A stretch of DNA of 64,000 nucleotides. Source: Pseudomonadota bacterium (GTDB lineage: Bacteria; Pseudomonadota; Gammaproteobacteria; Xanthomonadales; Rhodanobacteraceae). The notes beneath the pieces were generated by a model, which had not been told where the DNA came from, searched no databases, and saw nothing but the letters and a program-made list of their open reading frames with translations. A program made the translations under genes and the position numbers. Location: contig JAJYSM010000011.1 in assembly GCA_021793575.1 (NCBI GenBank), forward strand, positions 1-64,000, given 5' to 3'. Positions 1 through 64,000 of this stretch are shown here, one piece after another (within the stretch, counting starts at the first letter, position 1; each line of letters opens with the position of its first letter).

Positions 1-1
1 G

Positions 2-61
2 CTTCGCGCACTTCAACACAAGGCCAGGCAACTTGGCCTCGCGCTCGTCCATGTGGCCTGA
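2..61 (+). CDS. C-terminal tail of an unrecognised plus-strand gene (partial)
   Basis: Reading from base 2, an open frame runs off the left edge and ends at a TGA at 59-61. It encodes a tail with mixed basic and hydrophobic residues (LRALQHKARQLGLALVHVA). The look resembles transposase C-termini, but 19 residues are too few to assign a family. If real, it separates hemA from the prfA gene that usually follows it in related genomes. Confidence 0.25.
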   Translation, partial: LRALQHKARQLGLALVHVA

Positions 62-110
62 TCGCTTGAGTATGGAAAATGCTTAAATCAACGGCTTACG
101 TGATGTTTGA

Positions 111-176
111 TGAGAGCGCACCCTGTGCGCGATCGGAGGTGCAGCAGATTTTTCGTGCACCGGGTGCTCCTACAGC
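111..176. repeat. Inverted pair of REP elements (GTAGGAGC type)
   Basis: Two similar short palindromic units face each other. The plus-strand unit at 111-134 has the hairpin GCGCA-CCCTG-TGCGC at 116-130, preceded by TGAGAGC. The minus-strand unit at about 154-175 begins GTAGGAGC and has a GCAC-CCG-GTGC hairpin. REP sequences headed GTAG are known in Xanthomonadales and Pseudomonas and are mobilised by RAYT transposases. The TAG of the minus unit's GTAG is the hemA stop codon, so the repeat abuts the coding end exactly. It may act as a 3' end stabiliser or terminator for hemA mRNA. Confidence 0.6.
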
Positions 177-1444
177 GGTGTTTCGTGGTCGTCCTCGTCC
201 CGCCCGTATAGCCGTCCAGCTGCATGCAGCAGGTCCAGGTCGCCGTTCAGCGTCGCCTCGCGCAGGCGCGCGCTGGGGTGGTGCAGCAGCTTGTTGGTCA
301 GCGTGTTGGCGAGAAACGCCAGCGCCTCGTCCGGCGACTTGCCGCGGGCCAGCATGCTGCGGGCCTTGTCCAGCACCTCGTCGCGGTACGTCTCGGCGTG
401 CTGGCGCATGTCCAGCGCCGGATTGCGCAGGGTAAGCGCGCGGCGCCAGGCCATGTAGCGATCCACCTGCAGGTCGATGATCGCGCCGGCCTCGCGCGCG
501 GCGGCCTCGCGCGAGCGGCGGTTATCGTCGATCACCTGGCGCAGGTCGTCGATGCCGTACAGGTAGACGTCCGGCAGCTCGCCCACGCCGGCCTCGATAT
601 CGCGCGGTACCGCGATGTCGACCATGAACATCGGCTTGCGCCGGCGGCTCGCCATCGCTTTCTCGACCATGCTGCGGGTCAGCACCGGCTGCCGCGCCGC
701 CGTGGAGGAGATCACGATGTCGGCCTCGGCAAGGTGCTGCGGCAGGTCGGCCAGCGCGATCGCGTAGCCCCCATAGCGGCCGGCCAGCTCCTGCGCGGAT
801 TCGAGCGTGCGGTTGGCCACGATCAGCCTGCGCACGTTTTTGTCGGCCAGATGCCGCGCGGCCAGTTCGATCGTGTCGCCGGCGCCGATCAGCAGCACGC
901 AGGCTTGCCTGAGGTCGGCGAACACCTGTTCGGCCAGCCGCACCGCGGTGAACGCGACCGAGACCGTGTGCGCGCCGATGCGGGTTTCGGTGCGCACCCG
1001 CTTGGCCACCGCGAAGGTGTGCTGCAGCAGGCGGTCGAGCGGCGCCTTGAGCGACTGCGCCGCGCGCGCCTGCTGGTACGCGTCCTTCACCTGGCCGAGG
1101 ATCTGCGGCTCGCCCAGCACCATCGAATCGAGCCCGGTGGCGACGCGGAACATATGGCGCACGGCGTTCTGTTCGTCGTGCCGATAAAGGAACTCGGCCA
1201 GCCTGCCCGGGGTCAGTCGGTGATGCCGACTCAACCACGTCTGCGGAATCTCCTCCGCACCGCTCGCCACACTCACATACAGTTCGGTGCGGTTGCAGGT
1301 GGACAGGATCAGCGCCTCCTCCACGCCGGGTTCGCGCACGAGTTCGTGCAGGGCCGCGCCGGCGGCATCCGCATCAAACGCCACCTGCTCGCGCAGGCTG
1401 ACCGGCGCGGTGAGGTGATTGAGCCCGAGGGCGATCAGCGTCAT
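170..1444 (-). CDS. hemA: Glutamyl-tRNA reductase HemA
   Basis: Catalyses NADPH-dependent reduction of glutamyl-tRNA(Glu) to glutamate-1-semialdehyde, the first committed step of the C5 route to heme. The 424-residue length is normal. The N-terminal catalytic domain carries the STCNRTE motif with nucleophilic Cys50. The Rossmann NADPH-binding region includes LLIGAGDTIE (usual form GxGxxG, slightly altered), and the C-terminal dimerisation helix follows. It is divergent from the TPR lipoprotein gene, with about 100 bp for both promoters; no strong Shine-Dalgarno precedes the ATG. Its stop lies inside a REP element. prfA, the usual downstream partner, is not within the 170 bp remaining in the window. 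Confidence 0.96.
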   Translation of the reverse strand: MTLIALGLNHLTAPVSLREQVAFDADAAGAALHELVREPGVEEALILSTCNRTELYVSVASGAEEIPQTWLSRHHRLTPGRLAEFLYRHDEQNAVRHMFRVATGLDSMVLGEPQILGQVKDAYQQARAAQSLKAPLDRLLQHTFAVAKRVRTETRIGAHTVSVAFTAVRLAEQVFADLRQACVLLIGAGDTIELAARHLADKNVRRLIVANRTLESAQELAGRYGGYAIALADLPQHLAEADIVISSTAARQPVLTRSMVEKAMASRRRKPMFMVDIAVPRDIEAGVGELPDVYLYGIDDLRQVIDDNRRSREAAAREAGAIIDLQVDRYMAWRRALTLRNPALDMRQHAETYRDEVLDKARSMLARGKSPDEALAFLANTLTNKLLHHPSARLREATLNGDLDLLHAAGRLYGRDEDDHETPL

Positions 1445-1543
1445 GGTTTCTAAGGAGATCTCGGCGGCAGTGGTCGGTGGCGTAGGCTAAGCTTGATGAA
1501 GCGTGCCGTGCAGGTCACAGATACGGCCGGAACAGGCAGACAG

Positions 1544-3295
1544 ATGGAGAGCAGTGTGCGGAGCAGTGTGGTCAAGTTCAAGCAACTGCGGCATTTTACG
1601 ATACTGACGACGCTATCGCTGGGCCTGCTGGCCTGTGCCGATATGCCGCGGCAATCGACGCCCGGTGCGGCGGCTTCACAGCAGCCGCTGGCCCGACTGG
1701 TGGTGGCCATCCCGGACGCGCAGCATGATCTGCTGGCGCAGCTGCTGGCTGGCGAAATGGCGCTGGGTCACACCGATCTGGTCGCCGCTGCAACCTACTA
1801 CGGTCGGGCGATGGTGCTGAGCGACGACCCGCGGGTGGCCGAACGCGCCGCCACGCTGGCGATCGCCGTGCATGACACCGCTGCCGCCCAGCGTGCGCTG
1901 GATCGCTGGCAGGCGCTGGGCGCCACGCCGTCCGGCATGGCGCAAGCGCGCGCGGAGTTGGCGCTCGATCACGGGGATACGGCGGAAGCGCGCCGCCAGC
2001 TGACTTTGCTGACTGGCAGCGGCGACAAAGACGCCTGGCGGCAGTTCGGTCGCGTGCTGCTGGGTGCCCGCGATCAGGCACAGGCGGCGCGCCTGCTGCT
2101 GGCGCTGGCCACGCCGCAGCGCCTGCCCGGCGAGGCCCGGGCATGGCTGGCGATGAGCGAGCTGGGTGACAAGTTCGGCCAGCATGCCTATGCCATGCAG
2201 ATCGCCGAGGCGGCCGCACAGCGTTTCAGGAGCGCCGAAACCTACGCCTGGCTGGCGCAGATGAAATTCAGGGATGGCGACCACGCCGGTGCGCGCCAGC
2301 TGCTCGAAAAGGCGCTGGCCAAGGCGCCGCAGAACATCCCGCTGCGGTTGGCCTACGCCGGCATGCTCAGTCAGGGTGGCGACTACGCGCGCGCTGCCGC
2401 CGTGCTGCAGAAGGGGCCGCAGAATGCCGACACTTTCGCCCTGCGCGCCGGCCTGGCGGCGCAGCGCAAGGACGGCAAGGCGCTGGCGGTGATCTACCAG
2501 CAGCTGCAGCAGGCGCCGCAGGACGTGCGCGCGCGCAGCGCCTACCTGCTGGGTCAGCTGGCTGAAATGCAGCATCACGACGCCCAGGCGCTGACCTGGT
2601 ACGCACAGGTGGCCGACGACGATCCGCACGCATTCGACGCGGATCTGCGCAGTGCGGTGATCCTGCAGACGCAGGGCAAGAGCGAACAGGCGCACAAGCT
2701 GCTGCATCAGATGCAGCTGGATTTTCTCGACCAGCCCGCGCAGCTGCGCCAGGCCTACGAGGTCGATGCCGAGCTGTATCTGCGCGAAAAGAAATACCCG
2801 CAGGCCGAAACCGCATTCAGCCGCGCGCTGCAGGTGGTGCCGGACGATCCGGGCCTGCTCTACGGCCGCGGCCTGGCCTATGCCGAAGCCGGCCAGGTCG
2901 ACCAGGCGGTGCAGGATTTCCGCCGGCTGCTGCAACTCAAGCCGGGCGACGTCGATGCCAGCAACGCGCTCGGCTTCACCCTGGCCGACGCCAATCGCGA
3001 CCTGCCCGAGGCCGAGCGGCTGATCCGCAGCGCTCGCGCCGCCAAGCCTAACGATCCGGCCATCGCCGATTCGTGGGGCTGGGTGCAGTACCGGCTGGGC
3101 CATCTGGAGCAGGCCGAGCGCGTCCTGCGGCAGGCATGGCTGGCGCGCAAGGATGCCGATGTCGGCGTGCATCTGGGTGAAGTGTTGTGGAAGCAGGGTC
3201 GCCAGCAGGATGCGCAGCGGATCTTTGGTGAGGTGCGCCGGATCGATCCGCACAGCAGCAGCCTTCGCGACACCCTGAAACGTCTGCAACCATGA
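1544..3295 (+). CDS. Tetratricopeptide-repeat lipoprotein
   Basis: Predicted outer-membrane-anchored periplasmic TPR protein of 583 residues. The chosen ATG gives a basic n-region (KFKQLRH), a hydrophobic stretch and the lipobox LLAC, with Cys31 as the lipidated residue and Ala at +2, which favours outer-membrane sorting. An in-frame ATG at 1493 would add 17 residues before the signal peptide and seems less likely. Nearly all the mature part is helical TPR-like repeat, clearest around LLYGRGLAYAEAGQVDQAVQ. It overlaps lolB by four bases (ATGA), as in related Xanthomonadales where such a gene sits beside lolB-ispE. A role as a scaffold in envelope assembly is inference; no enzyme motif is visible. 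Confidence 0.8.
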   Translation: MESSVRSSVVKFKQLRHFTILTTLSLGLLACADMPRQSTPGAAASQQPLARLVVAIPDAQHDLLAQLLAGEMALGHTDLVAAATYYGRAMVLSDDPRVAERAATLAIAVHDTAAAQRALDRWQALGATPSGMAQARAELALDHGDTAEARRQLTLLTGSGDKDAWRQFGRVLLGARDQAQAARLLLALATPQRLPGEARAWLAMSELGDKFGQHAYAMQIAEAAAQRFRSAETYAWLAQMKFRDGDHAGARQLLEKALAKAPQNIPLRLAYAGMLSQGGDYARAAAVLQKGPQNADTFALRAGLAAQRKDGKALAVIYQQLQQAPQDVRARSAYLLGQLAEMQHHDAQALTWYAQVADDDPHAFDADLRSAVILQTQGKSEQAHKLLHQMQLDFLDQPAQLRQAYEVDAELYLREKKYPQAETAFSRALQVVPDDPGLLYGRGLAYAEAGQVDQAVQDFRRLLQLKPGDVDASNALGFTLADANRDLPEAERLIRSARAAKPNDPAIADSWGWVQYRLGHLEQAERVLRQAWLARKDADVGVHLGEVLWKQGRQQDAQRIFGEVRRIDPHSSSLRDTLKRLQP

Positions 3296-3918
3296 GTCGC
3301 CGCCTGCGCCTGATCATCGCCGCGCTGCTGCCGCTGCTGCTCGCCGCCTGCGTCTCCGTACCCGTCGTGCGCATCCGGGGCGACGTCAGCCTGATGCAGG
3401 CGCAGCTGGCGCGCGAGCAGGCGCTGGCGCATGCCGATCACTGGATCCTGCAAGGCCGGCTCGGCGTGTCCGACGGCAAGCACGGCGGCAGCGGCAGCTT
3501 CAGCTGGACGCAGAACGGCGACCAATACGATTTCGTGCTGCGCGCGCCGATCACCGGCAAGAGCTTCCGCCTCAGCGGCGGCCCGGACGGCGCGCTGCTG
3601 GAAGGGCTCGACGGCGGGCCGCTGCGCGGGCCGGACGCCGAGGCGCTGATGCGCCAGGCGCTGGGCTGGGTGGTGCCGCTGCAGAACCTGCGCGCGTGGG
3701 TGCTCGGCCTGCGTGCCGACAGCGGCCCGGCCGAGCTGCGGTTCGGCGCCGATCGGCTGCCGTCGCAGCTGCAGCAGGACGGCTGGACGGTGGATTACCC
3801 CGCCTGGGATGCCGCCCGCACGCCGCCGCTGCCGCAGAAGGTGTTCGCCGAAAAGGCGCCCTACAAGGTGCGACTGTTCATCGAGTCATGGCAGTTCCAG
3901 CCGACGCCGGTGCAGTGA
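3292..3918 (+). CDS. lolB: Outer-membrane lipoprotein receptor LolB
   Basis: LolB accepts lipoproteins from the periplasmic chaperone LolA and inserts them into the outer membrane, and is itself a lipoprotein. The 208-residue protein has a signal peptide ending LLAAC, so Cys20 is acylated, with Val at +2. The body matches the LolB pattern: a WxLQGRLGV strand, GSFSW, a hydrophobic core and a C-terminal VRLFIESW strand. The start overlaps the TPR gene stop as ATGA, so translation is probably coupled. The position between hemA and ispE is the conserved gammaproteobacterial setting of lolB. Confidence 0.92.
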   Translation: MSRRLRLIIAALLPLLLAACVSVPVVRIRGDVSLMQAQLAREQALAHADHWILQGRLGVSDGKHGGSGSFSWTQNGDQYDFVLRAPITGKSFRLSGGPDGALLEGLDGGPLRGPDAEALMRQALGWVVPLQNLRAWVLGLRADSGPAELRFGADRLPSQLQQDGWTVDYPAWDAARTPPLPQKVFAEKAPYKVRLFIESWQFQPTPVQ

Positions 3919-3992
3919 ATCGGGCACGCTTGGGTTAGGCTTTGCGCCCCGGCGGACTGCCCCGTGCGCCGCCTCCTGAGCTTCGCATCACG

Positions 3993-5390
3993 ATGCCGTC
4001 TCCGATCCAGCACGTTTCGATCCAACGCGCCGAGCCGTCGCTGGTCGAGCGCCTGTGCGCGATCGAGCGCAAGGCGGTGCAGCTGTTTCGCGGGCATCCG
4101 GCGTGGCCGAGCTATTCGGCGATGCCGATCCCGCCCGCGCTGCTACAGCAGTCGATCAGCCGCGGGCTGGTGTGGGTGGCGCTGAACGGGCAGGCCGAGC
4201 CGGTCGGCTTCGTATGGCTGGATACGCAGGTGGGCGCGGGCGCCATCGGGATTGCCGAGCTCGACGTGCTGCCGGCATACGGCCAGCGCGGCATCGGCGC
4301 GGCGCTGCTGGAACACGCCTGCGCCTGGGCGCGCGCGGCCGGCTATCGGCGCGTCGACCTGGGCACGCTGGCCGACCTGCGCTGGAATGCGCCGTTCTAC
4401 GCGAAACACGGCTTCACCGCGGTGGCCAAGAACGACCCGGCTTTTGCACTCGCACTGCGGCGTGACCGCGAAAACGGTTTTCCCGATCACCTGCGGGTGT
4501 TCATGAGCCGGCCGCTGCCGCCACCTGCCAGCGACGGCTGGACGGCGTGGCCGGCGCCGGCGAAGCTGAACCTGTTTCTGCGCATCGTCGGCCGGCGGCC
4601 GGACGGCTACCACGAGCTGCAGACGGTGTTCCGCCTGCTCGACTGGGGCGACGAGATCCGCCTGCGGCGGCGCGATGACGGTGAGATCCGGCGCACGCAC
4701 GAGGTGCCGGGGGTGCCCGCCGAGGGCGACTTGGCCGTGCGCGCGGCGCGGCTGCTGCAGGAGCACGCGGGCGTCGATGCGGGGGCCGAGATCGAGGTCG
4801 ACAAGCGCATTCCGCTGGGCGGTGGCCTGGGCGGCGGCAGCTCCGATGCGGCCACCGTGCTGGTGGCGCTGAACCAGCTGTGGGGGCTGCAGCTGGACGA
4901 CGATGCGCTGGCCGGGCTCGGCCGCCAGCTCGGCGCCGACGTGCCGCTGTTCGTGCGCGGCCGCTCGGCCTGGGCCGAAGGCATCGGCGAACGGCTCACT
5001 CCGCTGCCGCTGCCGCGGCGCCACTACGTGGTGCTCGACCCGCACGATCCGGTCTCCACCGCCGCGCTTTTTCAAGCGCCTGAATTGACACGAAATGCAC
5101 CGCGGGCGACAATTTCGTCCTTTGTATCCGGCGAAACGGCGGAAAATGCCTTCACGCTGGCGGTACGTGCGCGGCACCCGCGGGTAGCCGCGGCGCTGGA
5201 CTGGCTCGGTGGCTTCGGGTCGGCACGGCTCTCCGGCAGCGGCGGCTGCGTTTTTCTGGAGACGCGATCATTCGATCGGGCGATGACGATCGCCGCGCAG
5301 TGCCCCGTGGCTTTCACGGCGCAAGCGGCCACCGGCGTCGAGGTTTCACCTTTGCGGCAGGCTCTGGTGCGCCATCGTGGCGAGTGCTGA
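3993..5390 (+). CDS. ispE: GNAT acetyltransferase fused in frame to IspE kinase
   Basis: A single uninterrupted frame of 465 codons. Residues about 1-170 form a GCN5-related N-acetyltransferase with the acetyl-CoA loop QRGIGAAL and the closing segment WNAPFYAKHGF. Residues about 171-465 are a complete IspE, which phosphorylates 4-diphosphocytidyl-2-C-methylerythritol in the MEP isoprenoid pathway: PAKLNLFL with the conserved Lys, the GHMP ATP loop GGGLGGGSSDAA, and LGADVPLF with the catalytic Asp. There is no stop between the parts. IspE could also start at the internal ATG 4503, giving 295 residues, close to the family norm, but no Shine-Dalgarno precedes it. An ATG at 3942 would add 17 low-complexity residues. 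The GNAT substrate is unknown. IspE assignment is secure; whether one polypeptide is made is not. Confidence 0.85.
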   Translation: MPSPIQHVSIQRAEPSLVERLCAIERKAVQLFRGHPAWPSYSAMPIPPALLQQSISRGLVWVALNGQAEPVGFVWLDTQVGAGAIGIAELDVLPAYGQRGIGAALLEHACAWARAAGYRRVDLGTLADLRWNAPFYAKHGFTAVAKNDPAFALALRRDRENGFPDHLRVFMSRPLPPPASDGWTAWPAPAKLNLFLRIVGRRPDGYHELQTVFRLLDWGDEIRLRRRDDGEIRRTHEVPGVPAEGDLAVRAARLLQEHAGVDAGAEIEVDKRIPLGGGLGGGSSDAATVLVALNQLWGLQLDDDALAGLGRQLGADVPLFVRGRSAWAEGIGERLTPLPLPRRHYVVLDPHDPVSTAALFQAPELTRNAPRATISSFVSGETAENAFTLAVRARHPRVAAALDWLGGFGSARLSGSGGCVFLETRSFDRAMTIAAQCPVAFTAQAATGVEVSPLRQALVRHRGEC

Positions 5391-5471
5391 GCGATACGGA
5401 CACAACGGCGGCCGCCGGCCTCATGGCGGCGGTCACGAGTACATACGCAGGCATAACCGAACACACATTAC

Positions 5472-5548
5472 TGGGGCGTCGCCAAGCTGGTTAAGGCACG
5501 GGATTTTGATTCCCGCATACGCAGGTTCGAATCCTGCCGCCCCAGCCA
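5472..5548 (+). tRNA. tRNA-Gln (anticodon TTG)
   Basis: A 77-nt cloverleaf with encoded CCA. The acceptor TGGGGCG pairs with CGCCCCA, the anticodon stem CGGGA/TCCCG encloses loop TTTTGAT, and the T-arm is GCAGGTTCGAATCCTGC. Anticodon TTG reads CAA. It lies 34 bases before prs and is probably co-transcribed with it, as tRNA-Gln and prs are in related genomes. Confidence 0.97.
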
Positions 5549-5582
5549 TTCATGATGGCCATTGGTTTCGAGGTAACAACAC

Positions 5583-6542
5583 GTGGACACGTCCACCCCG
5601 ATGATGCTTTTTTGCGGCAATGCGCATCGCGCGCTGGCCGAGGACGTCGCCCATCGCCTGGGCGTGCCGCTGGGCAAGGCGCTGGTTGGCACCTTCAGCG
5701 ACGGCGAGGTGCAGATCGAGATCGAAGAGAATGTGCGCCGGCAGGAAGTGTTCGTGCTGCAACCCACCGGCGCGCCGAGTGCGGTGAACCTGTTCGAGCT
5801 GCTGGCACTCACCGATGCGCTCAAGCGTGCCTCGGCGGCCAGCGTCACGGCGGTGATCCCGTATTTCGGCTATGCCCGGCAGGATCGTCGGCCGCGCTCG
5901 GCGCGGGTGCCGATCACCGCCAAGCTGGCTGCCCGCATGATCGGTGCCGCTGGCGTCGACCGGGTGCTGACGGTGGATCTGCACGCCGATCAGATCCAGG
6001 GCTTCTTCGACATTCCGGTCGACAATGTCTACGCCTCGCCGGTGCTGCTGGCCGACATCTGGCGCCACCACAGCATGGACGACCTGATCGTGGTCAGCCC
6101 GGATGTGGGCGGCGTGGTGCGCGCGCGCGCGCTGGCCAAGCGGCTGGATGATGCGGATCTGGCGATCATCGACAAGCGCCGCCCGAAAGCCAATGTGGCG
6201 ACGGTGATGAACATCATCGGCGACGTCAACGGCAAGACCTGCGTGCTGATCGACGACATCGTCGACACCGCCGGTACGCTGTGCGCGGCGGCCGCGGCGC
6301 TGAAGGAACGCGGCGCGCGCAAGGTGGTGGCCTACTGCGTGCATCCGGTGCTGTCCGGCGCGGCCGTCAGCAATATCGAGGGCTCCCAGCTCGATCAGCT
6401 GGTGGTCACCAACACCTTGCCGCTGAGCCCGGCGGTGCAGGCCTGTGCCAAGATCCGCCAGCTGTCGGTGGCCGAGCTGCTGGCCGAAACCATTCGCCGC
6501 ATCGCCTTTGGCGAGTCGGTGAGTTCGCTCTACGTCGATTGA
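5583..6542 (+). CDS. prs: Ribose-phosphate pyrophosphokinase (PRPP synthase)
   Basis: Makes PRPP from ribose-5-phosphate and ATP, feeding purine, pyrimidine, NAD, His and Trp synthesis. The 319-residue protein shows the FSDGE segment, the [15 protein letters not shown] region of the class I enzymes and the PRPP-binding loop DDIVDTAGT. It starts with GTG; GAGGT lies about 9 bases upstream and no in-frame ATG has a ribosome site. It follows tRNA-Gln and precedes rplY, the usual prs-rplY-pth-ychF row. A perfect 10-bp inverted repeat sits just after its stop. Confidence 0.97.
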
Positions 6543-6548
6543 TTTCGT

Positions 6549-6570
6549 CGCGGCGGCCACGGCCGCCGCG
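6549..6570 (+). terminator. Perfect 10-bp inverted repeat after prs
   Basis: CGCGGCGGCC and GGCCGCCGCG are separated by two bases, seven bases past the prs stop. No T-tract follows directly, only CTTTTCT 13 bases on. It is probably a processing, attenuation or mRNA-stability hairpin between prs and rplY rather than a full terminator. Confidence 0.4.
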
Positions 6571-6650
6571 GCACCACCGGCTTTTCTGGTCGCGGAAAAG
6601 TCATGCGATCGCCGCGAGGCGGTTCTTCAAGCAACCTAAGGCAGTATCCA

Positions 6651-7346
6651 ATGACCAAGACACATGAAATCAAGGCGCATAGCCGCAAGGACGAGGGGAA
6701 AGGTGCGAGCCGCCGCCTGCGTCGTGCGAGCTTCGTGCCCGCCGTGGTGTACGGCGCCGACAAGCCGCCGCAGAGCATCCAGATCGAGCACAACACGATC
6801 CTGCTCGCCGCCAGGCACGAGTGGTTCTTCTCTTCGGTGCTCGATCTGAACGTCGACGGCGACGTGCAAAAGGTGCTGGTGCGCGACTGGCAGAAGCATC
6901 CGTTCAAGCAGCTGATGATGCACATGGACTTTCTGCGCATCAACGAGAACGAAGCCGTGCGCGTGAACGTGCCGCTGCACTTCCTCAATCAGGAAAAATC
7001 GCTGGCCGGCAAGACCTCTGGCGTGGTGATCTCGCACAACCTGACCGAGGTCGAGGTGTCCTGCCTGCCCAAGCATCTGCCCGAGTTCATCGAGCTGGAT
7101 CTGGGCAATCTGAAGGAAGGCGACATCATCCACCTGTCGCAGCTGACCCTGCCTGCCAACGTCGAGCTGCCCGCGCTGCAGCTGGGTGAGGCCCATGACA
7201 TCGCAGTGGTTACGGTGAACCACGTCAAGGAAAGCGCCGAGGATGTGGCTGAGGACGCCGCCGCCCTGGCCGAAGCCGAGGCAGCCAAGGCGGCAGCGGT
7301 GAAGCCGGCCAAGCCGGCCGCCAAGCCGGGCGCCGACAAGAAGTAA
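6651..7346 (+). CDS. rplY: 50S ribosomal protein L25/general stress protein Ctc
   Basis: Binds 5S rRNA in the large subunit. The 231-residue protein is the long Ctc-type form: an N-terminal L25 domain (about 1-95, KDEGKGASRRLR, AVVYG) followed by the TL5/CTC beta domain (about 100-190) and an Ala/Lys-rich tail. The start ATG at 6651 has TAAGG about 10 bases upstream; an earlier in-frame ATG at 6603 adds a sequence unlike L25. It lies between prs and pth, the conserved placement. Confidence 0.95.
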   Translation: MTKTHEIKAHSRKDEGKGASRRLRRASFVPAVVYGADKPPQSIQIEHNTILLAARHEWFFSSVLDLNVDGDVQKVLVRDWQKHPFKQLMMHMDFLRINENEAVRVNVPLHFLNQEKSLAGKTSGVVISHNLTEVEVSCLPKHLPEFIELDLGNLKEGDIIHLSQLTLPANVELPALQLGEAHDIAVVTVNHVKESAEDVAEDAAALAEAEAAKAAAVKPAKPAAKPGADKK

Positions 7347-7386
7347 GTCGTCCGGAGCGCCGCGTCCCGCAGGCGCGGCGCCCCGC

Positions 7387-8001
7387 ATGGCCGACTGCAT
7401 GGCTGGTTTGCGACTCATCGTCGGGCTGGGCAATCCCGGCGCTGAATATCTCCGAACCCGGCACAACGCCGGGTTCTGGTTTGCGGACGTGCTCGCCAGC
7501 GGGCAGGACGAGCGCTTCGGCTTCGACAGCAAGCTGCACGGCGAAGTGTGCAAGGTACGCGTGGGCAGCGAGCCGCTGTGGCTGCTCAAGCCGGCCACGT
7601 TCATGAACAAGAGCGGCATCGCTGTGGCATCGGCGCTGCGCTACTACAAGATCGAGCCGGAGCAGTGCCTGGTCGCGCACGATGACCTGGACCTGCCGGC
7701 CGGCAGTGTCCGGCTGAAGTTCGATGGTGGCCACGGCGGCCAGAACGGATTGCGCGACATCATGACGCACCTGGGTCACGGCAAGTTCCACCGCCTGCGC
7801 GTGGGCATCGGGCATCCGGGCCATCGCGACCAGGTGACGCCCTGGGTGCTGGGGCGACCCTCAGCGCAGGACGAGGAGGCGATGCTCGATGGCATCGCGC
7901 GTGTGCTGCAGGTGTTGCCGCTGGCAGTGGCCGGCGAGTTCGAGAAGGCCATGCAGTTACTTCATACGGCGGGAACCGGGAACGGGGAACGGGGAACGTG
8001 A
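7387..8001 (+). CDS. pth: Peptidyl-tRNA hydrolase
   Basis: Hydrolyses peptidyl-tRNA released from stalled ribosomes. The 204-residue protein carries VGLGNPG with Asn16, the catalytic His26 in RHNAG, MNKSG, and HDDLDLPAG with the conserved Asp, then GGHGGQNGLR. ATG 7399 is an alternative start four codons later. The last residues (GTGNGERGT) are encoded by the left arm of a dispersed inverted repeat, and the stop codon lies in that arm, so the natural C-terminus has been shaped by the repeat. Confidence 0.96.
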   Translation: MADCMAGLRLIVGLGNPGAEYLRTRHNAGFWFADVLASGQDERFGFDSKLHGEVCKVRVGSEPLWLLKPATFMNKSGIAVASALRYYKIEPEQCLVAHDDLDLPAGSVRLKFDGGHGGQNGLRDIMTHLGHGKFHRLRVGIGHPGHRDQVTPWVLGRPSAQDEEAMLDGIARVLQVLPLAVAGEFEKAMQLLHTAGTGNGERGT

Positions 8002-8096
8002 GCGCCCGGCAAGGGCCGCATCGCTTCGTCGTTCCGTAACTCTCACGTTTCCTGTTTCCCATTCCTCCATTTCCCTTTTTCCGTTCGCTGTTCCCG
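7970..8096. repeat. Dispersed inverted repeat rich in GGGAAC units
   Basis: The left arm at 7970-8002 repeats GGGAAC/GGGGAAC and ends GGAACGTGAG. The right arm at 8041-8096 is its imperfect complement, beginning CTCACGTTTCC and continuing with TTTCCC, ATTCC and TTCCC units. A related structure sits before rpoB at 15508-15600. Similar GGGAAT/GGGAAC intergenic elements are common in Xanthomonadales genomes. It fills the pth-ychF gap and provides the pth stop codon. Confidence 0.55.
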
Positions 8097-8106
8097 GAGT
8101 CTCACC

Positions 8107-9195
8107 ATGGGCATCAAATGCGGCATCGTCGGTCTGCCCAACGTCGGCAAGTCCACCCTGTTCAATGCGCTGACCAAGGCCGGCATCGCCGCGGCGAATT
8201 TTCCGTTCTGCACGATCGAGCCGAACGTCGGCATCGTGCCGGTGCCGGATCTGCGGCTGAACCAGCTCGCCGAGATCGTCAAGCCGCAGCGGGTGATCCC
8301 GACCACGATGGAGTTTGTCGATATCGCCGGGCTGGTGGCGGGTGCATCCAAGGGTGAGGGGCTGGGCAACAAGTTTCTTGCGCACATCCGCGAGGTCGAT
8401 GCGATCGCCCACGTGGTGCGCTGTTTCGAGGGCGATGTGATCCACGTTGCCGGCAAGGTGGATCCGATCTCGGATATCGAAACCATCGACACGGAACTCG
8501 CGCTGGCGGACCTTGAATCGGTGGAAAAGGCGCTGAACAAGGCCGAGCGCGCCGCCAAGGCCAACGACAAGGAGGCGCTGGCGAAGCGGCCGGTGCTGCA
8601 GAAGCTGTCCACCGCGCTCAACCAGGGGCACGCCGCCCGCACGGTGGGGCTGGACGCGGAAGAGCAGGCGCTGGTGCGCGACATGTTCCTGCTCACGCTG
8701 AAGCCGCTGATGTACATCGCCAACGTCAGCGACGACGGTTTCGAGAACAATCCGCTGCTGGACGCGGTGCGCGCCCGCGCCGTCACCGAGGGTGCCGAAG
8801 TGGTGCCGGTGTGTGCGGCAATCGAGGAGGAAATGGCCCAGCTCGAGGATACCGACCGCGACGAGTTCCTGAAGGACATGGGGCTGGACGAGCCGGGCCT
8901 GAACCGGGTGATCCGTGCCGGCTACCGGCTGCTCGGCCTGCAGACCTATTTCACCGCCGGCGTGAAGGAGGTGCGGGCGTGGCAGGTCAAGGCCGGCTCC
9001 ACCGCGCCGCAGGCGGCCGGCGTCATCCACACCGACTTCGAGCGCGGTTTCATTCGCGCCGAGACCGTCGCGTTCGACGATTTCATCAAGTACAAGGGCG
9101 AGTCCGGCGCCAAGGAAGCCGGCCGGCTGCGGCTGGAAGGCAAGGACTACCTGGTGCGTGAAGCCGATATCCTGCATTTCCGATTCAACGTGTGA
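8107..9195 (+). CDS. ychF: Redox-regulated ATPase/GTPase YchF
   Basis: Obg-family P-loop protein that binds ATP in preference to GTP and associates with the ribosome. The 362-residue protein has the G1 loop GLPNVGKST near the N-terminus, DIAGLV as G3, the non-canonical G4 segment IANVSD near residue 205 that explains ATP preference, and a C-terminal TGS domain (about 275-362). It follows pth as in most gammaproteobacteria, separated by the inverted repeat. Confidence 0.96.
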
Positions 9196-9279
9196 ATCGG
9201 TGACCGGCAGCCGGGCGCCGCGCTGGCGGCCGCGCCGGCAGGCATAATCAGCGGCCGTGAATTTTCCCTCGGAGTAGCC

Positions 9280-9768
9280 ATGCCCGGTCAACAGCACGAG
9301 GTGACATTCCGCTTCCTCGCCCAGCCCACCGACGTCAACTTCGGTGGCAAGGTGCACGGCGGCATGGCGATGAAATGGATCGATCAGGCTGGTTACGCCT
9401 GCGCGGTGGCATGGAGCGGGGCGTATTGCGTCACGGCTTCGGTCAGTGGCATCCAGTTCGTGGCGCCGATCCTGATCGGTGACCTGGTCACGGTGCGCGC
9501 CCGGCTGATCCATACCGGCACCTCCAGCATGCACATGGCGGTGGATGTGCTGGCGCGTGATCTGCGCAAGGGCGAGCAGCGCCTCGCCACCAGCTGCGTC
9601 ATGGTATTCGTGGCGCTCGACGGCCCGGATGGAAAGCCCATGCCGGTACCGCACTGGCAGCCGCACGACGACAGCGAGCTTCGATTGCAGGAGCAGGCGC
9701 GAAAGCTGCTGGAATTGTCCAAGGGTATGGAGCGGCTGATCAGCCTGCACGGCGCGCAAGCCGACTGA
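9280..9768 (+). CDS. Acyl-CoA thioesterase, hotdog fold
   Basis: A 162-residue single-hotdog protein related to YciA and the BACH/BFIT thioesterases, which hydrolyse acyl-CoA to free fatty acid and CoA. The segment DVNFGGKVHGGMAMKWIDQAGYACA contains the conserved Asn, the HGG turn and the Asp of the active site; SMHMAVDV is the second conserved strand. A long helical C-terminus ends the protein. It stands alone between ychF and the tRNA-tuf promoter. The acyl chain preference cannot be told from sequence. Confidence 0.85.
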   Translation: MPGQQHEVTFRFLAQPTDVNFGGKVHGGMAMKWIDQAGYACAVAWSGAYCVTASVSGIQFVAPILIGDLVTVRARLIHTGTSSMHMAVDVLARDLRKGEQRLATSCVMVFVALDGPDGKPMPVPHWQPHDDSELRLQEQARKLLELSKGMERLISLHGAQAD

Positions 9769-9828
9769 CGGCACGCTGCGGAACCACCGTGAACTGCCTT
9801 CGGCATGCCAATTTGATACGTCAAGGTG

Positions 9829-9857
9829 TTGACAGCATAAGGCCTGATCCACACAAT
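9829..9857 (+). promoter_or_regulatory. Sigma70-type promoter for the tRNA-tuf operon
   Basis: A perfect -35 TTGACA at 9829-9834, a 17-bp spacer and a -10 CACAAT at 9852-9857. The predicted transcript start is about 8 bases before tRNA-Tyr. This fits a strong stable-RNA promoter driving tRNA-Tyr, -Gly, -Thr and tuf. Confidence 0.6.
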
Positions 9858-9871
9858 ACGCGTTCTTTGTC

Positions 9872-9957
9872 GGAGGGATACCCAAGCGGCCAACGGGGGC
9901 AGACTGTAAATCTGCTGGCTTACGCCTTCGGTGGTTCGAATCCACCTCCCTCCACCA
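9872..9957 (+). tRNA. tRNA-Tyr (anticodon GTA)
   Basis: An 86-nt class II tRNA with a long variable arm and encoded CCA. The acceptor GGAGGGA pairs with TCCCTCC, anticodon loop CTGTAAA holds GTA, and the T-arm is GGTGGTTCGAATCCACC. It is first in the Tyr-Gly-Thr-tuf cluster. Confidence 0.97.
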
Positions 9958-10100
9958 GAGCCAAGGTGACATCGGAACGGTTTGCGCCGGTTCGGAATAA
10001 CTTTAAACAGGATCGCCGGATGCGACCCTGTACGCGACGCGAAAGCGGCGCGACCCGCGAGGGGCAGGGGCAGGATGCCGCCACACGAGTTCCGCGCAGG

Positions 10101-10174
10101 GCGGGAGTAGTTCAATGGTAGAACATCAGTTTTCCAAACTGATTACGCGGGTTCGATTCCCGCCTTCCGCTCCA
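10101..10174 (+). tRNA. tRNA-Gly (anticodon TCC)
   Basis: A 74-nt tRNA with CCA. The acceptor GCGGGAG pairs with CTTCCGC, anticodon stem TCAGT/ACTGA encloses loop TTTCCAA, and the T-arm is GCGGGTTCGATTCCCGC. The 143 bp between tRNA-Tyr and this gene hold nothing I recognise. Confidence 0.97.
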
Positions 10175-10197
10175 TTGGCTCTCGCTTTGCGTTCCAT

Positions 10198-10273
<76 letters not shown>

Positions 10274-10351
10274 TTTCATTCGATCGTCACCAAACCGGCC
10301 CACTCGGGCAAGTTTCCTTCAACTCATTGACTCCATCGGGGTTTAGCGCGC

Positions 10352-11542
<1,191 letters not shown>

Positions 11543-11550
11543 ATTAAAGC

Positions 11551-11609
11551 GCTTTTGTGAGAAGTCCGGCATGGATGCCGGGTCGATCTCTGCCATCAGG
11601 GAGGATGGC
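11551..11609 (-). repeat. Two-hairpin dispersed repeat, minus orientation
   Basis: Read on the minus strand it has hairpin GCCATC-CTCCCT-GATGGC (11592-11609), a short AGATCGA linker, hairpin CCGGC-ATCCAT-GCCGG (11566-11581) and then ACTTCTCACAAAAG. The order, linker and tail match the plus-strand copy between rpsK and rpsD (40821-40882), with compensatory changes in the stems. It lies between tuf and tRNA-Trp. Confidence 0.6.
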
Positions 11610-11636
11610 TGAAATAAAGTTCACGGGGCGAGCGGA

Positions 11637-11669
11637 TTGAAGCCGCTCGCCGTCGTGTTTGAAGTCAAA
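11637..11669 (+). terminator. Terminator-like hairpin between tuf and tRNA-Trp
   Basis: A perfect 9-bp stem GGCGAGCGG/CCGCTCGCC with loop ATTGAAG, followed by GTCGTGTTT. The T-run is short, so read-through into tRNA-Trp is possible. It would separate the tuf unit from tRNA-Trp-secE-nusG. Confidence 0.45.
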
Positions 11670-11676
11670 GCCATGT

Positions 11677-11752
<76 letters not shown>

Positions 11753-11830
11753 CTCTTCGAGGATCGAGACGGGTGATGATGGCCGGCCGGCCGCAGGGTC
11801 GGACGTGCCGCTGACACCCGGTTACCGCGC

Positions 11831-12226
11831 ATGAATACCAAGGCAGAACAGCCCAAGGGCACGAACGCTGGTGACATCGGCAAGCTGGTACTGGCCGGAT
11901 TGGTGCTGGTCGCCGGTATCTTCGCCTACTCGTGGTTCAGCAACGACGCCAGCATCCCTTCGTCGGTGCGGATGCTCGGCGTGTTGGCAGCGCTGGTGAT
12001 TTCGCTGGCGATCGCCGCGTTCACCGCGCTGGGGCGGCGGGTCAGGAACTTCCTGGCCGAATCGCAGTTCGAGATGCGCAAGGTGGTCTGGCCGACGCGC
12101 GACGAGACGCTGAAAACCACCGCCATCATCATCGTGGTAGTGATCGTCCTGTCGCTGATGTTGGGCCTGATCGACTTGATCCTGAAGTCGGTCATTCTCG
12201 ATTGGCTGCTGAAGCTGGGTACCTGA
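11831..12226 (+). CDS. secE: Preprotein translocase subunit SecE
   Basis: Inner-membrane subunit that clamps SecY in the SecYEG channel. The 131-residue protein has three membrane segments (about 18-33, 46-65, 97-125), the gammaproteobacterial long form. The essential cytoplasmic amphipathic helix with [12 protein letters not shown] precedes the last segment. It is followed after a 10-base gap by nusG, with which it is normally co-transcribed. Confidence 0.95.
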
Positions 12227-12236
12227 GGTGGTGAGC

Positions 12237-12797
12237 ATGAGCAAGCGTTGGTACGTGGTGCACGCCTATTCGGGTTTCGAGAATCAGGTAAAGCGCTCGC
12301 TGGACGAGCGCATCAAGCGCGCCGAGATGGAAGATCGGTTTGGCGAGGTGCTGGTGCCGACCGAGGAGGTGATCGAGATGCGCGGTGGCCAGAAGCGCCG
12401 CAGCGAGCGCAAATTCTTCCCCGGCTACGTGTTGGTGCAGATCGAGACGAATACCGAGGGCAAATCTCCCCGGATTGATGACGAGTGCTGGCATCTGATC
12501 AAGGAAACGCCGAAGGTGATGGGCTTCATCGGCGGCACCGCCGATCGGCCGCTGCCGATCAAGGACAGCGAAGCCGAAGCCATCCTCAGCCGGGTGCGTG
12601 AAGGCGTCGAGAAGCCGCGACCCAAGGTGCTGTTCGAGCCGGGTGAGATGGTGCGCGTCACCGAAGGCCCGTTCAACGATTTCAATGGCGTGGTCGAGGA
12701 AGTCAATTACGACAAGAGCCGACTGCGTGTCGCGGTGCTGATCTTCGGTCGTTCGACTCCGGTCGAGCTGGAGTTCGGTCAGGTCGAGAAGGCCTGA
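12237..12797 (+). CDS. nusG: Transcription termination/antitermination protein NusG
   Basis: Binds RNA polymerase and couples it to Rho or to ribosomal S10. The 186-residue protein has the NGN domain ([13 protein letters not shown]...[12 protein letters not shown]) and a C-terminal KOW domain ([20 protein letters not shown]). I chose ATG 12237 because GAGGTGG lies about 8 bases upstream; the two GTG codons at 12228 and 12231 overlap that ribosome site. It follows secE directly. Confidence 0.96.
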
Positions 12798-12828
12798 TTC
12801 GGCTATTCCTGAGCGGTTGGCACGGGGC

Positions 12829-12857
12829 TTGCTGCAAGTCCGAACAATCTCTATACT
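12829..12857 (+). promoter_or_regulatory. Sigma70-type promoter for rplK-rplA
   Basis: -35 TTGCTG at 12829-12834, exactly 17 bp, and -10 TATACT at 12852-12857. The leader to rplK is about 130 nt. It contains GCCTGC and GCAGGC arms followed by a T-rich stretch, which could be an attenuator or part of an L1-responsive leader. Confidence 0.65.
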
Positions 12858-12992
12858 GCGCGGTTCACGCCCGAGTCTCGCGACTTGGCGTGCCTGCGTT
12901 TCAGGGTCTGCACGAGGCAGGCCTTTCCTTTTATCCACGGACCGGTGCACAGCGAGGAGCCGCAAGGCGTCTGGACTCGCGAGGAAATTGCC

Positions 12993-13421
12993 ATGGCAAA
13001 GAAAGTCGTCGGATACATCAAACTGCAGGTCAAGGCCGGTCAGGCCAACCCGTCGCCGCCCGTCGGCCCCGCTCTCGGTCAGCGCGGCCTGAACATCATG
13101 GAGTTCTGCAAGGCGTTCAATGCCGCCACGCAGAAGCTGGAGCCGGGCCTGCCGATACCGGTGATCATTACCGCGTACTCCGATCGCAGTTTCACCTTCA
13201 TCACCAAGACCCCGCCGGCCACGATTCTGCTGAAGAAGGCAACCGGCGTGACCAAGGGATCGTCCAAGCCCAACACCGACAAGGTCGGCAAGGTCACCCG
13301 CAAGCAGCTGGAGGACGTGGCGAAGCAGAAGGAGCCGGATCTCACGGCTGCGGATCTGGACGCTGCTGTGCGCACCATTGCCGGTAGCGCGCGCAGCATG
13401 GGCCTGGTAGTGGAGGGCTAA
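12993..13421 (+). CDS. rplK: 50S ribosomal protein L11
   Basis: Forms the GTPase-associated stalk base with 23S rRNA. The 142-residue protein shows [22 protein letters not shown] in the N-domain and the rRNA-binding C-domain with [13 protein letters not shown] 12993 is preceded by GAGGAAATT at good spacing. An upstream in-frame start at 12885 is rejected since it lies just past the promoter and adds non-L11 residues. rplA follows after 3 bases. Confidence 0.98.
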
Positions 13422-13424
13422 GAC

Positions 13425-14132
13425 ATGACAAAGCTCACGAAGCGTATGAAGTCGGCCCAGGCCGCGGTGCTGCCGGGCAAGTTCTATGGCCTGGATGAGG
13501 CGCTGAAGATCGTCAAGGACAACGCCAAGGCGAAGTTCGCCGAGTCGGTCGACGTGGCGGTGCGTCTGGGCATCGATGCGAAGAAGTCCGACCAGGGTGT
13601 GCGTGGCTCCTCGCTGCTGCCGCATGGTACGGGCAAGACGGTCAAGGTAGCGGTGTTCTGCCCGCCCGGCGAGAAGGCCGAAGCGGCCAAGGCCGCCGGT
13701 GCCGACGCCGTCGGCATGGACGACCTGGCCGAGCGCATGCAGGCGGGTGATCTCGACTTCGGTCGCGTGATCGCCACGCCGGACGCGATGCGCGTGGTCG
13801 GCAAGCTGGGCCAGTTGCTGGGTCCGCGCGGTCTGATGCCGAATCCGAAGGACGGCTCGGTCACCGCAGACGTCGCCACCGCCGTGAAGAATGCCAAGGC
13901 AGGCCAGGTGAAGTTCCGCAATGACAAGGCGGGCATCATCCACGCCACCATCGGCAAGGTCAATTTTGACGCGACCCAGCTGGCGGACAATCTCAACACC
14001 CTGATTGCCGATGTGATCAAAGCGAAGCCGTCGACGGCGAAGGGCGTGTTCCTGCAGAAGGTGGCGTTGTCCAGCACCATGGGTGTCGGCGTTGCAGTCG
14101 ATACCTCGACACTGACTATCGCCATCAAGTAA
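13425..14132 (+). CDS. rplA: 50S ribosomal protein L1
   Basis: L1 stalk protein that helps move deacylated tRNA out of the E site, and in enteric bacteria represses its own L11-L1 mRNA. The 235-residue protein has the typical [30 protein letters not shown] and [21 protein letters not shown] segments. A terminator-like hairpin follows before the long L10 leader. Confidence 0.98.
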
Positions 14133-14141
14133 GAATCAAGT

Positions 14142-14177
14142 CCCGCGCCGGCGATCTGTCGGCGCGGGCAAGTTTTT
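14142..14177 (+). terminator. Terminator/attenuator after rplA
   Basis: A 9-bp perfect stem CCCGCGCCG/CGGCGCGGG with a 9-base loop, then CAAGTTTTT. This fits an intrinsic terminator, possibly partial, separating rplKA from rplJL-rpoBC. Confidence 0.65.
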
Positions 14178-14279
14178 GAGGGTAGCCCTGGCCGTTTCAG
14201 GCTGGCGCCGCCGTCAAAGACCGCAGGCGCGATCAGCGCGCGATGACGACGGGCAGGGAGCTCGCATACTGGCAGGGAA

Positions 14280-14478
14280 TCGCCGTCGTCGCCAGCGGGA
14301 TCGCTTAATCGGGTTTCGAATGAATCCGGCCTGCGCAGATGGTGCTGCCCCTTCTGGAATTGTTCGATGTGTTCTGGAAAGGCCACCACCCGGGACCCGT
14401 GTCCCCGACGTCAAGGATGGCGTCGCCCAGGACCGCAAGCGGCAGGAGCCGCAAGCGGAGTTCATTTGGAGGAGTGCA
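14280..14478 (+). promoter_or_regulatory. Ribosomal protein L10 mRNA leader
   Basis: The 346-base gap between rplA and rplJ holds no gene. By position and length its 3' part is the conserved L10 leader, where L10(L12)4 binds and represses rplJL translation. Complementary stretches such as GGTGCTGCCCC/CCACCACCC, and the CGCAAGCGG repeats near the start codon, suggest folding. I cannot assign the exact helices by eye. Confidence 0.5.
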
Positions 14479-15012
14479 ATGGCTCTCAATCTGTCTCAGA
14501 AGCATGAAGTAGTCGCCGAACTGGCAGAAATCGCCGCGAAGGCTCACTCCCTGATCGCTGTCGAATACGCGGGCACCACGGTCGAACAGATGACCGCGAT
14601 GCGCAAGAAGGCCCGTGAATCCGGCGTGTACTTGAAAGTTGTCAAGAACACGCTCGCTTCGCGCGCTGTGGCCGGTACCGAGTTCGAGGTCGTCAAGGAC
14701 GTCCTGGTCGGTCCGCTGCTGTACGCGTTTTCGATGGAAGAACCCGGTGCTGCCGGGCGTCTGATCAAGGAATTCGCCAAGGGCAACGACAAGCTGAAGG
14801 CGAAAATCGTCTCGGTGGAAGGCAAGCTGCTGCCGGCTGAGCACGTAGAAGTGTTGGCCTCGCTGCCGACTCGCGCACAGGCTATGGCCATGCTCGCTCG
14901 TCTGCTGGCCGAGCCCGCAGGGATGTTTGCCCGCGCCATCAAGGCCGTGGCCGACAAGCAGGGTGGTGGTGAAATTGCCGCCGAAGTCCCGGCTGAAGTC
15001 GAGCCCGCCTGA
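14479..15012 (+). CDS. rplJ: 50S ribosomal protein L10
   Basis: Anchors L7/L12 dimers to the ribosome and represses its own operon. The 177-residue protein begins with the usual [11 protein letters not shown] and has KNTLASRAV and a C-terminal helix for L12 binding. ATG 14479 has GGAGGAG upstream. A longer in-frame ORF from 14176 would run through the leader and is not credible. It precedes rplL by 45 bases. Confidence 0.97.
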
Positions 15013-15057
15013 GTTTGACGTCTATCTAAACCGAATCCATTTCCAGAGGTAAATCAA

Positions 15058-15426
15058 ATGTCCCTGACCAACGAACAAATCGTTGAAGCTGTAGCCGCCA
15101 AGTCGCTGATGGAAGTGATGGACCTGGTAAAGGCCATCGAAGAGAAGTTTGGCGTCTCCGCTGCTGCCCCGGTGGCTGTGGCGGGTCCGGCCGCGGCTGC
15201 GCCGGTGGCCGAAGCGCAAACCGAATTCGACGTCATCCTGAAGAGCGCCGGTGCCAAGAAGGTCGACGTGATCAAGGCTGTCCGCGCCATCACCGGCCTG
15301 GGCTTGAAGGAAGCCAAGGACCTCACCGAGGCCGGTGGCGTCCTGAAGGAAGCCGTTTCGAAGGAAGACGCCGAGAAGTTCAAGAAGGACCTCGAAGCTG
15401 CCGGTGCCACGGTCGAACTGAAGTAA
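15058..15426 (+). CDS. rplL: 50S ribosomal protein L7/L12
   Basis: Stalk protein that recruits translation GTPases. The 122-residue protein has the N-terminal dimerisation region, an Ala/Pro-rich hinge (about 35-52) and a C-terminal domain with [10 protein letters not shown] and [10 protein letters not shown]. The start has AGAGGTAA upstream. A hairpin and an inverted repeat separate it from rpoB. Confidence 0.98.
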
Positions 15427-15468
15427 TCGGCGCTCTTGCGCGTCGTCGGTTTGATCCAGCGTCAAGCA

Positions 15469-15494
15469 AGCCTGGGGGCGTGAGCTCCCGGGCT
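15469..15494 (+). terminator. Attenuator-like hairpin in the rplL-rpoB gap
   Basis: A 10-bp stem, AGCCTGGGGG against CTCCCGGGCT with two G-U pairs, and loop CGTGAG, 43 bases past rplL. No T-tract follows. In E. coli this junction holds a partial terminator and an RNase III site that set rpoBC output; this is the positional counterpart. Confidence 0.5.
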
Positions 15495-15507
15495 TTGCCT
15501 GCTTAGG

Positions 15508-15600
15508 CGGGAACGGGGAATGGAGAATGCGGAATCGGTCGAAAAGTGCGGCAGGCACACGACGTGATTCCCCATTCTCGATTCCCGAATTCCAAGATTT
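15508..15600. repeat. Dispersed inverted repeat rich in GGGAAT units before rpoB
   Basis: The left arm (GGCGGGAACGGGGAATGG onward, 15508-15538) is imperfectly complementary to the right arm at 15562-15600 (GATTCCCCATTCTCGATTCC onward). The arms share GGGAA(C/T) units with the element between pth and ychF. It would form a long hairpin in the rplJL-rpoBC transcript just ahead of the rpoB ribosome site. Confidence 0.55.
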
Positions 15601-15657
15601 TTCATTCAGCCGGTGTGTGCACCACCGGCGTCACTGCGAACCGAGGCGCTACCGATC

Positions 15658-19818
<4,161 letters not shown>

Positions 19819-19843
19819 TCCGCGCGGCCACAGGAGATTTCGC

Positions 19844-24052
<4,209 letters not shown>

Positions 24053-24058
<6 letters not shown>

Positions 24059-24080
24059 GCCTTCGGGCTTCACTCGCTGA
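24053..24080 (+). terminator. TTCG-loop hairpin at the rpoC stop
   Basis: A 9-bp stem with one bulged C, GAGTAAGCC/GGCTTCACTC, closed by a TTCG tetraloop and overlapping the rpoC stop. No T-tract follows, so it may be a 3' end stabiliser rather than a terminator. Confidence 0.35.
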
Positions 24081-24090
24081 CATACGAAAT

Positions 24091-24110
24091 GAGGCGCATG
24101 GATGCGTCTC
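24091..24110 (-). repeat. Single ATCCAT-loop hairpin between rpoC and rpsL
   Basis: On the minus strand the stem is GAGACGC/GCGCCTC with loop ATCCAT, the same loop as the second hairpin of the two-hairpin repeat after tuf. The partner hairpin and tail are not visible, so membership in that family is uncertain. Confidence 0.35.
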
Positions 24111-24141
24111 GTGTTCGGGTCAAGGAGGGCAGGGCGTTGGC

Positions 24142-24170
24142 TTGCCTCTGGTAGGCTGCCCATGTTAAAT
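24142..24170 (+). promoter_or_regulatory. Candidate promoter for the str operon
   Basis: -35 TTGCCT at 24142-24147, 17 bp, -10 TTAAAT at 24165-24170. It would give an approximately 70-nt leader to rpsL and fits the usual start of the rpsL-rpsG-fusA-tuf operon. Confidence 0.4.
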
Positions 24171-24247
24171 TTCCGCTTCTTGGCAGACCGGGCGTATTCG
24201 GGCTGCCTTTAATGTTTTCAGAATCAGGTTTTCAGGAACAGCTACGC

Positions 24248-24622
24248 ATGACGACAGTCAACCAGTTGGTGCGCAAATCCCGCAGCCCGAAGACCTACAA
24301 GAGCGGGTCGCCGGCACTGCAGAGCAGCCCGCAGCGTCGTGGTGTCTGCACGCGCGTTTACACGACTACCCCGAAAAAGCCGAACTCGGCCTTGCGCAAG
24401 GTTGCCAAGGTGCGCCTGACCAATGGTTTCGAGATCATCAGCTACATCGGCGGTGAGGGCCACAACCTGCAGGAGCATTCGGTGGTGCTGATACGCGGCG
24501 GTCGCGTCAAGGATCTCCCTGGCGTGCGCTATCACACGGTACGCGGCAGCCTCGACTGCGCAGGTGTGACCAAGCGTCGCCAGTCGCGTTCGAAGTACGG
24601 TGCCAAGCGCCCGAAGAAGTAA
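24248..24622 (+). CDS. rpsL: 30S ribosomal protein S12
   Basis: Decoding-centre protein of 124 residues. [17 protein letters not shown] contains Lys43, and [12 protein letters not shown] contains the second streptomycin-site lysine; both are wild type, so no streptomycin-resistance change is visible. ATG 24248 has AGGAACAG upstream. The earlier in-frame ATG at 24212 lies in the leader. Confidence 0.98.
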
Positions 24623-24758
24623 TTGAATCATTGAAGAGTGCGGTCAGGACGGCTGCTTTTGTCAGCAGTAAGGATGCCTGCAGAAAATAATGAACGTGCG
24701 GCCAGGCTGGCCGCTTAGCTGCGGGCACGGATGTTCGCAAAAATAACGGACAACAAAC

Positions 24759-25226
24759 ATGTCGCGTAAAGGTTCACATCCCGCCCGTCTGATCCTGCCG
24801 GATCCCAAGCACGGCAGCCAGCTGATTGCCCGTTTCATCAACATGGTGATGAAGAGCGGCAAGAAGTCCGTTGCCGAGAGCATCGTTTACGGTGCCCTGC
24901 AGCATCTGGGTGAGAAAAATGCCGAGCCGGTGGCTCTGGTCGAGAAAGCCCTGAACAACATCGCTCCGGCCGTCGAAGTGAAGTCGCGTCGTGTCGGTGG
25001 CGCAACGTACCAGGTGCCGGTGGAAGTGCGTCCGGGTCGCCGCATGGCGCTGGCGATGCGCTGGGTGATCGATGCTGCCCGCAAGCGTGGCGAGACGTCG
25101 ATGCCGCGCAAGCTCGCTGCCGAACTGCTGGAAGCCTCGGAGAGCCGCGGCGGTGCGGCCAAGAAGCGTGAAGAGACACATCGTATGGCCGAGGCCAACA
25201 AGGCCTTCTCGCATTACCGCTGGTAA
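24759..25226 (+). CDS. rpsG: 30S ribosomal protein S7
   Basis: Nucleates assembly of the 30S head and, in E. coli, represses the str operon. The 155-residue protein has [23 protein letters not shown] and ends near SHYRW. The 136-base gap before it holds a 7-bp hairpin, GCGGCCA-GGC-TGGCCGC at 24698-24714, a possible S7 or stability site. Confidence 0.98.
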
Positions 25227-25281
25227 TTGCGTTCACTGACAGACGGGTACGGTTGATCCGGTACTTGCAGAGGCTCTAACC

Positions 25282-27372
25282 GTGGCACGCACCACCCCCA
25301 TCGATCGCTACCGCAACTTCGGCATCATGGCCCACATCGATGCCGGCAAGACCACGACCACGGAGCGCATCCTTTTCTACACCGGCGTCAGTCACAAGAT
25401 TGGCGAAGTGCATGACGGGGCTGCCACGATGGACTGGATGGAGCAGGAGCAGGAGCGGGGAATCACGATCACGTCTGCAGCCACGACTGCATTCTGGACG
25501 GGCATGGATCGCTGCATGCCCGAGCATCGGTTCAACATCATCGACACACCGGGACATGTGGATTTCACCATCGAGGTGGAACGCTCGCTGCGGGTGCTCG
25601 ATGGGGCCGTGTTCGTATTGTGTGCCGTTGGTGGCGTGCAGCCACAATCGGAAACCGTGTGGCGTCAGGCGAACAAATATGCGGTGCCGCGGCTGGCTTT
25701 CATCAACAAGATGGATCGTACGGGCGCGGACTTCGACAAGGTGGTCAGTCAGCTGAAATCGCGCTTGGGGGCCCACCCGGTACCGATGCAAGTGCCGATC
25801 GGTGTCGAAGATGGCTTCGAGGGTGTGGTCGACCTGATCAAGATGAAGGCGATCTACTGGGATATGGAATCCCAGGGCATGAAATTTGAATACCGGGAGA
25901 TTCCGGCCGAGCTGAAGGTCGCTGCCGATGAGGCGCGCAACTTCATGATTGAATCGGCGGCGGAAACCTCCGAGGAGCTGATGAACAAGTACCTCGAGGA
26001 AGGTGATCTTCCCGAGCACGACATCCTTGCCGGCATCCGCGCCGGCACGCTCGCCGCCTCGCTGATTCCGGTGTACTGCGGCACCGCGTTCAAGAACAAG
26101 GGCGTGCAGGCGATGCTCGACGCGGTGGTGCAACTGTTGCCGTCGCCGTCGGATCGACCGCCGGTCCGGGGCATCGACGAGAACGAGGAAGAGGCGACCC
26201 GCACGGCACGGGACGACCAACCGTTTTCGGCGCTCGCCTTCAAGATCATGACCGACCCGTTCGTTGGTTCGTTGACGTTTTTCAGGGTCTACTCGGGCAC
26301 GCTGAAATCCGGTGATGGCGTCTACAACCCGGTCAAGGGCAGGAAAGAGCGCATCGGTCGACTGCTGCAGATGCATTCAAACGAACGGCAGGAACTGAAA
26401 GAGGTCTGCGCCGGCGACATCGCTGCGGCGGTTGGCTTGAAGGATGTCACCACCGGCGACACGTTGTGCGCGCAGGATTACGTCATCACGCTTGAGCGGA
26501 TGGTGTTTCCGGAGCCGGTGATCGCCATGGCGGTGGAGCCGAGGACCAAATCTGACCAGGAAAAAATGGGTGTGGCGCTGAGCCGGCTTGCCTCGGAAGA
26601 TCCTTCGTTTCGCGTGCGTACTGATGAAGAATCCGGCCAGACCATCATCGCTGGCATGGGCGAGCTGCACCTCGACATCCTGGTCGATCGCATGCGCCGC
26701 GAGTTCAACGTCGAGGCCAATGTCGGCAAGCCGCAAGTCGCTTATCGCGAGACCATCCGCAAGCAGGTCACCCAGGATTATAAGCACGCCAAGCAGTCGG
26801 GTGGCAAAGGCCAGTACGGCCACGTGGTGCTTGAGCTTGTTCCGCAGGGGCGGGGCAAGGGCTATGAATTTGAAAATGCCATCACCGGCGGCGCGGTGCC
26901 CAAGGAATTCATTCCGGCGGTGGACAAGGGCATCCGGGAGACGATCACCGGCGGCCCGCTGGCCGGGTTCCCCGTGGTGGACGTGAAAGTGCGCCTGGTG
27001 GACGGCTCGTATCACGACGTCGACTCGTCCGAAATGGCGTTCAAGCTTGCCGCCTCGATGGCGTTCAAGGAGGGCTTCCGCAAGGCCGATCCGGTGCTGC
27101 TGGAGCCAATCATGAAGATCGAGGTGGTTACGCCTGAGGACTACATGGGCGACGTGATGGGCGATCTCAGTCGCCGTCGTGGTTTGCTGCGTGGCTCGAA
27201 CGAAACGCCATCGGGCAAGGTGATTGATTGTCTGGTTCCACTGGGGGAGATGTTCGGCTACGCCACCAGTCTGCGCTCGCAGACCCAGGGGCGCGCCACC
27301 TTCAGCATGGAATTCGATCATTACGCCGAAGCGCCCACCAACATCGCTGAGCAGGTCATGAAGAAGGCCTGA
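25282..27372 (+). CDS. fusA: Elongation factor G
   Basis: GTPase that drives translocation of the ribosome. The 696-residue protein has G1 [16 protein letters not shown]2 RGITITSA, G3 DTPGHVDF and G4 NKMDR, followed by domains II-V with the GGKGQYGHV segment of domain IV. The start is GTG at 25282, preceded by AGAGG. It lies between rpsG and tuf in the classic str order. Confidence 0.98.
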
Positions 27373-27419
27373 TCGGGTCGATCTTTCCGAATAACTATTA
27401 TTCTCTTGAGGTCTGAGTC

Positions 27420-28610
<1,191 letters not shown>

Positions 28611-28619
28611 GGCCTGCGT

Positions 28620-28650
28620 CACGCGGGGTCGCGAGCTACGACTCCGCGTG
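28620..28650 (+). terminator. Terminator hairpin after the str operon
   Basis: A 12-bp stem, CACGCGGGGTCG against CGACTCCGCGTG with one G-U pair, and a 7-base loop, starting 10 bases after tuf. TTTT comes 10 bases past the stem. It is the likely end of rpsL-rpsG-fusA-tuf transcripts. Confidence 0.6.
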
Positions 28651-28716
28651 CAGTAACGGATTTTCCTCCGGCCATATCTGGAAAGGGGCTCTTTGACATA
28701 TTTTGTCATCGCCCCC

Positions 28717-28745
28717 TTCACTAAGCAGGCATTTGCAGGTATAGT
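28717..28745 (+). promoter_or_regulatory. Promoter for the S10 operon
   Basis: -35 TTCACT at 28717-28722, 17 bp, -10 TATAGT at 28740-28745. It would produce an approximately 310-nt leader to rpsJ, comparable in scale to the regulated S10 leader of enteric bacteria. Confidence 0.5.
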
Positions 28746-28750
28746 TCGCA

Positions 28751-29062
28751 GCTTGCTTGTCGATCGACATCCGATGTTGATCGATTTACCGCGAAATGAG
28801 GCACAGGATGTGCTTCGAGTTCGCCGGCCGGAGCGCCCTCGCAATCGAGCATTATCCCGGGGTCGTCCCGTCGGTCATGCGACTTGCGTGAGTTGCAAAA
28901 TTTTTGTCCAGGCGAGCCGCTCCAGTGCTCGCTTGGCTTTTTTGAATTGGGGCTCTGCGTTGTTTGTGGCCCCTGATGCAGCGGTAACAGGTAAAGGGTT
29001 GTGCGGGGCGGTGAGAAGCCGGCCCGTTTCACATGACGTTCTTTCGACAACAGGACACGGTT
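28751..29062 (+). promoter_or_regulatory. S10 operon mRNA leader
   Basis: There is no credible gene here. The leader includes a terminator-like hairpin at 28912-28944: stem GCGAGC/GCTCGC followed by TTGGCTTTTTTG. Just after it GGGGC and GCCCC arms flank about 15 bases. In E. coli, L4 binds the S10 leader and induces attenuation; the position suggests a similar control, but the sequence does not prove L4 binding. Confidence 0.45.
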
Positions 29063-29374
29063 ATGGCGAACCAGAAGATTCGGATTCGGTTGAAGGCGTA
29101 CGATCATCGTCTGATCGACCGCTCGGCCAGCGAAATAGTCGAGACAGCCAAGCGCACCGGCGCAACGGTGCTCGGCCCGATCCCGCTGCCGACAAAGATC
29201 GAGCGGTACACCATTTTGGTGTCGCCGCACGTCGACAAGGATGCGCGCGATCAGTACGAGACCCGTACGCACAAGCGCGTGTTGGACATTATCGACCCGA
29301 ACGACAAAACCGTGGACGCGCTCATGAAGCTTGATCTCGCCGCTGGCGTAGATGTCCAGATCAAGCTCGGCTGA
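29063..29374 (+). CDS. rpsJ: 30S ribosomal protein S10 / NusE
   Basis: Component of the 30S head that also partners NusB and NusG in antitermination. The 103-residue protein shows [14 protein letters not shown] and the [23 protein letters not shown] loop. ATG 29063 has AGGA 9 bases upstream. First gene of the S10 operon. Confidence 0.98.
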
Positions 29375-29394
29375 GCGACATACAGGATACGAAG

Positions 29395-30036
29395 ATGAGT
29401 ATCGGATTGATTGGCCGCAAATGCGGTATGAGCCGGCTCTTCACTGAAGATGGCCGTTCGATTCCGGTGACGCTGATTGAAGCGACGCCGAATCGGGTCA
29501 CCCAGCTGAAGACGGACGAGAACGACGGTTACAGTGCAGTGCAGGTCGCAACTGGCACCAAGCGCGCGAACCTGCTGACCCAGCCGCTGAAAGGCCATTA
29601 CGCCAAAGCCAAGGTCGAGCCGGGTCGTGGCCTGTGGGAATTCCGCGTCGCTGCGGATGATCTCGCCAAGTATGCCGTTGGCACCGAGATCAAGGCGGAC
29701 GACGTGTTTGCGGTCGGTCAGATCGTGGACGTCGCCGGCGTATCGAAGGGCAAGGGCTTCCAGGGCACCATCAAGCGCTGGCATTTCAAGATGGGTGACG
29801 CCACTCACGGCAACTCGCTGTCACATCGCGCGCCGGGTTCCATTGGTCAGCGTCAGACCCCGGGTCGCGTGTTCCCCGGCAAGAAGATGTCCGGCCACAT
29901 GGGGGCGGTGAATCGCACGCAGCAGGGCCTGGAAGTGATCAAGGTCGACGCCGAGCGTCATCTGATCGCGGTGAAGGGTGCGGTGCCGGGTGCTACCGGC
30001 GGCGACGTCATCATCCGCCCGACGACAAAGAGCTGA
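29395..30036 (+). CDS. rplC: 50S ribosomal protein L3
   Basis: Early-assembly large-subunit protein reaching towards the peptidyl transferase centre. The 213-residue protein has [14 protein letters not shown], the Gln-containing methylation region ([22 protein letters not shown]) in two contiguous parts, and a C-terminal strand. Second in the operon. Confidence 0.98.
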
Positions 30037-30047
30037 GGAGAGACGCC

Positions 30048-30665
30048 ATGGAACTCAATGTCATTGGCGCAACATCGCCCAACCCGCAAGCGCTCACCGT
30101 TTCCGACGAAGTGTTCGGCGGCGAGTACAAGCAGGCTCTGGTGCACCAGGTGGTCGTTGCCTATCAGGCCGGCGGCCGTGCCGGCACCCAGTCGCAGCTG
30201 TCGCGCGGCGAAATGTCCGGTACCACCAAGAAATTCAAGAAGCAGAAGGGCGGTGGCGCCCGTCACGGTGATTACCGTGCGCCGATCTTTGTCGGCGGTG
30301 GCCGCACCTTTGCAGCCAAGCCGCGCAGCTACGAGCAGAAAGTCAATCGCAAGGCTTACCGCGTTGCGATCCGCTCGATCTTTTCCGAACTGATTCGTCA
30401 GGATCGGCTGAAGATTGTCGAGAGCTTTGGCATCGAGACGCCGAAGACCTGCGCGATGGTGGCCAAGCTGGCCGAACTGCAGGTGTCCGGTCGGGTGTTG
30501 CTGGTGTCGGAAGATGCCTCGGAGTCGGTGTTCCTGGCTGCTCGCAACATTCCGTACATCCATGTGCTGGACGTGATGGGGCTTAACCCGGTCAGTCTGG
30601 TCGGATCGGATCACGTGGTGATGACGGTTGACGCCGTGAAGAAAGTCGAGGAGTGGCTGGCATGA
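30048..30665 (+). CDS. rplD: 50S ribosomal protein L4
   Basis: Lines the exit tunnel through its extended loop ([21 protein letters not shown] split here as [10 protein letters not shown] and ARHGDYR). In E. coli it represses the S10 operon. Length is 205 residues. The stop overlaps the rplW start (ATGA), implying coupled translation. Confidence 0.98.
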
Positions 30666-30955
30666 ACAACGAACGCATTCTCGATACGCTGCGCGCACCG
30701 CACATCTCCGAGAAATCGGCGCGTCTGGCCGAGCACAACCAGTATGTGTTCGTGGTGGCCCCTGCGGCGACCAAGGCCGACGTTCGCGCTGCCGTGGAGA
30801 AGCTGTTCGACGTCAAGGTCGAGCAGGTGAACCTCGTCAACACCAAGGGCAAGGTCAAGTCTTTCCGTTTGCGTGCTGGCAGCCGCCAGGGCAAGCGAAA
30901 GGCTTATGTGCGGCTGGCCGACGGCCAGACCATTGACGTGTCCGCCAAGGCCTGA
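30662..30955 (+). CDS. rplW: 50S ribosomal protein L23
   Basis: Sits at the tunnel exit and docks trigger factor and SRP. The 97-residue protein begins with [14 protein letters not shown] and has the loop [21 protein letters not shown] 30662 overlaps the L4 stop; GAGG lies about 10 bases upstream. Confidence 0.97.
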
Positions 30956-30972
30956 GCCAGGAGTTCTGTGAG

Positions 30973-31794
30973 ATGGCATTAATTACCCACAAGCCGACTT
31001 CGCCGGGCCGTCGTGACGCAGTCAGCGTCCGTACGGAAGGCCTGTACAAGGGCGCGCCGTTTGCGGCGTTGACCGAGTCGCAGACCCGCACCGGTGGTCG
31101 CAATCATCACGGTCGCATCACTGTGCGGCACCGCGGTGGTGGACACAAGCAGGCCTACCGCATCATCGATTTCAAACGCGACAAGGAAGGCATTGCCGCC
31201 AAGGTCGAGCGCATCGAGTATGACCCCAACCGCACGGCGCACATTGCGTTGCTGTGCTACGCCGATGGCGAGCGTCGTTACATCATTGCGCCGAAGGGCG
31301 TGGCGGTGGGTGACCGCCTGGTATCGGGTGCCGAGGCGCCGATCAAGGCCGGCAACTGCCTGCAGCTGCGCAGCATTCCGATGGGCAGCACCATTCATTG
31401 CATCGAACTGCGTCCCGGCAAGGGTGCGCAGATCGCCCGTAGCGCCGGTGCCTCGGTACAGTTGGTGGCGCGCGAATCCGGCTATGCCACCCTGCGCCTC
31501 CGCTCCGGCGAGATGCGCCGGGTGCCGGTCGAATGCCGCGCCACCATCGGTGAAGTCGGCAATGGCGAGCATAGCTTGAAGAAGCTCGGCAAGGCCGGCG
31601 CGAAGCGCTGGCTGGGTATTCGCCCCACTGTTCGCGGTGTGGTGATGAACCCGGTCGACCATCCGCACGGTGGTGGTGAAGGCAAGACTTCAGGTGGACG
31701 TCATCCGGTCAGCCCGTGGGGCACGCCGGCCAAGGGCTACAAGACCCGTAACAACAAGCGCACGCAGCAGTTCATCGTGCGTCGTCGCAAGTAA
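30973..31794 (+). CDS. rplB: 50S ribosomal protein L2
   Basis: Binds 23S rRNA near the peptidyl transferase centre. The 273-residue protein has [17 protein letters not shown] near the N-terminus and the conserved C-terminal [21 protein letters not shown], whose His is important for activity (quoted in parts). Central gene of the S10 operon. Confidence 0.98.
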
Positions 31795-31806
31795 CAGGAA
31801 GCCGTC

Positions 31807-32079
31807 ATGCCGCGTTCTCTGAAAAAAGGTCCGTTTGTCGACCTTCACCTCGTCAAGAAGGTGGAAGCTGCGGTTTCCGCCAACAACAAGCGTCCGATCA
31901 AGACCTGGTCGCGCCGCTCGATGATCCTGCCGGAAATGGTCGGCTTGACCATCGCCATCCACAACGGCCGTCAGCACGTGCCCGTTCTGATCAACGAGAA
32001 CATGGTCGGGCACAAGCTCGGCGAGTTCGCGGTGACCCGTACGTTCAAGGGCCATGTCGGCGACAAGAAGGGCAAGTGA
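31807..32079 (+). CDS. rpsS: 30S ribosomal protein S19
   Basis: Head protein that forms bridges with the large subunit. The 90-residue protein has [11 protein letters not shown] and [10 protein letters not shown] motifs. The last base of its TGA is the first base of the rplV ATG. Confidence 0.98.
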
Positions 32080-32414
32080 TGAGCACTGAAGCCAAAGCGA
32101 TCCTGCGTGGCGCCCGCATTTCGGCGCAAAAGGCACGCCTGGTGGCTGATCTGGTCCGCGGGCTTCCCGTCGGCCGGGCCAGCGACGTGCTCACCTTCAC
32201 CAACAAGAAGGCGGCCATCCTTGTTCGCAAGGTGCTTCTTTCAGCCGTCGCCAATGCCGAGAACAATCTCGGTGCCGATGTCGACGATTTGAAGGTGTCC
32301 AGCATCTTCGTCGACGAGGGTCCGGCGATGAAACGCATGCACGCCCGCGCCAAAGGCCGCGGTTCGCGCATTCTCAAGCGCACCAGCCACATCACTGTGG
32401 TTGTTGGTAACTGA
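32079..32414 (+). CDS. rplV: 50S ribosomal protein L22
   Basis: Tunnel-lining protein that contacts all 23S domains. The 111-residue protein has the [22 protein letters not shown] start and the hairpin [15 protein letters not shown] that reaches the tunnel. ATG 32079 overlaps the rpsS stop; a GTG at 32076 is less likely. No macrolide-type change is evident. Confidence 0.97.
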
Positions 32415-32429
32415 CCGAGGATATAGACG

Positions 32430-33185
32430 ATGGGTCATAAAGTTCATCCCACCGGTATCCGCCTCGGCATTGCCAAGGATTGGAACTCCAAGTGGTTCGC
32501 CGGCAAGCGTGACTACGCCACCTATCTGGTGGCCGATATCAAAGTCCGCGACATGCTGAAGAAGAAGTTGGCCGCTGCAGGCATCTCCCGCATCCAGATC
32601 GAGCGTCCGGCCAAGACCGCGCGCGTGACGATTCACACCGCCCGTCCGGGCGTGGTAATCGGCAAGAAGGGTGAGGACATCGAGAAGCTGCGCAAGGAAG
32701 TCAGCGACATGATGGGTGTGCCGACGCACATCAACGTCAGCGAAGTGCGCAAGCCGGAGCTCGATGCCCAGCTGGTGGCCGAGTCGATCGCGCAGCAGCT
32801 CGAGCGCCGCATCATGTTCCGCCGCGCCATGAAGCGCTCGGTGGGCAACGCAATGCGCCTGGGCGCACTGGGCATCAAGATCAACGTGTCCGGTCGACTG
32901 AACGGTGCCGAGATCGCCCGTTCCGAGTGGAGCCGCGAAGGTCGGGTGCCGCTGCACACGCTGCGCGCCGACATTGATTACGGTACGGCCGAGGCGAAGA
33001 CCACCTACGGCATCATCGGCATCAAGGTGTGGGTGTACAAGGGCGAGATCTTTGATCTGGCCGCAGCCAGCCAGGAGTCGAAGGACGAGCCGTCCTCACC
33101 GCCGCGCCGCGAAGGTGGCGAAGGTCGTCGTAATGATTCGCGTCGCGAGGCCGGTGACGGCCGCCGCGAGCGGACGACCAAGTAA
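32430..33185 (+). CDS. rpsC: 30S ribosomal protein S3
   Basis: Part of the mRNA entry tunnel. The 251-residue protein has the KH domain with [16 protein letters not shown] and the C-domain [13 protein letters not shown]. It has a Ser/Arg/Glu-rich tail of about 35 residues with [12 protein letters not shown], longer than the E. coli protein. ATG 32430 has GAGG upstream. Confidence 0.97.
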
Positions 33186-33196
33186 GGAGCGTTGCC

Positions 33197-33610
33197 ATGT
33201 TGCAACCCAAGCGAACCAAATATCGTAAACAGTTCAAGGGCCGTAATGACGGCTTGGCACAGTGCTCCAATCTTGTCAGTTTTGGCGAGTACGGATTAAA
33301 AGCAACCACGCATGGGCGCTTGACAGCGCGCCAAATCGAAGCCGCGCGTCGTTGCATCACCCGCTTCGTGAAGCGTGGTGGCAAGTTGTGGATCCGTGTT
33401 TTTCCCGACAAGCCGATCACCAAGAAGCCGATCGAAGTGCGCATGGGCGCGGGCAAAGGCAGCGTCGAGTACTGGGTCGCCCCAATTCAGCCCGGCCGCA
33501 TGCTTTATGAAATCGAGGGCGTCGACGAATTGACGGCGCGTGAGGCGTTCCGTCTGGCGGCAGCAAAGCTGTCCGTGCAGACCCAGTTCGTGACCAGGGC
33601 GGTGATGTGA
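33197..33610 (+). CDS. rplP: 50S ribosomal protein L16
   Basis: Helps form the A-site region of the large subunit. The 137-residue protein has [12 protein letters not shown] at the N-terminus and [18 protein letters not shown] in the core. Its stop shares one base with the rpmC start. Confidence 0.98.
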
Positions 33611-33795
33611 TGGCCACCATAGATATCAACAACCAGTCGGCCGACGAGTTGAAGCAGCATCTGCTGGATCTTCGCAAGGAGCAGTTCAACCTGCGCATGC
33701 AGAAGGGCTCCGGTCAACTTACTCAGCCACACCAGCTGCGCCGCGTTCGGCGTGACATCGCCCGCACGAAGTTCGTGCTCGGCAGCAAGAAGTAA
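33610..33795 (+). CDS. rpmC: 50S ribosomal protein L29
   Basis: Small helical protein near the tunnel exit. The 61-residue sequence has [20 protein letters not shown] and [11 protein letters not shown] 33610 overlaps the L16 TGA; a GTG one codon earlier is the alternative. Confidence 0.96.
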
Positions 33796-33806
33796 GGATG
33801 GCCGAC

Positions 33807-34097
33807 ATGAGCGCTAACAAGATTCAAGAAGTGCAAGTTCAAGGCGAGGCCAAGCAGGCGCGTACACTGCAGGGTCGCGTCACCAGCAACAAGATGGACA
33901 AGACGGTCACCGTGCTGGTTGAGCGTCAGGTTCAGCATTGGCTGCTCGGCAAGATCATCCGCCGTTCGACCAAGCTGCATGCACAGGACGATCTCGGTGC
34001 CAACGAGGGTGACCTCGTGCGTATCGCCGAGTGCCGTCCGTTGTCCAAGACCAAACATCACCGCGTGGTTGAAATCATCACGCGCGCCAACGTCTAA
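33807..34097 (+). CDS. rpsQ: 30S ribosomal protein S17
   Basis: Binds 16S rRNA in the body of the small subunit. The core has [20 protein letters not shown] and [17 protein letters not shown] prefer ATG 33807 because TAAGG is 9 bases upstream; ATG 33798 would lie directly against that ribosome site. That gives 96 residues with a short N-terminal extension compared with E. coli. Confidence 0.95.
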
Positions 34098-34111
34098 GGG
34101 AGGGTGCAGCC

Positions 34112-34480
34112 ATGATCCAGATGCAAAGCACGCTTTCCGCAGCGGACAACAGCGGCGCGAAGGAACTGATGTGCATCAAGGTGCTCGGTGGCTCCAAGCG
34201 CCGTTATGCCGGAATCGGTGACGTGATTAAGGTTACCGTAAAGGATGCCATTCCCCGCGGCAAGGTAAAGAAGGGCGAAGTGTATAATGCCGTGGTAGTT
34301 CGCACCGCCAAGGGCGTGCGCCGTCCCGATGGCTCGCTGATCCGTTTCGACGGCAATGCAGCGGTGCTCCTCAACAACAAGCTCGAGCCGATCGGCACCC
34401 GTATATTCGGGCCGGTTACCCGCGAGCTGCGCAGCGAGAAGTTCATGAAGATCGTCTCGCTTGCTCCCGAAGTGCTCTGA
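34112..34480 (+). CDS. rplN: 50S ribosomal protein L14
   Basis: Forms intersubunit bridges with 16S rRNA. The 122-residue protein begins [20 protein letters not shown] and has [19 protein letters not shown] and [13 protein letters not shown]. First gene of the spc operon in the enteric naming; no separate promoter is obvious here. Confidence 0.98.
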
Positions 34481-34493
34481 GCGGAGTCAATAA

Positions 34494-34808
34494 ATGAACC
34501 GTATCCGCAAGGGTGATCAGGTCCTCGTGATCACCGGCAAGAACAAGGGTCAGCGCGGCGATGTGCTGCGTGTTGCCGACGACCGCGTGTTCGTCTCCAA
34601 CGTGAATCTGGTCAAGCGTCACACCAAGCCGAATCCGCAGGCCAACCAGGCTGGCGGCATCGTCGAGCGTGAGGCTTCGATCCATCTCTCCAATGTGCAG
34701 CTGTTCAACCCCGCCACGAACAAGGGTGAGCGCGTGGGCACCAAAACGCTCGAAGATGGGCGCAAGGTCCGCGTGTTCCGTTCGACTGGCGAGGTCGTGG
34801 ACGCGTAA
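34494..34808 (+). CDS. rplX: 50S ribosomal protein L24
   Basis: Early assembly protein near the tunnel exit. The 104-residue protein has the KOW-type start [19 protein letters not shown] and the [12 protein letters not shown] loop. It lies 13 bases after rplN. Confidence 0.98.
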
Positions 34809-34819
34809 GGAACACGATC

Positions 34820-35359
34820 ATGACCCGTCTTCAAACATTCTACAAAGACCAAGTAGTCGCCAAGCTCACCGAGCAGTTCGGCTATCAGAACGTGATGCAG
34901 GTTCCCCGCATCACCAAGATCACGCTGAACATGGGCGTGGGTGAAGCCGCCGGCAACAAAAAAGTACTTGAAAATGCCGTTGCCGACATGGCCAAGATCG
35001 CCGGACAGAAGCCGATCACGACCAAGGCACGCGTGTCCGTGGCCTCGTTCAAGATCCGCGACGGCTGGCCGATCGGCTGCAAGGTCACCCTGCGCCGTGC
35101 CCAGATGTGGGAGTTCATGGATCGCCTGATCAACATCTCGTTGCCGCGTGTGCGCGACTTCCGTGGTGTGTCAGCCCGAGCCTTCGACGGCCGCGGCAAC
35201 TACAACTTCGGTATCAAGGAACAGATCATTTTTCCTGAGATCGACTTCGACCAGGTGGATGCGTTGCGTGGCATGGATATTTCCATCACCACCACCGCCA
35301 AGACCGACGAAGAGGCGAAAGCCCTGCTGGCGGCTTTCAGCTTCCCGTTCCGCAACTGA
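34820..35359 (+). CDS. rplE: 50S ribosomal protein L5
   Basis: Binds 5S rRNA in the central protuberance. The 179-residue protein has [22 protein letters not shown] and the C-terminal [21 protein letters not shown]. rpsN follows after 15 bases. Confidence 0.98.
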
Positions 35360-35374
35360 TTAGGCGCGATATCC

Positions 35375-35680
35375 ATGGCCAAGACATCAATGGTGAACCG
35401 CGATATCAAGCGGACCAAGCTCGTCAAGAAGTACGCTGCCAAGCGCAGTGGACTGAAGGCAGTCGTACTGAGCCCCACCGCCTCCTATGAGGAGAAGATG
35501 GAAGCCCAGTCCAAGCTGCAGAAACTGCCACGCGATGCCAGTCCGGTACGTCAGCGCAGTCGTTGCGCCCTGACCGGTCGACCGCGTGCGGTGTATGCCA
35601 AGTTCGGCCTCGGTCGCAACAAGTTGCGCGAAGCAACCATGCGCGGCGACGTGCCGGGTCTGCGCAAGGCCAGCTGGTAA
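35375..35680 (+). CDS. rpsN: 30S ribosomal protein S14
   Basis: Head protein of 101 residues, the zinc-independent (C-minus) form, without the CxxC pairs. It has [21 protein letters not shown] and ends [12 protein letters not shown]. The 224 bases between it and rpsH are unusually long for this operon and hold hairpins and a promoter. Confidence 0.97.
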
Positions 35681-35693
35681 ACCCGCGTTTTGA

Positions 35694-35730
35694 GAGACCG
35701 CAGCCGGAGCAAATGCCCAGGTGCGGTCTC
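35694..35730 (+). repeat. 9-bp inverted repeat after rpsN
   Basis: Perfect arms GAGACCGCA and TGCGGTCTC separated by 19 bases. It starts 14 bases past the rpsN stop and directly precedes a second GC-rich hairpin. Confidence 0.5.
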
Positions 35731-35733
35731 CAC

Positions 35734-35758
35734 CGGCGGCATTAGACCGCCGCCTTTG
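35734..35758 (+). terminator. Terminator-like hairpin inside the spc operon
   Basis: Stem CGGCGG/CCGCCG with loop CATTAGA, then CCTTTGAT. The T-tract is weak. Together with the promoter at 35779 it suggests partial transcriptional separation of rpsH onward from rpsJ-rpsN. Confidence 0.4.
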
Positions 35759-35778
35759 ATCTGACTCACGTTCCGCTA

Positions 35779-35807
35779 TTCGCAAAACCCGGTAAAGCTG
35801 ATATAGT
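35779..35807 (+). promoter_or_regulatory. Internal promoter before rpsH
   Basis: -35 TTCGCA at 35779-35784, 17 bp, -10 TATAGT at 35802-35807. The following approximately 90-nt leader has ACGCAG and CTGCGT arms that can pair. The -10 and spacer match the S10 promoter candidate. Confidence 0.5.
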
Positions 35808-35904
35808 TGGCGGTCTGCGCAACGCAGGCCGGCGTCTGCGTCGGCTCACAATCTGATTGATTTCCGGTTTTATCGGATATCGGTGCACTCTGAAGGATGT
35901 TTTC

Positions 35905-36300
35905 ATGAGCATGACTGATCCCATCGCCGATCTGTTTACGCGCGTCCGCAACGCCCAGTCGATGGGCAAGCCGGTTGTTCGTATGCCGTCGTCGAAACTG
36001 AAGGTGGCAATTGCCAATCTTCTCAAGAGCGAGGGCTACATCCTCGACGCCAAGACTGCCGTCGAGGAAGGCAAGCCGGTGCTTGAGATCAAACTCAAGT
36101 ATTTCGAGGGCCAGCCCGCCATCGAGACCATTTCACGCGTCAGTCGCTCCGGTCTGCGTGTTTACCGCGGCAAGGACGAGCTTCCGAAAGTTCTCGGTGG
36201 CCTGGGCATCTCGATCATCTCGACTTCCGCTGGTCTGTTGACCGACGCGCAGGCCCGTGCCAAGGGTCTCGGCGGCGAAGTCATCGGCCAAGTGGCATAA
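35905..36300 (+). CDS. rpsH: 30S ribosomal protein S8
   Basis: Central assembly protein of the 30S body; in E. coli it represses the spc operon. The 131-residue protein has [16 protein letters not shown] and the C-terminal [20 protein letters not shown] 35905 has AAGGA at ideal spacing. An earlier in-frame start at 35857 is not S8-like. Confidence 0.97.
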
Positions 36301-36312
36301 AGGAGTCACTCA

Positions 36313-36840
36313 ATGTCACGTGTAGCCAAACAACCGATCAACCTACCCAAGGGCGTGGAACTGACCGTCGGTAACGACACGATTTCCGTGAAGGGTCCGA
36401 AAGGCACTCTGGTGATGGTGCGCCTTCCAGGCGTCACGATCGCCCAGGAGAATGGCGTGGCCAGCATCAGCCTGGCGGAGAATACCGAGGACAAGTTCGG
36501 CGGCACCGCTCGCGCGTTGTTGGCCAACATGGTGCAGGGCGTTTCTGCGGGTTACGAGCGCAAGCTTGAACTGGTGGGTGTGGGTTATCGCGTCGCGATG
36601 CAGGGCAAGTCGCTGAACCTCAGTCTCGGCTTCTCCCATCCGGTGTTGTTCGATGCGCCGGAAGGCATCAGCATCGAGACCCCGACGCAAACCGAAGTGC
36701 TGATCAAGGGTACTGACAAGCAGCGCGTGGGCCAGGTGGCTGCCAAGATTCGCGGCTTCCGTCCGCCGGAGCCCTACAAGGGCAAGGGCGTTCGCTACGC
36801 CGGTGAAAAAATCACCCTGAAGGAAGCCAAGAAGGCTTGA
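36313..36840 (+). CDS. rplF: 50S ribosomal protein L6
   Basis: Two-lobed protein near the sarcin-ricin loop. The 175-residue protein begins [16 protein letters not shown] and ends with the [17 protein letters not shown]-type segment (here [19 protein letters not shown]). AAAGGAG lies upstream of the start. Confidence 0.98.
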
Positions 36841-36919
36841 CGTGGATTTGTCCGCGGGAGTCTGGCTGCTGTTGGCCGGATTCTTCATCAAAGCCGATCC
36901 GCTTTCTGGAGATATCACG

Positions 36920-37273
36920 ATGAACAAAAACGAAAATCGCCTGCGTCGCGCGAAAGCCACCCGATCGCACATCCGCAAGCTGGCTGTGGCGAGGCTGTCG
37001 GTGCACCGCACCGGCCAGCATATTTATGCGCAGGTCTTTGACGCAACCGGTCTGAATGTGGTGGCTGCGGCCTCCACGGTGCAGAAGTCGGTGGCCGATG
37101 GCCTCAAGGGCACCAAGAATCTGGCGGCTGCGGCAGCTGTCGGCAAGGCTGTCGCCGAGCGCGCGCTCGCGGCGGGTATTGATGCCGTGGCGTTCGATCG
37201 CTCCGGTTTCCGCTACCACGGGCGCATTCAGGCATTGGCCGATGCGGCGCGCGAAGCGGGTCTCAAGTTCTAA
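36920..37273 (+). CDS. rplR: 50S ribosomal protein L18
   Basis: Binds 5S rRNA with L5. The 117-residue protein has [15 protein letters not shown] and the C-terminal [24 protein letters not shown] (read in parts). ATG 36920 has GGAG upstream; a longer frame from 36842 adds a hydrophobic stretch foreign to L18. Confidence 0.97.
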
Positions 37274-37367
37274 GCGTCAGGCATTACCCAGATCCCGTCG
37301 CGCGTCCGGACGGCTGGATATGCATCGAGTCACCAACAACTCCAAGCGGCCAAGCCGCAAGCAAAGT

Positions 37368-37381
37368 CCCGGCATGCCGGG
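37368..37381. repeat. Perfect 14-bp palindrome before rpsE
   Basis: CCCGGCATGCCGGG, 15 bases upstream of the rpsE ATG in a 123-base gap. As RNA it could fold over the region just before the rpsE ribosome site. Confidence 0.45.
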
Positions 37382-37396
37382 CACACGGAATAGAAC

Positions 37397-37906
37397 ATGT
37401 CTTCTAACGATCGCGAAAATTCGGACGGCTTGCTTGAAAAGCTGATTGCCGTCAACCGCGTGGCCAAGACCGTCAAGGGTGGCCGCCAGATGAGCTTCAC
37501 TGCGCTGACCGTGGTCGGTGATGGCGAAGGCAAGGTCGGCTTCGGTTATGGCAAGGCGCGTGAAGTGCCGGTGGCCATCTCCAAGGCGATGGAACGTGCC
37601 CGTCGCCAGATGGTCAGCATCGAGCTGAACAACGGCACCCTCTGGTACGCCATCAAGGCCAACCACGGTGCGGCTCGGGTCTACATGCAGCCGGCTTCTG
37701 AGGGTACCGGTGTGATCGCCGGTGGCGCCATGCGCGCCGTGCTGGAAGTGGTCGGCGTGAAGAACGTGCTGGCCAAGGCCGTCGGTTCGCGCAATCCGAT
37801 CAACCTGGTGCGCGCCACCATCAAGGGCCTGCAGGCAGTTGCCTCACCCAAGAAGATCGCCGCCAAGCGCGGCAAGACCCTGGACGAGGTGTTGGGCAAT
37901 GGCTAA
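37397..37906 (+). CDS. rpsE: 30S ribosomal protein S5
   Basis: Shapes the mRNA entry and decoding accuracy. The 169-residue protein has [20 protein letters not shown], the loop region where spectinomycin resistance arises, with no deletion, and [18 protein letters not shown]. It overlaps rpmD by 8 bases. Confidence 0.98.
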
Positions 37907-38099
37907 GTCTCAAGCAACCGCCGAGAAGACCGTGCGCGTGCGCCTGGTCAAGGGCCTGCGCGGCGTGCAGGCGCGGCATCGGCTCAGCGTGAAGGCGCTG
38001 GGTCTGGGCAAGGTTAACGACGTTCGCGAATTGAAGGACAGTCCGCAGGTGCGTGGCCTGATCAACACGGTCTACTACCTGGTTCGGGTCGAGGAGTAA
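37899..38099 (+). CDS. rpmD: 50S ribosomal protein L30
   Basis: Small large-subunit protein of 66 residues with [23 protein letters not shown], the short bacterial form. ATG 37899 lies inside the rpsE end, a translational overlap. Confidence 0.96.
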
Positions 38100-38104
38100 T
38101 CATC

Positions 38105-38536
38105 ATGCGTCTGAATGACATCAAGCCGGCTGCCGGTTCGCACAAGACGCGCCTGCGCGTAGGCCGCGGTATCGGTTCGGGCATGGGCAAGACCGCCGGT
38201 CGTGGCCACAAGGGACAGCACGCCCGCGCCGGTGGCACCCACAAGTACGGTTTCGAAGGTGGCCAGATGCCGCTGCAGCGTCGGTTGCCGAAAGTCGGCT
38301 TCCGTTCGCTGAAGAAGGCCGAGAGTCAGGAAGTGTTCCTCTATCAGCTGGCGAACCTCAAGACCGACGTGATCGACGTTGTCGCGCTGCATCAGGCTGG
38401 CCTGATCAGCAGTCGCGCGAAGAAGGTCAAGGTCGTGCTCAAGGGTGAAATCGGTCGCGCGGTGAAGCTGTCGGGTCTGCTGGCTACCGCCGGCGCCAAG
38501 GCAGCCATCGAGGCAGCCGGCGGCAGCGTGGAGTAA
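38105..38536 (+). CDS. rplO: 50S ribosomal protein L15
   Basis: Large-subunit assembly protein of 143 residues. It has the basic Gly-rich start [20 protein letters not shown] and [15 protein letters not shown]. It abuts secY. Confidence 0.98.
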
Positions 38537-38542
38537 TTGACG

Positions 38543-39856
38543 GTGGCTGTAGCCAAGGGCAATGCACCCCGCAAGCTGACAGAACTGCGTCAGCGGATTT
38601 TCTTCGTGATCAGTGCGTTGATCGTGTTCCGCTTGGGTTCGTTCATTCCGGTTCCGGGCGTCAATCCGGAGGCGATGAGCAATCTGGTCAACGGCAATGG
38701 CCTGATGGACATGTTCAACATGTTCTCGGGTGGCGCGCTGTCGCGGTTTTCGGTGTTTGCGCTCGGCGTGATTCCGTATATCTCGGCGTCGATCGTGTTC
38801 CAGATGATGGGTTCGGTGATTCCCAGCCTGCAGGGCCTGCGCAAGGAAGGCGAGGCCGGCAAGCGCAAGATGACCACCTACACGCGCTTCGCCACGGTGG
38901 GTCTGGCGGCTTTCCAGTCGTTCGGTATCGCGATGGCGTTGCAGGGACAGGTGGCCGCTGGTGGCGCACCGGTGGTCTATACGCCGGGTTTCGGTTTTGT
39001 GATGTCTTCCGTGGTGGGGCTCACCGCCGGCACGATGTTCCTGATGTGGCTGGGCGAGCAGATGACCGAGCGCGGCATCGGCAACGGTATTTCGCTGCTG
39101 ATCTTTGCCGGTATCGTGGCGGGTTTGCCGGGCGCGGTGGTGCATACGCTCGGCATGGCCAACAACGGCGAGTTGTCACTGATCAAGTTGTTGATGGTGG
39201 TGGGCCTGGTGTTGGCCGTGACGGCATTCGTGGTTTTCATGGAGCGCGCCCAGCGGCGCATCACCGTCAACTACGCGCGTCGTTCCGGTGGCCAGCGTGC
39301 CTACATGAACCAGACCTCGCATCTGCCGCTGAAAATCAACATGGCAGGCGTGATTCCGCCGATCTTCGCATCGAGCCTGCTGATGTTCCCGGCGACCGCG
39401 GTGACTTGGTTCAGCGCCAGCCACCCGTCACGCTGGCTGCAGGATCTGACGCAGTCGCTGAGTCCGGGCAATCCGCTGCATGACATTGTGTTTTCGGTGC
39501 TGGTGATTGCCTTCGCGTTTTTCTATACCGCGATCGTCTTCAACTCCGAAGAAACCGCCGACAACCTCAAGCGCTCGGGCGCGCTGATTCCGGGCATCCG
39601 TCCGGGCAAGGCTACCGCCAATTACGTGGATTCCGTAATGACGCGTCTTACCGGTGTCGGTGCGCTGTATCTGGTGCTGGTGTGTCTGGTGCCGTCGTTC
39701 ATGCAGGCGGCCTGGCATGTACCGTTTTATTTTGGTGGCACCTCGCTGCTGATCGTGGTGGTAGTGGTGATGGATTTCACGGCGCAGGTGCAGGCACATC
39801 TGGTCAGTCACCAGTACGAAAGTCTGCTCAAGAAGTCCAATCTGCGCCGTAGCTGA
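38543..39856 (+). CDS. secY: Preprotein translocase subunit SecY
   Basis: Ten-helix channel of the Sec translocase. The protein has the GSFIPVPGV segment after TM1, the plug region, and the C-terminal YVDSVMTRLTGVGALYL. I chose GTG 38543, 9 bases after GGAG; a TTG at 38537 is too close to that site. That gives 437 residues. No rpmJ follows in the 126 bases before rpsM. Confidence 0.96.
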   Translation: MAVAKGNAPRKLTELRQRIFFVISALIVFRLGSFIPVPGVNPEAMSNLVNGNGLMDMFNMFSGGALSRFSVFALGVIPYISASIVFQMMGSVIPSLQGLRKEGEAGKRKMTTYTRFATVGLAAFQSFGIAMALQGQVAAGGAPVVYTPGFGFVMSSVVGLTAGTMFLMWLGEQMTERGIGNGISLLIFAGIVAGLPGAVVHTLGMANNGELSLIKLLMVVGLVLAVTAFVVFMERAQRRITVNYARRSGGQRAYMNQTSHLPLKINMAGVIPPIFASSLLMFPATAVTWFSASHPSRWLQDLTQSLSPGNPLHDIVFSVLVIAFAFFYTAIVFNSEETADNLKRSGALIPGIRPGKATANYVDSVMTRLTGVGALYLVLVCLVPSFMQAAWHVPFYFGGTSLLIVVVVVMDFTAQVQAHLVSHQYESLLKKSNLRRS

Positions 39857-39888
39857 CGCTGCGACTGGGTCGGCATAGTCGGGAAGTG

Positions 39889-39906
39889 GCGACACCGCGG
39901 TGTCGC
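39889..39906 (+). terminator. 18-bp perfect palindrome after secY
   Basis: GCGACACCGCGGTGTCGC can form a 7-bp stem with loop CGCG. No T-tract follows. It lies just upstream of the alpha-operon promoter and probably marks the end of the spc transcript or a stability hairpin. Confidence 0.4.
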
Positions 39907-39911
39907 AGGGC

Positions 39912-39940
39912 TTTCCAGTCAGGATAATTCAGGTTAGAAT
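39912..39940 (+). promoter_or_regulatory. Promoter of the alpha operon (rpsM)
   Basis: -35 TTTCCA at 39912-39917, 17 bp, -10 TAGAAT at 39935-39940, giving a leader of about 35 nt before rpsM. Confidence 0.55.
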
Positions 39941-39982
39941 TGCGCGTTTACCGCGCAAGAAACGCATCGGAGAAAGTACATC

Positions 39983-40339
39983 ATGGCGCGCATCGCGGGT
40001 GTCAATCTGCCGGTCCAGAAGCATGTCTGGGTCGGCCTGCAAAGTATCTTCGGCATCGGCCGCAGCCGTGCCAGGAAAGTCTGCGTGGATGCTGGCGTGG
40101 TACCCACCACCCAGATCAAGTCGCTCAGCGAAGGCGAGGTGGAGAAGATCCGCCACGAAATCGCCAAGTACACCGTTGAAGGTGATCTGCGCCGTGAGGT
40201 GGGTATTGCCATCAAGCGCCTGATGGATCTGGGTTGCTACCGTGGCCTGCGCCATCGTCGCGGTCTGCCGGTACGCGGTCAGCGCACACGTACCAACGCA
40301 CGTACCCGCAAGGGTCCCCGTCGCGCAATCAAGAAGTGA
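39983..40339 (+). CDS. rpsM: 30S ribosomal protein S13
   Basis: Head protein contacting P-site tRNA and the large subunit. The 118-residue protein has [22 protein letters not shown] and the basic tail [18 protein letters not shown] has GGAG upstream. Confidence 0.98.
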
Positions 40340-40349
40340 TTTCATCAGT

Positions 40350-40412
40350 GCGATCACCCTCGATCGCGAAGATCAAAAAGCAGCCATTCATGGCTGCGCT
40401 GATAAACAAGAG
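40350..40412 (+). repeat. Two-hairpin dispersed repeat, rpsM-rpsK junction
   Basis: Hairpin GCGATC-ACCCTC-GATCGC (40350-40367), an AT-rich linker, then hairpin GCAGCC-ATTCAT-GGCTGC (40380-40397) and the tail ATAAACAAGAGCC. The layout matches the elements at 40821, 42535 and 11551. Confidence 0.55.
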
Positions 40413-40423
40413 CCTCCAAAATC

Positions 40424-40810
40424 ATGGCTAAGCCGGTCAAGACCAAGAAGAAGATCAAGCGCGTTGTCACGGATGCCGTGGCGCACGTGCAGGCCTCCTT
40501 CAACAACACCATCGTCACCATCACCGATCGCCAAGGCAACGCCTTGTCGTGGGCCACGGCAGGCGGGGCTGGTTTTCGTGGCTCGCGCAAGTCGACCCCG
40601 TTCGCCGCCCAGGTGGCCGCCGAAAAAGCGGGTCGCGCTGCCGGCGAGTACGGTGTGAAGACGGTGGAAGTGCGCATCAAGGGCCCCGGCCCGGGCCGCG
40701 AGTCGGCAGTGCGCTCGCTCAATGCGTTGGGCTACAAGGTGCTCAACATCATCGACGTCACGCCGATTCCGCACAACGGCTGTCGCCCCCCCAAGAAGCG
40801 TCGAGTCTAA
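40424..40810 (+). CDS. rpsK: 30S ribosomal protein S11
   Basis: Platform protein near the E site. The 128-residue protein has [29 protein letters not shown] and the basic end [12 protein letters not shown]. It lies between two copies of the two-hairpin repeat. Confidence 0.98.
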
Positions 40811-40820
40811 GGTTTGGTTT

Positions 40821-40882
40821 TTGCGATCATCCCTGATCGCAAGAATCGAAAACCGGCCATCCTTGGTCGGACTTCTAGAAAG
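40821..40882 (+). repeat. Two-hairpin dispersed repeat, rpsK-rpsD junction
   Basis: Hairpin TTGCGATC-ATCCCT-GATCGCAA (40821-40842), linker with GAATCGAAAA, hairpin CCGGCC-ATCCTT-GGTCGG (40853-40870, one G-U pair) and tail ACTTCTAGAAAGAG. It is the best-preserved plus-strand copy and aligns along its length with the minus-strand copy at 11551-11609. It ends just before the rpsD start. Confidence 0.6.
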
Positions 40883-40892
40883 AGAATTAACC

Positions 40893-41519
40893 ATGGCACG
40901 TTATCGTGGAGCTACCTGCAAACTCGCTCGTCGTGAGGGTGCAGATCTCAGTCTGAAGAGCCCGGCGCGCGCGCTGGATTCCAAGTGCAAGCTGGAAAAC
41001 AAGCCCGGCCAGCATGGCGCCAACAAGCGCATGCGCATGTCGGACTATGCCGTGCAGCTGCGTGAAAAGCAGAAGGTCAAGCGCATCTACGGAGTGCTTG
41101 AACGCCAGTTCAGCAATTACTACACCAAGGCGTCGACCCTCAAGGGCAACACCGGTGAGAACCTGCTGCGCCTGCTCGAAAGCCGTCTGGACAACGTCGT
41201 CTATCGCATGGGTTTTGCGGTCACCCGCGCCCAGGCGCGTCAGCTGGTTGCCCACAAGGCGATCCTGGTGAACGGCAAGAAGGTCAACATCCCCTCGTTC
41301 CAGGTTCGCCCAGGCGATGCGATTGCGTTGACCGAGCGCGCCCGCACTCAGCTGCGCGTGCAGGAAGCGGCGACCGTGTTCGACACCATGGATCTGCGCC
41401 CGATCTGGGTCGAGGTCGATGCCAAGAAATTTGAAGGCACGTTCAAGTCGGTGCCAGATCGTGGTGATCTGCCGTCCGACATCAATGAAGCATTGATCGT
41501 CGAGCTTTACTCGAAGTAA
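40893..41519 (+). CDS. rpsD: 30S ribosomal protein S4
   Basis: Primary 16S-binding protein and, in E. coli, repressor of the alpha operon. The 208-residue protein begins [15 protein letters not shown] and has the S4 RNA-binding domain [22 protein letters not shown] (read in parts). ATG 40893 is chosen over the longer frame from 40722, which overlaps rpsK. Confidence 0.98.
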
Positions 41520-41534
41520 TTACCGGAGCTCTGC

Positions 41535-42533
41535 ATGGCAGTTTCGTCAACTAGTGTGCTGCGGCCTCGGGGCCTCAGCGTCGAACAGCTCGGAGCCAAC
41601 CGCGCCAAGGTGGTGGTCGAGCCGCTCGAGCGTGGCTTCGGCCATACCCTGGGCAACGCGCTGCGTCGCGTGCTGCTCTCCTCGATCCCTGGCAGCGCCA
41701 TTGTCGAGGTGGAAATCGATGGCGTGCTGCACGAATACACCACCCTGGAAGGGCTGCAGGAGGACGTCATCGAGGTCCTGCTCAACCTCAAGGACGTGGC
41801 GATCCGTCAGCATACGGGTGATGAAGTCACCCTGACCCTGTCCAAGAAGGGCAAGGGTGTGGTCACGGCCGGTGATATTGCGGTTGACCACTCGGTGGAG
41901 ATCATCAACCCCGAGCATGTCATTTGCCACCTGACCAAGGACGTTGCACTGAACATGCGCCTGAAGGTGCGTCGCGGCATCGGCTACCAGCCGGCCAGTA
42001 CGCGCCAGCATCCCGATGACGAGGCGCGCCCGATTGGCCGTCTGCAGCTGGATGCGTCGTTTGCGCCGGTGCTGCGCGTGGCTTACGAAGTGGATGCGGC
42101 TCGCGTCGAGCAGCGCACCAATCTCGACAAGTTGATCCTCGACATCGAGACGAATGGAACCATTGGCGCGGAAGACGCTGTGCGCAAGGCGGCCGAGATC
42201 ATCAACGACCAGCTGTCCGTGTTCGGTGATTTTTCGCGTCGCGAGAGCGCCACCGACAAGGCAGAGAAGAGCGGCTTCGATCCGCTGCTGCTGCGTCCGA
42301 TCGACGATCTGGAGCTCACCGTGCGTTCGGCCAACTGCCTGAAGGCCGAGAGCATCTACTACATCGGCGATCTGGTGCAGAAGACCGAGGTCGAGCTGCT
42401 GAAGACCCCGAATCTCGGCAAGAAGTCGTTGACCGAGATCAAGGATGTGCTGGGCGGACGTGGCCTGGCACTCGGCATGAAGCTCGAAAGCTGGCCGCCG
42501 CCGGGTCTTTCGCACGGCATGCAACTTGGCTGA
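41535..42533 (+). CDS. rpoA: RNA polymerase alpha subunit
   Basis: Dimer scaffold for polymerase assembly and target of activators through its C-terminal domain. The 332-residue protein has the N-domain [20 protein letters not shown] and the alpha-CTD with [20 protein letters not shown] and [19 protein letters not shown] (each read in parts). It follows rpsD by 15 bases. Confidence 0.99.
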
Positions 42534-42534
42534 T

Positions 42535-42641
42535 GCGATCGATCCTTGATCGCGGTAGTTGGAACAGCCGCCGTGTTGGCGATCGTTCCGGCAATCTGGA
42601 AGTCTAAAAGCGGCCCTCCGTGGCCGCACTATTCACAAGAG
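42535..42641 (+). repeat. Two-hairpin dispersed repeat with insertion, rpoA-rplQ junction
   Basis: Hairpin GCGATC-GATCCTT-GATCGC (42535-42553) and hairpin GCGGCC-CTCCGT-GGCCGC (42610-42627), followed by CACAAGAGCCC, the tail shared with the rpsM-rpsK copy. About 55 bases separate the hairpins, against 10-12 in the other copies, and contain GGAAC/GTTCC arms of their own. Confidence 0.5.
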
Positions 42642-42733
42642 CCCGCTCCGATGGGGCCTTTATAAGCGGGTAACCGCGGGAAACCGGACAAAAGCGCTGG
42701 TTTTTCATAACAACAGACATAGAGAGCTTCACC

Positions 42734-43117
42734 ATGCGCCACCAAAAATCCGGACGCAAACTCAACCGCACCAGCTCGCATCGCGAAGCCATGTTCCGCA
42801 ACATGGCCTCGTCGCTGGTGAAGCACGAGTTGATCCGCACCACCCTGCCCAAGGCGAAGGAACTGCGTCGTGTGGCCGAGCCGCTGATCACGCTGGCCAA
42901 GACCGACGGCGTGGCCAATCGCCGACTGGCCTTTTCGCGCATGCGCGACAAGGAAGCGGTCGGCAAGCTGTTCGTCGAGCTCGGGCCGCGCTACCGCGAG
43001 CGTCCCGGCGGCTATCTGCGCATCCTCAAGTGCGGCTTCCGTCCTGGCGACAATGCGCCGATGGCGTATGTCGAGCTGGTCGGGCGCCCGCAGGTCGAGG
43101 CGGTCGACGCAGACTGA
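42734..43117 (+). CDS. rplQ: 50S ribosomal protein L17
   Basis: Tunnel-exit protein of 127 residues beginning [20 protein letters not shown], with [18 protein letters not shown]. Last gene of the alpha operon; a strong terminator follows 38 bases later. Confidence 0.98.
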
Positions 43118-43127
43118 TCGGCTGGCG

Positions 43128-43146
43128 CCCTCCGCCGCACGGAGGG
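43128..43146 (+). terminator. Hairpin just after rplQ
   Basis: A 7-bp stem CCCTCCG/CGGAGGG with loop CCGCA. It sits immediately before the main terminator and may act with it. Confidence 0.4.
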
Positions 43147-43155
43147 ATGTCCCCA

Positions 43156-43194
43156 CAAGAACCCGGCTGGGCAACCAGCCGGGTTCTTGCTTTT
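43156..43194 (+). terminator. Intrinsic terminator of the alpha operon
   Basis: A perfect 15-bp stem (CAAGAACCCGGCTGG with its complement), GCAA tetraloop, then CTTTT. The strongest terminator in the window; it ends the long ribosomal-protein region. The rest of the gap to dsbB shows nothing further. Confidence 0.9.
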
Positions 43195-43307
43195 GCGTGA
43201 CGCGGGATGCGTGCGTTCGGTGCCTGCGGTCATCGCCTCAGCGCAAGCTTGCTGACAGCGCGGCAGCGAACAGGTAATGTCGTCACCCCGCATCGCAACA
43301 ATGTGCC

Positions 43308-43826
43308 ATGAATCCACTTCGCTGGTCGTTCCGCGTCAACTTTTTCCTGGGCTTCCTGATCTGCACCGGGCTGCTCGCCTTTGCCCTGTATGCGCAATAC
43401 GTGCTGATGATGGATCCGTGTCCGCTGTGCATCCTGCAGCGCGTGGTGTTCAGCACGCTGGGCTTGCTGTTTCTGATTGGCGGCCTGCAGGCGCCGCGCG
43501 GCGGCGGGCGGGCGGTGTATGCCGCGTTGATCGTGCTGGTGGCTTTAGTGGGCATCGCCATCGCCAGCCGGCATCTGTGGATCCAGTCGCTGCCGGCCGA
43601 CCAGGTGCCGAGCTGTGGCGCCCCGCTGGGCTACCTGCTGGAAACGCGCGCCGGTAATGGCGGCCTGATCGGCGTGCTGCTCAAGGTGCTCAGCGGTTCG
43701 GGCGAGTGCGCCAGGGTCGACCCGATCCTGGGCGTGTCAATGCCGGCCTGGAGTTTGCTGTGGTATGTGTTGCTTGCCGGGCTGGCCATCGTGGCCGCGC
43801 GCCGCCCCAAGGGCCTGATGAAATGA
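43308..43826 (+). CDS. dsbB: Disulfide bond formation protein B
   Basis: Inner-membrane quinone oxidoreductase that reoxidises DsbA. The 172-residue protein has four membrane segments, the first-loop CPLC pair (Cys38, Cys41) and the second-loop Cys103 (PSCGAP) and Cys134 (GECAR), so all four catalytic cysteines are present. The stop overlaps the next gene's start (ATGA). This is general DsbB by motif; the partner DsbA is not in the window. Confidence 0.93.
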   Translation: MNPLRWSFRVNFFLGFLICTGLLAFALYAQYVLMMDPCPLCILQRVVFSTLGLLFLIGGLQAPRGGGRAVYAALIVLVALVGIAIASRHLWIQSLPADQVPSCGAPLGYLLETRAGNGGLIGVLLKVLSGSGECARVDPILGVSMPAWSLLWYVLLAGLAIVAARRPKGLMK

Positions 43827-45226
43827 ATGCTTCCACGATCGCCAAGACTGCAGCGATGCAGCCTGACTCCCACTCCACGCCCGGCTCGGATAGCTGGAGT
43901 CCGGATTCGTGGCAGCAGCGCGTGGCACTGCAGCTGCCACAGTACGACGATGCGCAGGAGCTGGCCCAGGCCGGCGCGCATTTGTCGCGATTGCCGCCGC
44001 TGGTCACTTCATGGGAAGTGCTGGCGCTGAAACAGTCACTGGCCGAGGCGCAGGAGGGGCAGCGGTTTCTGCTGCAGGGTGGCGACTGCGCGGAGAGCTT
44101 CGTCGACTGCACCAGCCCGGTGATTTCCAATCGCCTGAAAGTGCTGCTGCAGATGAGTCTGGTGCTCGTGCATGGAATGAAGAAGCCGGTGCTGCGCGTC
44201 GGTCGCTTCGCTGGACAGTACGCCAAGCCGCGTTCGACCGACCTGGAAACGCGCGATGGCGTGACGCTGCCGAGTTTCCGCGGCGATCTGGTCAACGGCC
44301 CCGAGTTCACCCCGGCGGCGCGGCGCCCCGATCCGCAGCGGATGATCCAGGCGCACGCGCATTCGGCGCTGACGATGAATTTCGTGCGCGCGCTGATCGA
44401 CGGCGGCTTCGCCGATCTGCACCATCCAGAGTACTGGGATCTGGCCTGGGTCGACCACGCGCCGCTGGCCGCCGAGTATCGCCAGATGGTCGCCGGCATC
44501 GGTGATTCGCTGCGTTTCATGGAAACCCTGGCCGGCCCGATTGCCGGTTTTTCCAAGGTGGATTTCTTCACTTCGCACGAGGCGCTGCTGCTGCACTACG
44601 AGCAGGCGCTGACGCGGCAGGTGCCGCGGCATCCGGGCTGGTTCAACCTGTCCACCCATTTCCCGTGGATCGGCATGCGCACGGCGGCGCTGGATGGGGC
44701 GCACGTGGAATATTTCCGCGGCATCCGCAATCCGGTGGCAGTCAAGATCGGGCCCTCGGTGAAGCCCGAGCAACTGCTGCCGCTGATCGCTGCGCTCAAC
44801 CCGCAGGACGAGCCGGGCCGGCTCACCCTGATCCATCGCATGGGCAACGCCGGCATTGCCGCGGCGCTGCCGCCGCTGCTGGAGGCGGTGCGCCGCGAGG
44901 GGCGCCGCGTGCTCTGGGTGGCCGATCCGATGCACGGCAACACCGAAAGCACCTCCAATGGTTACAAGACGCGCCGCTTCGACAATATCCGTGGCGAGCT
45001 GGACCAGGCGTTCGACATCCATGCGGCGGCCGGCACCCGCCTCGGCGGCGTGCATCTGGAACTCACCGGCGAAGACGTCACCGAGTGCATGGGCGGCGCC
45101 CGCGACCTGTCCGAGACTGACCTCGACCGTGCCTACAAATCCACCGTTGACCCGCGACTGAATTACGAGCAGTCGCTGGAGCTGGCGATGCTGATCGTGC
45201 GCAAGTCGGTGGGCGGCCACGGCTGA
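43823..45226 (+). CDS. 3-deoxy-7-phosphoheptulonate synthase, class II
   Basis: Condenses phosphoenolpyruvate and erythrose-4-phosphate in the first shikimate step. The 467-residue protein is the class II (plant/Mycobacterium-like) form, not the AroFGH type. It has LLQGGDCAESF with the metal-binding Cys, GRFAGQYAKPRS, KIGPSVKP, LIHRMGNA and WVADPMHGNT. ATG 43823 overlaps the dsbB stop; the longer frame from 43706 lies inside dsbB. No attenuator is visible because there is no leader. Control by aromatic end products is known for some class II enzymes but cannot be read here. Confidence 0.95.
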   Translation: MNASTIAKTAAMQPDSHSTPGSDSWSPDSWQQRVALQLPQYDDAQELAQAGAHLSRLPPLVTSWEVLALKQSLAEAQEGQRFLLQGGDCAESFVDCTSPVISNRLKVLLQMSLVLVHGMKKPVLRVGRFAGQYAKPRSTDLETRDGVTLPSFRGDLVNGPEFTPAARRPDPQRMIQAHAHSALTMNFVRALIDGGFADLHHPEYWDLAWVDHAPLAAEYRQMVAGIGDSLRFMETLAGPIAGFSKVDFFTSHEALLLHYEQALTRQVPRHPGWFNLSTHFPWIGMRTAALDGAHVEYFRGIRNPVAVKIGPSVKPEQLLPLIAALNPQDEPGRLTLIHRMGNAGIAAALPPLLEAVRREGRRVLWVADPMHGNTESTSNGYKTRRFDNIRGELDQAFDIHAAAGTRLGGVHLELTGEDVTECMGGARDLSETDLDRAYKSTVDPRLNYEQSLELAMLIVRKSVGGHG

Positions 45227-45249
45227 CCGGCCAGCATCGCATCCGTGCG

Positions 45250-45278
45250 GACGAAGGCGGCTTCTGGCCACCTTCGTC
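45250..45278. terminator. Terminator-like hairpin between convergent genes
   Basis: An 8-bp stem GACGAAGG/CCTTCGTC enclosing 13 bases in the 63-base gap between the DAHP synthase and amidase ends. No T-tract on either strand. Confidence 0.4.
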
Positions 45279-45289
45279 ACGTCAGGCCG

Positions 45290-46891
45290 TCAGCGCGCCG
45301 TGCCTGCGGCCACCGGCCTGCCGTCCACCGTGTCCAGAAACTTTGGCGGCTGCCATGCGTGCGTGTGCTGCTCGAAGCCGTAGGCGATGCTGATCAGGGT
45401 CGGCTCGCTCCACTTCGCGCCGAACAGCACGATGCCGACCGGCAGTCCGTGCGCCCAGCCGGCGGGCACGGAGATCGACGGGTAGCCCGCCACGGCCGCC
45501 GGCTGCGAGGCGCCGCCGGCGACGTGATCGCCATCGACCAGATCGGTCATGAAGGCCGGCCCGACCGAGGGCGCCAGCAGGGCATCGAGGTACTGCGCTT
45601 TTAATGCGGCATCGATGCCCAGCGGGCCGGCCAGCTGCTTCACCTTGGCCAGGGCAGCGAGGTACTTCGGATCGGTGGGCGGGGGCGCCGCCTGCGCCTG
45701 CCGGAACAGATCCTGCCCGAACCAGCGCATCTCGGTGTCGGCATGGGCATCATTGAAGGCGATCAGGTCGGCCAGCGTATTCAGCTTCAGGCCGGTGCGC
45801 GTGGCGAGGTAGGCGTTGATGTCGTGCTTGAAGTCGGTCAGCAGCACGGTCGCCTCCAGCGGACCCAGTTCGTCCAGGTGCGGGATGCTCACCGGGTCGA
45901 CGATGATCGCCCCCTGCGCCTTCATGGTGGCGATCGCCTGGTTCAGCACGCGGTCGGCGTTGGGATCGGCGCCGGCAAGCTGGCGCACCACGCCGATGCG
46001 CTTGCCGCGCAGTCCGTTCGGGTCAAGGAAGCGGGTGTAGTCGGTGGCGTGGCGGTTGGCTTGCGCGGTGGCCGGATCGCGCGGGTCGCTGCCGGCGATC
46101 ACCGTGAGCAGCGCGGCCGCATCGGCGACACTGCGCGCCATCGGCCCGGCGGTGTCCTGGTTGTGGCTGATCGGCACGATGCCGCTGCGGCTGACCAGCC
46201 CCAGCGTCGGCTTGATTCCGACGATGCCGTTCATCGAGGCCGGGCAGGTGATCGAGCCGTCGGTCTCGGTGCCGACCGCCACGGTCGCCAGCCCCGCCGT
46301 CACTGCCGCCGCGGAACCGGCGCTGGAGCCGCAGGGGTTGCGATCGAGCGCGTAGGGGTTGCGCGTCTGCCCACCGCGCCCGCTCCAGCCGCTGCTGGCG
46401 TGGCTGGAGCGGTAGTTGGCCCACTCGCTGAGGTTGGTCTTGCCGAGAATCAGTGCGCCGGCCTTGCGCAGGCGTTCGACCAGCCCGGCATCGCGTGCAG
46501 CCGGCGCCGCGACCAGCGCCAGCGAACCGGCGCTGGTGAGCATGCGGTCGCTGGTGTCGATATTGTCCTTCAGCAGCACCGGGATGCCGTACAGCGGGCT
46601 GCGCGGCGCGCTGCCGGCGCGCGCGGCGTCGAGTGCAGCAGCCAGCTTCATCGCATCGGGGTTGATTTCCAGCACCGCCCGCAGCGTGGGCCCGGACTGA
46701 TCAAGCTGGTGGATACGCTGGATGAACTGCTGCGTCAGCCGGCGGCTATCGAGCGTGCCGGCAGCCATCTGTTGCTGCAGCTGCCGCACCGATGCATAGG
46801 AGTCGATGGCGGCCGGGCGATCCGCCGCGATGATCGGTGCGGCAAGCAGGCTGGTCACGAGTACGGCAAGACAGACGGATACACGGCCCAT
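45290..46891 (-). CDS. Exported amidase-signature hydrolase
   Basis: Amidase-signature enzyme of 533 residues with a signal peptide (about 1-23, ending IIAA), so likely periplasmic or secreted. The Ser-cisSer-Lys triad is visible: Lys108 in LLKDNID, Ser189/190 in [10 protein letters not shown], and nucleophile Ser213 in [11 protein letters not shown]. The closest characterised relative I can name by pattern is the Stenotrophomonas peptide amidase, which removes C-terminal amides. GatA is excluded by the signal peptide and setting. It is the last gene of the minus-strand row starting with the response regulator, 87 bases after the glycosylase gene. Substrate unproven. Confidence 0.85.
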
Positions 46892-46978
46892 GGCAACCCC
46901 CGTTTCGGTGAAGGCAGCCGTCGGGCCGCGTCGCTGCAGCTTAGCCGCATGGCGGTGCGCACCGCGACGCGGACGCGC

Positions 46979-47485
46979 TCAGCACGGACGCATGCTCATG
47001 GCCAGCCCCCGCCATGGCGCCAGATCCCAGTGCCCGCGCGCCTGTCCGGAGGGCGAGGGCAGCACGAACAGCCGCGTGCTGCCGAGGGTCTCGCCCTGCA
47101 GTCCGTAGTCCACCGCATGCCCCAGCACGGCGCGCGCGGCGTGCTTGCTGGTGAAGGCGAGTCGCTGCGGCTGGAAGGTCGCGATCTTGCCGAGCAGGGC
47201 GGGCACGTCGAAGGCGTCGCGCGGCAGCTCGGCATCGTTGCCGACGTGGTGCTTGGCGAGGTCGGTGAGGCCGATGCCGTAGCCTGGCAGCCGCGCGAAT
47301 TCGGCCGGCGCGAGCCGGCGCGGCGTCAGCCCGGCCTCGAACAGTGCGCGCCAGAACAGGTTGCCGGGGTGCGCGTAGTAGGCGCGATCGGCAGCCGAGC
47401 GCCGGCCCGCGGCGGTGCCGCAGAACACCAGCGCCAGCCCGGGCTGCAGCACGTCGGGCAGCACCGAATGCTCAGCGGCGTCCAT
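46979..47485 (-). CDS. mug: Mug/TDG-family mismatch uracil-DNA glycosylase
   Basis: The 168-residue protein has the Mug/TDG layout: LALVFCGTAAGRRSA, then YYAHPGNLFWRALFEAGLTPR and the second motif VLPSPSGQAR. These enzymes excise uracil, ethenocytosine or thymine opposite G. In E. coli Mug the first motif is GINPG with a catalytic Asn; here it is GTAAG, with Ala25 in the Asn position, so activity may differ. The start overlaps the preceding gene's end by 14 bases, implying coupled translation. Confidence 0.8.
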   Translation of the reverse strand: MDAAEHSVLPDVLQPGLALVFCGTAAGRRSAADRAYYAHPGNLFWRALFEAGLTPRRLAPAEFARLPGYGIGLTDLAKHHVGNDAELPRDAFDVPALLGKIATFQPQRLAFTSKHAARAVLGHAVDYGLQGETLGSTRLFVLPSPSGQARGHWDLAPWRGLAMSMRPC

Positions 47486-48200
47486 CAGGCTGCGGCTGAT
47501 CAGAGCAGGCCCGCTCGGCTCTGGCCTGATCCAGCATGAAGTCGGTGAACTGGAACCGCCCGTCGCGCAGCACCGATTCGCCGCGACGCAGTTTCAGCGG
47601 CTGGCGGAACAGCGGGCCGGCGTAGCTTATGGTGTGGAACTCGCCGCGTTCGCCGCAGGGATCGACCCCGGCCGGCAGGCCATCGAGCAGCGCGGCGTCG
47701 AAGTGGCGACCGCAGAAGCCGGCGTCCAGCTGCTGCGTGTCGACGCAGCAGAGCATGGCGCGATGGCCCTCGCTGACGAAGCGGCGTGCCAGCGCCGCAG
47801 TATCCTCGCCCCACAGCGGAAACACCGCGCGCCAGTTGTCGCGGCCGAGCTGGCGCACGCGGTAGTCGCGCACGTCCTCCAGAAACAGGTCGCCGAACGC
47901 GCAGTGGCGGATGCCCGGCCAGCGCATCCGGGCCTCCACCAGCGCCTGCGCGTGCGCCTGTTCGTAGGCCTCGTTGCTGCCCGGCCAGTCCAGCAGTACT
48001 TCGAGCAGCGGCAGTCCGAGCGCCGCCGTCTGCGCCAGCAGCACCTCGTGCTGCAGGCCGTGCATCGCCACCCGGCGATAGCTGCGGTTGATCGTGGTGA
48101 GCAGGCCGACCACCTGCCATTGCGGATCGGCCTGCAGCCGCTGCAGCGCCAGCAGGCAGTCCTTGCCGCCGCTCCACGCCAGCAGCACCGGCGTGCTCAT
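47472..48200 (-). CDS. PP-loop ATP pyrophosphatase, diphthine-ammonia-ligase-like
   Basis: The 242-residue protein opens with LLAWSGGKDC, the PP-loop of adenylating enzymes, and has HCAFGDLFLEDVRDYR and a C-terminal GERGEFHTISYAGPLF segment typical of the MJ0570/Dph6-like family. In eukaryotes and archaea Dph6 amidates diphthine on EF-2. Bacteria lack diphthamide, so the bacterial substrate is unknown; a tRNA or cofactor amidation is possible. It overlaps the histidine kinase end by 4 bases and the glycosylase start by 14. Confidence 0.8.
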   Translation of the reverse strand: MSTPVLLAWSGGKDCLLALQRLQADPQWQVVGLLTTINRSYRRVAMHGLQHEVLLAQTAALGLPLLEVLLDWPGSNEAYEQAHAQALVEARMRWPGIRHCAFGDLFLEDVRDYRVRQLGRDNWRAVFPLWGEDTAALARRFVSEGHRAMLCCVDTQQLDAGFCGRHFDAALLDGLPAGVDPCGERGEFHTISYAGPLFRQPLKLRRGESVLRDGRFQFTDFMLDQARAERACSDQPQPDGRR

Positions 48201-49630
48201 GCGCAGTCCGACCGCGTCATGTCCGGCGGCCAGCTGAGCCGGGCGTGCAGGCGCTGCTCCGGATCAAGCCGGAAATCCAGTCGCAGCCCCAGCGCGTGCG
48301 CGGCGGCGCTGGCCAGCGCCAGGCCGAGGCCGGCGTGTCCGGCGTGCGGCAGCTGCTTGCGCCAGAAGCGCTGGCCGAAGTTGGCCAGATCCTCCGCGCT
48401 GAGTTCGGGCGCCGTGTTGTCGATGCTCAGGCCGTCCGCCGCCAGCTGCAGCGTCACGCGATCGCCCGCAGGGGCGTAGGCGCAGGCGTTGCCCAGCAGG
48501 TTGCCGACGACCACTTCGAGCAGCGCCGGATCGGTATGCAGGCAGACCGGCGGCGTGCCGACAACCTGCACGTCGAGGCCGCGGCTGGCGATCACGCCCT
48601 GCAGCCGCTGCCGCTGGCGCTCCAGCCACGGCGCCAGCGGCAGCGGCTGCAGCAGCGGCTGTTCCAGCCCGGATTGCAGTCGCGTCAGCAGCAGCAGGGC
48701 GGTCACGGTGGCTTCCAGTTCGGCGCCGATGCTGCCGATTTCCGCCAGCAGCTCGGGCAGGCTGCGGCCGCTGGGGTAGCGCGATTCCACCTCCGTCAGC
48801 GCGCGCAATTCGGCCAGCCGGGTGCGCGTCTCGTGGGCGAGGCCGCTGGCGAACTGGCGCTCGCGCGCGAGGCCGTCGTCCATCCGTCCCAGCACGTCGT
48901 TGAAGCGCGCCACCAGCGGGTCCAGCTCGCGCAGGCCGCTGGCGGCCAGCCGCTGGCCGGGCGCATTCGGGCCGATGTCGCGCATGCGCTCCACCAGCCG
49001 GTCGATCGGCCGCAGCCCGCGGCGCACGATCAGCGGTACCGCGATCAGCGCGATCAGCAGCGCCAGCGCCGGGCCCAGCGTGAGCGTCCAGTCGACCGCC
49101 AGCATGATCTGGTCGATCGCGCGCCGGTCCTGCGCGAACAGCAGCCGGCAAGGGCGCGGCTGGGTGCTGCGCGGGGCGGTATCGTGCGCGTCGGTGTCCT
49201 CGCTGGCAGTTTCGGGCGGAGCGGACAGGAAGCTGTACTGCACCGTGCCCAGATCGCGGTCGTCCTGCTGCAGCCGGGCGAAGCGCGGCTGCCGCTCGGC
49301 GCGCTGTGGCCAGCCAGCCGGGATCAGCGGCACCGGCGGCTGGCTGCGCAGCGGCGGCATGCCGTCGCAGCGTAGCTCGTAGTAGGTGCGGCCGTCGCCG
49401 CTCAGGATGCCGGCCTGCGGCTGTACGGCGTGGGTAGCCCCCAATGCATCTTGCTCCAGCGCGATCATCGCGCTCAGCGCGGTGGCCTGGGTCAGCAGGT
49501 TCTGCCGGAAGCGGCCCTCCATGGCGTGGTCGATGCGCCAGTCCATCCACCTGCCGCCGCCGCCCAGCAGCAGCAGGCTGGTGACCACCAGCAGCAGGCT
49601 GATGCGCGTGGAGAGCGAGGCCGGCCTCAT
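48197..49630 (-). CDS. Two-component sensor histidine kinase
   Basis: Inner-membrane kinase of 477 residues. TM1 is about residues 8-25, a periplasmic domain of about 150 residues follows, TM2 is about 180-201, then HAMP. The phospho-acceptor is His266 in ASGLAHETRTRL, a variant of the usual HELRTPL. The ATPase domain has the N-box NLLGNACAYAP and a G2 loop GHAGLGLALA. The G1 DxGxG is replaced by IDNTAPEL, a variant seen in some kinases. It follows its response regulator by 13 bases. The signal is unknown. Confidence 0.88.
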   Translation of the reverse strand: MRPASLSTRISLLLVVTSLLLLGGGGRWMDWRIDHAMEGRFRQNLLTQATALSAMIALEQDALGATHAVQPQAGILSGDGRTYYELRCDGMPPLRSQPPVPLIPAGWPQRAERQPRFARLQQDDRDLGTVQYSFLSAPPETASEDTDAHDTAPRSTQPRPCRLLFAQDRRAIDQIMLAVDWTLTLGPALALLIALIAVPLIVRRGLRPIDRLVERMRDIGPNAPGQRLAASGLRELDPLVARFNDVLGRMDDGLARERQFASGLAHETRTRLAELRALTEVESRYPSGRSLPELLAEIGSIGAELEATVTALLLLTRLQSGLEQPLLQPLPLAPWLERQRQRLQGVIASRGLDVQVVGTPPVCLHTDPALLEVVVGNLLGNACAYAPAGDRVTLQLAADGLSIDNTAPELSAEDLANFGQRFWRKQLPHAGHAGLGLALASAAAHALGLRLDFRLDPEQRLHARLSWPPDMTRSDCA

Positions 49631-49643
49631 GGCGGGAGGCCGT

Positions 49644-50309
49644 TCACGGGATCAGGTAGCCGGCGCCGCGCCGCGTTTCGATCAGCGCCGGCAGACCGGC
49701 CGCGTCGAGCTTGCGGCGCAGGCCGAACACCAGCACCTCGACGCTGCGGTCTGACACCTCGCTGTCGCTGCCGGCGGTGCGTTCGAGGATCTCCTGGCGG
49801 CTGAACGCGCGACCACGGTAGCGCAGCAGCAGCCCCAGCACAGCGAATTCGCGCGGCGTCAGCGGCAGCGGCTGGTCGTCCACACGGGCGCTCTGCGAGC
49901 GCGGATCCCACGCCAGCGCACCGTGGCTGAGCACCAGTGGCTGCGCCTGCTGCGGCCGCCGCGCCAACGCGTGCAGGCGGGCGACCAGCTCGTCGAACGC
50001 GAATGGCTTGACCAGGTAGTCGTCGGCGCCGGCGTTCAGCGCCTCGATGCGGTCCGGGACTTGGTCGCGCGCCGACAGCACCAGCACGCGCGGGCGGCGG
50101 CCGCCGGTGGGCAGGCTGCGCAGCACGCCGATGCCGTCCAGCCGCGGCAGCATCAGGTCCAGCACCACCAGCTCGTAGTCGTAGCTGCCGAGGAAGGCGC
50201 AGGCCTCCACCCCGTCGCTGGCGGCGTCCACGCTGAAGCCGGCGCCGTGCAGGCCATGTTGCAGGGTCTGGCGCAGGCGCTCGGAGTCTTCCACCAGCAG
50301 CAGTTTCAT
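49644..50309 (-). CDS. OmpR-family response regulator
   Basis: DNA-binding regulator of 221 residues. The receiver domain has acidic pair ED near residue 7, phospho-acceptor Asp51 in VVLDLMLPRLDG and Lys in VKPFAF. The C-terminal winged helix has LTPREFAVLGLLLR and SDRSVEVLVFGLRRKL. ATG 50309 is preceded by GGGAGG at ideal spacing, so a longer upstream frame is rejected. It leads the row regulator-kinase-pyrophosphatase-glycosylase-amidase and is divergent from rng. Confidence 0.92.
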   Translation of the reverse strand: MKLLLVEDSERLRQTLQHGLHGAGFSVDAASDGVEACAFLGSYDYELVVLDLMLPRLDGIGVLRSLPTGGRRPRVLVLSARDQVPDRIEALNAGADDYLVKPFAFDELVARLHALARRPQQAQPLVLSHGALAWDPRSQSARVDDQPLPLTPREFAVLGLLLRYRGRAFSRQEILERTAGSDSEVSDRSVEVLVFGLRRKLDAAGLPALIETRRGAGYLIP

Positions 50310-50395
50310 GGAACCTCCCGGATCGGATCGGTGCAAGCCTAAACCATTGTCGCCGGGCATTCCTGGCGCGGGATGGGCGCGCCGTGCGCCATGCA

Positions 50396-50425
50396 TCGAC
50401 AGCCGGCGCGGGCAACCGCTATAAA
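50396..50425 (+). promoter_or_regulatory. Promoter for rng
   Basis: -35 TCGACA at 50396-50401, 18 bp, -10 TATAAA at 50420-50425. The leader to the GTG start would be about 17 nt. Confidence 0.5.
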
Positions 50426-50448
50426 GATGATCTATCCGGGAGTATGCA

Positions 50449-51945
50449 GTGAGCGAAGAGATCCTGATCAACGTGACGCCGCGCGAAACGCGGGTCGGAG
50501 TGGTCGAAAACGGCATGTTGCAGGAAGTGCACGTGGAGCGTGCCTCCAAGCGCGGCTATGTCGGCAATGTCTACAAGGGCCGCGTGCAGCGGGTGATGCC
50601 GGGCATGCAGGCGGTATTCGTGGAGATCGGACTGGAGCGGGCGGCGTTTCTGCACGCCTCCGACATCGTGCGCCCGGCGCCGGTGGCCGACGGCGCCGAG
50701 CAGAATGGCAACGGCAACGGCCACATCCCCTCGATCAGCGAACTGGTGCACGAAGGCCAGGAGATCGTGGTGCAGGTGGTGAAGGATCCGATCAGCACCA
50801 AGGGCGCGCGGCTGTCGGCGCACCTGTCGATTCCGTCGCGCTACCTGGTGCTGCTGCCGTACGCGCGCACGCTGGGCATCTCCGCGCGCATCGAGGACGA
50901 GACCGAGCGCCAGCGCCTGAAGGACGTGCTGAACCCGCTGATCGGCGACGACGCGCCCGGCAGCGCTCGGCTGGGCTACATCGTGCGCACCAACGCCGAG
51001 GGGCAGAGCGCCGAATCGCTCGCCTTCGACGTGGCCTATCTCACCAAGGTGTGGCGGGTGGTGCAGGAGAACATCGCCAGGGCCAAGGTCGGCGAACGCG
51101 TCTACGAGGAGCTGTCGCTGCCGCTGCGCAGCCTGCGCGACATGCTCAACGACGATATCGAGAAGGTGCGGGTGGATTCCCACGTCACCTTTGAAAAGGT
51201 AGTGAAGTTCGTGCACAAGTTCATGCCGCAGCTGGACGACCGCATCGAGCACTACGACGGCGAGCGGCCGATCTTCGATCTGTACGGGGTCGAGGACGAG
51301 ATGCAGCGCGCGCTGAAAAAAGAGGTGCCGCTGAAATCCGGCGGCTACCTGATCGTCGACCAGACCGAGGCGATGACCACGATCGACGTCAACACCGGCG
51401 CCTATCTCGGCACGCGCAATCTGGAGGAAACGGTTTATCGCACCAACCTGGAGGCGGCGCAGGCAGCGGCGCGCCAGCTGCGGCTGCGCAACCTCGGCGG
51501 CATCATCATCATCGACTTCATCGACATGGTCGACGAGGAGCACAAGCGCCAGGTGTTGCGCACGCTGGGCAAGGGGCTGGCGCGCGACCACGCCAAGACC
51601 ACCGTCTACCCGATGTCGGCGCTGGGGCTGGTGGAGATGACCCGCAAGCGCACCACCGAGAGCCTGGCGCGCCAGCTGTGCGAACCCTGCGCTGCCTGCA
51701 ACGGCCGCGGCCTGCTGAAGTCTGCCGAGACGGTGACCTACGAAATTTTCCGCGAGATCACCCGCGCGGTGCGCCAGTTCAACGCCGAGAAGTTGCTGGT
51801 GATGGCGAACCCGCTGGTGGTCAACCGCATCCTGGAGGAGGAAACCAGCGCGGTCGCCGAACTGGAAGAGTTCATCTCCAAAAGCATACGCTTTCAGGCC
51901 GAAGAGCATTATTCGCAGGAACAGTTTGATGTGGTCTTGCTGTAA
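50449..51945 (+). CDS. rng: Ribonuclease G
   Basis: Endoribonuclease for 16S rRNA 5' maturation and mRNA decay, RNase E/G family without the RNase E C-terminal scaffold. The 498-residue protein has the S1 domain (about 38-125, YVGNVYKGRVQRVMPGMQAV), the catalytic IIIDFIDMVDEEHK with its Asp residues, and the zinc-link CEPCAACNGRG. The start is GTG with GGGAG upstream. yhdP follows 21 bases later. Confidence 0.95.
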   Translation: MSEEILINVTPRETRVGVVENGMLQEVHVERASKRGYVGNVYKGRVQRVMPGMQAVFVEIGLERAAFLHASDIVRPAPVADGAEQNGNGNGHIPSISELVHEGQEIVVQVVKDPISTKGARLSAHLSIPSRYLVLLPYARTLGISARIEDETERQRLKDVLNPLIGDDAPGSARLGYIVRTNAEGQSAESLAFDVAYLTKVWRVVQENIARAKVGERVYEELSLPLRSLRDMLNDDIEKVRVDSHVTFEKVVKFVHKFMPQLDDRIEHYDGERPIFDLYGVEDEMQRALKKEVPLKSGGYLIVDQTEAMTTIDVNTGAYLGTRNLEETVYRTNLEAAQAAARQLRLRNLGGIIIIDFIDMVDEEHKRQVLRTLGKGLARDHAKTTVYPMSALGLVEMTRKRTTESLARQLCEPCAACNGRGLLKSAETVTYEIFREITRAVRQFNAEKLLVMANPLVVNRILEEETSAVAELEEFISKSIRFQAEEHYSQEQFDVVLL

Positions 51946-51966
51946 ATCCGGCCGCGGTCGCCGCGC

Positions 51967-54900
51967 GTGAAGCCGCTGTGGCAGCACCGACTGCAGCGCT
52001 GTGCCCGCGCGCTGGGCTGGGTCGCCGGCGTGCTGGTGATCCTGCTTGCCGTGCTGATGGCGTTGACCCAGCTGCTGCTGCCGCAGCTGGCGCGCCACCC
52101 GGCGTGGGTGGCGGCCCAGCTCAGCCAGCGGCTGCAGCGGCCGGTCAGCTTCGCCGCGCTGGAGGGGCGCTGGACGCCGTCCGGCCCGCTGTTCGTGCTG
52201 CACGACGTCACCGTCGGTGCAGCAGCGGGGGCGAGCGGCAATGCCCTGCGGCTGCCCGAGGCCGAGCTGAAGCTCGACTTCGGCGGCTGGCTGCTGCCTT
52301 CGCGACATCTGCTCAACCTGCGGGTGCGTGGCCTGCAGCTCGACCTGACGCGCGATGCGTCCGGTCGCTGGCAGGTCAATGGCGTCGGCATCGGCGGTAG
52401 CGGTAGGCCATCGCCGCTGTCGCTGGACCAGCTCTCGCTGGGCCTGCGGCTGGAGGACCTGCGCGTCGTGGTCACAGACGCCACGCCGGGCAAGCGCCTC
52501 GTGCTGCAGTCGCCGCAGCTTCGGCTCAGTGTGGGCAACGGCCGACTCCGTTTTGCCGGCGCGCTGCGGCGGCTCGGCGAGACCGCCGCAGTGCGCACCG
52601 CCGGACGCTTCCAGCTGGACGGCAGCGCAGGCCGGGTCTGGGTCGGCGTCGACGGTATCGATTTGAAGCCGCTGCTGGCCGGGATCGATCTGGATGGCTA
52701 TACGGCGGTCGAGGGGCATGGCCGCATCGCCGCCTGGCTGGACTGGCGCCAGGGCCGCGTGGACAACAGCGTGATCCGCTTCGATCTGGATCGGCTGACG
52801 CTGGGTGCGCCCGGCGGCGCCAGCGCCAGCGTGGCGGCCCTGCGCGGGCTCGCCGGCCTGCATCGCACTGGCGACGGCTACGCCATCCGCTGGGCCGGCG
52901 ACGACGGCAGTGTGCTGGCGATCAATCTGCACCAGCCCGGCGGCGCCAAGGCCAGCGCTGGCGTCGCCGCGCGCGAGCTGCAACTCGCGCCACTGCTGCC
53001 GTGGCTGGCGCTCAGGCCGACGCTGGCACCAGCGCTGGCGCAGTGGCTGGGCAACGGACATCCGCATGGCGAGCTGACACGGCTGGCGCTGCACTGGAGT
53101 GCCGCCGATGGGGTGCAGGCAATCGAGCTGGCGTTCAAGAATCTTGGTATCGATCCGGTCGGCAAGCTGCCGGGCGTCAGCGGTCTGCAGGGACTGCTGC
53201 GCGGCGATCCCGAGGCGTACTCGCTGGAGCTGCCGGCGCAGGCCACCACACTGCGGTTTCCGCAGTTGTTCCGCCAGCCGCTGGCGCTGTCGAAAGTGGC
53301 CGGCACGCTGGCGTTCTGGCCGGCGGACGGTGACTGGCACCTCGGTGCCGATCCACTCGATTTCGTCGGCGCGGGCTATGCCGGCCAGTTGCGCGGCAAG
53401 GTGACGCTGCCGGCCGCAGGCGGCAAGCCAGTGCTGGATCTGTACGCCAGTCTGGGACATGCCGACGTGTCCGCGGCCAAGCTGTTCTGGCCGCTCGGCG
53501 CGATGTCGCCGGGCACCATCGGCTGGCTCGACCACGCGCTGGTGAGCGGCCAGCTGGATCAGGCACAGGTGCTATTGCGTGGCGATCTTGCCGACTGGCC
53601 GTTCGTGCACAACGAGGGCCGCTTCGAGGCGCGCGCGGTGATCAGCGATCTCACACTGGACTACGGCAAGGAGTGGCCACGCGCCGAGGGCGTCGACGCG
53701 GTGGCCAGCTTCGTCAATAACGGCATGCTGATCGAGGCCAGCGACGGCCACTCGCTGGGGGTGAAGGCGGACAAGGCGGTGGCGCTGATCCCCGATTTCG
53801 CCGACGGCCTGCTCGATCTCAATGTGCAGGGCGGCGGCAGCGGCGCCAGCCTGATGGACTTCGTGCGCAATAGCCCGATCGGTCGTCACCAGGCCGGCAC
53901 GCTGGCCAAGCTGACGCTGGGAGGCAGTGGCACGTTCGATTTCCACCTCAGTCTGCCGCTGAAACACGCCCGGGATCTGCTGCTCAGCGGCAGCGCGCAG
54001 CTGAAGGATGTCGACCTGCGCGCGCCGGCCTGGAACCTGCAACTGGACCAGCTCAGCGGGCCGTTGCAGTTCGACGCGCATGGCATGCTGGCCGGTCCGC
54101 TGGACGGCGGCTTCCACGGGCAGCCGTCGCGGCTGCAGCTGGCGATCGGTGCCGCCACCGGCGATCCGGCCAGCGTGCTGTCGGCGCAGCTGCGCGGCAA
54201 CTACACGTTCGCCGACCTCGTGCAGGGCTATCCATCGCTGCAGTGGCTGGCGCAGACGGCCGACGGGCGCAGCCCCTTCATGGTCGGCTTCCGCATTGCA
54301 CATGCGCCCGGCAGCGATGCGCTGGTGAATACGCTCACCGTTGATTCATTGCTGAACGGTATCGCGCTCAAGCTGCCGGCGCCGCTGCACAAGGTGGCCG
54401 CGGCCAGCCTGTCGCTGCATCTGGCGATGGGCCTGCCGGTCGATGGCAGCGATCTGCAGTTCGGAATCGGCCAGCTGCTGCGTGGTCACCTGCAACTGCC
54501 CGATGGCGCGCTGCATCCGCTGCGCGGCACACTGGCGTTGGGCAGCGAGATGCCGCAGGAGCTGCCGCCGCAGGGCCTGCGCATCCGCGGTCACGCCGAT
54601 CAGCTGGACATCACCGGCTGGGTGCAGCACGTGGTGAGCGGCGGCGGCAGCGGCGGCCCCACGCTGGAAAGTCTCGACGTCAGCACCGCCCACAGCCAGT
54701 GGTTCGGCCGCCCGCTGGGCGCCATCACGGTGCGCGCGACGCCACAGCCCGGCGCATTCAGCATCGACGTGAACGGCGCTGCGATGGCCGGCAATTTCAG
54801 CGTACCAACCCAGGAGCTGGACAAACGCGGCATCACCGCGCGGCTGCAACGGCTGTACTGGCCGAAGGATGCGACGATCAGCAAGGTGCCTGCCGCCGTC

Positions 54901-55866
54901 ACCGCTGCGGGCGCGCAGGCAGACAACCCGGCCAATACCGGCATCAATCCGTCGGCGCTGCCGCCGCTGCACCTGTGGGTGAGCGACCTGCGCCTGGGCG
55001 ACGCCAGGCTGGGCGATGCGCGGCTGGAAACCTGGCCGACCGCACGCGGCCTGCATATCGACCAGCTGCGTGCGCTGTCCGACCGGGTGCAGATCACCGG
55101 CAGTGGCGACTGGGACGGCAGCGCCAGCGACAGTTACACGCAGATGCGCATCGAGTTCGCCGCCGAGAATCTCGGCGACATGCTGAGCGCGCTCGGTTAC
55201 GAGGGACTGTTCGAGGGCGGCAAGACGCACGACCGGCTCGACGCCCGCTGGCCGGGCGCGCCGTCCGCACTGGCGCTGGCGAATATGGACGGCAAGCTCA
55301 GCGTGAACGTCAGCAACGGCCGCATTCCTGAGGTGCCGCCAGGCGTCGGGCGGCTGTTCGGGCTGGTCTCGGTGGCCGAGCTGCCGCGCCGGCTGACGCT
55401 GGATTTCGGCGACGTGTTCGGCAAGGGGCTGGCGTTCGATTCGATCAAGGGTGACTTCCGCTTGGCCGACGGCAACGCCATCACCGACAACCTGGTGATC
55501 CTGGGGCCGGCGGCCAACATCAGCATCAGCGGCCGCACCGGCCTGCGCGCGCACGATTACGACCAACAAGTGCGGGTGGTACCGCATATCGGCAACAGCC
55601 TGCCGCTGGTGGGCGCGGTGGTGGGTGGCCCGATCGGCGCGGCGGCCGGCTTCGCCATGCAGGGCCTGCTAGGTCACGGCCTCAACCTGGCCGCCACCGC
55701 GCGCTACAAGGTCACCGGCAGCTGGGACAAACCGGTGATGACGCTGATCGAAAAACGCGGCGTACCGGCACCGGCACCCGTGCTCACGGTGCCCTACCAG
55801 GCCAGCCAGCTGCCTGCCGCCAGTGGCAGTGTCGGTCCTGCGCCGGCCGGTTCCGCCGGTCACTGA
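51967..55866 (+). CDS. yhdP: YhdP-family AsmA-like envelope protein
   Basis: The 1299-residue protein has one N-terminal membrane anchor (about 14-38) and a very long periplasmic part, the TamB/YdbH/YhdP architecture now linked to phospholipid transport between membranes. The ARHPAWVAAQLSQRLQRPVSF start and the C-terminal AsmA-like region near LPLVGAVVGGPIGAAAGFA are typical. The start is GTG. The rng-yhdP-tldD order is conserved in gammaproteobacteria, which supports the call. Confidence 0.9.
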   Translation: MKPLWQHRLQRCARALGWVAGVLVILLAVLMALTQLLLPQLARHPAWVAAQLSQRLQRPVSFAALEGRWTPSGPLFVLHDVTVGAAAGASGNALRLPEAELKLDFGGWLLPSRHLLNLRVRGLQLDLTRDASGRWQVNGVGIGGSGRPSPLSLDQLSLGLRLEDLRVVVTDATPGKRLVLQSPQLRLSVGNGRLRFAGALRRLGETAAVRTAGRFQLDGSAGRVWVGVDGIDLKPLLAGIDLDGYTAVEGHGRIAAWLDWRQGRVDNSVIRFDLDRLTLGAPGGASASVAALRGLAGLHRTGDGYAIRWAGDDGSVLAINLHQPGGAKASAGVAARELQLAPLLPWLALRPTLAPALAQWLGNGHPHGELTRLALHWSAADGVQAIELAFKNLGIDPVGKLPGVSGLQGLLRGDPEAYSLELPAQATTLRFPQLFRQPLALSKVAGTLAFWPADGDWHLGADPLDFVGAGYAGQLRGKVTLPAAGGKPVLDLYASLGHADVSAAKLFWPLGAMSPGTIGWLDHALVSGQLDQAQVLLRGDLADWPFVHNEGRFEARAVISDLTLDYGKEWPRAEGVDAVASFVNNGMLIEASDGHSLGVKADKAVALIPDFADGLLDLNVQGGGSGASLMDFVRNSPIGRHQAGTLAKLTLGGSGTFDFHLSLPLKHARDLLLSGSAQLKDVDLRAPAWNLQLDQLSGPLQFDAHGMLAGPLDGGFHGQPSRLQLAIGAATGDPASVLSAQLRGNYTFADLVQGYPSLQWLAQTADGRSPFMVGFRIAHAPGSDALVNTLTVDSLLNGIALKLPAPLHKVAAASLSLHLAMGLPVDGSDLQFGIGQLLRGHLQLPDGALHPLRGTLALGSEMPQELPPQGLRIRGHADQLDITGWVQHVVSGGGSGGPTLESLDVSTAHSQWFGRPLGAITVRATPQPGAFSIDVNGAAMAGNFSVPTQELDKRGITARLQRLYWPKDATISKVPAAVTAAGAQADNPANTGINPSALPPLHLWVSDLRLGDARLGDARLETWPTARGLHIDQLRALSDRVQITGSGDWDGSASDSYTQMRIEFAAENLGDMLSALGYEGLFEGGKTHDRLDARWPGAPSALALANMDGKLSVNVSNGRIPEVPPGVGRLFGLVSVAELPRRLTLDFGDVFGKGLAFDSIKGDFRLADGNAITDNLVILGPAANISISGRTGLRAHDYDQQVRVVPHIGNSLPLVGAVVGGPIGAAAGFAMQGLLGHGLNLAATARYKVTGSWDKPVMTLIEKRGVPAPAPVLTVPYQASQLPAASGSVGPAPAGSAGH

Positions 55867-55989
55867 CAGGGTCTGGCGTCATTTCCGCCGATCCCTGGCT
55901 GCGGCACCCGATGCCGGTGCGGCTTTAAAGCCTGCGGCGACAACCCCATGTGACAGTCTCAGCCCCTGACCGCAGACGACCGACCACCG

Positions 55990-57429
55990 ATGGATTCCCT
56001 GATTGCGCTCGCGCAGAGCAAGCTGCTCACCCCCGGCGGCCTCGCCACCGACGACCTCGATCGCGTGTTCACCCAGCTGATGGGGCCTTCGATCGACGCC
56101 GCCGACCTGTACTTCCAGCATTCGCGCAGCGAGTCGTGGCTGCTGGAGGAGGGCATCGTCAAGGACGGCAGCCATTCGATCGAGCAGGGCGTGGGCGTGC
56201 GCGCGATCAGCGGCGAGAAAACCGGCTTCGCCTACTCCGACGAGATCGTGCTGCCGCAGCTGCTGGAAGCGTCCCGCGCCGCGCGGGCGATCGCCCGCGA
56301 GGGCAACGGCGCCGGCCGGCCGCTGGCGTTGCACGGTGCGCGCCAGCTGTATCCGGCGATCGACCCGGTCGAGAGCCTGCCGAACCCGGACAAGATCGCG
56401 CTGTTGCGTGAGGTCGACGCGCATGCGCGTGCACGCGACCCGCGCGTCAGGCAGGTGATCGTGAGCCTTGCCGCCACCGTGGACACGATCCTGATCGCCG
56501 CCTCCGACGGTACCCTGGCGGCCGACGTGCGGCCGCTGGTGCGCATGAGCGTGCAGGTGATCGCCGAGCAGAACGGCCGCCGCGAGCAGGGCAGCTCCGG
56601 CGGCGGCGGCCGCTACGGCTACCGCGAGTTGAGCGAGAATGGCCGCGCGCTGGCGTTCGCCGACGAAGCGGTGCGCCAGGCGCTGGTGAATCTCGAAGCG
56701 ATCGACGCGCCGGCCGGCAGCATGACCGTGGTGCTCGGCCCCGGTTGGCCCGGCGTGCTGCTGCACGAGGCGATCGGCCACGGGCTGGAGGGCGACTTCA
56801 ACCGCAAGGGCAGCTCCGCCTTCGCCGGCCGCATCGGCCAGCGCGTGGCCGCCCAGGGCGTCACCGTGGTCGACGACGGCACGCTCAGCGGCCGCCGCGG
56901 CTCGCTCAGCATTGACGACGAAGGCACGCCGACCGAATGCACCACGCTGATCGAGGACGGCATCCTCAAGGGCTACATGCAGGACAAGCTCAACGCGCGC
57001 CTGATGGGCGTCAGATCCACCGGCAACGGCCGCCGCGAATCGTTCACCGCGCTGCCGATGCCGCGCATGACCAACACCTACATGCTGGCCGGCGCGCACG
57101 ATCCGGCCGAGATCATCCGCTCGGTCAAACGCGGGCTGTACGCGCCGAACTTCGGCGGCGGCCAGGTCGACATCACCAACGGCAAGTTCGTGTTCTCCGC
57201 CAGCGAGGCCTACCTGATCGAGGACGGTCGCATCACGCGTCCGGTCAAGGGCGCTACGCTGATCGGCAGCGGCCCGGAAGTGCTCAACCGCGTCTCGATG
57301 ATCGGCAACGACCTCAAGCTCGACGAAGGCGTCGGCGTATGCGGCAAGGATGGCCAGAGCGTGCCGGTGGGCGTGGGTCAGCCGACCCTGAAGATCGATA
57401 ACATGACGGTGGGCGGCACCGCGTCGTGA
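55990..57429 (+). CDS. tldD: Metalloprotease TldD
   Basis: Zinc protease subunit that with TldE (PmbA) processes peptides such as microcin precursors and CcdA. The 479-residue protein has the metal site [11 protein letters not shown] at residues 259-269 and the C-terminal [25 protein letters not shown] region (read in parts). TldE is not in the window. It is 123 bases after yhdP. Confidence 0.95.
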
Positions 57430-57432
57430 TCC

Positions 57433-57461
57433 GGTCGGCCGCGCCGGTTGCGCGGCCGACC
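57433..57461. terminator. Bidirectional terminator hairpin between convergent genes
   Basis: A perfect 12-bp stem GGTCGGCCGCGC/GCGCGGCCGACC with loop CGGTT, four bases past the tldD stop and 20 bases from the end of the opposing gene. No T-tract. Confidence 0.5.
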
Positions 57462-57480
57462 CGTGCGGGCGCGCGCGCCG

Positions 57481-58122
57481 TCAGCACTGCACCCGGCCGC
57501 CGGCCAGCTGGGTGCAGGGATGGAACACCGGCTGGGTCGGCCCGGCCGGCTCGTGGTCGTGATCGTGCTCATGGCCGCCGTGCCCGTGCCCGTGGCCGTA
57601 GCCGGGGTTCCAGTAGGCCGGGGCACCGTAATACGGCGGCACCTCGCCATAGGTCGACTGCGCCTGCTGCCGGTCGCGATACTGGTCGATCTGCTGGCGC
57701 AGCGCATCGTTCTCGCCCTGCAGCCGCCCGCGGCTGGCGGCCGCGTCGAGCAGTGCCTGCTGCCGCGCGCCTTCTTCGCGCTGCTTCGCGGCAAGCGCAT
57801 CGGCGGCCTGCTGCGCGGCCTGCGCCTGCCGCTTGCGCTGGTAGGCATCCAGCCGCTCCTTGTAAAGCCCCTGCAGGTGATGCGCGTCCGCGTAGCGTTG
57901 GGCGACGTCGTCCTGGCCGAGGTCGAGGTAGTGGTCGATGATCTCGCGATCGTCCGCCTGATGGAGCAGCACGCCGCGGGCGCCGGGGCAGGGGTGGTCG
58001 GTGTACTCGACGCTGCCGCCCTGCGTGCACTTGTAGATGTCTTGCGCGTTCGCCGATCCGGCCGCAGCCAGCAGCGCCAGGGCGATGAGCCGGGCAGGCG
58101 TGCGGGCAAGGCGCGTTTTCAT
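57481..58122 (-). CDS. Exported DUF4124 protein with His-rich tail
   Basis: A 213-residue predicted periplasmic protein. The signal peptide is about 1-26 (ends GSANA), then DUF4124: DIYKCTQGGSVEYTDHPCPG with two Cys. A coiled-coil-like region rich in Gln/Ala/Arg covers about 75-150, and the tail holds YGHGHGHGGHEHDHDHE, a likely metal-binding stretch, and two more Cys. DUF4124 proteins are abundant in Xanthomonadales and of unknown role. ATG 58134 is four codons earlier and also possible. Metal storage or delivery is inference only. Confidence 0.75.
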   Translation of the reverse strand: MKTRLARTPARLIALALLAAAGSANAQDIYKCTQGGSVEYTDHPCPGARGVLLHQADDREIIDHYLDLGQDDVAQRYADAHHLQGLYKERLDAYQRKRQAQAAQQAADALAAKQREEGARQQALLDAAASRGRLQGENDALRQQIDQYRDRQQAQSTYGEVPPYYGAPAYWNPGYGHGHGHGGHEHDHDHEPAGPTQPVFHPCTQLAGGRVQC

Positions 58123-58276
58123 CGTCACGGTCATGCTGCACCGTCCCCACGTCGTGAAAGGTGGATGGAGGAACCGAGGTCACGACCAGCGTAGCGCGGC
58201 CGCAGGGGCAGCGGCACGCGGATCGTGCCTGCGGTTAAGCCGGCGTGCGGGAAATCCGGCCGTCGCCGCTGCCGGA

Positions 58277-58621
58277 TCAGGCGGGCGGCGCGGGCATGCG
58301 CCGACGTCGCGGTTTCTGCTCGGCTGCCGCAAGCAGCTGCTGCAGGTAGGCGATGCCTTCCTCTTCGGGGAAAAAGGCCACCACATCGGCCACGCTGAGG
58401 CCGTGGCGCTCGCGCACGGCAAGAAAGTCCGCGCGTGCTCGCGCCAGACGTTCTGCCGCGGCGGCCCGCTTGCCGGCGGGCTTGCCGGCAGGCTGCGGCG
58501 CGGGCCGGGCCTCGGGTTCGGCGGCGGGCTGGCGGCTGAGTGCAGCCAGTTCGGCCTGGAACTGGCGAAAATCGTAGGTGTTCGATGCCATGGACTGTGC
58601 GTAAGCCGGACGGGTGGCCAT
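58277..58621 (-). CDS. Small basic-tailed protein, unrecognised
   Basis: A 114-codon frame; an internal ATG at 58591 would give 104 residues starting MASNTYDFRQFQAEL. Neither start has a clear Shine-Dalgarno. It has a helical N-part, an Ala/Pro/Lys linker, a conserved-looking core RADFLAVRERHGLSVADVVAFF, and a KPRRRR tail. The layout is reminiscent of small nucleoid-associated proteins, but I see no decisive motif. It lies 37 bases after the transporter gene on the same strand and could be the last gene of the thiamine unit or independent. Confidence 0.5.
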   Translation of the reverse strand: MATRPAYAQSMASNTYDFRQFQAELAALSRQPAAEPEARPAPQPAGKPAGKRAAAAERLARARADFLAVRERHGLSVADVVAFFPEEEGIAYLQQLLAAAEQKPRRRRMPAPPA

Positions 58622-58658
58622 TTTCGCACGGGCCGACCCCTTGCCGGCACCCCGCCCG

Positions 58659-59228
58659 TCACGCGGGCGCGTCCGCCACGCCGGCCCGCTGCCACGCGCG
58701 CAGGCCGATCGCCGCCAGCACGATGAAGGCGGCGTAGAGCACCGAGGTGATCAGCAGGTGCTTGTAGATGTATTCGCCCACGTAGATCACGTCGACGATG
58801 ATCCACAGCCACCACGCGGCGGTGTGCCGCCGATCCTGCCACCACTGCGCGACCAGACTGAAGCTGGTGAGCGTGGCATCCAGCCAGGGCAGCGCGGCGT
58901 CGGTCCAGCGGTGCATCGCGAAGCCCAGCGCCACCGCGCCGAGCACGCCGACCAGCAGGTGCCTCACGGCGTGCCGCCGCGGCAGCGGGGCCACGCGCAC
59001 GCGGCCGCTGGCGTCGAGGTTTTTCACCCAGCGCACCCAGCCGTAGACGATCAGCCCGGCGAATGCCACCTGCAGCAGCGCGTCGGAATAGAGCTTCGCC
59101 TCGACGAAGATGCCCACGTAGACCACCACCGACAGCAGGCCGATCGGCCAGCACAGCGGCCGCCGCCGGGCGGTCAGCCACACCGCCCAGGCGCTGAGCA
59201 GCGCGCCGCACAGTTCGATCCACGACAT
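58659..59228 (-). CDS. pnuT: PnuC-family transporter, probable thiamine carrier PnuT
   Basis: Inner-membrane facilitator of 189 residues with about seven membrane segments. PnuC-family marks include YGWVRW in the middle and WWLWIIVDVIYVGEYIYK near the end. PnuC carries nicotinamide riboside; the PnuT branch carries thiamine. I choose PnuT because the gene follows one base after a TonB receptor whose leader is a TPP riboswitch, and no NAD gene is near. Transport down the gradient would be driven by later phosphorylation of thiamine. Confidence 0.82.
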   Translation of the reverse strand: MSWIELCGALLSAWAVWLTARRRPLCWPIGLLSVVVYVGIFVEAKLYSDALLQVAFAGLIVYGWVRWVKNLDASGRVRVAPLPRRHAVRHLLVGVLGAVALGFAMHRWTDAALPWLDATLTSFSLVAQWWQDRRHTAAWWLWIIVDVIYVGEYIYKHLLITSVLYAAFIVLAAIGLRAWQRAGVADAPA

Positions 59229-59229
59229 C

Positions 59230-61434
59230 TCAGAAGGCGACCGTCAGCGAGAGCCGGGCCAGTCGCGGCGCGCCGGGGAACAGATAGCTGTCGCCGCCGG
59301 AGTTGCCGGTGTCGCGCCAGTAGAAGTGGTTGAACACGTTGTCCACATTCAACCGCCAGGTCAGCGCGTGGCCGTTCCACTGCGTGACGTAGCGCAGGCC
59401 GGCGTCGAACACGTGATAGGCCGGCACCCGCGTCAGCCCGTTCGGCGTGGCGTTGTTGGGACTGCTGTAGCGCCAGCCGCCGAGCAGGCTCAGGTCGGCC
59501 GCGAGCGGCAGCCGGTAATCCGCGAACAGCGCCGTGCGCAGGCGCGGCACGTTGTCGATCTGGTGGCCTTCGTAGGCGGGCGTGCCGGTGCGCTGCGCGC
59601 GCGCCTGGATCAGGTTGATGCTGGCGGTGAGGCGCAGGCGGTCGGTGACGCGCCCGGCGGCGTCCAGTTCGATCCCGCTGTGCACCTCGCTGCCCTGCTG
59701 CACGAAGCTGAAGCCCGCGGCCGAGCCGTCCGGCTGCGCAAACTGGTACGGCTGGCGGATGCGGTACAGCGCCGCCGTGAGGTTCAGGGCGTTGCTCCAG
59801 GCGTACTTCACGCCGGTCTCGAGCTGCCGCGCCAGCAGCGGTGCCAGGATGGTGCCGCCGTTGGACGTCCAGTACGGCGCCTGGCCACCCAGCGACAGGC
59901 TTTCGCTGTAGCTGACGTAGGCCGTCAGGGTGGTGCCGGGCTGCCACAGCACGGCGGCCTGCGGCAGCGTCTGGCTGAGACGCGTGTCGCGCTGCAGGAC
60001 GCCGCTGCTGTCGTAGGCGCGCTCGTGCAGGCGCACGAAGCGACCGCCGGCCAGCAGCTGCCAGTGCGCGCCCAGCTGCACGCGATCCAGCGCGAACAGC
60101 GAGCGCTGCCAGCTGCTCAGAGTGCGCGCCGGCGCTCCGGGCTGGTTGGGCGAGGGCGCGAAGTACGGCGGATCGGGCTGGCTGATGTTGGCGGTGCCGA
60201 CGTAGTCATACACGTACGGGCGCTGGTTGAGCGTGCGGCGGAACGCGTCCACGCCCACGGTGAGCTGATGGCTGATGCTGCCTGTGGCGAAGCGGCCCTT
60301 GAGCGTCGCCTGCGCCTCGTCGTTGCTGCGCATGTCGTCGGGGCTGCGATAGTCGTAGACGTCGTAGTCGCCGTTCGGCGCGAAGAAATAGCCGGGCGTG
60401 GCGCCGCCGCTGGCGCAGGCCGGCGAGTAGAAGCAGCCGTAGGCGAAGGCGACGTTGTCGTTGATCACGCTGCGGCTGTGGCCGGCCGACAGCTGCGCCT
60501 GCCAGTCGTCGCTGAAGCGGTAGTTGAAGCGCGCGGTGCTGTTCCACGCATGGATGCCGACCGGTTGCTGCCACGGCTCGTAGCCGAGCATGTGGGTGCG
60601 GCTGGCGTGGCTGGGGATCACCGTGCCGCCGAGCAGCTGGTAGCCGGAGACCGAGCGCTGCTCGCTGGCCTGGTAGTCGCTGTCCAGCTGCAGCGTGGCG
60701 TTGCGGCTGATCTTCCAGTCGGCGGCCAGCGAGAGGAAGTTGCGGTGGCCGTCGGCGTGCTGCACGTAGGAGTGCATGTCCTCGTGCGCGACGTTGACGC
60801 GCACGCCGAAGCCCGGCGACAGCCAGCCACCCACGTCAAGCGCTGCATAGCGCGAGCCGTGCGAGTCGGTGCCGACGGTGGCGGTGTGCACATCGGCCGG
60901 ACGCTTGCTGACGAAATTGACCAGGCCGCCGGGAGCGACCACGCCGGCTTCGATCCCGGCCAGGCCCTTGAGAATCTCCACCTGCTGCTTGTCTTCCAGC
61001 GTCACGTACTGCTCGCCGGCCATGCTCATGCCGTTGAAGCGGAAGCTGGTGGCCAGGTCCAGCGGAAATCCGCGGATCGCAATGTCCTGGTAGTAGCCGA
61101 CCGCGGCGTAGCTGTCGCCCACGGCGGCGTCCATGTGGCCGAGGTCGCTGAGCGTGCGCGGCTGGCGATCGTCGAGCTGGGCGCGGGTGATCACGGTGAT
61201 CGCGGCCGGCGTGTCGCGCAGCGGTGCATGGCCGAAGTTGCCGATCTGCGCGCTGTCGGCGCTGTAGCCGGGCTTGCTGTTGGCCTGCACATGCACCGCC
61301 GACAGCTGTTTCACCGGCAGCAGCGGCTTGCGCATGGCTGGCAGCGTGGTCGGCGCGGCGACAGGCGAGGTGTCCTGCGCATGGGCCAGCGGGATCAGCG
61401 ACAGGCAGGCAAGAAACAGCGGGGTGCGTGGCAT
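59230..61434 (-). CDS. TonB-dependent receptor, probable thiamine uptake
   Basis: Outer-membrane gated channel of 734 residues. Signal peptide about 1-20 (ends AHA), plug domain about 40-165 with ITVITRAQLDDRQPRTLSDL and LEDKQQVEILKGLAGI, then a 22-strand barrel ending in the outer-membrane signature LSLTVAF with terminal Phe. The chosen ATG 61434 begins the signal peptide and has GGAAG upstream; the frame to 61542 crosses the riboswitch. Sequence looks siderophore-receptor-like, but the TPP riboswitch in its leader and the adjoining PnuC-type gene point to thiamine or a derivative. Confidence 0.9.
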   Translation of the reverse strand: MPRTPLFLACLSLIPLAHAQDTSPVAAPTTLPAMRKPLLPVKQLSAVHVQANSKPGYSADSAQIGNFGHAPLRDTPAAITVITRAQLDDRQPRTLSDLGHMDAAVGDSYAAVGYYQDIAIRGFPLDLATSFRFNGMSMAGEQYVTLEDKQQVEILKGLAGIEAGVVAPGGLVNFVSKRPADVHTATVGTDSHGSRYAALDVGGWLSPGFGVRVNVAHEDMHSYVQHADGHRNFLSLAADWKISRNATLQLDSDYQASEQRSVSGYQLLGGTVIPSHASRTHMLGYEPWQQPVGIHAWNSTARFNYRFSDDWQAQLSAGHSRSVINDNVAFAYGCFYSPACASGGATPGYFFAPNGDYDVYDYRSPDDMRSNDEAQATLKGRFATGSISHQLTVGVDAFRRTLNQRPYVYDYVGTANISQPDPPYFAPSPNQPGAPARTLSSWQRSLFALDRVQLGAHWQLLAGGRFVRLHERAYDSSGVLQRDTRLSQTLPQAAVLWQPGTTLTAYVSYSESLSLGGQAPYWTSNGGTILAPLLARQLETGVKYAWSNALNLTAALYRIRQPYQFAQPDGSAAGFSFVQQGSEVHSGIELDAAGRVTDRLRLTASINLIQARAQRTGTPAYEGHQIDNVPRLRTALFADYRLPLAADLSLLGGWRYSSPNNATPNGLTRVPAYHVFDAGLRYVTQWNGHALTWRLNVDNVFNHFYWRDTGNSGGDSYLFPGAPRLARLSLTVAF

Positions 61435-61504
61435 CGTCGGCAACTTCCGGGTACGGACGAAGCGACGGCAACCCGGACGCCCGGGATGGGCGTGCCGAAT
61501 CATC

Positions 61505-61581
61505 AAGCTCCCTACGCCGGCATGACCCGGGTCAGGTTCCAAGGGACTCTCTCAGCCCGGCAATGCCGGGCACCCCCGCTT
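61505..61581 (-). promoter_or_regulatory. TPP riboswitch (THI box)
   Basis: Read on the minus strand: GGGGGTGCCC, a CCCGGC-ATT-GCCGGG helix, the invariant CTGAGAG, CCTTGGAACCTGA, the CCGG-GTCATG-CCGG helix, then GCGTAGGGA. AAGC at the 5' edge pairs with GCTT at the 3' edge to close P1. These are the conserved elements of the TPP aptamer. It lies about 70 bases before the receptor ATG and should lower receptor and transporter expression when TPP is plentiful. Confidence 0.95.
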
Positions 61582-61591
61582 CAGAGCGCGT

Positions 61592-61621
61592 ATTGAACCA
61601 CGCCGCGACCGCGTTTGTCAG
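61592..61621 (-). promoter_or_regulatory. Candidate promoter for the riboswitch transcript
   Basis: On the minus strand, -35 CTGACA overlaps the kinase stop codon (61616-61621), with an 18-bp spacer and -10 TTCAAT (61592-61597). It would start RNA just before the aptamer. The -10 is weak; the alternative is read-through from the kinase gene. Confidence 0.35.
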
Positions 61622-62766
61622 GTGGGCTGGCGCAGCGTCTGCCGCAGGCGCTGCCCCGGCGGCGTGCCGAACCATGCGGCGTGGCCCAACAGAAAGGTGT
61701 CGTAAGCGACGTCGGCATGCTCGCGTGAGCCGGTGATCGCGTGGAAATACTCGACCTCGGACAGCGCGAAATCCAGATGCACCAGCGGCAGCAGATCGGC
61801 CAGCAGGGTGAGCCCGGCGGCATCCAGCGGGCGCCGCTGGCGGTAGCCGTCGATCAGCGCCAGCGCGATGTCGGCGTGCACCGCGGCGTCGCCGCCGTCC
61901 AGCGCCAGCCAGGCGATCGCGTTGCGTTCGATCGCGGTGGCCAGGTCGAACAGCGCAAACGTGCGCGCGGCCAGGCCGAAGTCGAGCACCGCGCTGACGC
62001 GGGCATCGCTGCCTGCGCCGCTCCAGCACAGGTTGGAGACGTGCCAGTCGCCGTGCGTCCACAGCGCCGGTTGCTGCAGCAGCCGCGGCTGCACAGTGCG
62101 ATGGAACGGCACCAGCATGCGGGCGAGATCCTGCGGCCAGTCGCGTTGGCGCAGGTAGTCGGCCAGCCCCGGCCGGGCGGGCAGCTGCGCGCGCAGCGCG
62201 GCGATCGGATCGGGCGCCAGCAGCAGCTCGCTGCGCGCCACCAGCAGGTGGCTGTCGCGCTGCGGTGCGCGATAGCCCGCGGCGGCGTCATGCAGCGCCG
62301 CCAGCGCCAGGCCGGCGGCGCGCGCGTGGCCGCGATCGGGCAGCGGCGACCACGAGACCGCCTCGCGGTACAGGTCCACGCCCTCGGCGCCGTGGTGCAG
62401 CTCGTACACCCACGCGCCGATCGCCACCGCGGTCTGCCCCTGCGCATCCGCCAGCACGGCGGGTATCGGCGCGCCGTTGGCGCGCAGGTGGGCGATGAAG
62501 CGATGTTCTTCGCTGAGCGTGGCGACCGTGCGCACGCGTCGGTGGTGGCGCTTGACGAACCGCGCGCCGGCCGAGGTCTCGACCAGCGCCGCCGCGGACA
62601 GCGGCCGCGGGCTGTGCCAGCCGATCCGCTGCAGCGTGCCGGCCGCGTCGTAGCGGCGCAGCAGGGCTGCCACTTCGGCATGCGTCAGCGCGGGCCAGTC
62701 GGCCGCCATGCGGTCGTCGGCCAGGCCGTGCACGCGGTGAGTGGGATCAGTCATCGGCGGCGTCAT
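61618..62766 (-). CDS. Aminoglycoside-phosphotransferase-fold small-molecule kinase
   Basis: A kinase of about 382 residues with the APH/choline-kinase catalytic loop HGDWHVSNLC and metal site VLDFGLA. The N-lobe has ARFVKRHHRR with a candidate ATP-binding Lys. The start is uncertain: ATG 62766 or 62754, neither with a clear ribosome site. It ends 37 bases before the TPP riboswitch on the same strand. A role as thiamine kinase that traps imported thiamine is an attractive inference from position. Other substrates (choline, homoserine, sugars) fit the fold equally. Confidence 0.75.
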   Translation of the reverse strand: MTPPMTDPTHRVHGLADDRMAADWPALTHAEVAALLRRYDAAGTLQRIGWHSPRPLSAAALVETSAGARFVKRHHRRVRTVATLSEEHRFIAHLRANGAPIPAVLADAQGQTAVAIGAWVYELHHGAEGVDLYREAVSWSPLPDRGHARAAGLALAALHDAAAGYRAPQRDSHLLVARSELLLAPDPIAALRAQLPARPGLADYLRQRDWPQDLARMLVPFHRTVQPRLLQQPALWTHGDWHVSNLCWSGAGSDARVSAVLDFGLAARTFALFDLATAIERNAIAWLALDGGDAAVHADIALALIDGYRQRRPLDAAGLTLLADLLPLVHLDFALSEVEYFHAITGSREHADVAYDTFLLGHAAWFGTPPGQRLRQTLRQPT

Positions 62767-62906
62767 CCACGGTGAGGTACGGCGGCAGCGCCGTTGGACC
62801 GCGGCGAGCCATGCATTAATTATCCCGCACTTGCCGCGCGGCAAGCTTCCTGCGCCGGGTGGCATCGCGTCTAATAGCGCTCCCTGTCCGCCGTGTGGCG
62901 ATTTCG

Positions 62907-63809
62907 ATGAGTGCGTTGCTGCTGCTGTTCGTGTGCCTGTTGCTCGGTGTGCTGGTGGCTCGCCTTGCCAGTCCGCCGGCCGGCATCGTGCCGGGCATCA
63001 ACTGGTGGGTGATCAACGTGGCGCTGCCGGCACTGGTGCTGGAGTTGATCCCTGCGCTCCACTTCGACGCGCAGATGTGGTTTCCGGTGGCGGCGATGTG
63101 GATCACCTTCTTCGGCGCGTGGCTGCTGTTCGGCCTGCTCGGGCCGCGGCTGGGCTGGTCGCGGCAGCGCATCGGCGCGCTGATCCTGGTCTGCGGGCTG
63201 GGCAATACCTCGTTCATGGGCTATCCGCTGATACAGGCGCTGCACGGCCAGGCCGGACTGTCGCTGGCGGTGGTGGCCGATCAGCTGGGCTGCTTTCCGC
63301 TGCTGGCCTCGGCCGGCATCGTGGTGGCCAGCCTGTATGCCGGGCGCCGACCGCAGCCGCTGCAGATCCTGCGGCGCATCCTCACGTTTCCCGCGTTCGT
63401 GGCCTTGCTGGCCGGCATCGTGGTCGGCCTGCTGGGCGGCTGGCCGGGTTGGATACACGACGTGCTGGCGCCGATCGGTACCACCCTGACCCCGCTGGCG
63501 CTGTTCTCGGTGGGGCTGCAGTTGACCTTCCGGCTCGGCCGCGGGCAGGCAGCTGCGGTCGGCGCGGGGCTGGGCTGGAAGTTGTTGCTGGCGCCGCTGC
63601 TGTGCTGGGCGCTGGGTACGGCGGCTGGCGTCGGCGGCCTGCTGCTCACGGTTGGCGTGCTGCAGGCGGCGATGGCGCCGATGGTGTCGGCGGCGATCCT
63701 GGCCGATGAATACGAACTGGAGCCGGCGCTGGCCAATACCGTGCTGGGCGCGGGTATCGTGCTATCGCTGCTCAGCGTGCCGCTGGCCAATCTGTGGCTG
63801 GGTGGTTGA
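62907..63809 (+). CDS. AEC-family (auxin efflux carrier type) transporter
   Basis: Integral membrane protein of 300 residues with about ten membrane segments in two five-helix halves. It has NWWVINVALPALVLELIP in TM2 and GLGNTSFMGYPLIQALHG, the typical AEC motif with NTSFMGYP. Bacterial members move small carboxylates such as malate or lactate; the substrate here is unknown. ATG 62907 starts the first helix directly; a GTG at 62859 would add 16 residues. Divergent from the kinase gene with a 140-base gap. Confidence 0.85.
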   Translation: MSALLLLFVCLLLGVLVARLASPPAGIVPGINWWVINVALPALVLELIPALHFDAQMWFPVAAMWITFFGAWLLFGLLGPRLGWSRQRIGALILVCGLGNTSFMGYPLIQALHGQAGLSLAVVADQLGCFPLLASAGIVVASLYAGRRPQPLQILRRILTFPAFVALLAGIVVGLLGGWPGWIHDVLAPIGTTLTPLALFSVGLQLTFRLGRGQAAAVGAGLGWKLLLAPLLCWALGTAAGVGGLLLTVGVLQAAMAPMVSAAILADEYELEPALANTVLGAGIVLSLLSVPLANLWLGG

Positions 63810-63878
63810 GCGGCGCGACTTGCGCGGCGCCGCGCAAGCGTCGAGACTGATCGCCACGCATGGGCGGGGGCTCGCGGC

Positions 63879-64000
63879 ATGGCAAGCTTTGATCTGATTC
63901 GGCGCATTTTCAGCAGCCCGACCGGGGAACGGCGCGCCGTACCCCGCACGGAGGTGTCCCGGGGCGCCTGCATCCTGGTGGTGGACGACTCCTCCACCAT
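63879..64000 (+). CDS. Response regulator, N-terminus only (partial)
   Basis: Forty codons are visible before the window ends. After a basic leader (IRRIFSSPTGERRAVPR) the sequence reads CILVVDDSSTI, the first beta strand and acidic pocket of a CheY-like receiver. The DDSSTI form is typical of chemotaxis and twitching-motility regulators such as PilG. The output domain, if any, lies outside. Confidence 0.75.
   Translation, partial: MASFDLIRRIFSSPTGERRAVPRTEVSRGACILVVDDSST

Follow-up and report, generated by a model that had tools for sequence, protein, structure and literature searches.

The window, a stretch of 64,000 nucleotides from a member of the Rhodanobacteraceae, contains an open reading frame in which a complete GNAT acetyltransferase is followed, with no stop in between, by a complete IspE, the CDP-ME kinase of the MEP pathway (Table 1). 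This arrangement had been read from the sequence alone, and the Pfam, NCBIfam, and structure alignments bear it out. Upstream of the ATG the frame stays open back to TTG 3942. Further neighbours of the fused gene encode a TPR protein, ribosomal protein L25, Pth, and YchF; among RNA families, only the tRNA near the fused gene exceeds its gathering score.

Table 1. Features of the fused gene and its immediate surroundings, in window coordinates.
Feature	Coordinates	Strand	Remarks
lolB, upstream neighbour	3292..3918	+	TIGR00548
Fused ORF, GNAT acetyltransferase + IspE	3993..5390	+	465 aa, 50.2 kDa; start ATG 3993
GNAT domain, PA2271-type	4020..4526	+	complete to C-terminal strand ...LRVFMSRPL
Junction	4503..4547	+	GNAT tail (Met171 at 4503, MSRPL), 7-residue linker to W183, WPAPAK from residue 186
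IspE (CDP-ME kinase) domain	4545..5363	+	residues 185–457
Sigma70-like promoter, TTGACA-17-GACAAT	5085..5113	+	within ispE (residues ELTRNAPRATI); tRNA-Gln and prs follow
tRNA-Gln(TTG), downstream neighbour	5472..5548	+	
prs (ribose-phosphate diphosphokinase), downstream neighbour	5583..6542	+	

The N-terminal part matches Acetyltransf_7 (PF13508) at residues 57–142 (49.3 bits, cut-off 27) and PF00583 (48.9, gathering score 20.7), and its profile aligns window residues from about 13 to 173 with residues 9–170 of the 174 of PDB 9cr5 (PA2271; E 3.8e-27). The C-terminal part carries the N and C domains of GHMP_kinases (residues 247–323 and 385–435), scores 255.4 bits with TIGR00154 (IspE; residues 185–457; curated cut-off 138.7), and aligns over residues 184–458 with residues 3–282 of the 283 of E. 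coli IspE (1oj4). Since these two structure alignments run over nearly the full length, both domains are complete. The AlphaFold2 model of the fusion, built from the window and 38 relatives, has a mean pLDDT of 89.0 and a pTM of 0.90; in Foldseek its C-terminal part matches IspE structures (TMt 0.94) and its N-terminal part 9cr5 (TMt 0.88).

The window GNAT retains E89, Q98-x-x-G-x-G, and Y136. Q/R-x-x-G-x-G/A is the acetyl-CoA motif of the GNAT superfamily (here QRGIGA from Q98), and E89 and Y136 represent its active-site Glu and Tyr. The window IspE shares active-site positions with E. coli IspE in the alignment to 1oj4, and 12 of its positions are identical in 54 of 59 aligned fused genes, the window included. 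The N-terminal part matches acetyltransferase families only. PADLOC yields no defence match for the GNAT and PHROGs only general acetyltransferase entries, and we reject a defence or phage role for it.

Spread and origin of the fusion

The two-part frame without a stop is found in 137 of 233 genomes of the family and in 17 of 26 genera (counted by hand from the listed rows). The named fused genera include Luteibacter, Fulvimonas, and Pinirhizobacter as well as Rhodanobacter, Dyella, and Frateuria, the three genera in which the sequence-only reading had proposed to look; several metagenome-assembled genomes (MAGs) carry it too. By genus, the fusion is present in 44/45 genomes of the window's own genus, 20/20 of g24, 23/23 of g35, 14/15 of g41, 10/16 of g26, and in all 26 genomes of 12 small genera. 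G216, a partial match in the family listing, is counted as fused, being of full length on a separate look; in G013 and G173 the fused gene is cut by contig ends. Among the best 80 of 217 relatives, both parts lie in one ORF at 77 loci (one of these, L126, cut by a contig end) and the GNAT stands alone at three.

Eight genomes inside the 17 fused genera are not fused: six of g26, discussed below, and G012 and G223, which show no match in the family-wide fusion search. DXR is found in both of the latter, with no HMG-CoA reductase (HMGR) in G012, and a putative assembly gap is the likely reason for the missing match. IspE without the GNAT was seen in none of the 145 genomes of the fused genera.

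Loss of a stop codon through faulty sequencing or assembly has a practically negligible probability, and chance or misassembly is rejected as the source of the frame, given its recurrence in 137 genomes, among which are single-contig assemblies such as G024, G026, and G030. In the IspE tree all 27 fused rows fall on one side of a branch (support 83/48, recovered in 84% of 200 bootstrap trees), and the sequences thus suggest that the fusion likely had a single origin.

In the other nine genera (88 genomes) the scores among the matches listed fit IspE alone, or there is no match. Eleven loci from five of these genera (none from g22, g23, g40, or g43) have LolB and IspE matches in all cases and a Prs match in nine, the two others being short stretches. 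No GNAT match is seen at these 11 loci or at five unfused ispE loci of the order. A separate GNAT gene adjoining ispE, considered as an intermediate, is therefore not found: all 16 unfused loci have LolB and IspE without it.

The GNAT-part profile, run over 31 selected genomes, finds close copies only in the six unfused g26 genomes; among the remaining 25, which are G012, G223, and 23 genomes of unfused genera, the best match is a fairly close one in G199 (E 3.8e-33), away from the ispE locus. At E 1e-20 it is matched in 7 of 369 genomes of a class sample (own genome included) and in 29 of 398 genomes of a phylum sample (own genome and one family member included). Apart from the own genome and this family member, the matches lie in stand-alone-like open frames of 165–281 codons; two of the class and phylum matches carry an internal stop. 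None of the 25 loci of these stand-alone relatives (23 genes; 2.8–5.5 kb per stretch) has an ispE, lolB, or prs match. The distant copy of the same GNAT type in G199 (L103:813–1745) adjoins a frame that looks like a REP-associated transposase.

The junction, the internal ATG, and a sigma70-like promoter inside ispE

In the 59 aligned fused genes the GNAT tail typically reads ...NGFPxxLRVFMSRxL, and the linker from this tail to the Trp has seven residues in 57 genes and six in two; after the Trp, IspE starts in sound genes with xxPAPAKLNLFL or near that. Stand-alone GNATs of the PA2271 type end at about the junction point, and stand-alone IspE of the family starts just before WPAPAK. As these two ends coincide with the junction, the genes were joined tail to head without loss of any sizeable piece.

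The sequence-only reading had pointed to the ATG at 4503 as an internal start of an IspE of normal length without a clear ribosome site. Translation from it would give, beside the full-length product, a separate IspE of normal size (31.6 kDa), and this codon is ATG in all 59 fused genes. However, stand-alone GNAT relatives also have Met at the equivalent place (...LRVVM, LRVAM, RVAM); the conserved Met is thus a residue of the GNAT tail, its conservation does not indicate an IspE start, and we reject it as evidence of a relic start. The absence of a ribosome site is confirmed, as no Shine–Dalgarno-like 4-mer precedes this ATG in any of the 59 genes. However, of the 80 named loci (the best 80 of 217 relatives), 70 have no such site at the nearest candidate main start either, so that the missing site is weak evidence against a start at 4503. 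Synonymous diversity around Met 4503, computed from 55 sound fused genes, is normal (observed/expected 1.05–1.19 in windows centred on residues 160–173), which also speaks against a second start. Taken with the GNAT origin of the Met, this makes the production of two proteins rather unlikely.

The lowest synonymous diversity of the whole gene is seen at residues 363–378, and the sigma70-like site of Table 1 lies within this trough. It is the only such site in 3200–6700, where shuffled sequence gives an expectation of 0.2. Of the same 80 named loci, 79 have TTGACA-17-NACAAT, as do 13 of 16 stand-alone ispE genes (11 of the family and two from other families of the order); the site is absent from the three stand-alone ispE of family f2. 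The site remains in species that have lost IspE and keep the GNAT only. The E. coli prs has a promoter inside ispE/ychB; our literature search for such a published promoter returned no relevant paper. The embedded promoter probably serves tRNA-Gln and prs.

Fate of the IspE half in genomes with HMG-CoA reductase

IspE, DXR, and mevalonate-type HMGR were searched for in 36 selected genomes of the family, and DXR and HMGR in all 233. HMGR is found in 44 genomes from 6 of 26 genera: in unfused genera, 14 genomes of g20, two of g23, and one of g36; in fused genera, ten of the own genus, all 16 of g26, the nameable members of which are Dyella, and one of g41, 27 genomes in all. DXR was not found in the 14 HMGR-positive genomes of g20 and is above the cut-off in one of 16 of g26; the MEP pathway hence seems, from gene content, to have been replaced more than once in the family. 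In g24, two DXR matches are seen in 14 of 20 genomes.

A mevalonate route is likely in G134 (D. lipolytica), because a fusion of HMGR with mevalonate kinase (L221:5974–8271, minus strand; 766 aa; TIGR00532 and TIGR00549) lies there near a diphosphomevalonate decarboxylase gene; the hopanoid genes hpnB, hpnH, and hpnI are also neighbours. Outside G134 the route is judged from the HMGR search and, in G030 and G222, from frame content: HMGR and GHMP kinase domains share one frame in these two genomes (loci L223 and L224), and G222 also has a diphosphomevalonate decarboxylase-like frame.

The 27 HMGR-positive genomes of fused genera comprise 13 with a sound-looking IspE, eight with altered motifs in an open frame, five with the GNAT alone, and one with the GNAT and a broken IspE. 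The first set consists of the ten genomes of the own genus and of G134, G142, and G140. All ten own-genus genomes have DXR and the fused gene, with the 12 IspE positions unchanged in nine (G212 is judged by its IspE score alone); HMGR alone therefore does not predict IspE decay. G134 and G142 (277 and 286 bits) differ at one checked position each, and G140 (253 bits) is counted as sound-looking by its score; DXR is not found in G142 and is in two pieces in G140.

The IspE halves with altered motifs (G127, G129, G131, G133, G135, G138, G141, G222) score 131–223 bits, vs. 253–286 in the sound ones tested of fused genera; seven of the eight are still above the TIGR00154 cut-off. All eight show changes in both the DGYH motif and the glycine loop, four also in Asp316 and one in Lys191; the frame is open to the end and the C-terminal piece well conserved. 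DXR is below the cut-off in five of these genomes and was not found in three. As judged from the altered motifs, these halves would have lost kinase activity; the eight cases are seven of one genus and one MAG and so represent few independent events. In the GNAT-only genomes (G128, D. acidisoli; G136, D. monticola; G137, D. nitratireducens; G130; G132) the ORF ends two codons after MSRxL or MSRSF; in G139 a stop lies three codons after the GNAT tail, with an IspE remnant in another frame. In all six genomes without a whole IspE the GNAT still sits at the lolB/GNAT/prs locus.

Five of the 59 aligned fused genes differ at the 12 IspE positions (L046, L047, L048, and L056 at 5–8 of them, L045 at one), and all five come from HMGR-positive genomes. 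The GNAT residues E89, G100, G102, and Y136 are the same in 58 of the 59 genes, among them the four that are decayed; L055 has Asp for E89. Among the 76 full-length fusions within the best 80 of 217 relatives, 67 keep all 12 IspE positions; a single change is seen in three (L166, L171, L175) and five or more changes in six (L151, L169, L173, L178, L180, L192). The four GNAT positions are unchanged in all 76.

The two halves also differ in their rates of change. The median IspE/GNAT ratio of dN is 1.61 in the decayed set (eight genomes, 28 pairs), vs. 0.80 in a Dyella-group set with sound IspE (seven genomes, of which two are g26; 21 pairs) and 1.02 in nine Rhodanobacter with sound IspE (36 pairs); with dS near saturation, these ratios are rough. 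For the GNAT, pN/pS is 0.146 (15 pairs) among the six genomes that lack a whole IspE. Judged by these substitution patterns, the GNAT is under purifying selection where IspE has decayed or is gone.

These results bear on a functional coupling of the two halves, in which the GNAT would sense acetyl-CoA, or acetylate IspE or another protein, to tune the flux through the MEP pathway; the sequence-only reading had envisaged a link of isoprenoid precursor flux with acetyl-CoA or with acetylation of a substrate. Retention of the fusion in 137 genomes, with IspE never seen without the GNAT in the 17 fused genera, would suit such a link, as would the confident two-domain model. However, the partners are not kept and lost together: the GNAT occurs without a sound IspE in 14 genomes and stays under purifying selection beside altered motifs (eight), a broken piece (one), or no IspE at all (five), and none of the 25 loci of stand-alone GNAT relatives has an ispE match. 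A link between acetylation and isoprenoid flux is thus not supported, and we regard coupling as quite improbable.

Alternatively, the IspE part might also be a non-catalytic scaffold for the GNAT, the frame thus outliving the active site in some HMGR-positive Dyella. The eight genomes with altered motifs yet no stop agree with this: an equal amount of random change, applied to a sound g26 gene, produces an average of 4.3–5.6 stops each, with a probability of no stop of 0.0025–0.012 (uniform) or 0.002–0.016 (transition-biased). However, 124 base differences already separate two sound IspE from this genus, for which the same calculation gives 0.023; these probabilities are therefore too small, because much of the change predates the loss of IspE. 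Along the gene, residues 176–360 evolve faster in six decayed g26 genomes (pN 0.27–0.30 vs. 0.14–0.17), and residues 381–462 are better conserved in them than in the seven genomes with sound IspE (pN 0.072, pS 0.388, vs. 0.200 and 0.600). This C-terminal conservation is again what a scaffold would show; low values are likewise seen at these residues in the single pair of g26 genomes with sound IspE, and a promoter and a leader at the DNA level could account for the conserved 3' piece. Moreover, the IspE part is wholly missing in five relatives. The fold predicted for the decayed form from six sequences has a pLDDT of 44.5, fails on the GNAT part too, and is uninformative here. We consider a scaffold improbable. 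In its specific form, an IspE half of mevalonate-pathway Dyella that is a pseudokinase, with the open chain and the conserved C-terminal part stabilising or positioning the fused acetyltransferase, is likewise unlikely; were it true, the family would show a bifunctional enzyme turning into an enzyme plus pseudoenzyme and then into an acetyltransferase alone. In the g26 Dyella with a degenerate IspE half (L089, L090, and L092–L095), residues 381–462 stand out by unusual conservation, at synonymous as well as nonsynonymous sites.

Interpretation and comparison with known systems

The explanation we favour, and hold to be fairly likely, is that two enzymes, each useful by itself, have become stably fused, most likely as one 50-kDa chain with two separate catalytic parts. 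We infer a single polypeptide, separate functions, and the following order of events from comparison of the genes. A PA2271-type GNAT gene would have landed between lolB and ispE in an ancestor of Rhodanobacter, Dyella, and Luteibacter, and would have been joined tail to head with ispE upon loss of the GNAT stop and the ispE start. The N-terminal part would acetylate some amine using acetyl-CoA, and the C-terminal part would phosphorylate CDP-ME; the fusion would fix their co-expression, the two activities forming no metabolic unit. In a lineage with the mevalonate pathway, where the MEP pathway is going, selection on the IspE half would weaken and its active site decay; in some species a new stop just past the GNAT tail would have removed this half, with the GNAT half retained.

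The GNAT appears useful without a working IspE, as HMGR-positive Dyella keep it at low pN/pS with IspE decayed or deleted; and since some relatives with mevalonate genes retain the GNAT although their IspE half is decaying or gone, separate jobs are probable for the two halves. The high pTM of the model, however, hints at a fixed arrangement of the domains, which a passive fusion does not need, and counts against the favoured explanation.

A fusion of an isoprenoid enzyme with an unrelated acetyltransferase is kept across 17 genera, and we did not find this pairing in print among open-access PubMed Central articles, searched by title or start of the abstract. As the mevalonate pathway occurs within the same family, nature itself tests here whether fused genes must also be functionally linked; they need not be, which cautions against inferring such a link from fusion alone. 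Caution is also due in naming by similarity: some Dyella have a gene scoring as ispE that encodes a GNAT with a probably dead kinase tail.

Compared with known IspE (TIGR00154; PDB 1oj4, 8ckh), the C-terminal part is the whole kinase, with the same GHMP fold and the same active-site and glycine-loop motifs, and lolB and prs adjoin it as they do the stand-alone ispE of the order; it differs by some 180 additional N-terminal residues, the GNAT, and by IspE having no start of its own at the usual place. With the PA2271-type GNAT of Pseudomonas aeruginosa (9cr5), the N-terminal part shares a full-length match and the same C-terminal strand (TMt 0.88); the other PA2271-type GNATs of the class and phylum samples lie in open frames of 165–281 codons, whereas that of the window is joined to IspE. 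We found no literature on the PA2271 protein and know of no substrate for it. Fusions including a MEP-pathway enzyme are otherwise represented by the bifunctional IspDF, called common in a recent article (PMC13001223, J Bacteriol 2026), in the main text of which the words Dyella, Rhodanobacter, and Lysobacter do not occur. IspDF joins two steps of the MEP pathway; in the GNAT–IspE fusion, by contrast, the N-terminal part is no known MEP enzyme, matching acetyltransferase families only, and is kept when the MEP pathway goes.
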